Source of the DNA: Gorillibacterium timonense
GTDB lineage: Bacteria; Bacillota; Bacilli; Paenibacillales; NBRC-103111
Reading direction: 5' to 3'
Assembly: GCF_001457415.1 (NCBI RefSeq)
Contig: NZ_LN881719.1
Span: 1-64,000, forward strand
Length of the DNA stretch: 64,000 bases
Shown here piece after piece: positions 1-64,000 of the stretch. The position numbers and the translations under genes were made by a program. A model generated the notes under the pieces. It did not search any database. It saw nothing but the letters and a program-made list of their open reading frames with translations, and was not told where the DNA came from. Position 1 is the first letter of the stretch; each line of letters opens with the position of its first letter.

Positions 1-106
1 TTCCCAGTTAGTAAGACCCCTGGAAGACGACCAGGTTGATAGGTCCGAGGTGGAAGTGCGGCAACGCATGCAGCTGACGGATACTAATCGGTCGAGGGCT
101 TATCCA
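1..106 (+). rRNA. rrl: 23S ribosomal RNA, 3' end (partial)
   Basis: The first 106 bases match the conserved 3' tail of bacterial 23S rRNA, including the GGATACTAATCGGTCGAGG block just before the mature end. The gene is cut by the window start. The mature 3' end is placed near base 106 by comparison with remembered Bacillus 23S sequence, so it may be off by a few bases. It is the last part of an rRNA operon that continues into the 5S gene. Confidence 0.95.
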
Positions 107-363
107 AATAGACCCCACAAAGTGAAGGGAACGCTGACGAAGCGGATTCCTGGTACTTTGCGGGGGCCCCGATAACAAGGGGACACACAGGTAAGAATGT
201 TCCAAGCGAGTTGCTTCGCATCCGGTTTTCAGGGAATGACCTTCTCTGAGCGACCTCGAATTTCGGGGTCCCCGAAAAGTAATCGGAGTAAGCTTCAGAG
301 CTTCACTTCACTTTTTGGGAAAGCGTAAGCTTTCGATGTGGTTTTACTTCGTAAAACCTGTAG
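107..363 (+). other. 23S-5S internal transcribed spacer
   Basis: About 257 bases separate the 23S and 5S genes, with no tRNA. Two perfect hairpins sit directly before the 5S gene. One has arms 319-324 and 329-334 closing a GTAA tetraloop. The other has arms 340-347 and 351-358 with a 3-nt loop. Their place suggests a role in 5S precursor processing; that role is inference. Confidence 0.7.
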
Positions 364-480
364 TTTGGTGATAATGGCGGAGGGGAACCACGCGTTCCCA
401 TCTCGAACACGACCGTTAAGCCCTCCAGCGCCAATGGTACTTGGACCGCAGGGTCCTGGGAGAGTAGGACGTCGCCAAGC
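364..480 (+). rRNA. rrf: 5S ribosomal RNA
   Basis: About 117 bases start with TTTGGTGAT and end with GTCGCCAAGC, the paired ends of helix I in Firmicute 5S rRNA. Internally the conserved CCCATCTCGAACACG loop and the GGGAGAGTAGGACG segment are intact. It follows 23S in the same direction and is closed by a terminator ten bases later. Confidence 0.95.
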
Positions 481-490
481 ACAATCAAGT

Positions 491-516
491 CTGCACACAC
501 CGTGCAGGCTTTTTTG
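491..516 (+). terminator. rRNA operon terminator
   Basis: CTGCAC and GTGCAG form a six-pair stem around a five-base loop, followed by a T-rich run at 510-515. It lies directly behind the 5S gene and ends the rRNA operon. Confidence 0.85.
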
Positions 517-955
517 TTGTTTCAGGGTTCCGGCCAAGCTGGTAAATGCAGAGTGGGTATGGAAACGAAAAAGCTGAGGAGAACAAGAGTGACGGCATTC
601 TTCGCTAACGGATGGGATTCGGGGTGTGGTCATTTTGCAGGAAATGATGATTCGGCGATATATGCTCTCGCTTCTCGCTTTCGGTTCATGGGTCGTCTGC
701 CCGGGAATGCGATTTTAAAAGACGGGTTCTTTCAAAATCCGTAACGGGAACGACACAACAGGAGGGTTTCAACGAATGGCTGATAAGGGTACATAATTGA
801 ATGACGAATGGGGAGGAGTCTTGAGATCCATTGGAAGGCATACGGCCATATGATCCCCCTGACTTCATCGTATTCCCGAAGTTTGAATAGACACCACTGA
901 TGCAAAGCAAGTATACGGACGGTGAAATAGGCAGACAATAATTTCATGGAGACGC
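517..955. other. Intergenic region, no supported gene
   Basis: No convincing coding region lies between the 5S terminator and the ctsR promoter. Open frames here have no ribosome binding site or recognisable product. One oddity is a good Shine-Dalgarno (AGGAGGG, 760-766) nine bases before an ATG at 776. That ATG opens only a six-codon frame ending at 796, perhaps a relic or a leader peptide. Confidence 0.5.
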
Positions 956-983
956 TTGAAAACATGAAAAAGCATGCTATAAT
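956..983 (+). promoter_or_regulatory. Sigma-A promoter of the ctsR operon
   Basis: TTGAAA at 956-961 and TATAAT at 978-983 are separated by 16 bases. Eight bases downstream begins the CtsR operator, placing the repressor site over the expected transcription start. Confidence 0.8.
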
Positions 984-991
984 AATTTTAA

Positions 992-1008
992 GGTCAAAGA
1001 AAGTCAAA
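992..1008 (+). promoter_or_regulatory. CtsR operator
   Basis: GGTCAAA (992-998), three spacer bases and AGTCAAA (1002-1008) reproduce the tandem heptamer bound by CtsR in low-GC Gram-positives. The site overlaps the predicted transcription start of ctsR, so the operon is expected to be autorepressed and induced by heat or protein stress. Confidence 0.88.
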
Positions 1009-1105
1009 GTCAGATGATTCGCACCCAGGCTGCAATTTGGTCTGTTTGCCGTCTTCTCGATTCGGGTTTCATGGCCTTTCCTTATAAGAAGCGGAGGGTG
1101 AATGG

Positions 1106-1570
1106 ATGCGCAATGCTTCGGATATGATTGAACAGTATCTCAAGAATATTCTGATGCAAAGCCCAACCGGCGTCATCGAGATTCAACGCAATGAGTTGGC
1201 CGATCGATTCCAATGCGTCCCCTCGCAGATTAACTACGTGATCAGCACCCGCTTTACTCTGGAAAAGGGCTACATCGTGGAAAGCAAACGGGGTGGCGGT
1301 GGCTATATCCGGATTCAGAAGGTTCAGCTGTCCTCTCATGGAGTTATTCTGGATTACGTACTTGGAACTATCGGTGACCGAATTGATCAAACCAGTTCGG
1401 AAGGGTTGCTGTATCAACTCGAGGAGGGCGGATTCATAACCTGTCGGGAGGCCAGCCTCATCAAGGCGGCCATGTCGCGAGACGTTCTCTATCTCAAGCT
1501 TCCCCTTCGGGATGAAATCCGAGCCAGGCTGCTGAAGGCAATGTTATTGTCATTGCTCAGCCATCCATAA
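1106..1570 (+). CDS. ctsR: Transcriptional repressor of class III heat-shock genes CtsR
   Basis: CtsR represses clp and related protein-quality-control genes and is inactivated by heat and by the McsB system. The 154-residue product equals the family length. It has an N-terminal winged helix-turn-helix domain and a glycine-rich wing, KRGGGGYIRI at residues 61-70. Arg62 in that wing corresponds to the arginine phosphorylated by McsB in Geobacillus. The ATG at 1106 follows a GGAGGGTG ribosome binding site. It is first in ctsR-mcsA-mcsB-clpC, behind its own operator at 992-1008, so autoregulation is very likely. Confidence 0.97.
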   Translation: MRNASDMIEQYLKNILMQSPTGVIEIQRNELADRFQCVPSQINYVISTRFTLEKGYIVESKRGGGGYIRIQKVQLSSHGVILDYVLGTIGDRIDQTSSEGLLYQLEEGGFITCREASLIKAAMSRDVLYLKLPLRDEIRARLLKAMLLSLLSHP

Positions 1571-1584
1571 GGAGGGAGTACCAA

Positions 1585-2106
1585 ATGCTTTGTCAGGAAT
1601 GCGGAAAACGTCCGGCAACCCTGCATTTTACCAAGATTGTCGGCGGTGAAAAGACGGAATCGCACCTGTGCGAAACCTGTGCGAGGGAAAAGGGAGAGCA
1701 AATTCCCGGAACACCGGGCGGGTTTTCGATCCACAATCTGCTGTCGGGACTGCTCAATTATGATTCAGCTGCCATGCCGGGTACTGTAGCGGCGCCGCCG
1801 ATGAACAACCGGTGCGAGGAATGCGGACTTACTTATGCGCAGTTCAGCAAGCTGGGGCGATTCGGCTGCAGCTCGTGCTACCAAGCATTCGGCGATCGGC
1901 TTGACCCGCTGTTTAAGCGGGTGCACGGAAGCACCTCCCATAGCGGTAAGGTGCCCCTGCGCTCCGGCGGGGTTCTTCAGCAGAGGCGGGAACTCAATGC
2001 GCTCAAGCAGAGGCTGTCAGAGCTGATCCAGCAAGAGGAATTTGAGGAAGCGGCTTCGATCCGCGATCAGATCCGCGAGCTGGAAAAACGGATCTCCGAC
2101 GTATAA
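1585..2106 (+). CDS. mcsA: McsA, zinc-finger activator of the McsB arginine kinase
   Basis: McsA activates the protein arginine kinase McsB and links it to ClpC-dependent proteolysis. The 173-residue product has four CxxC pairs, at residues 3/6, 29/32, 77/80 and 95/98, enough for two zinc sites. A C-terminal UVR-type coiled segment follows at about 135-170, the element that contacts ClpC or McsB. The gene starts 14 bases after ctsR with AAGGAGGGAG ahead of the ATG. It is slightly shorter than the B. subtilis protein, mainly in the linker. Confidence 0.95.
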   Translation: MLCQECGKRPATLHFTKIVGGEKTESHLCETCAREKGEQIPGTPGGFSIHNLLSGLLNYDSAAMPGTVAAPPMNNRCEECGLTYAQFSKLGRFGCSSCYQAFGDRLDPLFKRVHGSTSHSGKVPLRSGGVLQQRRELNALKQRLSELIQQEEFEEAASIRDQIRELEKRISDV

Positions 2107-2118
2107 GGAGGGTGCAAC

Positions 2119-3177
2119 ATGGTAGTGGGACATTTTACCGATCATGCCTTGAGCGACTGGATGAAGCAGGAGGGGCCTGAATCCGATATTGTCCTGTCCA
2201 GTCGGATTCGACTGGCGCGCAATATGCGGGGTTATCCCTTCCCGATGCTGGCGACGAATCAGCAATCCCGCGATGTGCTCGATAAGGTTACCGAGGTGCT
2301 GGAGAACGAGGAGCTGCGGGAGCTGGGAGATTTTACGATCATTCCGCTTTCCGACATCAGCGAGCTGGAGAAGAAGGTGCTGGTTGAAAAGCACCTGATC
2401 AGTCCGAGCCTAGCGAACGAATCGCGAGGCGGAGCGGTCATTCTCAGCCAGAATGAATCGATCAGCATCATGGTGAACGAAGAAGACCATCTTCGCATCC
2501 AATGCTTGACTCCCGGGTTTCAAATCCGCGAGGCCTGGGATATGGCCAACCGGATTGATGATATTATAGAAAGTCAATTGAATTATGCCTTCGATGAACG
2601 GCGGGGGTACCTGACCAGCTGTCCCACGAATGTGGGAACCGGTCTTCGCGCTTCGGTGATGATCCATCTCCCGGCGCTTGTGATGACCCAGCAGATCAAT
2701 CGCATCCTGTCCGCCGTCACTCAAGTGGGGCTGGTCGTTCGGGGAATGTACGGGGAAGGAAGCGACTCTTCCGGCAACCTGTTTCAGATCTCCAACCAGA
2801 TTACCCTCGGGCAATCCGAGGAAGAGATTTTGAACAATCTCTATGGCGTGGTTCAACAGATCATTGAGCATGAACGCGCCGCTCGCGAAAGGCTTCAAGA
2901 GGATACGCCGCATCGTTTGGCAGACCGGATTAACCGATCGTTTGGCATCCTTTCCCATGCGGTGATCCTCGACTCCAAGGAAGCCATGCAGCGGCTGTCG
3001 GATGTTCGCCTTGGCATCGATCTGGGCCTTCTCGGCGGTATTGAGCCGAAGACGCTGAATGAGCTTTTGGTTATGACACAACCGGGATTTTTGCAGAAGC
3101 ACTCGGGAGAACTGCTCACCGCTGAGAACCGGGACATCCGCCGAGCGGAGCTCATCCGCGAACGGGTTCAGGAGTAA
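2119..3177 (+). CDS. mcsB: Protein arginine kinase McsB
   Basis: McsB phosphorylates arginine residues on CtsR and damaged proteins, tagging them for ClpC-ClpP. The 352-residue product is a phosphagen-kinase-like enzyme. SSRIRLARN (27-35) and NEEDHLR (120-126) form the nucleotide and guanidino site, and CPTNVGTGLR (168-177) carries the catalytic-loop cysteine. The RDxxRA motif near residue 338 is the phosphoarginine-binding allosteric site of the C-terminal domain. The ATG at 2119 follows AAGGAGGGTG. It is co-transcribed with mcsA and clpC. Confidence 0.96.
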   Translation: MVVGHFTDHALSDWMKQEGPESDIVLSSRIRLARNMRGYPFPMLATNQQSRDVLDKVTEVLENEELRELGDFTIIPLSDISELEKKVLVEKHLISPSLANESRGGAVILSQNESISIMVNEEDHLRIQCLTPGFQIREAWDMANRIDDIIESQLNYAFDERRGYLTSCPTNVGTGLRASVMIHLPALVMTQQINRILSAVTQVGLVVRGMYGEGSDSSGNLFQISNQITLGQSEEEILNNLYGVVQQIIEHERAARERLQEDTPHRLADRINRSFGILSHAVILDSKEAMQRLSDVRLGIDLGLLGGIEPKTLNELLVMTQPGFLQKHSGELLTAENRDIRRAELIRERVQE

Positions 3178-3225
3178 CGGTCGGGACGGTAGTCGACCCG
3201 AATTTAATAACGGAGGTGCTAGTGA

Positions 3226-5652
3226 ATGATGTTTGGGAGATTTACGGAACGGGCACAAAAGGTGCTTGCGTTGGCTCAGGAAGAGGCGGTTCGCCTCGGT
3301 CATAACAATATCGGAACCGAACATATCCTGCTCGGTCTGATTCGGGAAGGAGAGGGGATCGCCGCCAAGGCGCTCATGGCCCTCGGTCTCGGTCTCGAGA
3401 AAATTCAAGACGAAGTGGAATCCCTAATCGGACGCGGACAAGAACAGCCGACGAATATTGCATATACCCCGCGCGCCAAGAAAGTGATCGAGCTTTCCAT
3501 GGATGAAGCGCGGAAGCTTGGCCATACCTACGTAGGCACGGAGCATATTCTTCTCGGTTTAATCCGCGAGGGAGAGGGCGTAGCCGCACGGGTACTAAAC
3601 AACCTGGGCATCTCGCTCAACAAGGCTCGCCAGCAGGTTCTTCAACTGCTCGGGAGCAGCGACTCGGTTTCATCCAACCACGGGACGCAAGCGAATGTCA
3701 ACACGCCAACACTGGATGGACTGGCGCGTGACTTGACGGCCTTCGCCAAGGAGGGCAACATCGATCCGGTGATCGGTCGGAGCAAGGAGATCGAGCGCGT
3801 CATCCAGGTGCTGAGCCGTCGGACGAAGAATAACCCGGTTCTCATCGGGGAACCTGGCGTCGGGAAGACGGCGATTGCGGAAGGGCTCGCCCAGCGCATC
3901 GTCAACAACGAAATACCGGAGACGCTCCGGGAGAAACGCGTCATGACGCTGGATATGGGCTCGGTTGTCGCAGGCACCAAGTACCGCGGCGAATTCGAAG
4001 ACCGCTTGAAGAAGATCATGGATGAGATCCGTCAAGCAGGCAATATCATCCTCTTTATCGACGAGCTTCACACCTTGATCGGTGCAGGCGGAGCAGAGGG
4101 CGCTATCGACGCGTCCAACATCCTGAAGCCGGCGCTTGCCCGGGGCGAGCTTCAGTGCATCGGGGCGACGACGCTGGACGAATATCGCAAATACATCGAG
4201 AAGGACGCAGCTCTGGAGCGCCGCTTCCAGCCGATCCAGGTCGACGAGCCGACGCCGGAGGAAGCCATTCAGATCCTTCACGGGCTGCGCGACCGCTATG
4301 AGGCTCATCACCGCGTGAAGATCACCGACGAAGCGATCGTGCAAGCGGTGAAGCTGTCCGACCGCTACATCACCGATCGTTTCCTGCCGGACAAAGCCAT
4401 TGACCTCATCGATGAAGCCGGCTCGAAGGTACGGCTGCGCTCCTATACGACGCCTCCGCAGCTCAAGGAGCTGGAAAGCAAGCTGGAGGACATCCGTAAG
4501 GAGAAAGACGCTGCAGTGCAGAGCCAGGAGTTTGAGAAAGCCGCTGCTCTGCGCGATACGGAGCAGAAGCTGAAGGAAGAGCTCGAAGATACCCGCAATG
4601 AGTGGAAGGAAACGCAAGGAAGAACCGATTCAGAGGTAACCCCTGAGGATATCGCGGACGTCGTGGCGAGCTGGACCGGCATCCCGGTACGGAAGCTGGC
4701 CGAAGAGGAAACCGAACGGCTGCTCAAGATGGAATCGATCCTTCACGAGCGCGTCATTGGGCAGGATGAAGCGGTGCGTTCCGTAAGCCGCGCGATTCGT
4801 CGGGCACGGGCAGGACTGAAGGATGTGAAGCGTCCGATCGGATCGTTCATCTTCCTTGGACCGACCGGCGTCGGGAAAACTGAGCTCGCACGCGCACTGG
4901 CCGAAGCGATGTTCGGAGACGAAAATGCCGTCATCCGGATCGATATGTCCGAGTACATGGAGAAGCACTCGACCTCCCGTCTCGTCGGAGCGCCTCCGGG
5001 ATATGTCGGCTACGAAGAAGGCGGCCAACTTACGGAGAAAGTACGCCGCAAGCCTTACTCCGTCGTGCTGCTCGATGAAGTGGAGAAGGCGCACCCGGAA
5101 GTGTTCAACATCCTGCTGCAAGTGCTGGAAGACGGCCGACTGACCGACTCGAAGGGACGCACGGTCGATTTCCGCAACACGCTGATCATCATGACCTCCA
5201 ACGTCGGGGCCGATACGATCAAGAAGAATTCCACGCTCGGATTTACGGCCGCTGACGATTCAAGCCGCGAATATAACAACATGAAGGACAAAGTCATGGC
5301 TGAGCTGAAGAAGAGCTTCCGTCCGGAGTTTCTCAACCGGATCGACGAGATCATCGTCTTCCACAACCTGGATGAAGCCCATATTCAGGAGATCGTCTCG
5401 CTGATGGCCGAAGATCTTCGCAAGCGCCTGAAGGAGCATGACGTAGACTTCGTCCTGACCGAAGAAGCCAAGAAATTCCTCGCGAAGGAAGGCTATGATC
5501 CTGCATTTGGAGCAAGGCCGCTCCGTCGGGCCATTCAGAAGCACATCGAGGATCGCCTGTCCGAGGAACTCCTCAAGGGCAACATCGCCAAAGGTGATTC
5601 TCTCACCATTGACGTGAAAGAAGGCGCGCTCGAAGTCGTTCGCAACGGGTAA
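3226..5652 (+). CDS. clpC: ATP-dependent unfoldase ClpC
   Basis: ClpC is the AAA+ unfoldase that feeds arginine-phosphorylated and MecA-delivered substrates to ClpP. The 808 residues include two N-terminal Clp repeats (about 1-145). The first ATPase module has Walker A GEPGVGKT at 208-215. A UVR-containing middle domain lies near 425-465, and the second module has Walker A GPTGVGKT at 545-552. The length fits the family (about 810). The ATG-ATG start follows CGGAGGTG. A hairpin terminator follows at 5681, so radA is not simply the next gene of the operon as it is in B. subtilis. Confidence 0.97.
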
Positions 5653-5680
5653 GCAGCCCAATACTAGCACAAACGCCAAG

Positions 5681-5746
5681 CACCCGATTCACCGTAACGT
5701 TCCTCTCTCTATGGGAGGGATCGACGGAGAATCGGGTGTTTTTTGC
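5681..5746 (+). terminator. Terminator behind clpC
   Basis: CACCCGATTC at 5681-5690 pairs with GAATCGGGTG at 5729-5738, followed by a T-run to 5744. An inner hairpin (CCTCTC/GGGAGG) fills the loop. It ends the ctsR-clpC transcript before the LRR gene. Confidence 0.85.
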
Positions 5747-5895
5747 GCTGCAAATGCCAGGCGTAACGATTTCGCATGGTTCAGAAGAGGCTAGATCTCT
5801 GGTCGACAGAGACTGGAAATAATAAGTATAGTTGTATACTAGGCGGCGTTCGATTGCTATAATTATACAATCATCGCCATTGAGAGGAGCTCTTT

Positions 5896-8400
5896 ATGCG
5901 TCGCCGTTGCCATCGTCTCTTTCCTGTATTTCTTGCTCTACTTCTAATCGCAGGACTTGTCCCCATCCTGCCCAGTCCGCAAGCGCGGGCAGAGAGCCTT
6001 GCCTATATAGAAGATCCTTTCGTGGAAGAAGCCATTCGCGCGAAGCTTGAATACGATCCTAATCAACCGCTCACTAAAGAGGCGGTGTACAGTCTTCACT
6101 CGTTGGAGATTCATTCGAGTAAGGTCCATTCTCTTCGAGGATTGGAGGATGCAGGGCAGTTGGTCATGCTTACTCTGACGGACAGCAAAGTGACCGATTT
6201 CACGCCTGTGCTGGGACTCCAAGGCTTGCGAGTCTTGGATCTGAGCCGCAATGAAATCGTGAGTCTGGCTCCATTCGCATCCCTAAGGGATCTGGCCGAG
6301 CTGAATGTAAGCCACAATCAGATCAAGGACTTGTCTCCGCTCTCCAAGCTGACCAAGCTGGAGAAGCTGAATGTGTCCGGCAATCAGATTACCAGCCTCG
6401 ACCCTCTCAGTGGGCTTGCGGAATTGAACGTATTGGATTGCTCCGATAATCAGGTGAGCAGCTTGAAGCCCTTGCTAAAGCTGACGAACCTGACGAAGCT
6501 CTCCGTTTCGAAGAACCTTCTCGATCTTACGGATACGGAGATAGTCGAGCAGATCAATACGCTAAAGCGTACGAAAGTAACGCAGTTCGTGGATGCCTAC
6601 ACGGAGCAAAAGGCGGTCCCGAAAAGCAAGCTGCTGCTGGATTGGACCGAGGTAACCGGGCTTGAGGCCTCATATTCTTGGAACTATGCTTACGGTAACG
6701 GACGCTATGTAACCGCGGCTTCGGAAGGCAATACGATGGTTTCGACAGACGGCCTCAATTGGACAAGGTACTACTCTGGCGATTCCCAGCCCTTCATGTC
6801 CATTGTTTGGGGCAAGAATGAATTTTTGGGCTTCAAGCCGGAAGGGTGGGGGAACACCGTTTGGAGCTCCAAGGACGGGATCACCTGGACCAAGCATAAG
6901 GAGAAGTTCGGAACCGGCAGCTGCCGGCTTGCCGCCTGGAACGGAAAGCGTTATGTCGCCGTAGACGGGGGGATCTATACATCCGAGGACGGGCAAAAAT
7001 GGACCAAGCGCTCGTTGAATCTCGACACCCAAATCCAGGGACTTGCCTATGGCAATGGGGTATTTGTAGGTCAGGGAGAAGAGTGGGGTCAAGTGGTCGT
7101 CTCTTCAGACGGCATCACCTGGAAAACAGTGAAGACCAAGCAGCCCAACTATCATGACATGTACGATATTGCTTTTGGCGGAGGACTCTTTGTTGCCGTT
7201 GGCGGCAGCACGATCATGACCTCCAAGGATGGCACGACGTGGACGTACATCTCCGCCGCTTCATCTAAGACCACGCTCAGCCAAGTGATGTGGGCCAAAG
7301 ATCGCTTTTACATATACGGTTCGGAGTACACGCCTTCTCGCAAACCGGCTCATCTGACCTCCAAGGACGGGAAAAAGTGGACCAGCGCCGGCTTTACGAA
7401 TTCGCCAAATCAAGAGCCCCAGTTTACGCTGTATAACGGAAAACAGTATGTGACCGCGACCACGGCAGGATTTCAGACCTCCGCCAACGGAGTGAAGTGG
7501 ACCCAAGCCTTCACCTATCCGCTGTTCGATACTGGGATTCTTCAAGACTCAGCGGTGGGCAACGGAAACCTGGTCATGGTCGGCGGACATTATGACTCCT
7601 TTAGGCAGGTTGAACAGAGCTATCAGAGTGCTGTACGGATGGGGACGGACGGGAAGTGGAAAGGATCCTCGATCAAAGGGACCCTTCCGCTAACAAGTGT
7701 CGTCTGGACCGGCAAGGACTTTTTTGCAGTAGGGTATTCCGGTAAAATGATGACCTCGACCGACGGTCTTGCCTGGAAGGCGATCGCTTCTCCGACCAAG
7801 GAAACCTTGAGCAGCGTCGCCTATGCGAACGGGAATTATTATGTCAGCGGGACAAAAGGAACGATTCTGACCTCCACCGACCGGGTGAAGTGGAAGAAAG
7901 CGAATACAGGCGTCAGTGTAACGCTGAACTCGATTGCGGCTAATGACAAGATGGTGGTCGCAGTGGGGAAGGAAGGGACGCTGATTGTTTCTAAGGACGG
8001 GGTGAATTGGACCAAGCCGGCCAAACTGTTCAAGGGCGATCTCTACGATGTGGTTTGGGGGAACGGCAAATTCGTCGCGACCGGCCAAAGCCATGTGGAA
8101 AATCGAGAGGATTCGACCGTCTTGGTCTCTTCCGACGGAACGACCTGGAAGAAGATTTCGTTCAAGGATGAAACGCCAGAAGGGTCGGTCAGCACGCCGG
8201 GCTTATACGGAGTTTCCGCTGTGGGCGGATTGTTTGTCGCGGTAGGAAGCGGCGGAGCCGTCTTCGTCTCGGAGGATGCGGAGAAGTGGAAGAAGCAGCC
8301 CGCGATGACAGCCGGAACGTGGCTCGTGGCAGCCGAATTTAAAGGCAGTGTCTATCTGGTAGGGAACTCTAACAAGACCTTGGTGGCCAAGCTGCCTTGA
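5896..8400 (+). CDS. Secreted leucine-rich-repeat and beta-propeller protein
   Basis: This 834-residue protein begins with a signal peptide: an Arg-rich start, a Leu/Ala core and a likely cleavage after ARA at 30-32. Residues of about 60-215 form some six short leucine-rich repeats of the LxxLxxLxxLxLxxNxI type, resembling internalin-like domains. From about 235 to the end there are roughly thirteen copies of an SxDGxxWT-like motif, each with a GNGxFVAVG-type strand, which suggests one or two beta-propellers. I see no LPxTG anchor, transmembrane segment or catalytic motif. A GAGGAGC ribosome binding site precedes ATG 5896. A -10-like TATAAT lies at 5858-5863. It probably acts outside the cell in binding; the ligand is unknown. 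It sits between clpC and radA, which are neighbours in B. subtilis. Confidence 0.85.
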   Translation: MRRRCHRLFPVFLALLLIAGLVPILPSPQARAESLAYIEDPFVEEAIRAKLEYDPNQPLTKEAVYSLHSLEIHSSKVHSLRGLEDAGQLVMLTLTDSKVTDFTPVLGLQGLRVLDLSRNEIVSLAPFASLRDLAELNVSHNQIKDLSPLSKLTKLEKLNVSGNQITSLDPLSGLAELNVLDCSDNQVSSLKPLLKLTNLTKLSVSKNLLDLTDTEIVEQINTLKRTKVTQFVDAYTEQKAVPKSKLLLDWTEVTGLEASYSWNYAYGNGRYVTAASEGNTMVSTDGLNWTRYYSGDSQPFMSIVWGKNEFLGFKPEGWGNTVWSSKDGITWTKHKEKFGTGSCRLAAWNGKRYVAVDGGIYTSEDGQKWTKRSLNLDTQIQGLAYGNGVFVGQGEEWGQVVVSSDGITWKTVKTKQPNYHDMYDIAFGGGLFVAVGGSTIMTSKDGTTWTYISAASSKTTLSQVMWAKDRFYIYGSEYTPSRKPAHLTSKDGKKWTSAGFTNSPNQEPQFTLYNGKQYVTATTAGFQTSANGVKWTQAFTYPLFDTGILQDSAVGNGNLVMVGGHYDSFRQVEQSYQSAVRMGTDGKWKGSSIKGTLPLTSVVWTGKDFFAVGYSGKMMTSTDGLAWKAIASPTKETLSSVAYANGNYYVSGTKGTILTSTDRVKWKKANTGVSVTLNSIAANDKMVVAVGKEGTLIVSKDGVNWTKPAKLFKGDLYDVVWGNGKFVATGQSHVENREDSTVLVSSDGTTWKKISFKDETPEGSVSTPGLYGVSAVGGLFVAVGSGGAVFVSEDAEKWKKQPAMTAGTWLVAAEFKGSVYLVGNSNKTLVAKLP

Positions 8401-8488
8401 GAATGGATTGTATCATCGGTAAGTTTCATTAAGTCGACAAAAATGGTACACTTCGGAGAGTGCGTATTTTTTAGAGTTGGAGATCGAT

Positions 8489-9859
8489 ATGGCGAAAGCG
8501 AAAACGAAATTTGTCTGTCAGGACTGCGGATACGAATCGCCTAAATGGCTTGGGAAATGTCCGGGCTGCGAGGCCTGGAATACGCTTGTGGAAGAAGTGG
8601 AGACGAAGGTGATGACCCAGGGGGTCCTCCCGGTAAGCGGGCTCTCTCAGGAGAAAGCGGTCTCGATCACGGAGATCGCCGGAGCGCTTGACCCGCGGAT
8701 CCGAACGGAGAACCGGGAGCTCGATCGCGTCCTGGGCGGAGGAATCGTACCGGGCTCATTGATTCTGGTCGGCGGCGATCCGGGTATCGGTAAATCGACT
8801 CTCCTTCTGCAGACGTCTCACTCCTTGACTCTCGCAGGCCGTAAGGCCCTTTATATATCAGGAGAAGAATCGGCGCGGCAGACGAAGCTGCGGGCCGATC
8901 GCCTCGGGGCGTTGTCTCCCCTGCTCTATGTGCTCTGCGAAACCAATCTGGAGCGGATCGACGAGGCCATCGAGAAGGTGGCTCCGGATTTCGTTGTGAT
9001 CGACTCCATTCAGACGGTGTACCATCCGGCTGTCACGTCCGCTCCAGGAAGCGTTTCCCAGGTGCGGGAATGCACCTCGCACTTCATGCGGCTCGCCAAA
9101 ACGAAGGGAATCGCCATCGTTCTGGTCGGACACGTGACGAAGGAAGGAGCGATCGCCGGTCCGCGACTTCTGGAGCATATGGTGGACTGTGTGCTGTACT
9201 TTGAAGGCGAGCGCCACCATACGTATCGCCTGCTCCGCGCGGTCAAGAACCGGTTCGGTTCGACCAATGAGATCGGGATTTTTGAAATGCGGGAGGCGGG
9301 TCTCGCCGAAATTGCCAACCCGTCCGAGCTGTTCCTGTCGGAGCGTCCTCGGGGAGTATCCGGTTCGACGGTCGTTGCCAGCATGGAGGGGACGCGGCCG
9401 ATGCTCGTCGAGCTGCAGGCCTTGGTCTCTCCCACGACCTTTCCCTCACCCCGAAGGATGTCAACAGGCTTTGATTACAACCGCATGTCGCTTATCATGG
9501 CTGTGTTGGAGAAGCGCAATGGCTTGTTCCTGCAGAGCCAGGACGCCTATCTGAATGTGGCGGGCGGAGTCCGTCTGGATGAACCGGCCGTGGATCTGGG
9601 GGTTGCGGTAAGCATTGCTTCCAGCTTTAAGGATCGCCCCACGCGTCCGGACGACGTCGTATTTGGGGAGATCGGCCTCACCGGCGAGGTCCGGGGCGTC
9701 TCCCGGATCGAGCAGCGGGTTCGGGAAGCGGAGAAGCTCGGCTTTAAACGGATCATTCTTCCGGCGATCAGCTTGAAAGGATGGATACCGCCCGAAGGTA
9801 TCGCAGTAAAGGGAGTCAACACGGTAGCGGAAGCTCTGGCAGCCGCTCTTGACGAGTAA
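8489..9859 (+). CDS. radA: DNA repair protein RadA
   Basis: RadA (Sms) is a RecA-like ATPase that helps branch migration in recombination. The product has an N-terminal zinc finger (Cys 10, 13, 24 and 27), Walker [10 protein letters not shown] at 95-103, the RadA-specific KNRFG motif near 253 and a C-terminal Lon-protease-like domain. At 456 residues it is close to the usual 458. The ATG at 8489 is preferred over an in-frame TTG at 8477, because GGAG at 8479-8482 is well spaced for the ATG and overlaps the TTG. disA follows as in B. subtilis. Confidence 0.95.
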
Positions 9860-9976
9860 TCATCGAATTGGATTCATATGCCGATAGGATCGTTAGGACT
9901 AGAGAAATACCCAGGGGAGGGAGGCCGGCAGCAGCGCCGATTCAACCGAGCTAGGGCTAGAGAGAAGAGGGGGTAC

Positions 9977-11050
9977 ATGATGGCGAAGGAAGAAGAAATA
10001 AAAGGACGGATCATTAAGCTGGTCGCTCCCGGAACCCAGTTCCGAGAAGGGCTGGAGAATGTGCTGCGGGCGAAGACCGGCGCGCTTATCGTTGTCGGTT
10101 ACAGTCCGGAGGTAATGGAGCTTGCAGATGGCGGATTCTGCATCAACTGCGACTTCACCCCTAACTTTTTATACGAGCTTGCGAAGATGGACGGAGCGAT
10201 CATCCTAAGCGAGGATGTCAAGAAGATTCATTACGCCAACACGCAGCTCAATCCCGATCCAGCCATTTCCTCGAATGAAACCGGGATCCGTCACCGGACG
10301 GCGGAGCGCGTCGCGAAGCAGACCGGCAAATTGGTGGTCTCCATCTCCCAGAGGAGGAATATCATTACCCTGTATCAGGGGAACTTGCGGTATTCCCTTA
10401 AAGATATCGGCGTCATTCTGACGAAGGCCAACCAGGCGATGCAGACACTGGAAAAATACAAATCCGTGCTCGATCAGAATCTCATCAATTTGGGAGCAAC
10501 GGAATTTGAAGATGCGGTGACGTATGAGGACGCGGTTCACGCCCTGCAGAGGGCAGAAATGGTGCTGCGGGTCAAAGCCGAGATCCGGCGCTACATCAAC
10601 GAGCTTGGGGTGGAGGGCCGGTTGATCAGCATGCAGCTCGAGGAGTTGGTCGCTCACATCGAGCATGAGTCGGTCTTGCTCATCCGGGACTATGCCCGGG
10701 AGAACACCGATGAGAAAATCAAGGAGATTCGGGCCGGACTCTCGCGGCTCACAAGCGAGGAACTGCTCGATCTGCATCACATCGTTCGACTGCTCGGCTA
10801 CAACGTCACGAACAACATTCTCGATGAGCAGGTGTCGCCTCGCGGGTTCCGGGTGCTGAACAAGATTCCCCGGCTTCCCTCGATCATCATCTCCAATCTG
10901 GTCGAGAAGTTTGAGTGTCTTCCCCAGATCATATCCGCCTCCATCGAGCAGTTGGATGAAGTGGATGGGATCGGCGAAGTCCGCGCAAGAGCCATCAAGG
11001 AAGGGCTTCGGAGATTTCAAGAGCAGGTATTCATTGACAGGCAAATCTAA
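9977..11050 (+). CDS. disA: DNA integrity scanning diadenylate cyclase DisA
   Basis: DisA makes cyclic di-AMP from two ATP and is paused by branched DNA. The 357-residue product has the catalytic DAC motifs DGA (72-74) and RHR (105-107), a helical linker and a C-terminal helix-hairpin-helix DNA-binding domain around 305-345. The start at ATG 9977 (or 9980) is chosen from GAAGAGGGGG just upstream and from the family length of about 360. In-frame sequence back to 9878 lacks conservation and a ribosome binding site. It is paired with radA as in Bacillus. Confidence 0.96.
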
Positions 11051-11116
11051 ATTGACTACAATTTTGTAGGTTAACTTCCTGCCGTCAGCTTGCGGCGGAT
11101 ACAAAGGTGGGTCCTC

Positions 11117-11815
11117 ATGTTACGAAAATCGGTACCCAACATGTTCACGGTGCTGAACCTCTTTTTTGGGATCGTCGCGATCATACTCGTTTTGAACGAC
11201 ACCCCGGTCTTTCCCGATTTTGACAATGCCAATCTGGCGTCGATCATCGTCATCATCTCGATGATGATGGACGGCATCGACGGACGGCTGGCCCGTGCGC
11301 TCAATGTGCAGAGTGAATTCGGGAAGGAACTCGATTCCTTGTCCGATGTCATCTCGTTCGGGGTCGCTCCAGCCTTTATCATGTATGTCGTGGCTTACGG
11401 AGACATCAATCCTCCCTTGGCTTGGATCACCACCGCGATCTTCCCCATCTGTGGGGCCTTGCGGCTTGCGCGGTTTAACGTCATTGAAGGCATTCCGGGG
11501 TATTTCATCGGGCTCCCGATTCCGGCTGCCGGAGTTATCCTCTGTACCCTTGCGTTGTTCCATCAGGAGATGAGCTCTTATGTTCTCGTGCCTGCTTCGC
11601 TCTTGCTTTCTTTTCTCATGATCAGCCGGATCAAGTACCCAAGCTTCAAGAAGGTTCGCATTACCAAAAAAGCGGCTCTTCTCATGCTCCTATTTGTAGG
11701 AATCGCCCTGATCATTGCGGTTCTGTTCCCGAACTATCTGTCCCGCCTCATCTTCGTCCCTCTCGTGATCTATGCGCTGTACGGAACCTTCATGGGCTTC
11801 AAGCGCAAGCGATAG
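11117..11815 (+). CDS. pssA: CDP-diacylglycerol-serine O-phosphatidyltransferase
   Basis: This membrane enzyme joins serine to CDP-diacylglycerol, making phosphatidylserine, the precursor of phosphatidylethanolamine. The 232-residue protein is mostly hydrophobic helices. It carries the exact CDP-alcohol phosphotransferase motif DGxxARx8GxxxDxxxD starting at residue 55. ATG 11117 follows AAAGGTGG with six-base spacing; the in-frame codon at 11090 has no such site. It lies 66 bases behind disA in the same direction, and a terminator follows. Confidence 0.92.
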   Translation: MLRKSVPNMFTVLNLFFGIVAIILVLNDTPVFPDFDNANLASIIVIISMMMDGIDGRLARALNVQSEFGKELDSLSDVISFGVAPAFIMYVVAYGDINPPLAWITTAIFPICGALRLARFNVIEGIPGYFIGLPIPAAGVILCTLALFHQEMSSYVLVPASLLLSFLMISRIKYPSFKKVRITKKAALLMLLFVGIALIIAVLFPNYLSRLIFVPLVIYALYGTFMGFKRKR

Positions 11816-11837
11816 AACGGAAACGTATCGCAAGGCG

Positions 11838-11859
11838 ACCGGCGAAAGCCGGTTTTTTT
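11838..11859 (+). terminator. Terminator behind pssA
   Basis: ACCGGC and GCCGGT form a six-pair stem closed by a GAAA tetraloop, followed by seven T residues. Confidence 0.9.
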
Positions 11860-11883
11860 GCGCTATACTACGGGGAAACAAAC

Positions 11884-11916
11884 AAGACCGCCAGGGGATG
11901 CCTGACGGTCTTTCTT
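11884..11916 (-). terminator. Bidirectional terminator between pssA and the minus-strand gene
   Basis: AAGACCGCCAGG and CCTGACGGTCTT form a twelve-pair stem with one mismatch and a five-base loop. T-rich tracts lie outside it in both directions. It lies at the 3' end of the minus-strand gene at 11952 and can also back up the pssA terminator. Confidence 0.75.
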
Positions 11917-11951
11917 TAGGTTTTGGAAGGTGCCAGTTATGTAAGTGGCAC

Positions 11952-12347
11952 TCAAGACATATTGAAGAATCCCAGAGTGGAGCACTTCTTGGATTCATCC
12001 TCGACGACCTGCTGCATATCGATTCCGAGCAGGTTGCACATGGAGGCCAGATAGAACAGATTGCGTCCGAGCTCGGCTGCGACGACTTCCGTGCAGTTCT
12101 CACAGAGTTCTCCGGTCATATGGGTATCGAGAAGTTTCTTCGCGTCATCGATTGTCATTTCCGTGGAATAATGCTGCTTGCCGGCGTGGACTTGCACGCA
12201 TCCGCATTCGGTGATCGCCTTGGTCACGGCGCGGTTGACGGCAGCGTTAGACTGGGTCGTCTTCGACAAAACATCGAGAAGACTGCGGTGGCGAAGCAGG
12301 AGATCCGAAACCTGGTTTTGGAATTGTCTAAGGCTAAGCGAATTCAT
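11952..12347 (-). CDS. Conserved Bacillales protein of unknown function (DUF1573-labelled family)
   Basis: The 131-residue protein is soluble, with no signal peptide, and is rich in helix-forming residues. It has cysteines in ECGC and GELCENC and a conserved-looking ELGRNLFYLASMCNLLG segment. I recall Bacillus proteins of this type, often labelled DUF1573, but know no function. The paired cysteines could bind metal; that is a guess. It is the only minus-strand gene in the first 57 kb. It has its own promoter (12386-12414) and ends at a bidirectional terminator. GGGGTGAAGAGAG precedes the ATG. Confidence 0.75.
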   Translation of the reverse strand: MNSLSLRQFQNQVSDLLLRHRSLLDVLSKTTQSNAAVNRAVTKAITECGCVQVHAGKQHYSTEMTIDDAKKLLDTHMTGELCENCTEVVAAELGRNLFYLASMCNLLGIDMQQVVEDESKKCSTLGFFNMS

Positions 12348-12385
12348 TCTCTCTTCACCCCAAGGAAAGGATAGGCACTAAGGTC

Positions 12386-12414
12386 ATTATAAAGGAACTG
12401 GACTTACAATTCAA
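12386..12414 (-). promoter_or_regulatory. Sigma-A promoter of the minus-strand conserved gene
   Basis: On the minus strand TTGAAT (12414-12409) and TATAAT (12391-12386) are separated by 17 bases, about 40 bases ahead of the start codon at 12347. Confidence 0.75.
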
Positions 12415-12556
12415 TTTCCATTCTGTTCGGGTTTTCGATTCAGACTGCGTTCCGACAGGTTTAGATGCTTTTGCTTTCGACCATACTGGTAACACGGTGA
12501 ATCCTACCAAATGCAGGAAATCACATGAACTACTGGAAAAAGTGGAGGTGTAGCAA

Positions 12557-13642
12557 ATGAAAAGAGGAATTCAAGCAATCGCGCTCATCATTGGCTTTTT
12601 TGTCGGTTATCAAAACCGGTTCGACGTGGGGAGGCTATTGGAGAATTGGCTTGGCTCCGGGTTCGGACGGCTCTCGGAGAGCGGGAGGGAGATCCTCAGC
12701 ACGGGGACCATTGCCCTGCTGTTTCTGCTTGCCGCCGCGCTCTGCGGCGAATGGCTGCTTCGGGTTCTGACGCGTTCGGAAACGGCGATCCGGCACATGC
12801 CGGTACCGGAGCTACTGGCTTCGTCGGCAGGCATCACGCTCGGGCTCTTGATGGCGGCACTGCTCTATCCGCTGCTGTCAGCGCTAGGAGGAGGAGGTCC
12901 GATTCTGGCACTCGCTGCGACGGTTTTCCTCGTCTGGTCCGGGTACCGCATTGCCCGTTCCAAAGGACTTGAGCTCTGGAGAGTGCTGAAGGATGGCGGC
13001 AAGGACAAAGCGGAGGATGACGAGGATGAATGGGAACAACGGAAAATTCTTGACACCAGCGTGATCATTGACGGTCGAATAGCCGATATCTGCAAAACTG
13101 GATTTATTGAGGGAACGCTGGTCATTCCGGAATTCATTCTGGAGGAACTGCAGCATATAGCTGATTCATCCGATCTCTTAAAACGAAACCGGGGACGCCG
13201 CGGGCTCGATATTCTGAATAAAATTCAGAAAGAGCTGGACGTGAAGGTGGAGATCTACGAGGGAGACTTTGAGGAAATCTCCGAGGTAGACAGCAAGCTG
13301 GTCCGGCTCGCCAAAGTGCTCGGCGGCAAGGTGCTGACCAATGATTTCAACCTGAACAAGGTGTGCGAGCTGCAGGGCGTATCGGTGTTGAACATCAACG
13401 ATTTGGCCAACGCGGTAAAGCCGGTGGTGCTGCCGGGCGAGGAGATCGTCGTGCAGGTGATCAAGGATGGCAAGGAGCACGGGCAAGGAGTAGCTTATTT
13501 GGACGATGGAACGATGATCGTGGTGGAAGGAGGCCGCGAGTACATTGGAACCACCATGGAGGTTATGGTGACGAGCGTGCTTCAGACCTCTGCTGGCCGT
13601 ATGATCTTTGCCAAGCCTAAATTATTGGAAAAAGCCCAATAA
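12557..13642 (+). CDS. PIN and TRAM domain membrane protein (YacL family)
   Basis: The 361-residue protein starts with about four transmembrane segments (roughly 4-19, 48-69, 86-110 and 111-132). A PIN nuclease-like domain follows, beginning KILDTSVIIDGRIADI near 163, whose acidic residues fit the metal site. A C-terminal TRAM RNA-binding domain covers about 292-352. B. subtilis YacL has the same layout and lies at the same locus before ispD. PIN domains are usually ribonucleases; the substrate is unknown. The ATG follows TGGAGGTG. Confidence 0.9.
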   Translation: MKRGIQAIALIIGFFVGYQNRFDVGRLLENWLGSGFGRLSESGREILSTGTIALLFLLAAALCGEWLLRVLTRSETAIRHMPVPELLASSAGITLGLLMAALLYPLLSALGGGGPILALAATVFLVWSGYRIARSKGLELWRVLKDGGKDKAEDDEDEWEQRKILDTSVIIDGRIADICKTGFIEGTLVIPEFILEELQHIADSSDLLKRNRGRRGLDILNKIQKELDVKVEIYEGDFEEISEVDSKLVRLAKVLGGKVLTNDFNLNKVCELQGVSVLNINDLANAVKPVVLPGEEIVVQVIKDGKEHGQGVAYLDDGTMIVVEGGREYIGTTMEVMVTSVLQTSAGRMIFAKPKLLEKAQ

Positions 13643-13658
13643 AACGATTATGATAGAA

Positions 13659-13713
13659 ACAGCCGGCAGGACGGAGGGCATGAAGGTGTCCGCTGTCTCG
13701 CGGCTGTTTTTCT
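13659..13713 (+). terminator. Probable terminator behind the PIN-TRAM gene
   Basis: AACAGCCG (13659-13666) pairs with CGGCTGTT (13701-13708), followed by TTTTC. The long loop of about 34 bases makes this less certain than the other terminators here. Confidence 0.55.
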
Positions 13714-13748
13714 GTAGGTAGGCAACTGATGCAAGGGATGGATGAACG

Positions 13749-14957
13749 ATGAACAAACAGGCCAATACGGTCTTTGGTGTCATAGTCGTGGCTGGCGGCA
13801 AAGGATCCCGCATGAAAAGCGCCGAGAGCAAGCAGTTTTTGCCGCTTGCCGGCAAGCCGATCCTGGTCCACGCATTGGAGCGGTTTGAGTGGATGCCAGA
13901 AGCGGCATGCGTTGTCCTGGTGGCGGGAGCTGCCGAAATCGATCGCTGCTGGGAGCTGATCCGTCGCTACGGCATCACCAAGGTCCATGCTGTCGTACCG
14001 GGCGGAGCCGAGCGGCAGGATTCCGTTTCTTGCGGACTTGGAGCGCTGCCGGAAGATCTGGATTGGGTGATGGTACACGATGCGGCACGTCCATTTGCTT
14101 CGCAGGAGCATATTGCGGCTTGCCTCGATGCGGCTCGCCAGGCAGGGGGCGCGGTGCTTGCGGTCCCGGTGAAGGATACGATCAAGACGGCTGACGCGTA
14201 CGGGGAGATCACGGGAACGCCGGACCGGCGCACCTTATGGGCGGTGCAGACGCCGCAGGCGTTCCGCCGCGACCTTCTGCTGGCGGCGCACGCTGCTGCA
14301 AGAGAAGAAGAATACCTCGGCACGGATGACGCCAGCCTGGTCGAGCGGATCGGCGGTACGGTCCGTGTGGTCGAAGGCAGCTATGACAATATAAAAATCA
14401 CGACGCCGGAGGATCTTCAGTGGGCAGAGGCTTATCTCGCCCGCGAGGCGCCGGTGGGAAGGGAAGCGGATATGATCCGGATTGGACAAGGCTTTGACGT
14501 TCATGCTTTTGAAGAAGGGCGCAAATGCATCATCGGAGGGGTGGATATCCCCTTCGAGAAGGGCCTCGCCGGCCATTCGGATGCCGATGTGCTGCTGCAT
14601 GCGATATCTGACGCAATTCTCGGAGCGCTTGCACTGGGTGATATCGGGAAACACTTTCCCGATACGGACGCGGCTTTCAAGAATGCGGACAGCCTTCTCT
14701 TGCTGAAGCAAGTCTGGAAGCTCGCAGTGGAGCGCGGGTACCGGCTCGGGAACCTCGATGCGACGATCATCGCCCAGCGGCCGAAGATGGCTTCCTACAT
14801 ACCGCATATGGTTGAGATCATTGCGGAAGCGCTTGGTGCGGAGCCCGGACTTGTGAACGTAAAGGCGACGACGACGGAGAAGCTGGGATTTACGGGCCGC
14901 GAGGAAGGAATTGCCGCGCAAGCAGTTGTTTGTCTTTTTGCGAATGTGCTATCATAG
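13749..14957 (+). CDS. ispDF: Bifunctional IspD-IspF enzyme of the MEP isoprenoid pathway
   Basis: One uninterrupted 402-codon frame holds two enzymes. Residues 1 to about 232 are IspD, which makes CDP-methylerythritol: AGGKGSRM is at 15-22 and HDAARPF further on. Residues 242-402 are IspF, which makes the cyclic diphosphate: GFDVHAF with Asp250 and His252, and [10 protein letters not shown] with His284. In B. subtilis these are separate genes of about 232 and 158 codons. The junction near 233-241 has no stop. An internal ATG at 14472, preceded by GGGAAGGGAAG, could still start a separate IspF. gltX follows 37 bases later. IspE is not in this window. Confidence 0.9.
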
Positions 14958-14994
14958 CATGTAATCTTGCCTAAGAATGAACGGAGGAACGACC

Positions 14995-16461
14995 ATGACG
15001 GAACAAGTTCGCGTCCGCTACGCACCGAGCCCGACAGGGCATTTGCATATCGGTAACACCCGGACGGCACTGTTCAACTATTTGTTTGCCCGCCACGCCG
15101 GCGGCCAATTCATCATCCGGATTGAAGACACCGACCTCAAGCGCAATGTGGCCGGCGGAGAAGAAAGCCAGCTGAAATACTTGAAATGGCTTGGCATGGA
15201 GTGGGACGAGAGCGTGGATATCGGCGGACCGTACGGCCCTTATCGGCAGACGGAACGCCTCGACATATACCGGCAGCACTGGCAGGAGCTTCTGGATAAG
15301 GGGCTCGCATATCCGTGCTATTGCACAGAGGGAGAGCTGGAACAGGAACGCGAGGAGCAGAAGGAAAAAGGCGAAACCCCGCGCTACTCCGGCAAATGCC
15401 GTCATCTGACGGAAGAGCAGCGCCGTGCGCTCGAAGCGGAAGGCCGGGTGCCAAGCATCCGTTTTCTGGTGCCGGAAGGCCGTACGTATACGTTCGATGA
15501 CATGGTAAAGGGGGATATTTCCTTCACGACGGAAGAGATCGGCGATTTCGTCATCGTCAAGAAGGACGGCATTCCCACCTACAACTATGCCGTCGTCATC
15601 GATGACCATCTCATGAAGATTTCTCACGTGCTGCGCGGGGAAGAGCATATCTCCAACACGCCGCGCCAACTGATGATCTACGAAGCGTACGGCTGGGCAG
15701 CGCCCGTGTTTGGGCACATGACTCTGATCGTCGGTGAAAACCGCAAGAAGCTGAGCAAACGCGACGAATCGATCGTTCAGTTCATCGCCCAATACGACAA
15801 GCTCGGATACCTCCCCGAGACGATGATGAATTTCATCGCGCTTCTCGGCTGGTCGCCCGAAGGAGAGAACGAAATCTTCACGAAGGACGAGCTGATCACC
15901 TCCTTCAATCCGGAACGGCTGTCGCAAAGTCCGGCCATGTTCGACACCCATAAGCTCGCTTGGATGAACAGCCAATACATCAAGAACGCCGAGCCCGAGC
16001 GGATCATTGCTCTCTGTCTGCCTCATCTGCAGGAGGCTGGCATGCTTCCCGAGACGATGGATGAAGCGCAGAAGGAATGGGCAAGCCGCTTGATCCGTCT
16101 GTTCCAGGACAAGCTGACCTGCGGAGCGGACATCGTTGGCCTTACCGGCTTGTTCTTTGAGGAAGCTGTCGAGCGGGATGACGAAGCGAAGGAAGTTCTC
16201 GTCGGAGAGCATGTTCCGGTCGTGCTTGGCGGCATGTTGAACGAGCTGAAAGCGGCGGATGAAGAAGGCTACCTTGCCCCCGAAACGGTTAAAGCGATGC
16301 TGAAGAGCGTGCAGAAGGCGACGGGCTACAAAGGGATGCAGCTCTTCATGACGATCCGCGTCGCGGTCACCGGGCAGATGCACGGTCCGGACCTCAACGA
16401 GACGATCTCCTTGCTTGGCCGCGAAAAAACCATTTCCCGCATCTCCGCCTTATTGTCATAA
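14995..16461 (+). CDS. gltX: Glutamyl-tRNA synthetase
   Basis: GltX charges tRNA-Glu and, in most Bacillales, also tRNA-Gln for later amidation. The 488-residue class I synthetase has a HIGH signature as HLHIG (16-20) and a KMSKS-type loop as KLSKR (252-256). ATG 14995 follows ACGGAGGAAC with seven-base spacing; the in-frame ATG at 14977 overlaps that site. Its last codons contain the -35 of the cysE leader promoter. The order gltX-cysE-cysS matches B. subtilis. Confidence 0.96.
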
Positions 16462-16482
16462 CGCGGTCGGGTGGGATATACT
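16453..16482 (+). promoter_or_regulatory. Promoter of the cysE-cysS T-box transcript
   Basis: TTGTCA (16453-16458) lies inside the end of gltX and TATACT at 16477-16482, with an 18-base spacer. It would start the T-box leader just downstream. Confidence 0.7.
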
Positions 16483-16509
16483 GATTACAAATTCGGAAGA
16501 AATTCCGTT

Positions 16510-16829
16510 CATCTGAGAATGCCATGACCGGATAAGTACCGCCGGAAGGGGAGCACAGAGAGGATGATCGGGCCCGCTAGAGGGACCCGGCTGCAAGTCA
16601 TCCCTCCCCGCCGACGTGAAAATGCGCCCGGGAGCAGCGGAGTCGAATGGTTCACCGTAGATTCCGCCGGTCACATCCACGATACGGATGCCAAGGGGGA
16701 GGAAGTTCCCGGTTGGCGCATGCGCGAGCTTATGCTTGAGCGGCGGAACCGGCAGGACAACCTTCAAGCAGAGTGGAACCGCGTGATCAAGCGTCTCTGC
16801 AGCCGCAAGGCTGCCGGGGCGTTTTTTTT
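16510..16829 (+). promoter_or_regulatory. T-box leader (cysteine tRNA) ahead of cysE-cysS
   Basis: The T-box core GTGGAACCGCG at 16773-16783 is followed by a strong intrinsic terminator, with arms within 16792-16821 and eight T to 16829. Stem I elements lie upstream: AGAGAG (16558-16563) and the GTGAAA-type specifier loop, where TGC at 16623-16625 reads as a Cys codon. By family rules, uncharged tRNA-Cys stabilises the antiterminator and lets cysE and cysS be transcribed. The 5' boundary is approximate. Confidence 0.9.
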
Positions 16830-16973
16830 GAAGTCGGAAGGCTGATCAAGTCGAACGAAGTCGAAGGGTGCCCTTCAGTAAAACACCTGTCCCGGCGGCA
16901 GCTATGAACCCTAGAGGAAACAAGAGAGACGGCGAATACCGCCAATTCAGGGGAGTACAGGGGGGGTTGTCCT

Positions 16974-17648
16974 ATGTTTCGACGCATCCGTTCGGATCTG
17001 TCAGCCGTGTTCGACAATGATCCGGCCGCTCGATCCGTCCTGGAGGTAGTGCTTACGTACTCCGGTCTGCACGCCATTTGGCTGCACCGGATTGCTCATT
17101 GGTTTTACCGCCATCGCAGCTTCGCCCTTGCGAGAGCCATCTCCCAGTTCGGACGCTTTATGACCGGCATTGAGATTCATCCGGGAGCCCAAATCGGCAG
17201 TCGGCTGTTCATCGATCACGGCATGGGCGTCGTCATCGGGGAAACCTGTGAGATCGGCGACGATGTCGTGCTGTTCCAGGGCGTCACACTCGGAGGAACG
17301 GGTAAGGAAAAGGGAAAGCGGCATCCGACCATTGGCAGCAATGTTGTGGTGGGGTCGGGAGCCAAGGTGCTCGGCTCCTTCAAGGTGGGCGATAATTCTC
17401 GCATCGGTGCGAATGCGGTGGTGCTTCAGGAGGTGCCGGCGGGTTGTACCGTGGTTGGCAATCCCGGCCGGGTGGTCAGGCGCGACGGAGTGAGGGTGAA
17501 CAAGCTCAATCACACCGACATGCCAGACCCTTCAAGCGAGCTGTTTCGCTCCCTGCAAGCGCAGATCGATGAATTGAAGGAAACGTTGTCCCGGGAGAGG
17601 CGGGAACGGGCAGAGGTACTCGAATACACAGAGGAGCGGAAACTATGA
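16974..17648 (+). CDS. cysE: Serine O-acetyltransferase
   Basis: CysE acetylates serine to O-acetylserine, the carbon acceptor for sulfide in cysteine synthesis. The 224-residue protein has an N-terminal helical region and a left-handed beta-helix of hexapeptide repeats from about residue 65. The catalytic-type histidine segments [10 protein letters not shown] and RHPTIG are present. The tail is charged and helical. It is controlled by the upstream Cys T-box and overlaps cysS by four bases (ATGA), a sign of translational coupling. Confidence 0.95.
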
Positions 17649-19102
17649 CGCTGAGCATTTACAATACGCTGACCAGAACCAAGGAGGAGTTCCGGCCGAT
17701 CGAGCCGGGCAAAGTAAGGATGTACGTCTGCGGGCCGACCGTCTATGACTACATTCACATCGGCAATTCCCGTCCCGTGATTTTCTTCGACGCGGTTCGG
17801 CGCTATCTGGAATTCTCGGGTTACGACGTGAAATATGTCGTTAACTTCACCGATGTGGACGACAAGCTGATCAAGCGCTCGGAAGAGCGGGGAATTCCTG
17901 TTCCCGAGCTTGCGAGCACGTATATCCAGGCTTTTTTGAAGGACTCGGAAGCGCTCCGAGCTGATAAGGCGCTGCATCCGCGGGTGACGGAGAACATTGA
18001 AGAGATCATCGCCTTCATCGCGGGCCTCGTCGAGAATGGCTCTGCTTATGAGAGCGGCGGGGATGTCTTCTTCCGGACCAAAGCCTATCCGAAATACGGG
18101 CAAATCTCGCACAAGAACCTGGATGAGCTGCAGCATGGCATCCGCATTGAGGTCGACGAGCGCAAGGAAAGCCCTCATGATTTCGTCCTCTGGAAGAAAG
18201 CGAAGCCTGGCGAAATCCGTTGGCCCAGCCCATGGGGCGACGGGAGGCCAGGGTGGCACATCGAGTGCTCGGCTATGGCGGCCAAGTATTTGGGCGAGAC
18301 GATCGATATTCATGGCGGAGGAGAGGATTTGGAATTCCCGCATCATGAATGCGAAGCAGCTCAGTCCGAAGCGCTGACCGGCAAGCCTCTCGCCCGGTAT
18401 TGGATGCACAACCGCTATCTCAATATCGCCGGGGAAAAAATGTCGAAGTCGCTCGGAAACGGCCTTTCCGTCCGTGCGATCCTGCAATCGGCCAAACCGG
18501 AGGCCATCCGGTATGTCATCCTGTCGACGCATTACCGCAATCCGATCAACTTCAATGACGAATCGCTCAAGCAGGGAGAGGCGGGAGTGGAGCGGCTGAA
18601 TAACAGCTTCACCAATCTCATCCACCGGCTGCAGATCCTGACGGAGGAGAAGTCCGGCTGGAAGCCCGACAGCGACGAAGCCCTGGATGCCCTCATTGCC
18701 GACGGCAACCGGGATGATGCGGAGGAAAGCGTAAGGGAAGCTTCCCGGGCATTGAACGATTTTGTCGCGCGTATGGATGACGATTTTAATACACCCGATG
18801 CGATTACCGCCATGTTCGATCTCGCCGCTGCGACGAACAAGTACCTCTTGGCCGAACAGGCCTCCGTTCAAGTGCTGCAGATTTTGCGGCGGGGGTTCGA
18901 ACGGATGGATTCGGTTCTTGGCCTCTTGTACAGCGCGGAGCCCTCGGCGGAGGACGCTGAGATTGAGCAGCTGATCGAGGATAGGCAGGAGGCCCGCCGG
19001 ACACGCAATTTCGGACGTGCGGATGAAATCCGGAACGAGCTTACGGAGCGGGGAATCATTCTGGAGGATACACCCCAAGGCATCCGTTGGCGCAGGAAAT
19101 GA
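17645..19102 (+). CDS. cysS: Cysteinyl-tRNA synthetase
   Basis: CysS charges tRNA-Cys. The 485-residue class I synthetase shows HIGN at 38-41 and KMSKS at 265-269. Cys29 (in CGPTVYD) plus later Cys/His residues (WHIECS, HHECE) form the zinc site that selects cysteine. It is slightly longer than the B. subtilis enzyme. Its ATG overlaps the cysE stop. Sharing a T-box leader with cysE ties cysteine production and tRNA charging to tRNA-Cys status. Confidence 0.96.
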
Positions 19103-19116
19103 GGAGATCCGATCTG

Positions 19117-19536
19117 ATGGACAGCATACCTCTGTTTATTCCTCCGATTAAGGATCCCAAGCTGATGAATCCGCTCGCGCTCGCTTATATCGGAGATACG
19201 ATCTACGATTTGTTCGTGCGTCAGCACCTCATCGCCCAGCCGAATCATCGGCCCCATCATCTCCACAAGGAAGCGAGCCGCTACGTTTCCGCCAAAGCTC
19301 AGGCTAAGGCGCTGGACCGGTGGCTGCCGCTGCTGACCGAAGAAGAGCAGGAGGTAGTGCGCCGCGGCCGCAACGCAAAGAGTGGAACCGTGCCGAAAAA
19401 TACGGATGTGCTCGTCTATCGGCACAGCACCGCCTTCGAATGCTTGATCGGCTATTTGTATTACCGCCAGCAATATGACCGGCTGCACGATCTGCTGATG
19501 ATTAGCATCAGCTCCTATCCGGATATTCTCGGGTAA
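19117..19536 (+). CDS. mrnC: Mini-ribonuclease III
   Basis: Mini-III is a dimeric RNase III catalytic domain without an RNA-binding domain; it matures 23S rRNA. The 140-residue product has the signature YIGDTIYD with Asp27 and a matching acidic helix later (TAFECLIGYLYY). ATG 19117 is chosen because GAGGAG lies at 19101-19106. An alternative ATG at 19099 overlaps the cysS stop and would add six residues. Gene order cysS-mrnC-rlmB-rae1-sigH is as in B. subtilis. Confidence 0.93.
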   Translation: MDSIPLFIPPIKDPKLMNPLALAYIGDTIYDLFVRQHLIAQPNHRPHHLHKEASRYVSAKAQAKALDRWLPLLTEEEQEVVRRGRNAKSGTVPKNTDVLVYRHSTAFECLIGYLYYRQQYDRLHDLLMISISSYPDILG

Positions 19537-19610
19537 GTTGAGGCGGCCAACCGGCCCTCGACTTACCGGTTCTCTGAGAATGACGGAACGAACAGAGAGG
19601 AAGAACGAAC

Positions 19611-20351
19611 ATGGAAGAATATTTGGCAGGCAAGCACTCCGTGCTGGAGGCTCTCCGCTCCGGCCGCGCGATTCACAAAATCTGGTTTGCGGAGGGAGCG
19701 CAGAAGCATCTGGTCGTTCCGATCGCGACGGAGGCGAAGGCGCTTGGCATCGTGACCCAGACGGCAGACAAACGCAAGCTGGACCAGATGGCGGGTGGCG
19801 TACAGCATCAAGGTGTCGTCGCCCAGGTGGCCGCATACGAATACGCCGAGCTCGACGACATTTTACAGGCTGCCGCTGACAGCGGAGAACCGCCGTTTCT
19901 CCTCCTGCTCGATGAGATTGAAGACCCGCATAACCTCGGGTCCATTCTTCGAACGGCAGAATGCACGGGAGTTCACGGGGTGATAATCCCGAAGCGCCGA
20001 TCGGTCGGTCTTACGGCTACTGTCTCTAAGACATCAGCTGGCGCGATCGAATACGTGCCCGTGGCCAAAGTGACCAATCTCGCGCAGACCATCGATGAAC
20101 TGAAAGAAAAAGGCATTTGGGTTGCCGGCACCGACGGCAGCGCCACTCAGGATATTTACAGCACCGATTTCCGTATGCCTCTCGCTTTGGTCATCGGCAA
20201 TGAGAACAAGGGGATGGGGCGGCTGATTCGGGAAAAATGCGATTTTCTCGTCAAGCTCCCCATGTTCGGAAGCATCAATTCGCTGAACGCCTCCGTGGCC
20301 GCTTCCCTGTTCATGTACGAGGTTGTTCGCCAGCGCAGGATCGCCAAGTAG
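19611..20351 (+). CDS. rlmB: 23S rRNA 2'-O-ribose G2251-type methyltransferase RlmB
   Basis: This SpoU-family enzyme methylates the ribose of a P-loop guanosine in 23S rRNA. The 246-residue protein has an N-terminal substrate-binding domain and a C-terminal knotted SPOUT domain. Typical motifs are DPHNLGSILRTAE, GNENKGM and the closing SLNASVAA. ATG 19611 follows GAGGAAGAACGA. The next gene starts seven bases after its stop. Target site is inferred from the family. Confidence 0.93.
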   Translation: MEEYLAGKHSVLEALRSGRAIHKIWFAEGAQKHLVVPIATEAKALGIVTQTADKRKLDQMAGGVQHQGVVAQVAAYEYAELDDILQAAADSGEPPFLLLLDEIEDPHNLGSILRTAECTGVHGVIIPKRRSVGLTATVSKTSAGAIEYVPVAKVTNLAQTIDELKEKGIWVAGTDGSATQDIYSTDFRMPLALVIGNENKGMGRLIREKCDFLVKLPMFGSINSLNASVAASLFMYEVVRQRRIAK

Positions 20352-20358
20352 GCCCGAG

Positions 20359-20865
20359 ATGAAGGACTATCTGATCGTCGACGGCTACAATGTGATCGGA
20401 GCCTGGCCGGAGTTGGCCCGTCTGAAAGATATCCGCTTGGAGGATGCCCGCGATCGGCTGATCGATATTTTGGCGGATTATCAAGCTTATTCCGGAATGA
20501 AGATCTATCTGGTATTCGATGCCCATCAGGTGCCCGGCGTTGGCGGCAAGTACGAGCAGAGCCGCCTGCAGGTGGTCTATACCAAAGAGAAGGAAACGGC
20601 TGACGAGTTGATCGAGCGGCTTGTCTCCGACTTGACGGGAAGGCGTCGGCTCGTTTATGTGGCGACATCCGATATGACCGAGCAGCATGTGATCTTCGGA
20701 AGAGGGGCTTTCCGGCTTCCCGCTCGGGAGCTCCTCTCGAAGGTGAAAGAGAGCCGCAAGGAGGTCCGCATGCAGCTGGAAGAATCGAAACGGGCCGGCA
20801 ACACCATCGATAGCAAGCTGAGTGACGAATTGCGGGAGCGGTTTGAAAAATGGAGACGGGAATAA
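20359..20865 (+). CDS. rae1: NYN-domain ribosome-associated endonuclease Rae1
   Basis: Rae1 (YacP) is a PIN-like NYN nuclease that cuts certain mRNAs within the ribosomal A site in B. subtilis. The 168-residue product starts MKDYLIVDGYNVIGAW and carries further acidic residues (LVFDAH, VATSD) that fit the active site. ATG 20359 follows the rlmB stop by seven bases and has only a weak GAG-type binding site, so translation may be coupled to rlmB. Length is close to the B. subtilis protein (about 170). Confidence 0.92.
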   Translation: MKDYLIVDGYNVIGAWPELARLKDIRLEDARDRLIDILADYQAYSGMKIYLVFDAHQVPGVGGKYEQSRLQVVYTKEKETADELIERLVSDLTGRRRLVYVATSDMTEQHVIFGRGAFRLPARELLSKVKESRKEVRMQLEESKRAGNTIDSKLSDELRERFEKWRRE

Positions 20866-20912
20866 ATGCCGTACCATCGGGCATTTTCGGCGGAATGGCA
20901 AAGGGAAACAGG

Positions 20913-20942
20913 TTGACGATAATCGGATGCATCAGGTATACT
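20913..20942 (+). promoter_or_regulatory. Sigma-A promoter of sigH
   Basis: TTGACG at 20913-20918 and TATACT at 20937-20942 are separated by 18 bases, about 80 bases before the sigH start. In B. subtilis this promoter is the target of AbrB; I did not find a defined AbrB site. Confidence 0.75.
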
Positions 20943-21021
20943 TATTTCATATGTTTGCTTATTTTCCCATTTTTCTGCGAATTGCAATTGCTGCCTGACA
21001 GGCCAAGCCGGAGGGATTTTC

Positions 21022-21669
21022 GTGGGTATTGACCTCAATGATTTAAGAAAGCAGGACTATGCCCTTTTGACCGATGAGGACAATGTCGAGGCGGTAAGAG
21101 CGGGGAACAGCGATGCTCTGGAACACCTGATTAACAAATACAAGAATTTCGTTCGGGCGAAGGCCCGGTCTTATTTCTTAATCGGCGCGGACCGGGAAGA
21201 TATTGTGCAGGAAGGCATGATCGGCCTGTACAAATCAATTCGGGATTTCCGGGGCGACAAGCTCGCTTCCTTCAAGGCGTTTGCCGAGCTGTGCATCACG
21301 AGACAGATCATTACGGCGATTAAGACCGCCACCCGCCAGAAGCATATTCCTCTCAACTCCTATGTCTCGCTGGACAAGCCGATCTATGACGAGGAGTCGG
21401 ACCGCACCCTGCTGGATGTGATTTGCGGACCAAAGGTAACCGATCCGGAAGAACTTATCATTAATCAGGAAGAATTCTCCGGTCTGGAAGACAAGATGGG
21501 CGAGATTCTAAGCGATTTGGAACGGCGTGTTCTCATGCTCTATCTGGACGGCCGATCCTATCAGGAGATCGCTGTCGATCTGGATCGTCACGTGAAGTCG
21601 ATTGACAATGCTCTGCAGCGGGTAAAGCGCAAGCTGGAGAAGTATTTGGAAGTTCGGGATATGAACTAA
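21022..21669 (+). CDS. sigH: RNA polymerase sigma-H factor
   Basis: SigH directs early sporulation and transition-state genes. The 215-residue sigma-70 family protein has region 2 (REDIVQEGMIGLYKSIRDF) and region 4 with a helix-turn-helix (YQEIAVDLDRHVKSIDNAL). The GTG start at 21022 follows CGGAGGGATTTT. Its presence supports a sporulating organism. It has its own promoter and terminator. Confidence 0.96.
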   Translation: MGIDLNDLRKQDYALLTDEDNVEAVRAGNSDALEHLINKYKNFVRAKARSYFLIGADREDIVQEGMIGLYKSIRDFRGDKLASFKAFAELCITRQIITAIKTATRQKHIPLNSYVSLDKPIYDEESDRTLLDVICGPKVTDPEELIINQEEFSGLEDKMGEILSDLERRVLMLYLDGRSYQEIAVDLDRHVKSIDNALQRVKRKLEKYLEVRDMN

Positions 21670-21702
21670 GCATCTGTTCCTTCGGAGGACAGATGCTTTT
21701 TT
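21669..21702 (+). terminator. Terminator behind sigH
   Basis: AGCATCTGTCC-type arms (21669-21680 and 21685-21697, with one bulge) close a small TTCG loop and run into TTTTTT. Confidence 0.9.
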
Positions 21703-21727
21703 ATGAGCGAGAGAGGCAGGGCGATTG

Positions 21728-22747
21728 GTGACGGAGATTCAAGATTCGGGCCGTATCTATGCGGCGGAATATGCAGCGAGAATCAACCGGGTGATGGATT
21801 ACATAGAAATGCATTTACCCGATGCGCTTAGTCTTGAGGAGTTGGCTGAAGTCGCCGGGTTCTCCAAATATCACTTTCATCGAATGTTTCATGCCTATAC
21901 GGGCGAAACCTTATTTGACTATATCCAACGTCTACGTCTGGAGAAAAGTGCTTCTCTTCTCCTTCTAAATCCCGGGCTTACGGTCACGGAAGTCGCTTTG
22001 GAATATGGCTTTTCCAGCTCCTCCGTATTCGCTAGAGCGTTCCGCGCCTGTTTTGGAGTCTCCGCAACACAATGGCGCAGTCAGAAGGTGTCTCCTGAAC
22101 CGGAGAGCTGCTTGACGGAACGAAATAGCAAGGAGAGCAAAGCGGAGAGCAGCTCGAGTCAAATGAATCGCAATAACCGTAAAGATTGTCGTTTTCCCTC
22201 CAGGTATATTGAATATGCAGCACATTCTCATATCTGGAGGGTTCCCATGAACAACAATTTGACTCAAACGGTGGAAGTGAAGGATTTGCCGGACATGACG
22301 GTTGCTTATTTTCGCTACGTAGGACCGTATCAAGGTGATTCCCAACTGTTCGAAAGACTGCACGGTACCCTGCATCAGTGGGCGGGTCCTCGGGGTCTCG
22401 TGCGTTATCCCGAGACTCAGTCACTGGTCATTTATCACGATAGCCCCGAAATCACAGATGAGAATAAGCTACGGATAAGCGTATGCTTGACGGTACCGGA
22501 AGACACGCAGATATCGGGCGAGGTAGGAAAATTAACCATACCTGCCGGACGATATGCACTCGCCCGCTATGTGCTCGGGGCAGATGAATTTCAACAGGCT
22601 TGGAGTTGGGTATATGGAGAATGGCTACCCGCGAGCGGCTATACAACGGACGACCGCCCATGCTTCGAGTGGTATCATGGCAGTCCCGAGGATCATCCGG
22701 AAGGGAAGTTTACACTGGACATTTGCGTCCCTGTGAGACCACTGTAG
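21728..22747 (+). CDS. AraC-family regulator with GyrI-like effector domain
   Basis: About 339 residues. The N-terminus holds two helix-turn-helix motifs of the AraC type (LEELAEVAGFSKYHFHRMF and VTEVALEYGFSSSSVFARAF). After a Ser/Asn-rich linker a GyrI/SOUL-like binding domain starts near residue 174 and runs to the end, with typical DMTVAYFRYVGPYQG and PAGRYALARY segments. Such proteins usually sense small hydrophobic or drug-like ligands. The start is uncertain (GTG 21728 or TTG 21725). An internal ATG at 22248, behind CTGGAGGG, could yield the ligand domain alone. It interrupts the usual sigH-rpmG neighbourhood. Confidence 0.88.
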   Translation: MTEIQDSGRIYAAEYAARINRVMDYIEMHLPDALSLEELAEVAGFSKYHFHRMFHAYTGETLFDYIQRLRLEKSASLLLLNPGLTVTEVALEYGFSSSSVFARAFRACFGVSATQWRSQKVSPEPESCLTERNSKESKAESSSSQMNRNNRKDCRFPSRYIEYAAHSHIWRVPMNNNLTQTVEVKDLPDMTVAYFRYVGPYQGDSQLFERLHGTLHQWAGPRGLVRYPETQSLVIYHDSPEITDENKLRISVCLTVPEDTQISGEVGKLTIPAGRYALARYVLGADEFQQAWSWVYGEWLPASGYTTDDRPCFEWYHGSPEDHPEGKFTLDICVPVRPL

Positions 22748-22753
22748 GGCGTA

Positions 22754-22799
22754 AGGACCGGACGAAAAGAGGCAGCCCCCTTTTCGTTCGGTCCTCTTT
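22754..22799 (+). terminator. Terminator behind the AraC-type gene
   Basis: AGGACCGGACGAAAA and TTTTCGTTCGGTCCT form a long stem with one G-T pair and a short T-run after it. Confidence 0.85.
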
Positions 22800-23092
22800 A
22801 TCAAATATTTGGTAGGAAGAGAGTCTTTCAAATTCGGATGCCGGTCAAGAGCCGTGTTTGATTTCATTATTTCCCGTCCATACTAGAAGAAACGCCTCTT
22901 TCCGCTCCTTTTCGCATTCCGCGACAGGCACCTCCGGTATGCCTTCTCTCTCCTGAGAGTTTACAGAATCGTCAATGTCGTCTTGACAGAGGATTGACAC
23001 TGTGATAAATTATTTTAGGTAACCCTATTTGTCGGAGTCTACTCAAGACAATCGGGGTTCTTTAATTCAGGTTGTCTCGGGAGGTGTGATCC
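22800..23092 (+). promoter_or_regulatory. Upstream region and promoter of rpmG-secE-nusG
   Basis: The gap is noncoding. A likely sigma-A promoter is TTGACA at 22983-22988 with TAAATT at 23006-23011 (17-base spacer). A second TTGACA occurs at 22994-22999 without a good partner. Nothing else is recognisable. Confidence 0.6.
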
Positions 23093-23242
23093 ATGCGGGT
23101 TATTATCACGTTGGCTTGTACGAGCTGTAAGCAAAGAAACTACACGTCCAACAAGAACAAGCGTAACAACCCTGACCGCTTGGAGAAGAAGAAATATTGC
23201 AAATTCTGCAATTCTCATCAGCTTCATCGCGAGACCCGTTAA
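23093..23242 (+). CDS. rpmG: 50S ribosomal protein L33
   Basis: This 49-residue protein of the large subunit starts [12 protein letters not shown]. It keeps two CxxC pairs (Cys 9/12 and 36/39), the zinc-binding form of L33. ATG 23093 follows GGGAGGTGTGA. The gene heads rpmG-secE-nusG, the order typical of Bacillales. Confidence 0.93.
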
Positions 23243-23262
23243 GGTAATACGGAGGTGCTGTT

Positions 23263-23475
23263 GTGGGATTCGTAGCCAGAATGAAGCAAGGATTCAGCTC
23301 CACGTTTTCCTTCTTCGCGGAAAGTTGGGCGGAACTGCGCAAGGTCAAATGGCCAGGGCGTAAGGAATTGACCAGCTACACGATCGTGGTTATCACTACG
23401 GTCATTTTCGTGGGAATCTATTTCACTATCTTGGATTTGATTATTTCCGAGATCGTGAGATTGGTCACTAAATAA
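23263..23475 (+). CDS. secE: Preprotein translocase subunit SecE
   Basis: SecE is the essential single-span clamp of the SecYEG channel. The 70-residue protein has a basic amphipathic helix (RKVKWPGRKEL) followed by one membrane segment (about 42-62). The GTG at 23263 follows ACGGAGGTGCTG; an ATG seven codons in is possible. It lies 20 bases after rpmG and 21 before nusG. Confidence 0.95.
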   Translation: MGFVARMKQGFSSTFSFFAESWAELRKVKWPGRKELTSYTIVVITTVIFVGIYFTILDLIISEIVRLVTK

Positions 23476-23496
23476 GAGTGACGCAAGGAGACGATC

Positions 23497-24030
23497 ATGG
23501 AGAAACGATGGTACGTTGTCCATACCTACTCCGGGTATGAGAACAAAGTGAAGGCCAACTTGGAGAAACGCGTCGAGTCCATGAACATGACCGATAAGAT
23601 CTTCCGCGTCCTCGTTCCGATGGAAGAGGAAGTGGTAAGCAAGGACGGCAAGAAGAAAACCGTCATGCGCAAGGTCTATCCGGGTTATGTACTCGTGGAA
23701 ATGATTCAGACCGACGACTCCTGGTACGTGGTCCGCAATACTCCGGGCGTTACCGGCTTTGTGGGCTCTACCGGATCGGGTTCCAAGCCGACTCCGCTTC
23801 TGGCCGAAGAGGTTGAGGCTATTCTTCGCCATATGGGCATTGAAGAACCGAAACCACGGATCGACTTTGAGCTCAAGGAAACCGTTCGCGTGAAGGTTGG
23901 ACCATTCGCCGACTTCGTGGGTTCCGTCGAAGAGATTTTGTTCGACAAGAACAAACTGAAGGTGCACGTGAACATGTTTGGCCGCGAAACTCCGCTTGAA
24001 TTGGATTTCACTCAGGTGGAAAAATTATAG
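23497..24030 (+). CDS. nusG: Transcription termination/antitermination factor NusG
   Basis: NusG binds RNA polymerase and modulates pausing and termination. The 177 residues form an NGN domain (WYVVHTYSGYENKVK onward) and a C-terminal KOW domain (VKVGPFADFVGSVEEI). Length equals B. subtilis NusG. It ends the rpmG-secE-nusG group. ATG 23497 follows CAAGGAGACG. Confidence 0.97.
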   Translation: MEKRWYVVHTYSGYENKVKANLEKRVESMNMTDKIFRVLVPMEEEVVSKDGKKKTVMRKVYPGYVLVEMIQTDDSWYVVRNTPGVTGFVGSTGSGSKPTPLLAEEVEAILRHMGIEEPKPRIDFELKETVRVKVGPFADFVGSVEEILFDKNKLKVHVNMFGRETPLELDFTQVEKL

Positions 24031-24253
24031 GACACACCGGGCGCTGTTGGCACTCGGCCTCTGGCCTGTAACGAGTTTTGCGCACGATCGTCCTTCGGAC
24101 GACGCATGGATGCCCGCCGTTTAAGCGGCGTGGCGCGCGGTTAACCGGCTCTCTTTTTGCCGCGGATTCGTCCGTACTTGGTGAAAAAGGCCGTTTGCCT
24201 TAGGTGGGAGGGTTTTACCCGTTCGACCACATTCCAGCAAGGAGGTGTCCCTC
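24031..24253 (+). promoter_or_regulatory. Structured leader between nusG and rplK
   Basis: These 223 bases hold no gene. They contain several GC-rich hairpins, for example CGTCC/GGACG around a TTC loop near 24089-24101 and GCCGCC-type arms near 24115-24133. A T-rich stretch lies at 24153-24158. I could not place a convincing promoter. A leader role for the rplK-rplA transcript is inference. Confidence 0.4.
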
Positions 24254-24679
24254 ATGGCTAAGAAAGTTATCAAAATGGTCAAACTGCAAGTTCCCGCAGG
24301 GAAAGCGAATCCGGCTCCGCCTATCGGTCCGGCCCTCGGTCAAGCAGGCGTGAACATCATGGCGTTCTGTAAGGAATTCAACGCTCGTACCGCCGATCAA
24401 GCCGGCCTGATTATCCCGGTTGTCATCAGCGTGTTCGAAGACCGTTCCTTCACGTTCGTTACGAAGACTCCGCCCGCAGCCGTTCTTCTTCGCGTTGCAG
24501 CCGGTGTTGCCAAAGGTTCCGGCGAACCGAACAAGAAAAAAGTTGCTACGGTAAAGCGCGACAAAGTCCGCGAAATCGCCGAGCAAAAAATGGAAGACCT
24601 GAACGCAGCATCGGTTGAAGCCGCAATGCGCATGGTCGAAGGTACCGCCCGCAGCATGGGCATCACGATCGCCGACTAA
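24254..24679 (+). CDS. rplK: 50S ribosomal protein L11
   Basis: L11 forms the GTPase-associated stalk base with 23S rRNA and is needed for stringent-response sensing by Rel. The 141 residues equal the family length. The proline-rich N-terminal domain ([18 protein letters not shown]) and the C-terminal RNA-binding domain are complete. ATG 24254 follows AAGGAGGTG by seven bases; an upstream GTG overlaps that site. Confidence 0.97.
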
Positions 24680-24694
24680 TTCTGGTTGGCAGCC

Positions 24695-24778
24695 ATCCAA
24701 ATGCAAGCTTCCCGAAACTGATTCGCTCTCCGTGAGGAGACTTTCTGTTTACCATTTGGATATCGGCTCTCAGGAGCC
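24695..24778 (+). promoter_or_regulatory. Inverted repeats in the rplK-rplA spacer
   Basis: ATCCAAATG (24695-24703) and CATTTGGAT (24753-24761) are perfect nine-base arms enclosing 49 bases that hold a further CTC/GAG hairpin. GGCTC/GAGCC (24765-24778) forms another right after. Their place in the L11-L1 transcript suggests an L1 autoregulation target; this is unproven. Confidence 0.45.
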
Positions 24779-24824
24779 GTATGTGGGAGGATATTCCGTT
24801 AACACCACAAAGGAGGAACAAGAC

Positions 24825-25517
24825 GTGCCGAAGCATGGTAAGAAATATGCCGAAGCGGTCAAGACCATCGATCAAGACGCTCTTTATGAGCTTCTCGACG
24901 CGGTGACCGCGGTCAAGAAGAACGCGACGGCCAAATTCGACGAAACCGTCGAAGCGGCTATCCGTCTCGGAGTTGACCCGAAGAAACAAGACCAAGCCGT
25001 CCGCGGTGTCGTAGTACTGCCGCACGGAACCGGTAAAACGAAGCGTGTGCTCGTTTTCGCCAAAGGCGACAAAGCCAAGGAAGCGGAACAAGCCGGCGCC
25101 GATTTTGTCGGTGACCAAGATATGATCAACAAGATTCAGCAAGGCTGGTTCGACTTCGACGTCTGCGTAGCTACGCCGGACATGATGAGCGAAGTCGGGA
25201 AACTGGGCCGTCTGCTCGGGGGTAAGGGCCTTATGCCGAACCCGAAAGCCGGTACCGTTACGTTCGACGTGACGAAGGCTGTGCAAGAAATCAAAGCTGG
25301 TAAGATCGAGTACCGCTTGGACCGCGCGGGTCAGATTCATGCCCCGATCGGCAAAGCGTCCTTCTCGGAGCAACAGCTGTCCGATAACTTGCGCTCTCTG
25401 ATCGAAGCCCTGGTTCGTTCGAAACCTGCTGCCGCCAAAGGGGTATACCTGAAGAGCGCTGCGGTTGCGTCTACCATGGGACCGAGCGTCAAGCTGAATC
25501 TCCAATCCTTCAGATAA
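24825..25517 (+). CDS. rplA: 50S ribosomal protein L1
   Basis: L1 forms the mobile stalk at the E site and often represses its own mRNA. The 230-residue product matches the usual 232, with the [10 protein letters not shown] loop of the RNA-binding domain intact. The GTG at 24825 is chosen because AAAGGAGGAAC lies just upstream and the first residues ([11 protein letters not shown]) match the family. Open sequence back to 24615 reads through rplK and is not part of the gene. Confidence 0.95.
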
Positions 25518-25520
25518 GCC

Positions 25521-25549
25521 TTGACACGGGTTATCCCGTCTGCTATTCT
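25521..25549 (+). promoter_or_regulatory. Promoter of rplJ-rplL
   Basis: TTGACA at 25521-25526 and TATTCT at 25544-25549 are 17 bases apart, directly behind rplA and ahead of the L10 leader. Confidence 0.85.
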
Positions 25550-25559
25550 GGATAAGGTT

Positions 25560-25702
25560 TTTGGAATTGAATAGTCTGCCGTAGACAGTAGGTGCCCGCG
25601 TGTCGGGCTTAATTTCCTCCCGAGGCGTTCGAATACAGTTCGGCGGTTCCATTGTGAACATCGAATTTCGGGCCTTCGTGCGGATGCACGGAGGCCCTTC
25701 TT
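25560..25702 (+). promoter_or_regulatory. L10 leader RNA
   Basis: The leader contains the conserved CGTAGACAGTAGGTGC element and the CTTAATTTCCTCCCGAGG element of the Firmicute L10 leader. It ends in a twelve-pair hairpin (25670-25681 with 25686-25697) followed by TTCTT, which acts as an attenuator. By family knowledge, L10(L12)4 binds here and limits rplJ-rplL expression. Confidence 0.88.
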
Positions 25703-25751
25703 ATACGATCGGGGAATCCATGGCAGGACGACAGTAACAGGAGGTGTAACG

Positions 25752-26264
25752 ATGGCAAACGCAAAGATTTTGGAAGGGAAACAAGAGCAAGTTTCGGAAG
25801 TGTCCGGCAAGCTGAAGGATAGCTCCACGACGGTTGTAGTGGACTACCGCGGCTTGAACGTATCCCAGGTAACCGAGCTTCGCAAGCAACTTCGCCAAGC
25901 TGGCGTAGAATTCGAAGTTCTGAAGAATACCCTGGTTCGCCGGGCTACGGCAGAAGCCGAGCTGTCCGAGCTTGACCAATATCTGACCGGCCCGACCGCC
26001 ATCGCGTTCAGCAAAGAAGACGCGATAGCACCGGCCAAAGTCCTTTCTGACTTCGCTAAGAAAAACGACAAGCTGAACATCAAAGGCGGCGTCGTTGAAG
26101 GCAAAGTCGTAGGATTTGACCAAATCAAAGCACTGGCTGATCTTCCTTCCCGCGAAGGACTTCTGTCCATGCTGCTTTCCGTACTGCAAGCTCCGATGCG
26201 CAACATCGCGTTGGCAGTCAAAGCTGTATCCGAGAAGCAAGAAGGCGGAGCACAAGAAGCGTAA
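25752..26264 (+). CDS. rplJ: 50S ribosomal protein L10
   Basis: L10 anchors L7/L12 dimers to the ribosomal stalk. The 170-residue protein has the globular rRNA-binding domain ([18 protein letters not shown]) and a C-terminal helix that holds L12. ATG 25752 follows ACAGGAGGTG. It is preceded by its own promoter and the L10 leader. Confidence 0.96.
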
Positions 26265-26350
26265 GCTTCTCGCGCCTGCTGGATAGCTGATCATCTGCAA
26301 GATCTTTCGCTTCGAACGAAGCACCAAATACGAATCCATGGAGGTTTACC

Positions 26351-26716
26351 ATGAGCAAAGAGCAAATCCTTGAAGCCATCAAAGGCATGACCGTTCTGGA
26401 ACTGAACGATCTCGTGAAAGCCATCGAAGAAGAATTCGGCGTAACCGCAGCTGCCCCTGTTGCCGTAATTGGCGGCGGAGCCGTTGCTGCTGAAGCAGAA
26501 GAACAAAGCGAATTCGACGTTATCCTCGCCAACGCTGGCGCATCCAAGATCAACGTCATCAAAGTCGTTCGCGAAATCACCGGTCTTGGCCTGAAAGAAG
26601 CCAAGGATCTGGTTGACGGCGCACCGAAACCGGTCAAAGAAAAAGTATCCAAGGAAGACGCCGAAGCTATCAAAGCTAAGCTGACCGAAGCTGGCGCAAC
26701 CGTAGAAGTTAAATAA
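26351..26716 (+). CDS. rplL: 50S ribosomal protein L7/L12
   Basis: L7/L12 recruits translational GTPases. The 121 residues comprise an N-terminal dimerisation helix region, an Ala/Gly-rich hinge around 40-50 and the C-terminal domain with [23 protein letters not shown] 26351 follows ATGGAGGTT. A strong terminator follows. Confidence 0.97.
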
Positions 26717-26734
26717 GGTTGGTCCTTGAATAGA

Positions 26735-26768
26735 ACCCCCTTGAAGGTCGACTTCAAGGGGGTTTTTA
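26735..26768 (+). terminator. Terminator behind rplL
   Basis: ACCCCCTTGAAG and CTTCAAGGGGGT form a twelve-pair stem followed by TTTT. Confidence 0.92.
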
Positions 26769-26796
26769 TCCATCACCTTAGGGCAGGAGATCCCGC

Positions 26797-27393
26797 ATGA
26801 GCGAGCACTATTACACCGGAAAACCGACCGTAAAGCACGATACCCGGACCTTGAAGGAAACGCTTCGGGGGATTGAATTTACTTTTGTAACGGATGCCGG
26901 AGTTTTCTCCAAAGGTGGAGTAGACTACGGAAGCAAAGCGCTTATCCGCTGCATGGAGATTCCGGATGGCGCTAGAGTGCTTGATGTCGGTTGCGGATAT
27001 GGCCCGATCGGTTTGACGGCCGCGACACTCTCCCCGTCTTCAACCGTTACCATGTTGGATGTCAACGAGCGGGCGGTCGAACTGAGCCGGGAAAACGCTC
27101 GGATGAACGGTATCGGGAATACGGAGGTTTTCGTGAGCGACGGGGTTACGGCTGTTAAAGGTCGTTCGTTTGATTGCGTGCTCACCAATCCGCCGATTCG
27201 TGCGGGCAAGGAAGTCGTTCATCGGATCTTCGAAGAAGCAGCGGAATGTCTCGTTCCGGGAGGCAAGCTGTGGGTGGTCATTCAAAAGAAACAAGGCGCT
27301 CCTTCCGCCTTTGCGAAGCTGGAGACGATGTTCACCTCCGTTCGCGAGGTGGAGAAAGACAAAGGCTATCGAATCATCGTCTGTGAGAAGTAG
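26797..27393 (+). CDS. Class I SAM methyltransferase, RsmC/YbxB-like
   Basis: The 198-residue protein has a Rossmann methyltransferase fold. Motif I is VLDVGCGYGPIGL and motif IV is NPPIRAGK, the NPPF-like variant typical of enzymes methylating guanine N2 in rRNA. B. subtilis YbxB lies at the same place between rplL and rpoB. RsmC methylates 16S rRNA G1207 in E. coli; the same target here is only an inference. ATG 26797 follows GGCAGGAGAT. Confidence 0.9.
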   Translation: MSEHYYTGKPTVKHDTRTLKETLRGIEFTFVTDAGVFSKGGVDYGSKALIRCMEIPDGARVLDVGCGYGPIGLTAATLSPSSTVTMLDVNERAVELSRENARMNGIGNTEVFVSDGVTAVKGRSFDCVLTNPPIRAGKEVVHRIFEEAAECLVPGGKLWVVIQKKQGAPSAFAKLETMFTSVREVEKDKGYRIIVCEK

Positions 27394-27434
27394 CGAAGGT
27401 TCTAGCAGTGAAAAAGGGGGGGTCATCTTTACGG

Positions 27435-27463
27435 TTGACTCTCTATTTGCTTTGTGGTATCAT
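27435..27463 (+). promoter_or_regulatory. Promoter of rpoB-rpoC
   Basis: TTGACT (27435-27440) and TATCAT (27458-27463) are separated by 17 bases. Transcription from here would give an rpoB leader of nearly 470 bases. Confidence 0.7.
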
Positions 27464-27937
27464 AATTAAATGTCAGTATAAAATGGGCTCCATGTCTTTA
27501 GTTGACTAAAATGTCAAGCCTTTTCTAGCTTCCGGATTTGAGCTGCCGGCCGGCGGAGGATTCGAGCGAAAGAGGGCTTGTGCATAAAGTTTGCCCGAAT
27601 GGCGTATAATAATCGGTTTTTGGGCAATATCTACAGAGTAGGAGACTCGGCCGTTTTCAACATCGATGGGCATGCGGGATATGTTTTTCCTAGAGTCAGG
27701 TCGATCAGGTGCTTGCGCTTCGTTGATCAATAGGAGAGATCGAAAGTCGCATAAGCCCGGCCGCACATCAAAAGAAAGACTTGTGCCCCGGATCATCGGC
27801 AGGTGAAGTCGCGGAAGGCTTCATCATTGAAGCTTTTTCTTGTTTTATCGCTGTCCGAAAGGGCGCTTCCTCTCTAGGAAACGCATTTTCGAATAGCTGA
27901 TTCGTTTCATTGAGTAGACACAAGGGGTGAAGAAAAG
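27464..27937 (+). promoter_or_regulatory. Long rpoB leader with an internal terminator-like hairpin
   Basis: No gene is present. Within the leader AAGGCTTCA (27815-27823) and TGAAGCTTT (27828-27836) form a stem of up to nine pairs with a TCAT loop. The T-rich run TTTTTCTTGTTTT continues to about 27845. This resembles an intrinsic terminator about 95 bases before the rpoB start codon. A second -10-like TATAAT occurs at 27605-27610. Attenuation of rpoBC is a testable inference. Confidence 0.55.
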
Positions 27938-30900
27938 TTGGCAGGTCATCTTGTACAATTCGGACGACGCACTCGCAGAAGCTACGCGCGGATCAACGAA
28001 GTCTTGGAAGTCCCGAACCTGATTGAAATTCAACAGAAATCCTATCAATGGTTTCTGGATGAAGGCCTGCGGGAAATGTTCCAGGATATTTCCCCGATTC
28101 AGGACTTTACGGGCAATCTGGTGTTGGAGTTTATCGATTACAGCCTCGGTGAGCCCAAGTACACCGTGGACGATTCCAAAGAGCGCGACGTCACGTTCGC
28201 AGCTCCTCTCCGAGTCAAAGTCCGCCTGATCAATAAGGAGACCGGGGAAGTAAAGGAACAGGAAGTGTTCATGGGCGATTTCCCGCTTATGACCGACACC
28301 GGTACCTTTATTATCAACGGTGCGGAACGCGTTATCGTCAGTCAGCTCGTTCGTTCCCCCAGCGTCTATTTCAGCACGAAGACCGATAAAAATGCGAAAA
28401 AGACCTTCACGGCTACGGTAATTCCAAACCGCGGTGCCTGGCTCGAGCTGGAAACCGACGCAAAAGATATCATCTATGTGCGGATTGATCGCACGCGGAA
28501 GATTCCGGTTACGGTGCTTTTGCGGGCACTTGGCTTCGGCACGGACGCCGAAATCCTCGACCTTCTCGGAGATGACGAGTTTATCCGTAATACGCTGGAC
28601 AAGGATAATACCGACTCTACCGAAAAAGCGCTGATCGAAATCTACGAGCGCTTGCGTCCGGGCGAACCGCCTACGCTCGACAATGCCAAGAGCTTGCTCG
28701 TGGCTCGCTTTTTCGATCCAAAACGCTACGATCTGGCCAATGTCGGCCGTTACAAAATTAATAAGAAGCTCCACATCAAGAACCGCCTGTTCAATCAACG
28801 TCTGGCAGAAACGCTGGTGGATCCGGAAACCGGCGAAATCTTGGCGGAATCGGGTCAGATGCTTGACCGGCGCCTGCTCGATCAGATTCTGCCTCACCTA
28901 GAGAAGAATCTGAACGGCACGACTTTCCCGGTGGCGGGCGGTGTCTCCGAAACGGACGACATTCCGCTGCAGGTCGTCAACGTTTATTCTCCTCAAGAGG
29001 ATGGCAAGGTGATCAAGGTGATCTCCAACGCGATCATCGACAAGTCGGTGAAGCATATCACGCCGGCGGATATCATCGCGTCGATTAACTATTTCATCAA
29101 CCTGCTGCACGGCATCGGAAACATCGACGACATCGACCACTTGGGCAACCGTCGTCTTCGCTCCGTTGGTGAGCTCTTGCAGAACCAGTTCCGCATCGGG
29201 TTGTCCCGTATGGAACGTGTTGTTCGCGAGCGTATGTCGATTCAGGACGCCAATGTCATTACGCCGCAAGCGTTGATCAACATTCGTCCCGTCATCGCTT
29301 CCATCAAAGAGTTCTTCGGCAGCTCCCAGTTGTCCCAGTTCATGGACCAGACGAACCCTCTAGCCGAGCTCACGCACAAACGCCGTTTGTCCGCGCTCGG
29401 ACCGGGCGGTCTGACCCGGGAACGGGCCGGCATGGAAGTGCGTGACGTTCACCCGTCCCACTACGGCCGGATGTGCCCGATCGAAACGCCTGAAGGTCCG
29501 AACATCGGTCTGATCAACTCGTTGTCGACCTTTGCGCGTATCAACGAATACGGATTTATCGAAGCGCCTTACCGTCGTGTTGATCCGAAGACGGGAATCG
29601 TCACGGAACATATCGACTACCTGACCGCCGATGAAGAAGATAACTATGTTGTTGCTCAGGCGAACGCGGTGCTCACCGAAGAGTACGGTTTCCAGGACGA
29701 GTCGGTTATCGTCCGGTTCAAGGATGAAATCCTGACCTTGCCGCGCGAACGCGTCGATTACATGGACGTCTCTCCGAAACAGGTCGTTTCGGTCGCAACG
29801 GCGCTCATCCCCTTCTTGGAAAACGATGACTCGAACCGCGCGCTCATGGGATCCAACATGCAGCGGCAGGCCGTTCCGCTGCTCGTTCCTCGCTCGCCCT
29901 TTGTAGGTACGGGCATGGAACACAAAGCGGCGAAGGACTCCGGCGTCTGCATCGTTGCGAAGCATGATGGTGTTATTGAACGGGCGTCTGCCAATGAGAT
30001 TTGGCTCCGCCGTCAGGAAACCATCGATGGCAAGGTCGTTACCGGCAACCTGGATAAATACAAGCTGCACAAGTTCGAACGTTCCAACCAAGGAACCTGC
30101 ATTAATCAACGTCCGCTCGTCTTCCGCGGCGAAATCGTGAAAGCCGGCGATATCCTCGCCGATGGACCTTCCACCGAACAGGGCGAACTCGCGCTCGGCC
30201 GCAACGTGGTCGTCGCCTTCATGACCTGGGAAGGGTACAACTACGAGGATGCGATCCTGCTGTCCGAGAAGCTCGTCAAGGAAGATGTCTATACCTCGAT
30301 CCATATCGAGGAATATGAGTCCGAAGCCCGGGACACGAAGCTCGGACCGGAAGAAATCACCCGCGATATCCCGAACGTCGGGGAAGAAGCGCTCAAGAAT
30401 CTCGACGAGCGCGGAATCATCCGCGTCGGCGCGGAAATCGCGGCTGGCGATATCCTTGTTGGCAAAGTAACGCCGAAGGGCGTAACCGAGCTGACGGCGG
30501 AAGAGCGCCTGCTGCATGCGATCTTTGGCGAGAAGGCGCGCGAAGTGCGCGACACCTCGCTGCACGTTCCTCACGGCACCGACGGGATCGTCGTGGACGT
30601 GAAGGTCTTTACCCGCGAGAACGGCGACGAGTTGCCGCCTGGAGTCAACCAGTTGGTGCGCGTCTACATCGCGCAAAAGCGGAAGATCTCCGAAGGCGAT
30701 AAGATGGCCGGCCGCCACGGGAACAAAGGGGTCGTCGCCCGGATTCTTCCGGAAGAAGACATGCCTTTCATGCCGGACGGCACGCCGGTTCAAGTCGTGC
30801 TGAACCCTCTCGGGGTTCCGTCCCGGATGAACATCGGGCAGGTGCTTGAAGTCCATCTCGGCATGGCAGCTCGCGGCCTCGGCATTCACGTGGCTACGCC

Positions 30901-31474
30901 GGTCTTCGACGGCGCGCATGAAAATGACGTGTTCGATACGATGGTGGAAGCCGGTATGCAGCGAAACGGTAAGACCAAGCTGTACGACGGCCGCACCGGC
31001 GAGGAATTCGAGCGCGAAGTCACCGTCGGCGTCATGTACATGATCAAGCTGGCGCACATGGTCGATGACAAGATCCATGCCCGTTCGACGGGTCCGTACT
31101 CTCTCGTCACCCAGCAGCCTCTCGGCGGTAAAGCCCAGTTCGGCGGCCAGCGGTTCGGGGAAATGGAAGTATGGGCGCTGGAAGCCTACGGCGCCGCTTA
31201 TACACTGCAAGAAATTTTGACCGTGAAGTCCGACGATGTGGTCGGCCGCGTCAAAACCTATGAATCCATCGTCAAAGGCGAGAACGTACCGGAGCCGGGC
31301 GTACCGGAATCCTTCAAGGTTCTCATCAAGGAACTGCAAAGTCTTGGCATGGATGTCAAGATCCTCTCCGAGAACGAAGAGGAGATCGAAATGAAAGAGC
31401 TCGACGACGAGGACGACGTCAGCGGCGATAAGCTGAACCTCAATCTCGAAGGCGCGGAATACGGCGTCGAATAA
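27938..31474 (+). CDS. rpoB: DNA-directed RNA polymerase subunit beta
   Basis: RpoB forms one pincer of RNA polymerase and half of the active site. The 1178 residues are near the B. subtilis length. The rifampicin pocket (about 462-486) has the sensitive-type residues Asp470, His480 and Ser485. The TTG start at 27938 is supported by AGGGGTGA and by the conserved [11 protein letters not shown] start. The C-terminus ends in an acidic stretch ([11 protein letters not shown]). rpoC follows after 155 bases. Confidence 0.97.
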
Positions 31475-31536
31475 CTCCCGGTCCCACTTAGTCACGGCTC
31501 CATCAGCCGTACCATAATTTATCGCTTTGTTGAAGC

Positions 31537-31566
31537 GCCCCGGTATTCGTAGGAGAAGCCCGGGGC
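31537..31566 (+). repeat. Hairpin in the rpoB-rpoC spacer
   Basis: GCCCCGG (31537-31543) and CCGGGGC (31560-31566) form a perfect seven-pair stem around 16 bases. There is no T-run after it, so it is more likely an RNA processing or stability element than a terminator. Confidence 0.5.
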
Positions 31567-31629
31567 CTTCGGCAAGCCACCGTGTCATTTCCGTTTCCCT
31601 AGCTTTTCAATCTTGAGGAGGGTTGCTCC

Positions 31630-34600
31630 TTGATCGACGTTAACAATTTTGAATACATGAAAATCGGCCTCGCCTCACCGGAGAAGATTCGCTCCTGGTC
31701 CCGCGGCGAAGTCAAAAAGCCTGAAACGATCAACTACCGGACGCTGAAGCCGGAAAAAGAAGGTCTCTTCTGCGAAAAGATCTTCGGACCGACGAAGGAC
31801 TGGGAGTGCCATTGCGGCAAGTACAAGAGAGTGCGCTACAAAGGCGTTGTCTGCGACCGCTGCGGAGTTGAAGTTACCCGCCAGAAGGTTCGTCGCGAAC
31901 GCATGGGCCACATCGAGCTCGCTGCTCCGGTATCCCATATCTGGTACTTCAAAGGCATTCCGAGCCGCATGGGTCTTGCTCTTGATATGTCCCCGCGTTC
32001 TCTGGAAGAAGTCATCTACTTTGCATCCTATGTCGTAACCGATCCGGGAGACACGCCTCTTGAGAAGAAGCAGCTCCTGTCCGAGAAGGAATACCGCAGC
32101 TACCGTGAGAAATACGGGTATGCCTTCCAAGCTGGCATGGGTGCGGAAGCCGTTAAAAAGCTTCTGCAGGACATCGATCTCGATCGCGAGCTGGAAATGC
32201 TCAAAGAAGAGCTTCGCACGGCACAAGGCCAACGCCGCAACCGGGCGATCAAACGCCTTGAGGTCATCGAAGCGTTCCGCAACTCCAAGAACAAGCCGGA
32301 CTGGATGGTCCTCGATGTGCTTCCGGTCATTCCTCCGGAGCTTCGTCCGATGGTTCAGCTGGATGGCGGCCGTTTCGCTACGTCTGACTTGAACGATCTT
32401 TATCGTCGTGTAATCAATCGGAACAACCGTCTGAAACGTCTGCTTGATCTGGGCGCTCCGGACATCATTGTGCAGAATGAAAAGCGGATGCTTCAAGAAG
32501 CCGTTGACGCTTTGATCGACAACGGCCGCCGCGGCCGCCCGGTTACGGGTCCCGGCAACCGTCCGCTCAAATCCCTGTCCCATATGCTGAAGGGGAAACA
32601 AGGCCGTTTCCGGCAAAACCTGCTCGGCAAACGGGTTGACTATTCCGGCCGTTCCGTTATCGTTGTCGGCCCGAACCTGAAGATGTACCAATGCGGTCTT
32701 CCGAAGGAAATGGCACTCGAGCTGTTCAAGCCGTTCGTCATGAAAGAGCTCGTCAACAAGGGACTCGCTCACAACATCAAGAGCGCGAAGCGTAAGGTTG
32801 AGCGCAGCAGCGGTGAAGTTTGGGACGTTCTCGAAGAAGTCATCAAGGAGCATCCGGTTCTCCTGAACCGTGCCCCCACGCTGCACAGACTGGGGATTCA
32901 AGCGTTCGAGCCGATTCTGGTCGAAGGCAAAGCCATAAAGCTTCATCCGCTCGTTTGTACGGCGTATAACGCTGACTTCGACGGTGACCAAATGGCTGTC
33001 CACGTTCCGCTTTCGGCAGAAGCTCAAGCGGAAGCCCGCCTGCTCATGCTTGCTTCGGGCAACATTCTGAACCCGAAGGACGGCAAACCGGTCGTTACGC
33101 CTTCGCAGGATATGGTTCTTGGCAGCTTCTACCTGACCTTGTCCGACAAGGAAGCGAAGGGTACGGGTGCGGTTATCGGCTCGATTCATGAAGCCGTCTC
33201 CCTGTACCAACGCGGCATTGCTTCCTTGCACGCTGTAGTAGCAGTTCCTGCTCGCATTCTGCACAAGACGAGCTTTACGCCCGAGCAGCAAAATGCCATG
33301 GTGATCACCACGATCGGGAAGATTATCTTTAATGAAATCTACCCGGACGATTTCCCATACATCAACGAAGCGACCAAGGAAAACCTCTTGAACGGCATCT
33401 CCGACAAGCACTTTGTGTTTGAGAAGGGCGCCGACATTCAAGAGCGCATTGCAAACGCTCCGGAAACGAAGGGCGTCGGCAAGGAGTACCTCGGTTCGAT
33501 CATCGCCGAATGCTTCCGCCGCTACAAGACGACGGAAACCTCGGTCATTCTCGACCGTATCAAGCAAAATGGCTTTACCTATTCGACCAAAGCCGGTATT
33601 TCCATCGCCGTCTCTGACGTAACGATTCCGCAGGATAAAGCGCGCATCATCAAGGAATCCGACGAGAAGGTCCGCACGGTTACGAACCAATATCGCCGCG
33701 GGCTCATCACCGATGAAGAACGCTATACCCGCGTCATCGCCATCTGGAGTCGGACGAAGGACGAACTGACCGATATCCTGATGAAGTCGCTCGACAAGTT
33801 CAATTCGATCAACATGATGGTCGAATCGAAAGCGCGGGGTAACAAATCTCAGATCACCCAGCTCGGCGGGATGCGCGGCCTGATGGCTACGCCGACCGGA
33901 CGGATTTACGAGCTGCCGATCATCTCGAACTTCCGCGAAGGCCTGACGGTCCTCGAGTACTTCATCTCGACGCACGGCGCCCGGAAGGGTCTTGCCGATA
34001 CCGCGCTCCGTACCGCTGACTCAGGCTACCTGACCCGCCGTCTCGTCGACGTCGCGCAGGATGTCATCGTACGCGAAGATGACTGCGGAACCGACAAGGG
34101 CTTCTCCGTCAGCCGCATACAGGACGGCAAGGAAATCATTGAGGAGCTGTACGACCGGATTGAAGGGCGCTATGCTTTCGAAACCGTCAAGCACCCGCAG
34201 ACGGGCGAAATCATTGTCCGCCGCAACGAGTTGATCGAGCCCTCTATCGCGGATGAGATTATCAATGCCGGCATCGAAAAGGTGCAGATTCGTTCCGTTC
34301 TCAGCTGCCGCGCTCGTCATGGCGTCTGCAAGAAGTGCTATGGACGCAATCTGGCGACCGGCGATCATGTGGAGATCGGAGAAGCGGTCGGCATCATCGC
34401 CGCCCAATCCATCGGAGAGCCGGGAACCCAGCTCACGATGCGTACGTTCCATACCGGAGGCGTTGCCGGAGACGATATCACGCAAGGTCTTCCCCGGATT
34501 CAGGAGCTCTTTGAAGCTCGGAATCCGAAGGGCCAAGCGATCATCTCCGAAGTCGACGGCGTCGTGAAGGACATTCGCGAAGCGAAAGATCGCCGTGAGA

Positions 34601-35283
34601 TCGAAATTCAGGGCGAAGCCGAGTCCAAGGTATATTCGGTTACCTACGGATCCCGGATCCGCGTCTACAAAGACCAGCAGGTTGAAGCGGGAGATGAGCT
34701 CACCGAAGGCTCCATCGACCCGAAAGACATGCTCCGCATCAAGGGAATTCGCGGCGTGCAGAACTACATTCTTCAGGAAGTCCAGCGCGTATACCGGAAC
34801 CAAGGTGTAGAAATTAATGACAAGCACGTCGAGGTCATGATCCGGCAAATGCTGCGTAAGATTCGCGTTATCGACGCGGGTCACACAACGCTTCTGCCCG
34901 GTTCCTTCGTCGACATGCATGAATATGAAGCGGCCAACCTGGAAGCTCTGCTTGGTGGTGATGAGCCCGCTGTAGCCAAACCGGTTCTGCTCGGGATCAC
35001 GAAGGCATCGCTTGAAACGGATTCCTTCCTCTCCGCAGCATCCTTCCAGGAGACGACCCGGGTTCTCACGGACGCAGCGATCAAGGGCAAAGTGGACAAA
35101 TTGCTTGGCCTCAAGGAAAATGTCATCATCGGCAAGCTGATTCCGGCTGGAACCGGGATGGCACGCTACCGCAATATCCGTTTAAGCGATGCCAACGGAG
35201 CGCTCGGCGAACCGGAAGCTGCGGAACAGGCCTTAGGCTCGGGCGAGACGGCCGAGCAAGCCGACGCTGTAGAAGTTCAGTAA
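31630..35283 (+). CDS. rpoC: DNA-directed RNA polymerase subunit beta'
   Basis: RpoC carries the catalytic magnesium site. The 1217 residues show the N-terminal zinc site ([20 protein letters not shown]), the invariant [12 protein letters not shown] at 447-458, and the second zinc cluster with [14 protein letters not shown]. The TTG start at 31630 follows TTGAGGAGGGTT. The protein is slightly longer than in B. subtilis because of an acidic, Ala/Glu-rich tail. Confidence 0.97.
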
Positions 35284-35322
35284 GTAGATATAAGCTATCC
35301 CCCTGGGGATAACCCTTAAGCC

Positions 35323-35374
35323 GTGTCAAGAATCGTTCACTTTCTCCACAGAAAGCACGAACTTTTCTTGACAC
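35323..35374 (+). repeat. Long imperfect inverted repeat overlapping a -35 box
   Basis: GTGTCAAGAA (35323-35332) and TTCTTGACAC (35365-35374) are perfect ten-base arms. Inside them GTTC/GAAC and CTTTC/GAAAG continue the pairing, so most of the 52 bases can fold into one stem. The right arm contains the TTGACA -35 box of the downstream promoter. No T-run follows. Confidence 0.7.
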
Positions 35375-35397
35375 GCGATAGGGGGAAATGCTATTAT
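35368..35397 (+). promoter_or_regulatory. Promoter of the rplGB-rpsL-rpsG-fusA-tuf group
   Basis: TTGACA (35368-35373) and TATTAT (35392-35397) are separated by 18 bases. The -35 box lies inside the right arm of the inverted repeat at 35323-35374. Confidence 0.8.
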
Positions 35398-35451
35398 GTC
35401 GTAGTGTGCCAAAATCGATTGTTTCCCTGTGCTTTGGAGGATATGATTTTT

Positions 35452-35703
35452 ATGTCTTATGATAAAGTAAAACAGGCTAGTAAGCTCCGTATTGGCACAA
35501 AGCAGGCGACAAGAATGATCGAGCTTGGAGAAGCGACTGAGGTCTTCGTTGCCAAAGATGCGGATCCGCGTCTCACCGCAAAAGTTGTGAGCCTCTGCAA
35601 GAATTGCGGAGTGAAAGTCACTTACGTCGATTCCATGAAGCAGCTTGGCAAAGCATGCGGAATTGAAGTGGGAGCCGCTGTGGCGGCAGTTGCAGCTGAA
35701 TGA
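35452..35703 (+). CDS. rplGB: Ribosomal L7Ae-family protein (YbxF type)
   Basis: The 83-residue protein belongs to the L7Ae/L30e/S12e family, which binds RNA kink-turns. It lies directly before rpsL, as ybxF does in B. subtilis. [34 protein letters not shown] is the conserved half, cited here only for its position (about 46-79). ATG 35452 gives the family start MSYDKVKQ. An ATG at 35443 sits only two bases behind the GGAGG and is less likely. The symbol follows common usage. Confidence 0.88.
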
Positions 35704-35828
35704 AGGACCTACTCGTTTTTGTTGCTGGATTCCGGCGGCAAAAACGTTTCCTTTGTCCAATTGCGACTCACCTGGATCTGTGGGCTTGCAATACAAGGTT
35801 TTTAGAATGACTGGAAGGGGGTGCTGAA

Positions 35829-36251
35829 ATGCCGACAATCAATCAATTGGTTCGTAAAGGCCGCAAAGCAAAGGTGGTTAAATCCAAATCGCCTGCTCTG
35901 CAAATTGGCTTTAACGCGCTGAAAAGGGAAGAAACCGACCTGAGCGCACCGCAAAAACGTGGAGTTTGCACTCGTGTCGGTACGATGACGCCGAAAAAAC
36001 CAAACTCTGCTCTCCGTAAATATGCCCGTGTACGTCTGTCCAACCGGATCGAAGTAACGGCTTATATTCCTGGGATCGGACACAACCTGCAAGAACACAG
36101 TGTCGTGCTGGTTCGTGGTGGTCGTGTTAAGGACTTGCCTGGTGTACGTTATCACATTGTTCGTGGCGCGCTTGACACCGCTGGCGTCAACAACCGCAAA
36201 CAATCCCGTTCCAAATACGGAGCGAAACGTCCCAAAGCTGCCAAGAAATAA
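35829..36251 (+). CDS. rpsL: 30S ribosomal protein S12
   Basis: S12 sits at the decoding centre. The 140-residue product has [11 protein letters not shown] and [12 protein letters not shown], the two loops where streptomycin-resistance substitutions occur; both lysines are wild type. ATG 35829 follows AAGGGGGTGCTG. It is followed by rpsG, fusA and tuf in the usual str-operon order. Confidence 0.97.
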
Positions 36252-36301
36252 TGGCGCAACAACCGTTAAGATGAACGATTCCGTAAGAAAGGGGGATAAC
36301 T

Positions 36302-36772
36302 ATGCCGCGCAAAGGTCCTGTAACACGCAGAGACGTGCTGCCTGATCCCATATACAACAGCAAATTAGTCACCCGTTTGATCAACCGCATCATGATCGAC
36401 GGTAAGCGGGGAACCGCCCAGAAGATCCTGTACAATGCGTTCACGACGATTCAAGAGCGCACGGGTAAGGATCCGATGGAAGTGTTTGAAGCTGCTATCA
36501 AGAACATCATGCCCGTACTGGAAGTAAGAGCTCGCCGCGTTGGTGGTTCCAACTACCAAGTACCGGTTGAAGTTCGTCCGGAACGCCGCACCACCCTCGG
36601 TCTCCGTTGGTTGGTGAACTATTCTCGCCTCCGTGGCGAGAAGACGATGGAAGAGCGCCTGGCCGCCGAGATCATCGACGCCAGCAACAACACCGGCGCA
36701 TCCGTCAAGAAACGCGAAGATACACACAAGATGGCGGAAGCCAACAAAGCGTTCGCCCACTACCGCTGGTAA
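36302..36772 (+). CDS. rpsG: 30S ribosomal protein S7
   Basis: S7 nucleates assembly of the 30S head and often autoregulates its operon. The 156 residues equal the B. subtilis length. The start [12 protein letters not shown] and the [17 protein letters not shown] helix are typical. ATG 36302 follows AAAGGGGGATAA. Confidence 0.97.
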
Positions 36773-36813
36773 ACCCTCCGGTATAACCGGGTTAAACGAA
36801 AGGAGAATACCCC

Positions 36814-38889
36814 ATGGCAAGAGAGTTCTCCTTGAAAGATACGCGTAACATCGGGATCATGGCTCACATTGATGCCGGGAAAACCACCACTACGGAACGG
36901 ATCTTGTTCTACACCGGCCGTACCCACAAGATCGGGGAAGTGCACGAAGGTGCTGCCACGATGGACTGGATGGAGCAGGAACAAGAGCGCGGTATTACGA
37001 TTACGTCTGCCGCGACCACTGCTCAGTGGAAAGGACACCGCATCAATATCATCGATACCCCGGGACACGTTGACTTCACCGTTGAAGTTGAACGCTCCCT
37101 GCGCGTTCTGGATGGAGCAGTGGGTGTGTTCAGCGCCAAAGAAGGCGTTGAACCGCAATCCGAAACGGTATGGCGTCAAGCTGACCGTTATGGAGTACCC
37201 CGCATCGCTTACGTCAACAAGATGGACATCATCGGAGCTGACTTCCTCGGAGCCGTGCAGCAAATGCGCGAAAAGCTCGGAGCGAACGCTGTTCCGATTC
37301 AACTCCCGATTGGAGCCGAGAACGACTTTGTCGGTATCGTCGATCTGATCGAAATGAAAGCCCTTGTCTACAAAGACGACCTCGGAAAACAAGCTGACGA
37401 AGTGGAAATTCCGGCCGAACTGAAAGACAAGGCTGCTGAGCTGCGTCTTGAACTCGTCGAGAAAGTCGCCGAGCTGGACGAAGAACTCACGATGAAGTAC
37501 TTGGAAGGCGAAGAAATCTCCATTCCGGAGATCAAAGCCGCTCTCCGTAAGGGTGTCTGCGAAGTGAAGATCTTCCCGGTTATCGCGGGATCTTCCTATC
37601 GCAACAAAGGCGTACAGCCGATGCTGGATGCTGTTGTCGACTTCCTGCCTGCTCCGATCGACGTTCCGGATATCAAGGGACATCTGGAAGACGGCAACGA
37701 AGTTACGCGTCGTTCGGCCGATAACGAGCCTTTTTCCGCTCTTGCCTTCAAAATCGCAACGGATCCCTACGTTGGCCGCTTGACCTTCTTCCGCGTGTAT
37801 TCGGGTGTTTTGAGCTCCGGCTCTTATGTCCTGAACGCCACGAAGAACAAGCGCGAACGCGTGGGTCGTATTCTTCAGATGCATGCCAACAGCCGTCAAG
37901 AAATCCAGGAAGTGTATTCCGGTGATATCGCGGCTGCTGTCGGTCTGAAAGATACGACTACGGGAGATACCCTGTGCGACGAGAAGCACCCGGTAATTCT
38001 TGAATCCATGAACTTCCCGGATCCGGTTATCTCCATCGCAGTTGAACCGAAGACCAAAGCTGACCAGGACAAGATGGGTATCGCCCTCTCCAAACTGGCG
38101 GAAGAAGATCCGACGTTCCGTTACTACACCGATGAAGAAACTAACCAGACGATCATTCAAGGGATGGGCGAGCTCCATCTGGAAATTATCGTTGACCGGA
38201 TGCTTCGTGAATTCAAAGTCGAAACCAACGTGGGTAAACCGCAAGTTGCCTACCGCGAAACGTTCCGCTCCGCCGCCAAGGTGGAAGGCAAGTTCGTTCG
38301 CCAATCCGGCGGTCGCGGTCAATACGGTCACGTATGGATCGAATTCGCACCGCGCGAAGCTGGCGAAGGCTTCTTGTTTGAGAATAAAATCGTCGGTGGC
38401 GTAGTTCCGCGCGAATACATTGCTCCGGTTCAAGCCGGTATCGAAGAATCGATGAAGAACGGTGTTCTCGCCGGCTTCCCGCTCGTCGATATCAAAGCAA
38501 CGATCTTCGACGGATCTTACCATGACGTCGACTCCAATGAAATGGCGTTTAAAATCGCCGGCTCGATGGCCCTCAAGGCTGCCAAGGACAAATGTAACCC
38601 CGTCCTGCTCGAGCCGATCATGAAGGTCGAAGTGACGGTCCCGGAAGAGTACATGGGCGACGTAATGGGCGACTTGAACTCCCGTCGCGGACGCATCGAA
38701 GGGATGGACGCTCGTCACGGAGCGCAAATCATCCGTGCGAAGGTGCCGCTGTCCGAAATGTTCGGATACTCCACCACCCTGCGTTCTCGGACGCAAGGTC
38801 GCGGTGTTTACTCGATGGAGATCTCCCACTACGAAGAAGTGCCGAAGTCCATTTCCGAAGAAATCGTGGCTAAGCACAAAGGTGCATAA
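36814..38889 (+). CDS. fusA: Translation elongation factor G
   Basis: EF-G drives ribosomal translocation by GTP hydrolysis. The 691-residue protein has the P-loop AHIDAGKT at 17-24, switch [11 protein letters not shown] and NKMD, followed by domains II to V. Length matches the family (about 692). ATG 36814 follows GAAAGGAGAATA. The gene lies 41 bases after rpsG and 37 before tuf. Confidence 0.98.
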
Positions 38890-38926
38890 CCATTATAATC
38901 AGTTAAATTAAGGAGGAATCGTTTCA

Positions 38927-40117
38927 ATGGCTAAAGCTAAATACGAACGCAATAAGCCGCATATGAACATCGGTACCATCGGTCACGTCGACCATGGTAA
39001 AACGACTCTGACGGCAGCGATCACCACTGTTCTTTCCAAGAAATACGGCGGCGCAGCCGTAGCTTTCGATCAAATCGACAAAGCTCCGGAAGAACGCGAA
39101 CGCGGTATCACGATCTCCACGGCTCACGTTGAGTATGAAACGGCTGCTCGCCACTACGCTCACGTTGACTGCCCAGGACACGCCGACTATGTTAAGAACA
39201 TGATCACCGGTGCTGCTCAAATGGACGGAGCTATCCTGGTAGTATCCGCTGCTGACGGCCCGATGCCGCAAACGCGCGAACACATCCTTCTGTCCCGTCA
39301 AGTAGGTGTTTCCTACATCGTCGTATTCATGAACAAATGCGACATGGTAGAAGACGCAGAACTGCTTGAACTGGTTGAAATGGAAATTCGCGATCTGCTT
39401 AGCGAATACGACTTCCCGGGCGACGACACGCCGATCATCCAAGGTTCTGCTCGTGAAGCTCTGCAAAACCCGGACGGTCCTTGGGCTGAGAAGATCGTTG
39501 AACTGTTCAACAAGATCGAAGAATACATTCCGCTTCCGGAACGTCAAACCGACAAGCCTTTCCTTATGCCGGTCGAAGACGTGTTCACGATCACCGGTCG
39601 TGGTACGGTTGCTACGGGCCGTGTAGAACGCGGAACGGTTAAAGTCGGCGACGAAGTTGAAATCGTCGGTATCGCTGAAGAAACCCGCAAGACCGTCGTT
39701 ACCGGCGTTGAAATGTTCCGCAAACTGCTTGACTCCGCTCAAGCTGGCGACAACATCGGCGCACTGCTTCGCGGCGTTGACCGTAAGGACATCGAACGCG
39801 GCCAAGTTTTGGCTAAGACGGGTTCCGTTAAGCCGCACACGAACTTCACCGCTTCCGTATACGTCCTGACCAAAGAAGAAGGCGGCCGTCACAAACCGTT
39901 CTTCACGGGCTACCGTCCGCAGTTCTTCTTCCGGACGACCGACGTAACGGGCGTTATTCACCTTCCGGAAGGAACCGAAATGGTTATGCCTGGCGATAAC
40001 ATCACCGTTACCGTCGAGCTGATCGCACCGGTTGCTATCGAAGAAGGAACGAAGTTCACGATCCGCGAAGGCGGCCGTACGGTTGGCGCCGGTTCCGTAG
40101 TATCGATTACGAAGTAA
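38927..40117 (+). CDS. tuf: Translation elongation factor Tu
   Basis: EF-Tu delivers aminoacyl-tRNA to the ribosome. The 396-residue length equals B. subtilis TufA. The P-loop GHVDHGKT is at 19-26, with DCPGHADYV and NKCD downstream and complete domains II and III. ATG 38927 follows AAGGAGGAATCG. A strong terminator closes the str operon. Confidence 0.98.
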
Positions 40118-40137
40118 GTTTTCACTAATCGAATAAG

Positions 40138-40169
40138 AGAGCTCCTGTCGTTAGACGGGAGCTCTTTTT
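40138..40169 (+). terminator. Terminator behind tuf
   Basis: AGAGCTCC and GGGAGCTCT arms enclose an eleven-base loop and are followed by TTTT. Confidence 0.92.
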
Positions 40170-40199
40170 AAATCGGGAATAAAAAGCTTTAAATTATTC

Positions 40200-40229
40200 T
40201 TGCTTTTCATCTAGGCGTTGTTATATAAT
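40200..40229 (+). promoter_or_regulatory. Promoter of the S10 operon
   Basis: TTGCTT (40200-40205) and TATAAT (40224-40229) are separated by 18 bases. The leader to rpsJ is about 130 bases and contains a GGCCCCTTTGCC/GGCAGGGGTA-like pairing near 40282-40308. Confidence 0.75.
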
Positions 40230-40248
40230 AGTGAGCGTTGGTCTGTGA

Positions 40249-40677
<429 letters not shown>

Positions 40678-40723
40678 ATAGTAGAAACAAATTATCCACA
40701 TGTGAATGAAACGAGGTGTCAAC

Positions 40724-41347
40724 ATGACAAAAGGTATCTTAGGTAAAAAACTGGGCATGACTCAAGTTTTTGCTGCCGATGGTACGGTTATTCCGGTAAC
40801 CGTCATCCTGGCCGGTCCCTGCGTAGTCCTCCAAAAGAAAGACGTGGAGAACGATGGCTACGAAGCGATCCAGCTCGGCTTTGACGATAAGAAGAAAAAT
40901 GCCATCAAACCTGAGCTGGGCCATGCGAAAAAAGCAGGCGCAGCCCCTAAGCGCTACATTAAAGAATTCCGCGGGGTAACATTGTCTGATTATGAAGTTG
41001 GCCAGGAACTTAAGGCTGACGTGTTCTCCGAAGGCGAATTCGTTGATGTCACAGGCACTTCTAAGGGTAAAGGGTTCCAAGGTAACATCAAGCGTTGGGG
41101 ACAACATACTGGACCGATGGCTCACGGCTCCCGTTATCACCGTGGACCGGGTTCGATGGGTTCCATCCAAGCGAACCGTGTACCGAAGGGCAAACACCTT
41201 CCGGGTCACATGGGCGTAGAAACCGTAACCCTGCAGAACCTGCAAGTGGTGAAGGTGGATACGGAGCGCAACGTTCTGCTCGTGAAGGGTTCCATTCCAG
41301 GCCCTAAAAATAGCTACGTTTCTGTCAAATCGACAGTCAAAAAGTAA
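40724..41347 (+). CDS. rplC: 50S ribosomal protein L3
   Basis: L3 nucleates 50S assembly and reaches the peptidyl-transferase centre. The 207-residue product has the central extension [17 protein letters not shown]-type loop ending in GSMG. ATG 40724 follows ACGAGGTG; the earlier in-frame ATG at 40706 lacks a binding site. Second gene of the S10 operon. Confidence 0.96.
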
Positions 41348-41368
41348 GAAACGGAAAGGAGGATCACC

Positions 41369-41992
41369 ATGCCTAAAGTAGCAGTTTACAACGTCAGCGG
41401 ATCGGAAGTAGGAGAAATCGAACTGTCCGAATCCGTGTTCGGAATTGAACCGAATGTACACGTGCTTCACTCGGCTGTCGTTATGCAGCAGGCTTCCCTG
41501 CGTGCCGGTACGCACAGCACCAAGGGTCGTTCGGAAGTACGCGGCGGCGGTCGCAAGCCGTGGAAACAAAAAGGAACCGGTCGTGCCCGTCAAGGCTCTA
41601 TCCGCGCTCCTCAATGGAAAGGCGGCGGGATCGTATTCGGTCCGACTCCGCGCAGCTATTCTTACAAGCTGCCGAAGAAAGTTCGTCGTCTGGCAATCAA
41701 ATCCGCACTGTCTTCCAAAGTGATCGACAATAACATTGTTGTCCTTGATCAACTGAGCTTCGCTGCTCCCAAGACGAAAGAGATCGTCAGCCTCTTGAAG
41801 AACCTGAAGGCAGACCGCCGTGCGCTGGTCGTCACCGGTGATTTCAATGAGAATGTCGCTCTGTCCGCTCGCAACATTCCGGGCGTGAAGTTCGTCAGCG
41901 CAACCGGCATCAACGTCCTCGACGTCATGCTGCATGACAAGCTGATCATCACCAAGGAAGCGGTCGAGAAAGTACAGGAGGTGCTGGCGTAA
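41369..41992 (+). CDS. rplD: 50S ribosomal protein L4
   Basis: L4 lines the peptide exit tunnel. The 207 residues include the tunnel loop ([21 protein letters not shown]). ATG 41369 follows AAAGGAGGATC. The stop shares a base with the rplW start (TAATG), suggesting coupled translation. Confidence 0.97.
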
Positions 41993-42282
41993 TGAAAGAT
42001 CCTCGCGATATTATCAAACGCCCGGTCATTACGGAACGTACCAGCGACCTGATGGCCATGAAGAAGTACGTCTTCGAAGTGGACATTCGCGCCAACAAGA
42101 CCGAGATCAAACAAGCCGTTGAAGCGATCTTTAAAGTGAAGGTCGTGAGCGTCAATACGCTCCGTATGCCGGCTAAACCGAAACGCTACGGCCGTTATTC
42201 CGGCTTCCGTTCGGAATGGAAAAAAGCCATCGTGGCTCTTTCTCCGGAAAGCAAAGAACTTGAGTTCTTTGAAACCGTGTAA
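41992..42282 (+). CDS. rplW: 50S ribosomal protein L23
   Basis: L23 sits at the tunnel exit and docks trigger factor and SRP. The 96 residues include the typical [13 protein letters not shown] start and the PKRYGRYSG loop. Its ATG overlaps the rplD stop by one base; GGAGGTG lies at the end of rplD. Confidence 0.97.
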
Positions 42283-42315
42283 GACCACTATCTTTCGAGT
42301 AAGGAGGGAATCCAA

Positions 42316-43146
42316 GTGCCCGTAAAAAAATATAAACCGACTTCGCCGGCTCGTCGTTCGATGTCCGTCTCGACTTTCGAAGAGATCACCACGAACGTAC
42401 CGGAGAAATCTTTGCTTGCGCCTTTGAACAAGAAGGCCGGCCGCAACAACCAAGGCAAAATTACGGTTCGCCATCAAGGCGGCGGTGCGAAGCGCAAATA
42501 CCGGATTATCGATTTCAAGCGGAACAAAGATGGAATACCTGGTCGCGTTGCTACGATCGAGTATGATCCGAACCGTTCGGCTAACATCGCTTTGATTCAT
42601 TATGCTGATGGGGAAAAACGCTATATCATCGCTCCGAAAGGCCTGAAGGTCGACGACGTGATTACGTCTGGCGCAGACTCCGACATCAAAGTGGGCAACG
42701 CTCTGCCGCTCGAGAACATCCCGGTAGGTACGGTTATCCACAACATTGAATTGAAGCCCGGCAAGGGCGGCCAAATGGTTCGCGCAGCCGGCACCGAAGC
42801 TCAACTTCTTGGTAAAGAAGAAGAGTATGTAACCATCCGTCTTTCCTCTGGCGAAGTTCGCCGCGTACTGAAAGTTTGCCGCGCTACGATCGGTTCCGTT
42901 GGTAACGGCGACCACGAGCTCGTCAAAATCGGTAAAGCGGGTCGCGCTCGTCACATGGGCAAACGTCCGGAAGTCCGCGGTGTTGTTATGAACCCGGTGG
43001 ATCACCCGCACGGCGGTGGCGAAGGCCGCGCTCCGATCGGCCGCAAATCGCCTTTGTCTCCTTGGGGCAAACCGACTCTCGGCTACAAAACCCGCAAGAA
43101 GAACAAAGCTTCCAACAAGTACATTGTACGCCGTCGCACGAAATAA
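42316..43146 (+). CDS. rplB: 50S ribosomal protein L2
   Basis: L2 is essential for subunit association and peptidyl transfer. The 276 residues include the conserved [19 protein letters not shown] segment near the C-terminus. The GTG start at 42316 follows AAGGAGGGAATC. Length matches B. subtilis (277). Confidence 0.97.
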
Positions 43147-43185
43147 GATTGCACGAGATAAGGCTTATGGAAGGGAGGATCTTCA

Positions 43186-43470
43186 ATGGGACGCAGCTTG
43201 AAAAAAGGACCTTTTGTGGACAGCTATCTGCTTAAGAAAGTCGAACAGGCCGGTGACACCACGGCTCGTAAAGTGGTAATCAAGACTTGGTCGCGCCGTT
43301 CCACGATTTTTCCGCAGTTCATCGGACATACGTTCGCGGTGTACGACGGAAGAAAGCATGTTCCGGTTTATGTAACGGAAGACATGGTGGGACACAAGCT
43401 CGGCGAGTTTGCCCCGACGCGCACGTACAAAGGGCACACCGACGACGACAAGAAAACCGGCAAGCGCTAA
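43186..43470 (+). CDS. rpsS: 30S ribosomal protein S19
   Basis: S19 is part of the 30S head and contacts S13 and the A-site tRNA. The 94-residue product starts [12 protein letters not shown] and has the [11 protein letters not shown] core. ATG 43186 follows AAGGGAGGATC. Confidence 0.97.
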
Positions 43471-43549
43471 AACCGGTCTTATCCAGACCGGTTTTGCAGA
43501 GCGGAAGCCGTACACATTGACTTCAACGGTATGAGAGGAGGTTTATCCC

Positions 43550-43882
43550 ATGCAAGCAACTGCTAATGCGAAATTCATCCGCATCGCTCCCCGCAAAGCC
43601 CAACTGGTCGTTGACCTGATTCGCGGCAAGGAAGTCGGCGAAGCGATTGCCATTCTGCGCAACACCCCGCGTGCCGCATCCCCGATTCTCGAGAAGCTTC
43701 TGAACTCGGCGATCGCCAATGCAGAGCACAACTACTCGCTTGATCCGAACAAATTGGTTGTCTCGCAAGTCTATGTCAACCAAGGCCCGACGATGAAACG
43801 ATTCCGGGAGCGCGCCATGGGTCGCGCAAGCCGCATCAATAAACGCACGAGCCACATCACTTTGGTGGTATCCGAAAAATAA
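43550..43882 (+). CDS. rplV: 50S ribosomal protein L22
   Basis: L22 lines the exit tunnel; its hairpin loop lies within [20 protein letters not shown]. The 110-residue product is close to the B. subtilis length (113). ATG 43550 follows GAGAGGAGGTTT. An 80-base gap before it contains a small GC-rich hairpin (AACCGG/CCGGTT near 43470-43492). Confidence 0.97.
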
Positions 43883-43895
43883 GGAGGGAAAACGT

Positions 43896-44558
43896 GTGGG
43901 TCAAAAAGTAAACCCAATCGGTCTTCGTATCGGCATCATCCGTGATTGGGAATCCAAGTGGTACGCTGGTAAAGACTACGGCACCCTGCTGATGGAAGAC
44001 GTTAAGATTCGTGAATACCTGAAGGGTAAGCTGAAGGATTCTTCGGTTTCCCATATCGATATCGAACGCGCAGCTAACCGCGTCAACGTCACCATCCACA
44101 CGGCTAAGCCGGGTATGGTTATCGGCAAAGGCGGAGTGGAAGTTGAGAACATCCGCACGCATCTGTCGAAGCTGACGAACAAGAAAGTTCACATCAACAT
44201 CACGGAAATCAAAAACCCCGAGCTCGACGCGATCCTCGTTGCGGAAAGCATTGCTCAACAATTGGAACGCCGTGTATCTTTCCGTCGCGCCATGAAGCAA
44301 TCGATCCAAAGAACGATTCGATCGGGAGCCAAAGGAATTAAGACCTCGGTAAGCGGCCGTCTGGGCGGAGCCGAAATCGCCCGTACAGAAGGCTACAGCG
44401 AAGGAACTGTACCGCTGCACACGCTGCGTGCGGACATCGATTACGGAACCGCTGAAGCTCACACCACTTACGGTCGGATCGGCGTAAAAGTCTGGATCTA
44501 CCGCGGCGAGGTTCTTCCTACGGCGAAGAAGAAGGCTGTTCGGGAAGGAGGAAACTAA
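43896..44558 (+). CDS. rpsC: 30S ribosomal protein S3
   Basis: S3 lines the mRNA entry channel. The 220 residues include a KH domain with the [13 protein letters not shown] loop. The GTG at 43896 follows AAGGAGGGAAAAC and is 13 bases after rplV. Length fits the family (218). Confidence 0.97.
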
Positions 44559-44560
44559 TC

Positions 44561-44989
44561 ATGTTAGTACCAAAGCGCGTTAAGCACCGCAAGGAGCACC
44601 GCGGTACGATGAAAGGGAACGCCAAAGGCGGAACCGAAGTATCCTTCGGTGAATATGGCCTGAAAGCCCTCGAACCGGCTTGGGTCACCAACCGTCAAAT
44701 CGAAGCTGCCCGTATTGCCATGACCCGTTACATCAAACGTGGCGGTAAAGTATGGATCAAGATTTTCCCTTCGAAGCCGATCACCCAAAAGCCCCTTGAA
44801 GTTCGTATGGGTAGTGGTAAAGGTAACGTGGAAAAATGGGTTGCTGTTGTAAAACCCGGCAAGATCCTGTTTGAACTGGCAGGCGTTAGCGAAGAGATTG
44901 CCCGCGAAGCGATGCGTCTCGCCGCTCACAAGCTGCCCATCAAGACGAAGTTTGTAAAACGCGAAGAACTGGGTGGTGAAGCAGAATGA
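44561..44989 (+). CDS. rplP: 50S ribosomal protein L16
   Basis: L16 contacts A-site tRNA near the peptidyl-transferase centre. The 142-residue product has the usual [11 protein letters not shown] start and the RMGSGKGN loop. ATG 44561 lies two bases after rpsC, with GGGAGGAAACT in the end of rpsC. It overlaps rpmC by four bases. Confidence 0.97.
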
Positions 44990-45183
44990 AGGCTAGCGAT
45001 CTCCGCAACCTGACCTCGGCCGAAATTGAGCAAAAAGTGGCCGGGTTCAAGGAAGAGTTGTTCAACCTCCGTTTCCAGCTGGCCACCGGCCAATTGGATA
45101 ACCCGACTCAAATCCGCAACGTGCGCAAGGAAATCGCACGGGCCAAAACCATTTTGCGCGAAAGGGAACTCGGCATCGGTTAA
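44986..45183 (+). CDS. rpmC: 50S ribosomal protein L29
   Basis: L29 is a small helical protein at the tunnel exit. The 65 residues form two helices ([17 protein letters not shown] and the [13 protein letters not shown] helix). Its ATG overlaps the rplP stop as ATGA, implying coupling. Confidence 0.96.
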
Positions 45184-45214
45184 TCCGATCCAAGTCCAGA
45201 GAGGAGGATGAAAC

Positions 45215-45478
45215 ATGGCAGAACGCAAGGAACGTAAAGTTCAAGTCGGCAAAGTCGTCAGCGACAAGATGGATAAAACCGTTGTAGTTGCCGTTGAAAC
45301 CTACAAAAAGCACAGCTTGTATCACAAGCGGATCAAATACACGAAGAAGTTCAAGGCTCATGATGAACTGAACGAAGCCAAGATTGGCGATACGGTGAAG
45401 ATCATGGAAACCCGCCCGCTGTCCAAGGACAAGAGCTGGAGACTGGTTGAAATCGTAGAGAAAGCAGTCATCATCTAA
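45215..45478 (+). CDS. rpsQ: 30S ribosomal protein S17
   Basis: S17 is a primary 16S rRNA-binding protein with an OB fold. The 87 residues equal B. subtilis S17 and include [15 protein letters not shown] and [19 protein letters not shown] 45215 follows AGAGGAGGATG. Confidence 0.97.
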
Positions 45479-45509
45479 CGCCTACTGAAGCCGAAAGGAG
45501 GGTATCCCC

Positions 45510-45878
45510 ATGATTCAACCTTTATCCCGTTTGAATGTCGCCGACAACTCGGGCGCTAAGCAACTGATGTGCATTCGCGTGCTGGGCGGAACCGGACGTC
45601 GCGTGGGACATATCGGTGATACGATTATCTGCTCCGTCAAAGAAGCAACACCAGGCGGCGTTGTCAAGAAGGGCGATGTAGTGAAGGCCGTTATCGTGCG
45701 CACCAAGTTCGGTGCTCGCCGTAAGGACGGATCCTATATTTCCTTCGACGAAAACGCAGCGGTTGTCATCAAAGACGACAAGAGCCCCCGCGGAACCCGG
45801 ATCTTCGGGCCGGTTGCCCGTGAGCTCCGCGACCGCGACTTCATGAAAATCGTCTCCCTGGCTCCGGAAGTTATCTAA
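45510..45878 (+). CDS. rplN: 50S ribosomal protein L14
   Basis: L14 contributes to the subunit interface and is the docking site of the silencing factor RsfS. The 122 residues equal the family length, starting [20 protein letters not shown] 45510 follows AAAGGAGGGTAT. Confidence 0.97.
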
Positions 45879-45919
45879 GACAGGGACCTTTTATCCGCCA
45901 TTAGGAGGTGTAACCGAAG

Positions 45920-46273
45920 ATGCCGAAAGCAAAAAAGAAGCTGGAATCTCACAGCAACAAGCTTCACGTCAAAAAAGACGACACGGTATTTGTCATTACC
46001 GGTAAAGATAAAGGCAAGAAGGGCCGCGTGCTCGCTGCTTTTCCCCGCGAAAACCGCGTGCTGGTTGAAGGGGTCAACCTGGTGAAGAAGCATTCTAAGC
46101 CTTCCCAGAAAAACCCGCAGGGCGGAATCCTCCACCAGGAAGCTCCGATCCACGTCTCCAATGTCATGCTGGCTGATCCGAAGAGCGGCAAACCGACTCG
46201 CGTTGGCTACAAAGTGCTCGACAATGGAGAAAAAGTCCGCGTAGCTAAACGCTCCGGAGAAGTAATCGACTAA
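45920..46273 (+). CDS. rplX: 50S ribosomal protein L24
   Basis: L24 initiates 50S assembly through a KOW domain ([17 protein letters not shown]). The 117 residues are about 14 longer than B. subtilis L24, because of a basic N-terminal extension ([13 protein letters not shown]). I recall similar extensions in Paenibacillus. ATG 45920 follows TTAGGAGGTGTAAC. Confidence 0.96.
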
Positions 46274-46302
46274 GATAAAGCAAGAAAGGAGGAACATGTA
46301 AC

Positions 46303-46845
46303 ATGGCTGCAAGAATGAAAGATCGTTACTTAAACGAAATCACTCCTGCTCTGATGCAGAAGTTCGATTATAAAACGGTTATGCAGGTACCGAAGCTGGA
46401 AAAAGTGGTCATCAACATGGGCGTAGGCGACGCAGTTGCCAACTCCAAGGTGCTTGATTCCGCAGTTCAGGATCTGCAAATCATCGCAGGTCAAAAACCG
46501 GTTATCACCCGCGCTAAGAAATCCATCGCCGGCTTCAAGCTTCGCGAAGGAATGCCCATCGGCGTGAAGGTTACGCTGCGCGGCGAGCGCATGTATCACT
46601 TCCTGGACAAATTGTTCAACGTTGCTCTTCCCCGCGTTCGCGACTTCCGCGGCGTTTCCTCGAAAGCCTTTGACGGCCGTGGAAACTACACGCTCGGGCT
46701 GAAAGAACAACTGATTTTCCCGGAAATCGAATATGACAAAGTTGACAAGATCCGCGGGATGGACGTTGTTATCGTCACAACCGCAAAAACGGACGAAGAG
46801 TCCCGTGAACTGCTGACCCAACTCGGCATGCCGTTCGTAAAGTAA
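46303..46845 (+). CDS. rplE: 50S ribosomal protein L5
   Basis: L5 binds 5S rRNA and contacts P-site tRNA. The 180-residue product contains [11 protein letters not shown] and [18 protein letters not shown], both typical. ATG 46303 follows AAAGGAGGAACA. Confidence 0.97.
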
Positions 46846-46870
46846 TTCCTACTATGGAGGTGGAAATCTA

Positions 46871-47056
46871 GTGGCAAAAACTTCGATGAAGATCAAGCAA
46901 CAACGCGCTCCGAAGTTCAAGGTCCAGGCGTACACCCGTTGCGAACGCTGCGGGCGTCCCCATTCCGTCCTGCGCAAATTCAAGATTTGCCGGATTTGTT
47001 TCCGTGAATTAGCATACAAAGGCCAGATCCCTGGCGTAAGAAAAGCCAGCTGGTAA
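46871..47056 (+). CDS. rpsN: 30S ribosomal protein S14 type Z
   Basis: The 61-residue S14 is the short zinc-binding form, with CERCGRPH and CRICFREL giving four cysteines. The GTG at 46871 follows ATGGAGGTGG. It lies between rplE and rpsH as in all Bacillales spc operons. Confidence 0.97.
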
Positions 47057-47087
47057 TCACCCCGCTTACGGGAAGGAGGTTCGCTAC

Positions 47088-47486
47088 ATGGTAATGTCTG
47101 ATCCTATTGCCGATATGCTTACGCGCATCCGCAATGCCAATATCGTCCGTCACGAAACCGTGGAAATCCCCGCTTCCAAGATCAAACGCGAAATCGCCGA
47201 GATTTTGAAACGGGAAGGCTTCATCCGTGACGCGGAATATGTTCAGGACAACAAGCACGGCATCATCCGCCTGTTCCTGAAATATGGTTCGAACAACGAA
47301 CGTGTCATCACCGGTCTGAAGAGAATCAGCAAACCGGGACTGCGCGTCTATGCGAAAAGTCAAGAGATTCCCCGGGTACTGGGTGGTCTCGGTATCGCGA
47401 TCATCTCGACGTCCAAAGGCGTCATGACGGATAAAGAAGCTCGTCAATCCAAAGCTGGCGGAGAGGTTCTCTGCTACGTTTGGTAA
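47088..47486 (+). CDS. rpsH: 30S ribosomal protein S8
   Basis: S8 binds the central domain of 16S rRNA and, in E. coli, represses the spc operon. The 132 residues equal B. subtilis S8, including the [16 protein letters not shown] start and [16 protein letters not shown] 47088 follows GGAAGGAGGTTC; a second ATG two codons in is possible. Confidence 0.97.
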
Positions 47487-47517
47487 TCGGCTAACGTGAA
47501 CGAATGGAGGTGTGAAC

Positions 47518-48060
47518 ATGTCCCGTATTGGTCGTAAACCCATTGCAGTCCCCAGCGGAGTTGCCGTTACTCTCGACAACACCCTGATCACGGTAAAAGG
47601 CCCGAAAGGTACCTTGTCCCGCGAACTGCATAAAGATATGAAAGTCAGCGTCGAAGAGAACGTCATCACCGTTGAGCGTCCTTCCGACAACAAGCTGCAC
47701 CGTTCCCTGCACGGAACGACCCGGAGCGTGGTTGCAAATATGGTGAACGGAGTTACCGAAGGATTCAGCAAATCCCTCGAGCTCGTCGGCGTCGGCTACC
47801 GTGCCAACAAGAACGGCAACAAGCTGGTCTTGAACGTCGGTTACTCCCACCCGGTTGAAATCAACCCGGAAGAAGGCATTGAGTTCGAAGTGCCTGCACA
47901 AAACAAAATTATCGTCCGCGGCATCGACAAGGAACTCGTCGGCGCTACGGCTGCCAAGGTCCGCTCCGTACGCGAGCCCGAGCCGTATAAAGGCAAAGGC
48001 ATCAAATACGAAGGTGAACGGATCATCCGCAAGGAAGGCAAAGCCGGTAAGAAGAAATAA
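47518..48060 (+). CDS. rplF: 50S ribosomal protein L6
   Basis: L6 lies near the factor-binding site. The 180-residue protein shows the duplicated fold and the closing [18 protein letters not shown] signature. ATG 47518 is preferred over the in-frame GTG at 47512, which directly abuts the GGAGG. Confidence 0.97.
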
Positions 48061-48136
48061 GCCGATACTCGCGGCTTAGTGGCCTGACAAGACCAGGCCG
48101 CAACTGAAGATAAGCTGAAAGGAGTGAGTGTTCCCC

Positions 48137-48502
48137 ATGATCACCAAAGGCGATAAGAACGAAGCTCGTTTGAAACGGCACTTGCGCGTGCGCAAGAAAA
48201 TCCAGGGAACGGTAGAACGTCCCCGCTTGAGCATTTACCGATCCTCCAAGCACATGTATGCTCAGATCATCGACGACGTCAACGGCAAGACCTTGGCAGC
48301 TGCGTCGACTCAAGATAAAGAACTGAAAGAAATCGCAAACGGCGGTAACGTCGAAGCGGCTCAGCAAGTTGGCGCCCTGATCGCAAAGCGTGCCAAAGAA
48401 AACGGAATCGAGAAAGTCGTGTTTGACCGCGGAGGGTACTTGTACCACGGTCGGATCCAAGCACTGGCCGATGCGGCTCGCGAAGCCGGACTCGAATTCT
48501 GA
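48137..48502 (+). CDS. rplR: 50S ribosomal protein L18
   Basis: L18 binds 5S rRNA. The 121 residues include [18 protein letters not shown] and a typical [19 protein letters not shown] end. ATG 48137 gives the family N-terminus [15 protein letters not shown]. The in-frame GTG at 48128 is too close to the AAAGGAGTG site. Confidence 0.96.
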
Positions 48503-48531
48503 TCCATTTTGCCAATAAGGAGGTTAAGGAC

Positions 48532-49029
48532 TTGCGCGTAGATCCGAACACACTTGAATTGAAAGACAAAACCGTACACATTAACCGTGTTGCGAAAGTA
48601 GTCAAAGGCGGACGCCGCTTCAGCTTCAGCGCACTCGTAGTTGTCGGCGACGGCAACGGCTGGGTTGGCGCCGGGATCGGCAAAGCTTCCGAAGTAGGCG
48701 ATGCGATCAAGAAGGGTATCGAAGATGCCAAGAAAAACTTGATCCATGTTCCGATCGTCGGAACGACGATTCCTCACCTGGTTACCGGACGTTTTGGAGC
48801 AGGCCGCGTTCTTCTGAAGCCGGCTTCCGAAGGTACCGGAGTTATTGCGGGCGGCCCTGTTCGCGCCGTACTCGAACTCGCTGGTGTAGGCGACATTTTG
48901 ACGAAATCCCTCGGTTCTTCCAACTCGACAAACATGGTTAATGCGACGTTGGAAGGCTTGCAACGCTTGAAGCGGGCAGAAGAAGTTGCCAAGCTTCGCG
49001 GCAAAACCGTTGAAGAGTTGATGGGTTAA
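48532..49029 (+). CDS. rpsE: 30S ribosomal protein S5
   Basis: S5 is at the mRNA entry and affects decoding accuracy. The 165 residues contain the double-stranded-RNA-binding-like fold ([25 protein letters not shown]) and the loop where spectinomycin resistance arises. The rare TTG start at 48532 follows AAGGAGGTTAAGG and gives MRVDPNTLE, matching relatives. Confidence 0.96.
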
Positions 49030-49041
49030 GGAGGGGTAATC

Positions 49042-49230
49042 ATGGCTAAGCAATTGCAAATCACCCTCGTGCGCAGCTTGATCGGACGTCCGGAGAAGCA
49101 GCGTGTAACCGTTAAGACGCTGGGACTTACGAAAATGCACCAAACGGTGCTGCAACAGGACAACCCGGCCATTCGCGGAATGGTAAATCAAGTGAAGCAC
49201 CTGGTTGACGTTGTTGAAGTAGAAGCGTAA
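49042..49230 (+). CDS. rpmD: 50S ribosomal protein L30
   Basis: L30 is a small 23S rRNA-binding protein. The 62 residues include [24 protein letters not shown] 49042 follows AAGGAGGGGTA, 12 bases after rpsE. Confidence 0.96.
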
Positions 49231-49291
49231 CTCGAATCAAAAGCCTGTGTCAGGCTGCAATAGAAAAGACATACAAGGAGGTGCTTGAGCG

Positions 49292-49731
49292 ATGAAAATC
49301 CATGAACTTTCCCCGGCTCCGGGTTCTACCCACGTTAGCAAACGCATCGGCCGTGGTATCGGTAGCGGTACCGGCAAAACTTCGGGTAAGGGTCACAAAG
49401 GCCAAAAAGCTCGTTCCGGCGGTGGTGTTCGCCCCGGTTTCGAAGGTGGTCAAAACCCGTTGTACCGTCGTCTTCCGAAACGCGGCTTCAAGAACTTCAA
49501 CCGAGTTGAATTCGCCGTAATCAACCTGGTTGACTTGAACGCATTCGAAGCGGATACCGTTGTAACTCCGGAACTGCTGCTGGAGACCGGTCTGGTCAAG
49601 AACCCCAAAGATGGCATCAAGGTATTGGGCAATGGAGAGTTGACCGTGAAGCTGACGGTCAAAGCGAATAAGTTCTCTGCTTCCGCAGTTGAAAAAATCC
49701 AAGCTGCCGGCGGTCAATCCGAGGTGATCTA

Positions 49732-49732
<1 letters not shown>
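49292..49732 (+). CDS. rplO: 50S ribosomal protein L15
   Basis: L15 threads deep into 23S rRNA; its glycine- and lysine-rich N-terminal tail ([19 protein letters not shown]) is evident. The 146 residues equal B. subtilis L15. The stop shares one base with the secY ATG (TAATG). Confidence 0.97.
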
Positions 49733-52494
<2,762 letters not shown>

Positions 52495-52500
52495 CCAGCG

Positions 52501-52806
52501 ATGAGAACGGCTCAAATCGGCCAGCTTGTGAGAATCTTGCGAGGCCGTGGCCTGGAGCAATATGCGGTCATCATCGGAATTGAAGATGCCCGGTTCGTTT
52601 GGATCGCGGATGGCGACAAACGCAAGTTTGACCAGCCGAAGAAAAAAAACATCCAGCACTTGGAGCTCCTTGAAGAAGTGAGCCGCGAGGTAGCGGATAG
52701 TTTGAACGAAACGGGACGTGTAACCAACGGAAAGCTGAGGTTCGCTGTTCTTTCCTACCGGAAGAATGCGGATCTTACGCTTGAAGCGCATGAGAGAGGA
52801 GAATGA
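52501..52806 (+). CDS. KOW-domain RNA-binding protein
   Basis: The 101-residue protein has an N-terminal KOW/L14e-like beta domain ([22 protein letters not shown]) and a charged helical tail. B. subtilis carries a similar short gene (ybzG) between map and infA. A ribosome- or RNA-binding role is likely from the fold and the neighbours, but no function is established. It starts six bases after map and ends three bases before infA. Confidence 0.85.
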
Positions 52807-52808
52807 AA

Positions 52809-53027
52809 GTGGCCAAAGATGATGTTATTGAAGTAGAAGGTACGGTTATCGAGCCTTTGCCGAACGCCATGTTTCGCGTAGAGCTTGAGAACGGGCACAA
52901 GATCCTGGCCCATGTCTCCGGTAAAATCCGGATGCACTTTATCCGAATCCTGCCGGGTGACAAAGTGACCGTGGAATTGTCGCCTTACGACCTGACGCGC
53001 GGCCGGATCACCTATCGATACAAATAA
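52809..53027 (+). CDS. infA: Translation initiation factor IF-1
   Basis: IF-1 blocks the ribosomal A site during initiation. The 72 residues equal the family length and match the standard OB-fold sequence from [11 protein letters not shown] to [11 protein letters not shown] 52809 has AGGAG seven bases upstream. The in-frame ATG at 52803 is too close to that site. Confidence 0.97.
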
Positions 53028-53163
53028 GCAGCAAGATCCCCTTCCGCAAGGAAGAACAGATAGCCGCTCTACGGCGGCGATTACACGGCTTTCCCTCATC
53101 GGGAAGCTTGCCGTCACACACGAATAAGCTTTCCCGCAGGAGAAGCTGCGCCGAAAAGCTTGA

Positions 53164-53292
<129 letters not shown>

Positions 53293-53311
53293 CAAGGAGG
53301 TGTAGCCTAGA

Positions 53312-53680
53312 ATGGCTCGTATTGCTGGAGTAGACTTACCCCGTGACAAACGTGTGGAAATTGCCCTGACGTACATTTTCGGAATCGGCAAAACCACGTC
53401 GCAAAAGATTCTTGCCATAACTGAAGTTAACCCGGATACCCGCGTACGCGATCTGACGGAAGATGAAGTTAGCCGTCTGCGTGATGCGATCGACAAGAAT
53501 ATCAAGGTGGAAGGCGATCTGCGCCGTGAGATCTCGCTGAACATCAAGCGTCTGGTCGAAATCGGATGCTATCGCGGAGTGCGCCACCGCCGCGGCCTGC
53601 CCGTTCGTGGGCAACGCACGAAGACCAACGCCCGTACGCGTAAAGGTCCTCGTCGTACCGTAGCGAATAAGAAGAAATAA
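53312..53680 (+). CDS. rpsM: 30S ribosomal protein S13
   Basis: S13 bridges to the 50S subunit and contacts P-site tRNA through its basic tail ([17 protein letters not shown]). The 122 residues fit the family. ATG 53312 follows ACAAGGAGGTG. Confidence 0.97.
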
Positions 53681-53698
53681 AAAGGGGGGAAACCACTA

Positions 53699-54097
53699 AT
53701 GGCTAAACCGAAAGCAAAAATTGCTCGTACGAAACGTCGCGACCGGAAGAACATTGAATCCGGCGTAGCACACATTCGCTCTACGTTCAACAACACCATC
53801 GTTACCATCACCGACCCGCACGGAAATGCAATTTCCTGGGCCAGCTCCGGCAACATGGGCTTCAAGGGCTCCCGGAAGAGCACGCCGTTCGCCGCTCAAA
53901 TGGCAGCGGAGTCTGCAGCCAAGGCCGCAATGGAACATGGTATGAAATCTGTTGAAGTGATGGTCAAGGGACCCGGATCGGGCCGCGAAGCAGCTATCCG
54001 CTCTTTGCAAGCCGCCGGCCTCGAAGTGAACCTGATTAAGGACGTCACTCCGATTCCCCATAATGGCTGCCGCCCGCCGAAACGTCGTCGCGTGTAA
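53699..54097 (+). CDS. rpsK: 30S ribosomal protein S11
   Basis: S11 forms part of the platform near the mRNA exit. The 132-residue protein includes [16 protein letters not shown] and the closing [16 protein letters not shown] 53699 follows AAAGGGGGGAAA. Confidence 0.97.
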
Positions 54098-54111
54098 CCC
54101 AAGGATCGCTC

Positions 54112-54165
54112 GGTAGTATAAATATCCGTTCTCTGGTTAAAGCTGGAGAAGGAAGCCATACTACC
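54112..54165 (+). promoter_or_regulatory. Inverted repeat in the rpsK-rpoA spacer
   Basis: GGTAGTAT (54112-54119) and ATACTACC (54158-54165) are perfect arms with an inner TTCTC/GAGAA stem (54129-54133 and 54146-54150). It could be an RNA structure controlling rpoA translation or processing. No T-run follows. Confidence 0.5.
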
Positions 54166-54223
54166 AGGTTATTATCCGTTAGTAATCCCGAGGAAACGAC
54201 GTTTCGAAGGAGGGTTCAGTTTC

Positions 54224-55168
54224 ATGATAGAAATCGAAAAGCCGAAAATAGAGACCGTAACCGTAAACGAGGAAGGCAACTACGGCAAGTTCGTGGTAGA
54301 ACCGCTTGAGCGGGGCTACGGAACCACGCTGGGAAACTCCCTGCGCCGTATTCTGCTCTCCTCGCTTCCGGGTGCTGCTGTTTCGTCCGTGCAGATCGAC
54401 GGAGTTCTTCACGAATTCTCGACGATCCCGGGCGTAATGGAAGACGTTACGGAAATTATCCTTAACCTCAAAGGCTTGTCGCTTAAGATTCACTCTGACG
54501 AAGAGAAGATTCTTGAGATCGACGCCGAAGGGGAAGGCCGGGTTTCCGCAGGAGACATCCGCGCCGACAGCGACGTAGAAATCCTGAATCCGGACCTTCA
54601 TATCGCAACGCTTTCCCCGGACGCTCGTGTCCACATGAGAATTCATGCGAACAGGGGCCGCGGTTACGTGCAGGCGGACAAGAACAAGCGGGATGACCAG
54701 CCGATTGGCGTAATCCCGATCGATTCGATTTACACGCCCATTACGCGCGTCAACTACACCGTGGAGAACACCCGAGTCGGTCAAGTGACCAACTATGACA
54801 AGCTCACGCTGGAAGTTTGGACCGACGGGAGCATTCGTCCGGAAGAAGCGGTAAGTCTCGGCGCCAAAATCCTCACCGAGCATCTCTATCTGTTCGTCGG
54901 CTTGACCGATGAAGCGAAGGATGCCGAGATCATGGTCGAGAAGGAAGAGGACAAGAAGGAAAAAGTTCTCGAGATGACCATCGAAGAGCTCGATCTTTCT
55001 GTGCGCTCTTACAATTGTCTGAAGCGGGCCGGCATCAACACGGTGCAGGAACTGATCACCAAGACCGAAGAAGACATGATGAAGGTGCGCAACCTTGGAC
55101 GCAAGTCCTTGGAGGAAGTTCAAGAGAAGCTCGACGAGCTCGGACTCAGCCTTCGCAGCGAAGAATAA
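54224..55168 (+). CDS. rpoA: DNA-directed RNA polymerase subunit alpha
   Basis: Alpha dimerises to start polymerase assembly and its C-terminal domain binds UP elements and regulators. The 314 residues equal B. subtilis RpoA. The N-terminal domain has [20 protein letters not shown]. The C-terminal domain has the helix-hairpin-helix [21 protein letters not shown] 54224 follows GAAGGAGGGTTC. Confidence 0.97.
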
Positions 55169-55195
55169 TCACTACGTACAGGAGGAGGGAACCTC

Positions 55196-55558
55196 ATGGC
55201 ATATCAAAAATTAGGTCGTGACGCAAGCGCGCGGAAAGCATTGTTCCGTGATCTTGTAACCGATCTGTTCATTTACGAACGCATTCAGACGACGGAAGCG
55301 AAAGCGAAAGAAGTGCGCTCCATCGCCGAGAAGCTGATCACTCTGGCAAAGCGTGGAGATCTGCATGCTCGCCGTCAAGTCGCAGCCTACGTTCGCCGCG
55401 AATCCGCAGGCGATCAAGATGCGATTCAAAAGCTGTTCACGGAACTGGCTACCCGCTATTCCGAGCGGCAGGGCGGATACACTCGGATCCTGAAGCTGGG
55501 GCCTCGCCGCGGCGATGCAGCTCCTATGGTTTATCTGGAACTGGTAGATCGCGCTTAG
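55196..55558 (+). CDS. rplQ: 50S ribosomal protein L17
   Basis: L17 lies at the tunnel exit. The 120 residues equal B. subtilis L17, including [20 protein letters not shown] and the closing [15 protein letters not shown] 55196 follows AGGAGGAGGGAAC. It ends the alpha operon before a terminator. Confidence 0.97.
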
Positions 55559-55570
55559 TCGTACAACGGG

Positions 55571-55614
55571 AAAGGGTGGACAGAATCTTAGGATTCTGCT
55601 GAAGCCCTTTTTTT
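55571..55614 (+). terminator. Terminator behind rplQ
   Basis: AAAGGG pairs with CCCTTT and CAGAATC with GATTCTG inside it; seven T residues end the structure. Confidence 0.88.
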
Positions 55615-55622
55615 GTTCCTCC

Positions 55623-55706
55623 ATCAGAATGATCCGGCATAAGTCCGGAAATTCTGATCCCGCATCGATAAACGTACGGCGTCTTAGGGCGCCGTCCACG
55701 TTTATC
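55623..55706 (+). repeat. Two tandem hairpins upstream of truA
   Basis: The first has eight-base arms at 55623-55630 and 55651-55658 with an inner TCCGG/CCGGA stem. The second has arms GATAAACGT plus ACGGCG (55667-55681) and CGCCGT plus ACGTTTATC (55690-55706, with a two-base bulge), making 15 pairs. The second ends eight bases before the truA binding site. Confidence 0.75.
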
Positions 55707-55728
55707 CATGTCCCGAGGAGAGATGATC

Positions 55729-56514
55729 ATGCGCAATATCGCCATGGTGGTGAGCTATGACGGCACCGGATACAGCGGCTTTCAGACTCAGCCTGACGGG
55801 AATACCATTCAGGATAAGCTGGAAGCAGCAATACGGCATTTGACCGGAGAGCAGTTGAAGATTATCGGCTCCGGCCGAACGGATGCAGGTGTTCATGCAC
55901 GCGGGCAAGTCTTCAATTTCACCACCGGTTCACAGATTCCGGTCGAGCGGTGGTGCCTCGCACTCAATTCTCGACTTCCCCATGACATTGTGGTCCGTGC
56001 CGCTCAGGAGGTGCCGGCCGATTTTCATGCACGAAGGTCTGCCAAGCGTAAAACCTACCGGTACAGCATTCAGCGATCAAAGTTCCCCGATGTATTCCAT
56101 CGGAACACCCGGTTCCATCATCCCATGCCGCTCGCGGTCAGACCTATGCGTGAAGCCTTAGCGGCTTTCACGGGGGAGCATAATTTCACATCCTTCTGCT
56201 CCACGAGAACACCGGCTGAATCACACGTACGCACCATATTCTCCACCAGACTGATCGACGAGCCTTACGCCGATCCAGAGGATGGTGACGCAGGTGTGAT
56301 CCACCTGGAAGTGACCGGAAGCGGGTTTTTGTACAACATGGTCCGGATTATTGCAGGTACGGTGATCGAGGTTGGTGAGGGCAAGCGAAGCCCATCGGAA
56401 ATCCCTCTCATTTTGGCAGGGGAGAACCGAGGGCTGGCAGGACCTACGGCTGTTCCGCATGGACTTACTCTTTGGAATGTCGAATACAATTCTTTTCAAA
56501 CAAGGCTTGATTAA
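55729..56514 (+). CDS. truA: tRNA pseudouridine synthase A
   Basis: TruA forms pseudouridine at tRNA positions 38-40. The 261-residue product has the catalytic SGRTDAGVHA motif with Asp52. It is slightly longer than the B. subtilis enzyme. ATG 55729 follows CGAGGAG by eight bases; ATG 55723 is too near. It lies between the alpha operon and rplM, as in relatives. Confidence 0.94.
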   Translation: MRNIAMVVSYDGTGYSGFQTQPDGNTIQDKLEAAIRHLTGEQLKIIGSGRTDAGVHARGQVFNFTTGSQIPVERWCLALNSRLPHDIVVRAAQEVPADFHARRSAKRKTYRYSIQRSKFPDVFHRNTRFHHPMPLAVRPMREALAAFTGEHNFTSFCSTRTPAESHVRTIFSTRLIDEPYADPEDGDAGVIHLEVTGSGFLYNMVRIIAGTVIEVGEGKRSPSEIPLILAGENRGLAGPTAVPHGLTLWNVEYNSFQTRLD

Positions 56515-56535
56515 TGCTCGGACGTATAGTATGAT
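56507..56535 (+). promoter_or_regulatory. Promoter of rplM-rpsI
   Basis: TTGATT (56507-56512), overlapping the truA stop region, and TATGAT (56530-56535) are separated by 17 bases. Confidence 0.7.
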
Positions 56536-56539
56536 TATT

Positions 56540-56640
56540 ATTGGTGTTTCGACTGGCTTCCCACGGCCCCGAGTTGAAATAACCGCTCATCTTTACGAAC
56601 CGCGAGGACCCGTTGCCGGGTCTTTAAAGAAGTTTAGGAG
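56540..56640 (+). promoter_or_regulatory. Probable L13 leader
   Basis: The leader between the promoter and rplM includes a GACCC/GGGTC hairpin (56607-56622) followed by TTTAAAG. A structured L13 leader is known in Bacillales at this position. I assign it from position and the hairpin, not from a full consensus match. Confidence 0.5.
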
Positions 56641-56649
56641 GATACGCAA

Positions 56650-57087
56650 ATGAGTACCACATATATGGCGAAACCGAATGAAGTTGAGCGCAAATGGTAC
56701 ATTATTGATGCAGAGGGCAAAACCTTGGGGCGTATGGCTAGTGAAGCAGCGAGCATCATCCGCGGCAAGCACAAGCCGGAGTTTACTCCGAACGTTGATA
56801 CCGGGGATTTCGTCATCGTCATTAATGCCGACAAGGTCGTATTGACCGGCAAGAAACTTCAAAAGAAAATGTACTACCGCCACTCTCTTTATCCGGGCGG
56901 TTTGAAAGTGACTTCCGCTCAGGACATGCTGAAGAACAAGCCCGAGCGTATGATCGAACTCGCCATTCATGGTATGCTTCCGAAGAACCGTCTCGGAGAC
57001 GCCTTGAAAACGAAGCTTAAAGTGTATGCTGGATCTGAGCATCCGCATCAAGCACAAAATCCTGAAGTCTGGGAACTTCGCGGATAA
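56650..57087 (+). CDS. rplM: 50S ribosomal protein L13
   Basis: L13 is an early 50S assembly protein. The 145 residues equal B. subtilis L13, with [18 protein letters not shown] and [12 protein letters not shown] 56650 follows TTTAGGAGGATAC. Confidence 0.97.
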
Positions 57088-57105
57088 TAAAGGGAGGACA
57101 GTTTC

Positions 57106-57498
57106 ATGGCACAAGTGCAATACTATGGAACCGGTCGTCGCAAACATTCGGTAGCGCGTGTGCGCCTTGTACCGGGTGAAGGACGCATCGTAATCAATAA
57201 GCGGGACCTGAACGATTACTTCGGTCTGGAAACGCTGAAGCTGATCGTCAAACAACCGCTTAACCTGACCGAAACCACGTCTAAATACGACGTCTTGGTT
57301 ATCGCTCATGGTGGCGGAATGTCCGGCCAAGCCGGCGCAATCCGTCACGGCATCTCCCGCGCGCTTCTCAAGGCTGACCCGGAATTCCGTGGTTCCTTGA
57401 AGAAAGCCGGCTTCCTGACCCGCGATCCGCGGATGAAGGAACGGAAGAAATACGGCCTCAAAGCCGCTCGTCGTGCTCCTCAGTTCTCGAAACGCTAA
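57106..57498 (+). CDS. rpsI: 30S ribosomal protein S9
   Basis: S9 reaches the P-site tRNA with its C-terminal tail (RRAPQFSKR, intact). The 130 residues equal B. subtilis S9. ATG 57106 follows AAAGGGAGGACAG. Its 3' end and terminator border the integrated island, but the coding sequence is undamaged. Confidence 0.97.
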
Positions 57499-57521
57499 AA
57501 ACCCTTGTGTATCAAGGAATC

Positions 57522-57557
57522 AAGCCTCTGGCCTTTTATGGGTCAGGGGCTTTTATT
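57522..57557 (+). terminator. Terminator behind rpsI, overlapping the left island repeat
   Basis: AAGCCTCTG and CAGGGGCTT form a nine-pair stem followed by TTTTATTT. The 3' arm and T-run are part of the 27-base repeat at 57542-57568. Confidence 0.85.
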
Positions 57558-57568
57558 TGCTTTCAGGG
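57542..57568 (+). repeat. Left flanking repeat of the island (candidate att site)
   Basis: GTCAGGGGCTTTT, then ATTTG, C and TTTCAGGG. The same sequence recurs at 60613-60637 with two bases missing and one C-to-T change. It sits between rpsI and the integrase gene, the normal place of an attachment site. Confidence 0.55.
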
Positions 57569-57594
57569 CATCCGTGACCATTTATTTGAACTGT

Positions 57595-58935
57595 TTAGAG
57601 CTCAAGGAACTTCTCAAATCGGTCTGCAGCTTTTTCCTTGGCGGCCTTAGTGACGTGGGTATATATGTTCATGGTCATCTGGATATCGGAGTGTCCCAGT
57701 CGCTCCTGAACCTCCTTGATGGATGCACCGGCTTCAAACAAGAGTGAGGCGTGAGTGTGACGAAGACTGTGAATGGTGATCGTATGGAGGTTATGAGCCT
57801 TGATCAATTCGGCCAGCTTATCGTTTGGGTATGCAAGGCGGAGTGGTGTGGAATCATCTTCGCGGGTAAAGAAATAATCATTGTCCTGAGTTCCTGTTGT
57901 AGATCCGATAGCTAGAAGGCGCTCCTTTTCGCTTGTGCGGCGTTTCTTGATAAGGGCAAGGGTTTTGTTATCGTCCAAGCTGATAATGCGCCTAGAAGCG
58001 GCTGTTTTGGAGGTCAGAGAGGTAAACCCGCTTTTGTCTTGGAATAAAGTCTTGGAGAAGTTGATCGTTTTTGCCTTTGCATCGACATCTCCCCACCTTA
58101 ACGCAAGGACTTCACCTTTTCTGGCTCCTGTGTAGATCAGGAGATGGAACATAAGCTGATCTCTTGGAGTGCAATCTCGCTTAACCGCAGCCAGAAACTT
58201 TTTAATCTTGGCCTTTTCCCAATAATTTCGACTTTCAGAAGTCGGAACAGCTAAGTGCTCCTTTTCGGCCTTAGGGATCGTTGTACCTTTCATGGGATTG
58301 GTGGCCCGGATCTCCATCTTAACCGCGTATTCAAACACCTGGGAGGCATACATGCGCATGTTATCTACGGTCTTTATCTTCTTAGCTAATTTGTTGATGA
58401 CTTTTTGGCAATAGCTTCGTGTAATGTCCTTCATCTTGAGCTTGCCGAAGTGGGGAAGGAGCTGCCGGCGGAACTTTGAAACCACGGCCTTCCGGGTACT
58501 CGGCTTGAAATTGGGCTAGTTCGTTTCGAACCATTGAAGGTACACCTGTTCGAAGGTGATCTGCTTGTCCCCTCCGATAAATGTCCCCTCAGCAATCTCC
58601 CTTTCCGTTTTGGCAGCGTCGTGCTGCGCTTCCTTCTTCGTCTTGAATCCCCGCTTGGTTGATGGCTTTCGCTTTCCCGTCTCCGGATTAAGCTCACCGT
58701 AATTTAAAGATTTTATGTCATAAACAAGGTTATTCATTTCAAAAACTAATCTTTCAAGTGCATTCTCATTTTTTTTAGTGTAATTACGAGCAAAAAAGTC
58801 TATTCCTGCTTTTTCAAATCCATTTGACGTAGAGGGGATAATATCCTGCATTACAAAAAACATGTTCTTAAAAATGGAATATATTATAATAAAGATCACA
58901 ACATGGAAGTGTTTTAATGAGTATAATGAGCTCAC
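57595..58935 (-). pseudogene. Phage/ICE-type tyrosine integrase interrupted by an in-frame amber codon
   Basis: On the minus strand one reading frame encodes a tyrosine recombinase, broken only by TAG at 58518-58516. Upstream of the stop lie a KTKKEAQ-type arm-binding region and the start of the core-binding domain (ITFEQVYLQWFETN). Downstream, after the stop, the frame continues PNFKPSTRKAVVSKF through the catalytic domain. That domain has Arg in TGARKGE, HSLRHTH, LGHSD and the nucleophile region NIYTHV, all intact. A CAG-to-TAG change would explain it. The first 60 or so codons do not resemble integrase starts, so the 5' end may also be replaced. A truncated 296-residue product from GTG 58485 is conceivable. 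It points toward rpsI. Confidence 0.85.
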
Positions 58936-58945
58936 ATCTTAGAAA

Positions 58946-58954
58946 TGGTATAAT
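58946..58954 (+). promoter_or_regulatory. Extended -10 promoter of the secreted-protein gene
   Basis: TGGTATAAT is an extended -10 element about 20 bases before the ATG at 58975. No clear -35 box is visible. Confidence 0.55.
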
Positions 58955-58974
58955 ATAACATATTAAGGATGGAT

Positions 58975-60044
58975 ATGTATAAAACAAAATGGCGCTTATT
59001 GGAGTTGCTGCTTCGGTCTTATTCCTTTCCTTGTCTGTCCCCCATTCTAATCATGTAAAGGCAGATGTTTTGAATGTTAGGGGAAAAGTTACAAGCGATA
59101 TTACCATATCCCAATCAGAAATTGATGCTTTTAAGGAAAAAATTCATCAAAGAATCACTGAAAGCTCTAGTACAACCTTATCAAAAATGAGGTAAGACAA
59201 GTTCGATAAGGAAATCTCAGTTATCGACGGAGAAAGTCACCTAATAAATGGGTTGCCCAATCTTACTGTAACAATTAATTATCGATCATATGTAACTAAT
59301 ACTAACGGTGAATTCTTCGCTTCTTTAAAACCAGGATATTATGATGCGGATGTATCGTTTCTAGGGCATGAAATATACAATGCGAAAATTAATATTATTG
59401 AGGGTACTAACGATGTTAACATTTCATTAAAGCAAAAGCTTGATGATCTCCCTTCAAATATGGACAACAACATGGATATGAGCAACATGGATATGAGCAA
59501 GGATATGGGCAACATGGATATGGGCACTCATAATTCAATGAAAATGAGCAATAACAACGTGAGTAACTCTACCAATTCAACTGATGTGGAAGAATGGGTT
59601 GTTCCTTATTCAGATCCGGGATCGGGTGGAGGAAGTACTTCTTGGCACGGTGTGACTGTTGGAGGAGCTTTTGGCACCGGAGCTCATGGGATTATGACAT
59701 TATTAACTGCAGACGGCCATGTTTCGTGTAACAAATCCTCTTGGGATAATGGAGCCAACTTTCCCAATAACAATTCGGATTGTGCAATTGCTATCATGGA
59801 TGGCCTGTTATATTTATCAGATGCTAAGACATTTTTGCCTTATTATTCCTGGTATTACTGTGTTATTGAAAGTATGAAAACAAAGGATGGAGGTGGAGCA
59901 AATATATACTGTAATCGTCAAACCGCTTTATCCGGAACAAAGCCACATGTTTCCTATTTCCAAGGATATTTGAATTTAGGCTATAATTGCTCAAGTTTCC
60001 CTATGATAAACGGTGATGAAAGACTCAATAAATATAACTTCTAG
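58975..60044 (+). pseudogene. Secreted Met-rich protein, broken by a frameshift and an in-frame stop
   Basis: The ATG at 58975, behind AAGGATGG, opens MYKTK and then runs out of frame. One extra A in the A-run at 58986-58989 would join it to MALIGVAASVLFLSLSVP, a good signal peptide. The reading frame then meets TAA at 59193-59195 and continues in the same frame to 60044. The later part has a carboxypeptidase-regulatory-like beta domain (PNLTVTINYRSYVTNTNGEF). A Met-rich segment follows, encoded by 15-base tandem repeats (59469-59525). The C-terminal domain of about 135 residues has five cysteines and no family I recognise. The Met cluster could bind copper; this is speculation. Low GC content marks it as foreign. 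Confidence 0.7.
59469..59525 (+). repeat. 15-base tandem repeats coding for NMDMS units
   Basis: AACATGGATATGAGC occurs twice in direct succession (59469-59483 and 59484-59498). A shortened copy follows (59499-59510), then AACATGGATATGGGC (59511-59525). All keep the reading frame and encode the methionine-rich segment. Confidence 0.9.
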
Positions 60045-60116
60045 ATTAAAAACTGTTATTGATTAAGAGAGAAGACGTATGTCTTCTCTCAATTTATTTC
60101 TATGGTGGGATAGAGA

Positions 60117-60557
60117 ATGAAAAAAAAGAAAAATGTTTTGATCTTTTCATTAATCATTCTTGCTATATTGTCTGGAACACTATTCTTACTTCACCAACGA
60201 GGCAATCCAAAAGAACAAAGAAAAGAGCCGTTTTTCCTCGAAATCGGATATGAGGTTAATGATAGTAATATGCGAATTATTCATCCAAAAACAACTTTTG
60301 ATCGATCGAGGCCCTTGTTACTATTGGCAGTTTTCAATAAAATTCGAGGAAACGATAATGTTGTTTCGACTGTGAAAGTGGTAAGTAAATCAACAAATCA
60401 AATTGAACAGGAATACTCCTGGAGGGAATCAGAGTATTCATCTCAAATGCAAATTTCTCTAGAGAACACCTCATGGAGTCCGGGTGAGTATACAATCGTT
60501 TGGGAACGAGATGGCGTCATAGTGGCAGATGTAGATCTGAAATTGTTACTAAAATGA
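60117..60557 (+). CDS. Small membrane-anchored extracytoplasmic protein, unknown function
   Basis: The 146-residue protein has a Lys-rich start and one hydrophobic segment (about 7-25), then a soluble extracytoplasmic domain. The end, SWSPGEYTIVWERDGVIV, resembles an immunoglobulin-like strand pattern. There is no lipobox cysteine. I do not recognise a family. It lies 72 bases behind the broken Met-rich gene in the same direction and has similar low GC, so it probably came with the island. A weak GGTGGGATAG site precedes the ATG. Confidence 0.65.
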   Translation: MKKKKNVLIFSLIILAILSGTLFLLHQRGNPKEQRKEPFFLEIGYEVNDSNMRIIHPKTTFDRSRPLLLLAVFNKIRGNDNVVSTVKVVSKSTNQIEQEYSWRESEYSSQMQISLENTSWSPGEYTIVWERDGVIVADVDLKLLLK

Positions 60558-60594
60558 TTATTATTTTGGATTACTTCGCAGTGCTTGTGAATTT

Positions 60595-60627
60595 GCCCTG
60601 ATGGCTTCGGCTGTCAGGGGCTTTTTT
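60595..60627 (+). terminator. Terminator at the right end of the island
   Basis: GCCCTGA and TCAGGGGC pair with one bulge around a 12-base loop, followed by six T residues. Its 3' arm is part of the right flanking repeat. Confidence 0.75.
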
Positions 60628-60637
60628 GTTTTCAGGG
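60613..60637 (+). repeat. Right flanking repeat of the island (candidate att site)
   Basis: This 25-base sequence matches 57542-57568 at 24 positions with a two-base gap. Downstream sequence returns to GC-rich chromosomal genes. Confidence 0.55.
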
Positions 60638-60851
60638 AACTTCTATGTAAAGGCCAACCCGGCGGGGCCAGCTCGTGGCGGATTTCCGCGATCATCCCGG
60701 CGGCATAATCCCAAACGCTTGGCATTTTGCTCGCTACAACCAAAAGAGGGCGTTAGGGAGGGTATAGGTTGGTTCGAATGGAATAAGATACCATCCTGTT
60801 ATGGTCCCACTGAAAGCAGCGTGCTTTGGACCGACCGATTGGAGGACAAGA

Positions 60852-61157
60852 ATGGAGTCAGATGCTTATACACGGTTTGTGATTTTGCTCAGCATGAATG
60901 AAGGTCGAGCCTTCACGGAAGATCTCATTAAGGAGCATGTCCGACACTTACGCGAACTGGATCAGCAGGGAAAGCTGATTCTATGCGGACCTTTTATTGA
61001 TTACAAAGGGGGGATGGTCATCATCCAGGCGGAATCCTATGAAGAGGCCGATCAAATTGCTAGGCGAGACCCCTTTGTTTCTTCTGGGACCGAGAGCTAT
61101 GAGCTGCGGACATGGGAATTATCGAACGAAGAAAACAACCACTTGGGTGCTGGTTAA
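60852..61157 (+). CDS. YciI-like (YCII-related) protein
   Basis: The 101-residue product is a YCII-related dimeric alpha/beta barrel. The N-terminal FVILLSMNEGRAFTEDLIKEHVRHLRELDQQGKL and the segment IIQAESYEEADQIARRDPF, given here for orientation, hold the His and Asp typical of the fold. The family includes a dehydrochlorinase-like enzyme and many proteins of unknown role. ATG 60852 follows GGAGGACA. It stands alone in the 1.2 kb between the island and cysH. Confidence 0.85.
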   Translation: MESDAYTRFVILLSMNEGRAFTEDLIKEHVRHLRELDQQGKLILCGPFIDYKGGMVIIQAESYEEADQIARRDPFVSSGTESYELRTWELSNEENNHLGAG

Positions 61158-61267
61158 AGCAATTGTACCAATTTGATCATAATTATCAGGCGAACCTCCG
61201 TTTGACACCCATCTCCCTTACATATACTGCTACTAAGAATATGGTTATTGATCGGGGGTGGTTCAAC

Positions 61268-61438
61268 ATGGAGCAGGACTTCAGAGAAATGGACCGAACA
61301 GAATTTGTGAAAACGCTTCGTTCTCATTACGGATTTGTATCGGAGAACGAAAATGATGATGATGGGGATTGGGCGATCCTTGAGCAGTGGGAGTCCTTGT
61401 TGGACGGAACATTTATGAAGAAACCCACGGTAAAATAG
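61268..61438 (+). CDS. Small acidic hypothetical protein
   Basis: A 56-codon frame starts at ATG 61268 behind GGGGGTGG. The product is acidic (VSENENDDDGDWAILEQW) with no membrane segment. A possible promoter (TTGACA at 61202-61207, TATACT at 61223-61228, spacer only 15) precedes it and a strong terminator follows. That supports a real transcript, but I recognise no family. Confidence 0.55.
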   Translation: MEQDFREMDRTEFVKTLRSHYGFVSENENDDDGDWAILEQWESLLDGTFMKKPTVK

Positions 61439-61474
61439 ATACGAAGGATCAGATCGGGACCAGCATGATAAGGC

Positions 61475-61514
61475 AAGGCCTTGCAGCCATGAGGGTGGTG
61501 CAAGGCCTTTTTCA
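61475..61514 (+). terminator. Terminator behind the small acidic ORF
   Basis: AAGGCCTTGCA (61475-61485) and TGCAAGGCCTT (61499-61509) form a perfect eleven-pair stem followed by TTTC. Confidence 0.9.
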
Positions 61515-61816
61515 ATTTTATTAATTGTACCTATCTGTAAGGGACCTTAGCTAAACATCGTGAATACGATAAAGTTCGTGAGTAGCATTAGCGTATTTTC
61601 AAACCGGATCCGTATGGTCCGGTAGGATGATTTCACGGATCGGAGCTTCTTTGGTTCGCATTCAAACGGTGATGATGGTCCATTTCGTTCCTCTTAGCGG
61701 TTTTAAAACAAGCCTTAGTGGGATAGTTGACAATGGTTGACAAAACCTTGATACCTTCTATAATTGAGTAAAGCGTTAAAACGCATGGGAATAGTATAGA
61801 TTAGGAGGGGCTCCAT
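61515..61816 (+). promoter_or_regulatory. Upstream region and promoter of cysH
   Basis: No gene lies in these 302 bases. A sigma-A promoter is formed by TTGACA at 61737-61742 and TATAAT at 61759-61764 (16-base spacer); another TTGACA lies ten bases further upstream. ACCGGA/TCCGGT (61603-61608 and 61618-61623) is a small inverted repeat. I found no S-box and no clear CymR or CysL site. Confidence 0.65.
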
Positions 61817-62509
61817 ATGAACCTGTTGGAAAAAGAACAGTGGATCAAACAGGCTGCCGATGAATTGGAGGGTAGGAATGCCGAAGAAGCCATCCAGGCT
61901 GCTGTCCGGCGATTTCCCAATCTCACACTCGCCTGCAGCTTCGGCGCCGAGGATATAGTTCTTGTTGATCTGCTGCATCAGGTAAAACCAGACGCAGATG
62001 TCTTCTATCTCGATACCAGCCTGCATTTTGCCGAAACCTATGAAACAAAGAATCGTCTTGAACAGCTCTACGGGAAATCATTTATTCAAGTTTTGCCTAA
62101 GCTGACTTTGGAGGAACAAGCACAGGAGTACGGAAATGAGCTGTGGTCGTCTGACCCGAATGCGTGCTGTAACATCCGTAAAGTAAGTCCCCTTACCGAA
62201 ATTCTCAGTCACTACGATGCTTGGATAACGGGGATTCGACGGGATCAAGCGCCAACTCGGGCTAACTCCCGCAAGGTGGAATACGACGGTAAGTTCGGAC
62301 TTGTCAAATTCAATCCTCTTGCCGATTGGACTTCCGAGGATGTTTGGGCATATATCCGTGAGCATGAACTCTTTTATAACCCGCTGCACGATCAGAATTA
62401 TCCCAGCATTGGCTGTGAGAAATGTACCCGTCCTGTCCTTAACGGGGAAGACCCGCGGGCGGGGCGTTGGGCAGGCTTTGAGAAGACAGAGTGCGGCCTT
62501 CACAAATAG
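61817..62509 (+). CDS. cysH: Phosphoadenylyl/adenylyl-sulfate reductase CysH
   Basis: CysH reduces activated sulfate to sulfite. The 230-residue product has the SFGAEDIVLVDLL nucleotide loop. Its CC pair at 117-118 and CxxC at 200-203 bind a [4Fe-4S] cluster, the mark of APS-using or dual-specific reductases. The catalytic cysteine lies in the C-terminal ECGLH (Cys226). The iron-sulfur type and the neighbouring sat fit direct APS reduction. ATG 61817 follows TTAGGAGGGGCTC. Confidence 0.93.
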   Translation: MNLLEKEQWIKQAADELEGRNAEEAIQAAVRRFPNLTLACSFGAEDIVLVDLLHQVKPDADVFYLDTSLHFAETYETKNRLEQLYGKSFIQVLPKLTLEEQAQEYGNELWSSDPNACCNIRKVSPLTEILSHYDAWITGIRRDQAPTRANSRKVEYDGKFGLVKFNPLADWTSEDVWAYIREHELFYNPLHDQNYPSIGCEKCTRPVLNGEDPRAGRWAGFEKTECGLHK

Positions 62510-62687
62510 GTGGGGTGTACACTTAATAACAATGAGCAGCGCACGGCATTCCGAAATCGATTGACGCTGTGTCTCGATGATACACAATCAGGGTTGGCAG
62601 CGTACTTGCCGAATGAAGGGACTAGCCCGGAAAACCGATCCGGATGTCCCAAGTCGTTAAATAGATTGACGAAGTGGAGGATATGAC

Positions 62688-63890
62688 GTGTCTGATACCC
62701 GTACCATCAAAGCCCACGGGGGCCTGTTGATCAACCGTATGGTGCAAGGCGAAGCACGAACCGAGCTGTTGAAGGAGGCGGAGAGCCTTTCCGTTATCCC
62801 GATCGACAGCTGGACGATATCGGATCTTGATCTGATTGCGGTGGGAGGATTTTCTCCTCTGACCGGTTTTCTAGATGAGGCGGATTACCGCTCGGTTGTT
62901 GAACGTATGAGACTCTCGAATGGTACAGTGTGGAGCATACCGGTAACCCTTCCTGTGGAGGAGAGTCAAGCGGACCTTTTGGCTTCAGGAGAGCGTGTGG
63001 CTTTAAGAGGGGCGGAGGACGGCATCGTCTATGCGCTTATGGAGATCACCAGCCTGTATCGGGCGGATCCTCTCTACGAGGCTCAGAATGTCTTTAAGAC
63101 CACGGACGAAGCTCACCCCGGCGTGAAAAAGCTCTATTCCCGTTCGTCGGTCTATGCCGGCGGCCCCGTTTGGGTAGTGAACCGCAAGCAACCGGACCGT
63201 TTCGGCGAATTCTATTTCGATCCTATTGACACCCGCAAGCTGTTTGCAGAGAAGGGCTGGAAGACCGTTGTGGGCTTCCAAACCCGCAATCCAGTTCACC
63301 GTGCCCATGAATATATCCAGAAGAGCGCCCTTGAGATCGTTGACGGGCTGTTTCTTAACCCTCTCGTAGGGGAGACGAAGTCCGATGACATTCCGGCGGA
63401 TGTGCGGATGAAGAGTTACCTGGTGTTGCTGGAGCATTATTATCCGAAGAACAGGGTTCAGTTAGGCGTCTTCCCCGCGGCCATGCGTTATGCCGGGCCA
63501 AGGGAAGCCATTTTTCATGCCCTTGTCCGCAAAAACTACGGCTGTACGCATTTCATCGTCGGCCGGGATCATGCCGGCGTAGGCGATTACTACGGAACCT
63601 ATGAAGCTCAAGAGATATTCCGCGAATTCACAGCAGAAGACATAGGGATAACCCCCCTGTTCTTCGAGCATAGCTTTTACTGCAAAACCTGCGGTAATAT
63701 GGCATCGAGTAAAACTTGTCCGCACGACAAGGTCCATCATATGACCCTCTCCGGAACGAAGGTGAGAGCGCTCCTACGCGAGGGAGAATGCCCTCCTCCA
63801 GAGTTTACGAGGCCGGAAGTTGCCCGTGTGCTGATCGAAGGCATTCAAGATCAGGAACGGCTTTCTCTGTCAGGCGGATCGCTCGTATAA
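62688..63890 (+). CDS. sat: Sulfate adenylyltransferase (ATP sulfurylase)
   Basis: Sat makes adenylyl sulfate (APS) from sulfate and ATP. The 400-residue single-chain enzyme has [11 protein letters not shown] at 198-208 and GRDHAG from 292. A Cys-rich segment near 331-345 ([13 protein letters not shown]) fits the zinc site of bacterial Sat. It has an N-terminal PUA-like domain and no fused APS kinase. The GTG at 62688 follows GTGGAGGATATG. It follows cysH after 178 noncoding bases. cysC is not in the window. Confidence 0.94.
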
Positions 63891-63904
63891 GTAATCCTTG
63901 CTTG

Positions 63905-63934
63905 TCATAATTGTCCACCCTGTCCCATATAGAT
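63905..63934 (+). promoter_or_regulatory. Sigma-E-like sporulation promoter within the sat terminator
   Basis: TCATAAT (63905-63911), 14 bases and CATATAGA (63926-63933) resemble the mother-cell sigma-E consensus (KMATATT, 14-15, CATACANT). The predicted start near 63941 lies after the 5' arm of the terminator hairpin. Confidence 0.5.
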
Positions 63935-63968
63935 GAGAATGAAATCTAGGGGATGGGGTGGATTTTTT
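63915..63968 (+). terminator. Terminator behind sat, overlapping the next gene's control region
   Basis: CCACCCTGTCCC (63915-63926) pairs over twelve positions, with two G-T pairs, to GGGATGGGGTGG (63950-63961). A and six T follow. The loop is 23 bases. The 3' arm contains the GGGGTGG binding site of the gene starting at 63970. Confidence 0.85.
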
Positions 63969-63969
63969 C

Positions 63970-64000
63970 ATGCGCAGATTCAGCAAAAGGGTTGTCATCT
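63970..64000 (+). CDS. Start of an unidentified gene (partial)
   Basis: An ATG at 63970 behind GGGGTGG opens MRRFSKRVVI, cut by the window end. The basic start leading toward hydrophobic residues could begin a signal or anchor sequence. cwlD, a sporulation amidase, lies near here in Bacillus, and the sigma-E-like promoter would fit, but ten residues cannot identify it. Confidence 0.4.
   Translation, partial: MRRFSKRVVI

Follow-up and report, generated by a model that had tools for sequence, protein, structure and literature searches.

A small integrative element in decay behind rpsI of Gorillibacterium timonense, probably the remnant of a temperate phage or phage satellite

The window analysed here is a 64,000-nucleotide stretch of the Gorillibacterium timonense genome (contig NZ_LN881719.1, positions 1 to 64,000). 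In this stretch, an intact rpsI gene is followed by a terminator, a tyrosine integrase pseudogene on the opposite strand, an AT-rich stretch, two cargo genes and a second terminator, beyond which lie a yciI-like gene and cysH (Table 1). A first-pass annotation of the same DNA had described the segment between the two terminators as a small decayed integrative element bounded by a repeat.

Table 1. Features of the rpsI island and its flanks, in window coordinates.
Feature	Position	Strand	Basis
rpsI, target gene, intact	57106..57498	+	ORF, homology
Putative attL core, the last 60 bp of rpsI (stretch replaced by the element, by homology)	57439..57498	+	tail copies in relatives (mutated in G003), attP of L130
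rpsI terminator, probably brought by the element	57522..57552	+	hairpin; closest in loci where an integrase or additional DNA follows rpsI, though 11 of 15 loci bearing the integrase are unlike
Left repeat copy (right arm of terminator and T-run)	57542..57568	+	alignment of copies
Single TGACCA between terminator and integrase	57575..57580	+	site scan of spacer
Tyrosine integrase pseudogene	57595..58704	-	catalytic domain matched; about 19 N-terminal residues missing
In-frame stop in integrase	58516..58518	-	reading-frame translation, protein alignment
AT-rich stretch where integrase homology ends; presumed deletion scar	58705..58988	.	GC profile, homology limit
Cargo gene 1 (product predicted by eye to be secreted; weak match to CarboxypepD_reg; in-frame stop 59193-59195)	58989..60044	+	
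Cargo gene 2 (small product with, by eye, a single hydrophobic stretch at the N-terminus)	60117..60557	+	
Right terminator (stem 60596-60619) and right repeat copy (60613-60637)	60596..60637	+	hairpin, alignment; no rpsI tail detected alongside
yciI-like gene beyond right copy	60855..61157	+	homology; no match in 29 relatives' rpsI loci
cysH, usual next gene after rpsI	61817..62509	+	relatives' loci

The near-identical repeat of 25-27 bases behind rpsI and behind the small membrane protein gene is present as annotated, the 27-base left copy and the 25-base right copy aligning with 24 identities, one mismatch and one two-base gap, with a score of 38; plain shuffling of the right side, which does not keep hairpins, gave at most 29 in 2000 trials. 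Both copies lie on terminators, since each overlaps a terminator-like hairpin, and the similarity of the right copy to the left one extends past the T-run. When the genome itself was searched with a 146-base query, the right copy was the sole match to the repeat segment among the 20 matches listed (E up to 10), at E = 0.055, and a different part of the query is matched just as well at another place in the genome (C6). Because this value is at chance level genome-wide, the repeat is notable only by its position, 3 kb away and on the same strand.

The integrase gene converges on rpsI, the match ending 106 bp from the rpsI C-terminus, so that the orientation given in the first-pass annotation holds; the gene is nevertheless a pseudogene, with an in-frame stop and without the roughly 19 N-terminal residues that its relatives have in that frame. 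The spacer between terminator and integrase holds a single TGACCA, and the corresponding spacer in 14 relatives has two to four TGRYCA sites, with no exact TGACCA in L032 and L043; locus L055 has four TGACCA. These TGRYCA sites may be arm sites of the integrase. The low GC content that had been attributed to the cargo is borne out (27-44%, versus about 50-56% for rpsI), with a sharp fall at the integrase edge. Matches to cargo gene 1 were found in four of 397 other genomes sampled: genome G065, where a pair homologous to both cargo genes lies at an unrelated chromosomal place, the second gene being a weak match (E 4e-6), and three more, which cover part or most of the gene. The pair was not found in the rpsI elements examined. 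Besides the integrase, no phage gene (structural, replication or repressor) that would place the island among prophages was recognised in it, the only other PHROG match in the cargo being a weak one of the small membrane gene to an HNH family (E 0.005). Likewise, neither regulator, excisionase and replication genes of a PICI-like satellite nor relaxase and conjugation genes of an ICE or IME were recognised in the island.

Relatives of the integrase were sought across genomes. A scan of named genomes gave 16 loci, and samples at order and class level gave hits in four of 296 genomes at E 1e-60 and in 23 of 398 at E 1e-70, the genome under study being counted in both. The closest integrase found, 69% identical to that of the window, is encoded in genome G091. 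Among 40 integrase loci, a group of 24, in which the window and G091 themselves are counted, reaches 50% identity or more to the integrase of G091. All but three of this group, 21 loci, converge on the rpsI 3' end at a distance of 78-134 bp from the C-terminus; in L038 the rpsI tail alone is there, the full gene being absent. Three loci depart from this. L045 has an integrase fragment, beside which a terminator, ~15 bp from the very end of the rpsI tail and, by eye, TGACCA-like repeats remain; in L050 the integrase adjoins, as judged by eye, a different gene at its 3' end; and L126 is a partial integrase match without rpsI. Among the 16 loci below 50% identity, one integrase lies 67 bp from rpsI and three lie at 327-458 bp, while twelve have no rpsI in the flanks covered. 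L046 (61 aa matched, at a contig edge) was excluded from later integrase comparisons, and the tree leaves out five of the 40 integrases, which are shorter than 250 aa. In the resulting tree of 35 rows, all from Bacilli, the 19 rows lying within 140 bp of rpsI stand together with L050 on one side of a branch with support 100/98, and the window integrase pairs with that of G091 at 100/99. The choice of site within this clade can therefore change, as in L050. One of the 19 rows near rpsI, L111, has a long branch and its placement is unsure.

Several of these relatives are parts of larger elements. The G091 integrase belongs to a prophage that encodes terminase, portal, head, tape-measure and endolysin proteins and whose size of about 50 kb assumes that two contig ends overlap. 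In G208, terminase, portal, protease and head proteins lie between att copies 38.7 kb apart, and phage proteins were also confirmed in L042. A metalloprotease-like and repressor-like pair resembling that of G091 was seen by eye in G057. Smaller islands exist as well, as in L032, L034, L037 and L039 the rpsI tail copies are about 6-10 kb apart (genes read by eye), with integrases of the same clade that are 54-57% identical to that of the window. The rpsI elements of G091, G208, L042, L032, L034, L037 and L039, whose integrases belong to one clade of the tree, and the viral contig L130 share the order of rpsI or its tail, terminator, TGACCA-like repeats and integrase, and the window is alike in this respect. 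Their far ends are known in G091, G208, L032, L034, L037 and L039, whereas the window has the integrase side and no recognised far end.

What these relatives duplicate is the end of rpsI. A second copy of the last ~62 bp of the gene, including the stop codon, is present in L032, L034, L037, L039 and L043, and a tail copy is also found at the right ends of G091 and G208. The far tail copy of L043 has a second integrase alongside, so that L043 is a tandem. In L032 the duplication goes no further than the stop codon, the two terminators being unlike, whereas in L034, L037 and L039 it continues through the terminator at 88-94% identity; repeated terminators can accordingly form the outer half of such a duplication. 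The viral contig L130, whose integrase is 62% identical to that of G091 (L130 is absent from the tree and was placed by identity), carries in order the integrase, TGACCA repeats, a terminator, the last 60 bp of rpsI, more TGACCA repeats and an unidentified reading frame, and its best alignment to rpsI spans the tail only. This arrangement is an attP, and the element therefore supplies both the tail and the terminator of rpsI. The view of L130 as a free phage derives from its inclusion in IMG/VR. Five of 22 viral loci were read, among which L128, L129 and L131 end at the integrase, L132 has no tail and L130 has one; phage records gave 79 entries with integrases, all under 60% identity (best listed 40%).

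The identity of the rpsI tail itself, considered as a sign of phage origin, does not separate loci with inserts from loci without them in 32 rows. The two best rows (93 and 91%) carry inserts or an integrase and the next two (89%) do not, the attP of L130 stands at 91%, and the group means are alike (0.86 for nine loci with inserts versus 0.85 for 23 without).

The terminator behind rpsI was compared with the rpsI loci of relatives. Matches to rpsI were obtained in 57 genomes, and 30 loci of about 3.4 kb each were examined, the genome's own and those of 29 relatives, all from outside the genus; 44 of 45 loci were kept for the terminator comparison, L038 being left out. The best scores for the left terminator region among the 44 loci were those of L008 (66), L055 (45), L009 (38), L042 and L018 (33 each) and L056 (32), of which L055, L042 and L056 carry an integrase, and in L008, L009 and L018 additional sequence precedes cysH. 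The first-pass annotation had proposed to check whether relatives lacking the island retain a single copy of the repeat, and among the relatives compared its claim is not borne out: where cysH follows rpsI at no more than 455 bp, as in 22 loci, the score is at most 21 in 21 of them, below the shuffle top of 23, and 30 in one (L013, of another family). Only four of 15 integrase-bearing loci exceed 23 (L055, L042, L056 and L043, the last with 27), the other 11 scoring 14-21, and low scores were also obtained in G003 (22) and in the long-interval loci L014 (14) and L030 (13). The left terminator was thus probably brought by the element, although it could be a host type common to some relatives, since 11 of the 15 integrase-bearing loci are unlike it and the empty-looking L013 resembles it.

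On the right side, no second rpsI tail was found, either in an ungapped scan of the window or in a search of its own genome, and a gapped alignment aimed at a degraded tail reached a score of 19, which 99 of 200 shuffles also reached. The right boundary is therefore only putative. The annotation had taken the genes past both copies to be ordinary chromosomal ones. This is so for cysH, which follows rpsI at 141-455 bp in 22 of the 29 relatives' loci; the yciI-like gene fits less well, having no match in any of the 29 loci. The 1.2 kb with yciI up to cysH is extra relative to those 22 loci, and hence the actual right end of the element may be further out than reported. We considered yciI as a part of the island and rejected it, given matches (E up to 1e-15) in seven of 103 other genomes of the family and none at the 29 rpsI loci. 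A 56-aa reading frame at 61268-61438 has matches only in own-genome loci among the loci compared.

Taken as a whole, the island is very likely the dead remnant of a temperate phage or phage satellite that integrated at the 3' end of rpsI, bringing with it an rpsI tail and a terminator. The earlier description as a small decayed integrative element at this site stands, given an integrase clade that sits at rpsI and lesions in both the integrase and cargo gene 1, and so does the view that insertion provides rpsI with a terminator, because rpsI elements of related kind, including the viral contig with its attP, bring their own. The parent, a temperate phage or else a satellite using an integrase of that type, would have recombined site-specifically into the rpsI 3' end with an attP carrying the last ~60 bp of the gene, the stop codon and the terminator. 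Insertion would then have kept rpsI complete, with a tail and terminator from the element in place of those of the host, which would have been displaced to the far end. Later the element would have died, its middle presumably being deleted up to the 5' end of the integrase; the integrase and one cargo gene would have gained their in-frame stops, and the right-hand rpsI tail would have been lost. With a broken integrase and no right att found, excision of the element as a circle is expected to be absent.

Other explanations were weighed against this one. The annotation had read the terminator arm and T-run as the attachment core and the two copies as attL and attR of a precise insertion, and the copies are indeed real, located at both edges and unusual for their place. 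This reading is nonetheless very improbable, as relatives with integrases 54-69% identical to that of the window duplicate a stretch of ~60 bp at the end of rpsI that precedes the terminator, the attP of L130 includes the tail, and the two terminators of L032 are unlike each other; it overlooked the duplicated rpsI 3' end of related elements, of which the right copy was not found here, and the terminator repeat is probably not the attachment site itself. It is also unlikely that the right terminator belongs to the small membrane gene and merely resembles that of rpsI with no common descent. In favour of this are the genome-wide E of 0.055, the same as that of an unrelated match, and the 59 bases ending at the right repeat, which align to the rpsI side no better than chance (350 of 500 shuffles did as well). 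Against it, the right copy is the sole match to the segment among the 20 listed, extends past the T-run and clears the shuffle maximum, and the right terminator region is most like those of L008 (33), L055 (28) and L056 (26), the best among the 44 loci, besides resembling the right-end terminator of G091 (19 versus a shuffle maximum of 16). This likeness to L008, L055 and L056 favours a displaced host terminator or one from an older element over a cargo terminator, and the right copy is most likely either the displaced rpsI terminator, as outer half of an extended direct repeat, or the terminator of an earlier element of the same kind.

The parent of the remnant could alternatively have been a small satellite-like island of 6-10 kb and no full prophage, as the spacing of tail copies and the same-clade integrases in L032, L034, L037 and L039 would allow, along with the Macrococcus rpsI islands, reported as 16-18 kb long (PMC5341023). 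We regard this as rather doubtful, because the nearest integrase (69%) lies in the prophage of about 50 kb in G091 and those of the four islands are more distant (54-57%). No gene left in the island tells the two kinds of parent apart. That the two cargo genes came in independently of the element is quite possible, though not the reading we prefer. The homologous pair at an unrelated place in G065, the homologues of gene 1, partial or nearly complete, in three more genomes and the sharp drop in GC at the integrase edge all speak for it. On the other hand, the genes lie between the integrase and the right terminator, with no second integrase or transposase recognised in that interval, and low-GC accessory genes are common at element ends.

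Integration at rpsI is known from other Firmicutes, and the window is set beside Macrococcus and streptococcal elements here by their published descriptions, the tree being one of Bacilli integrases without the Macrococcus ones. According to the report on McRImecD-1 and McRImecD-2 (PMC5341023), these Macrococcus islands have a tyrosine integrase at the rpsI 3' end and a 61-bp core att that includes the end of the gene, with strand exchange placed in its first 8 bases, and the same source already reports rpsI-associated integrases in Bacillus. The duplication of the rpsI tail in our relatives agrees with this core, and the window shares with these islands the site and the convergent integrase at the rpsI 3' end, its own integrase falling in an rpsI-specific clade of the tree. 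The rpsI 3' end is not duplicated at the far end in the window or its genome, and McRImecD-2 is described in that source as likewise lacking the right repeat. McRImecD elements carry mecD as cargo and McRImecD-1 excises (PMC5341023), whereas the window element is broken, about 3 kb long and found in another family with other cargo. In streptococci, rpsI is a published integration site of IMEs and ICEs (PMC5090054, PMC5357655) and, in group B, of prophage or PICI-like elements (PMC7487436); as portrayed there, these elements insert at the 3' end, accrete in tandem and include decayed members, of which the window shares the 3' end site and the decay, while IMESag-rpsI has a relaxase (same sources) and none was recognised in the window. 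A literature search of limited reach found no paper on rpsI and Paenibacillus prophages.

Since elements are known to insert at rpsI by replacing the gene end, the island would be an ordinary fossil of a known kind, and what is new here is a dead member of that already known rpsI-integrating kind. In fossils of this sort, it is the coding end of rpsI that identifies an rpsI element, and a terminator borne by the element can mimic a direct repeat; the viral contig moreover documents an attP in which gene tail and terminator lie together. The practical reach of these observations is modest. It is tempting, at somewhat less than even confidence, to suppose that, as phages and satellites follow one another at this site, the final ~20 codons of rpsI, an essential ribosomal-protein gene, are replaced again and again together with its terminator, so that dead lineages would keep the phage-borne ones permanently and old terminators would accumulate at the right edge. 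The rpsI-cysH interval is in any case a site where several genomes retain different remnants. When other long rpsI-cysH intervals were tested with their own repeats, no tail copy was found in L051 (score 24) or L052 (17). In G003, a member of the same family as the window, the gapped test detected a mutated rpsI tail before cysH (67 versus a maximum of 25 in 200 shuffles) with no integrase match at E 1e-3, which makes it a parallel fossil at rpsI.

Within the clade of tyrosine integrases that mostly converge on the 3' end of rpsI, locus L050 is a switch of target: there, an integrase of this clade adjoins the 3' end of a gene other than rpsI, possibly one for a diaminopimelate dehydrogenase, to judge from the look of its C-terminal residues, and the arrangement of terminator and TGACCA repeats resembles that of the elements at rpsI. 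On a viral contig (L130), the attP consists of the rpsI tail and a terminator, with TGACCA repeats on both sides. Tandem integrases of the clade were also observed (L043).

Other genomes hold remnants between rpsI and cysH, among them a fossil parallel to that of the window in G003. Among the 44 loci compared, the top match of the window's left terminator, behind rpsI, is the rpsI terminator of G057, a genome that carries a gene pair of its own in this interval.

Coordinates of features in the window and in compared loci
Locus	Positions	Feature
L053 (G003)	15436-17969	terminator, TGACC site, predicted secreted-protein gene (by eye), mutated rpsI tail, then cysH
L051 (G057)	8967-11200	metalloprotease-like and repressor-like pair (by eye)
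L050	1083-1343	clade integrase beside 3' end of non-rpsI gene, with terminator and TGACCA repeats
L130	4191-4800	attP
L043	1396-11395	integrase pair; rpsI follows one, rpsI tail the other
window	58989-60557	cargo, two genes
L104 (G065)	8845-9991	pair homologous to window cargo
window	61268-61438	56-aa ORF in the yciI-cysH interval
window	61737-61764	promoter-like site before cysH (12-of-12, spacer 16)

Besides the homologous pair in G065, homologues of part or most of cargo gene 1 were found in G486, G509 and G521. A Met-Asp-rich stretch, which might, at a guess, bind metal, is present in the window and in two of the cargo homologues. Beyond the cargo, the 56-aa frame has matches, among the loci compared, only in loci of its own genome.
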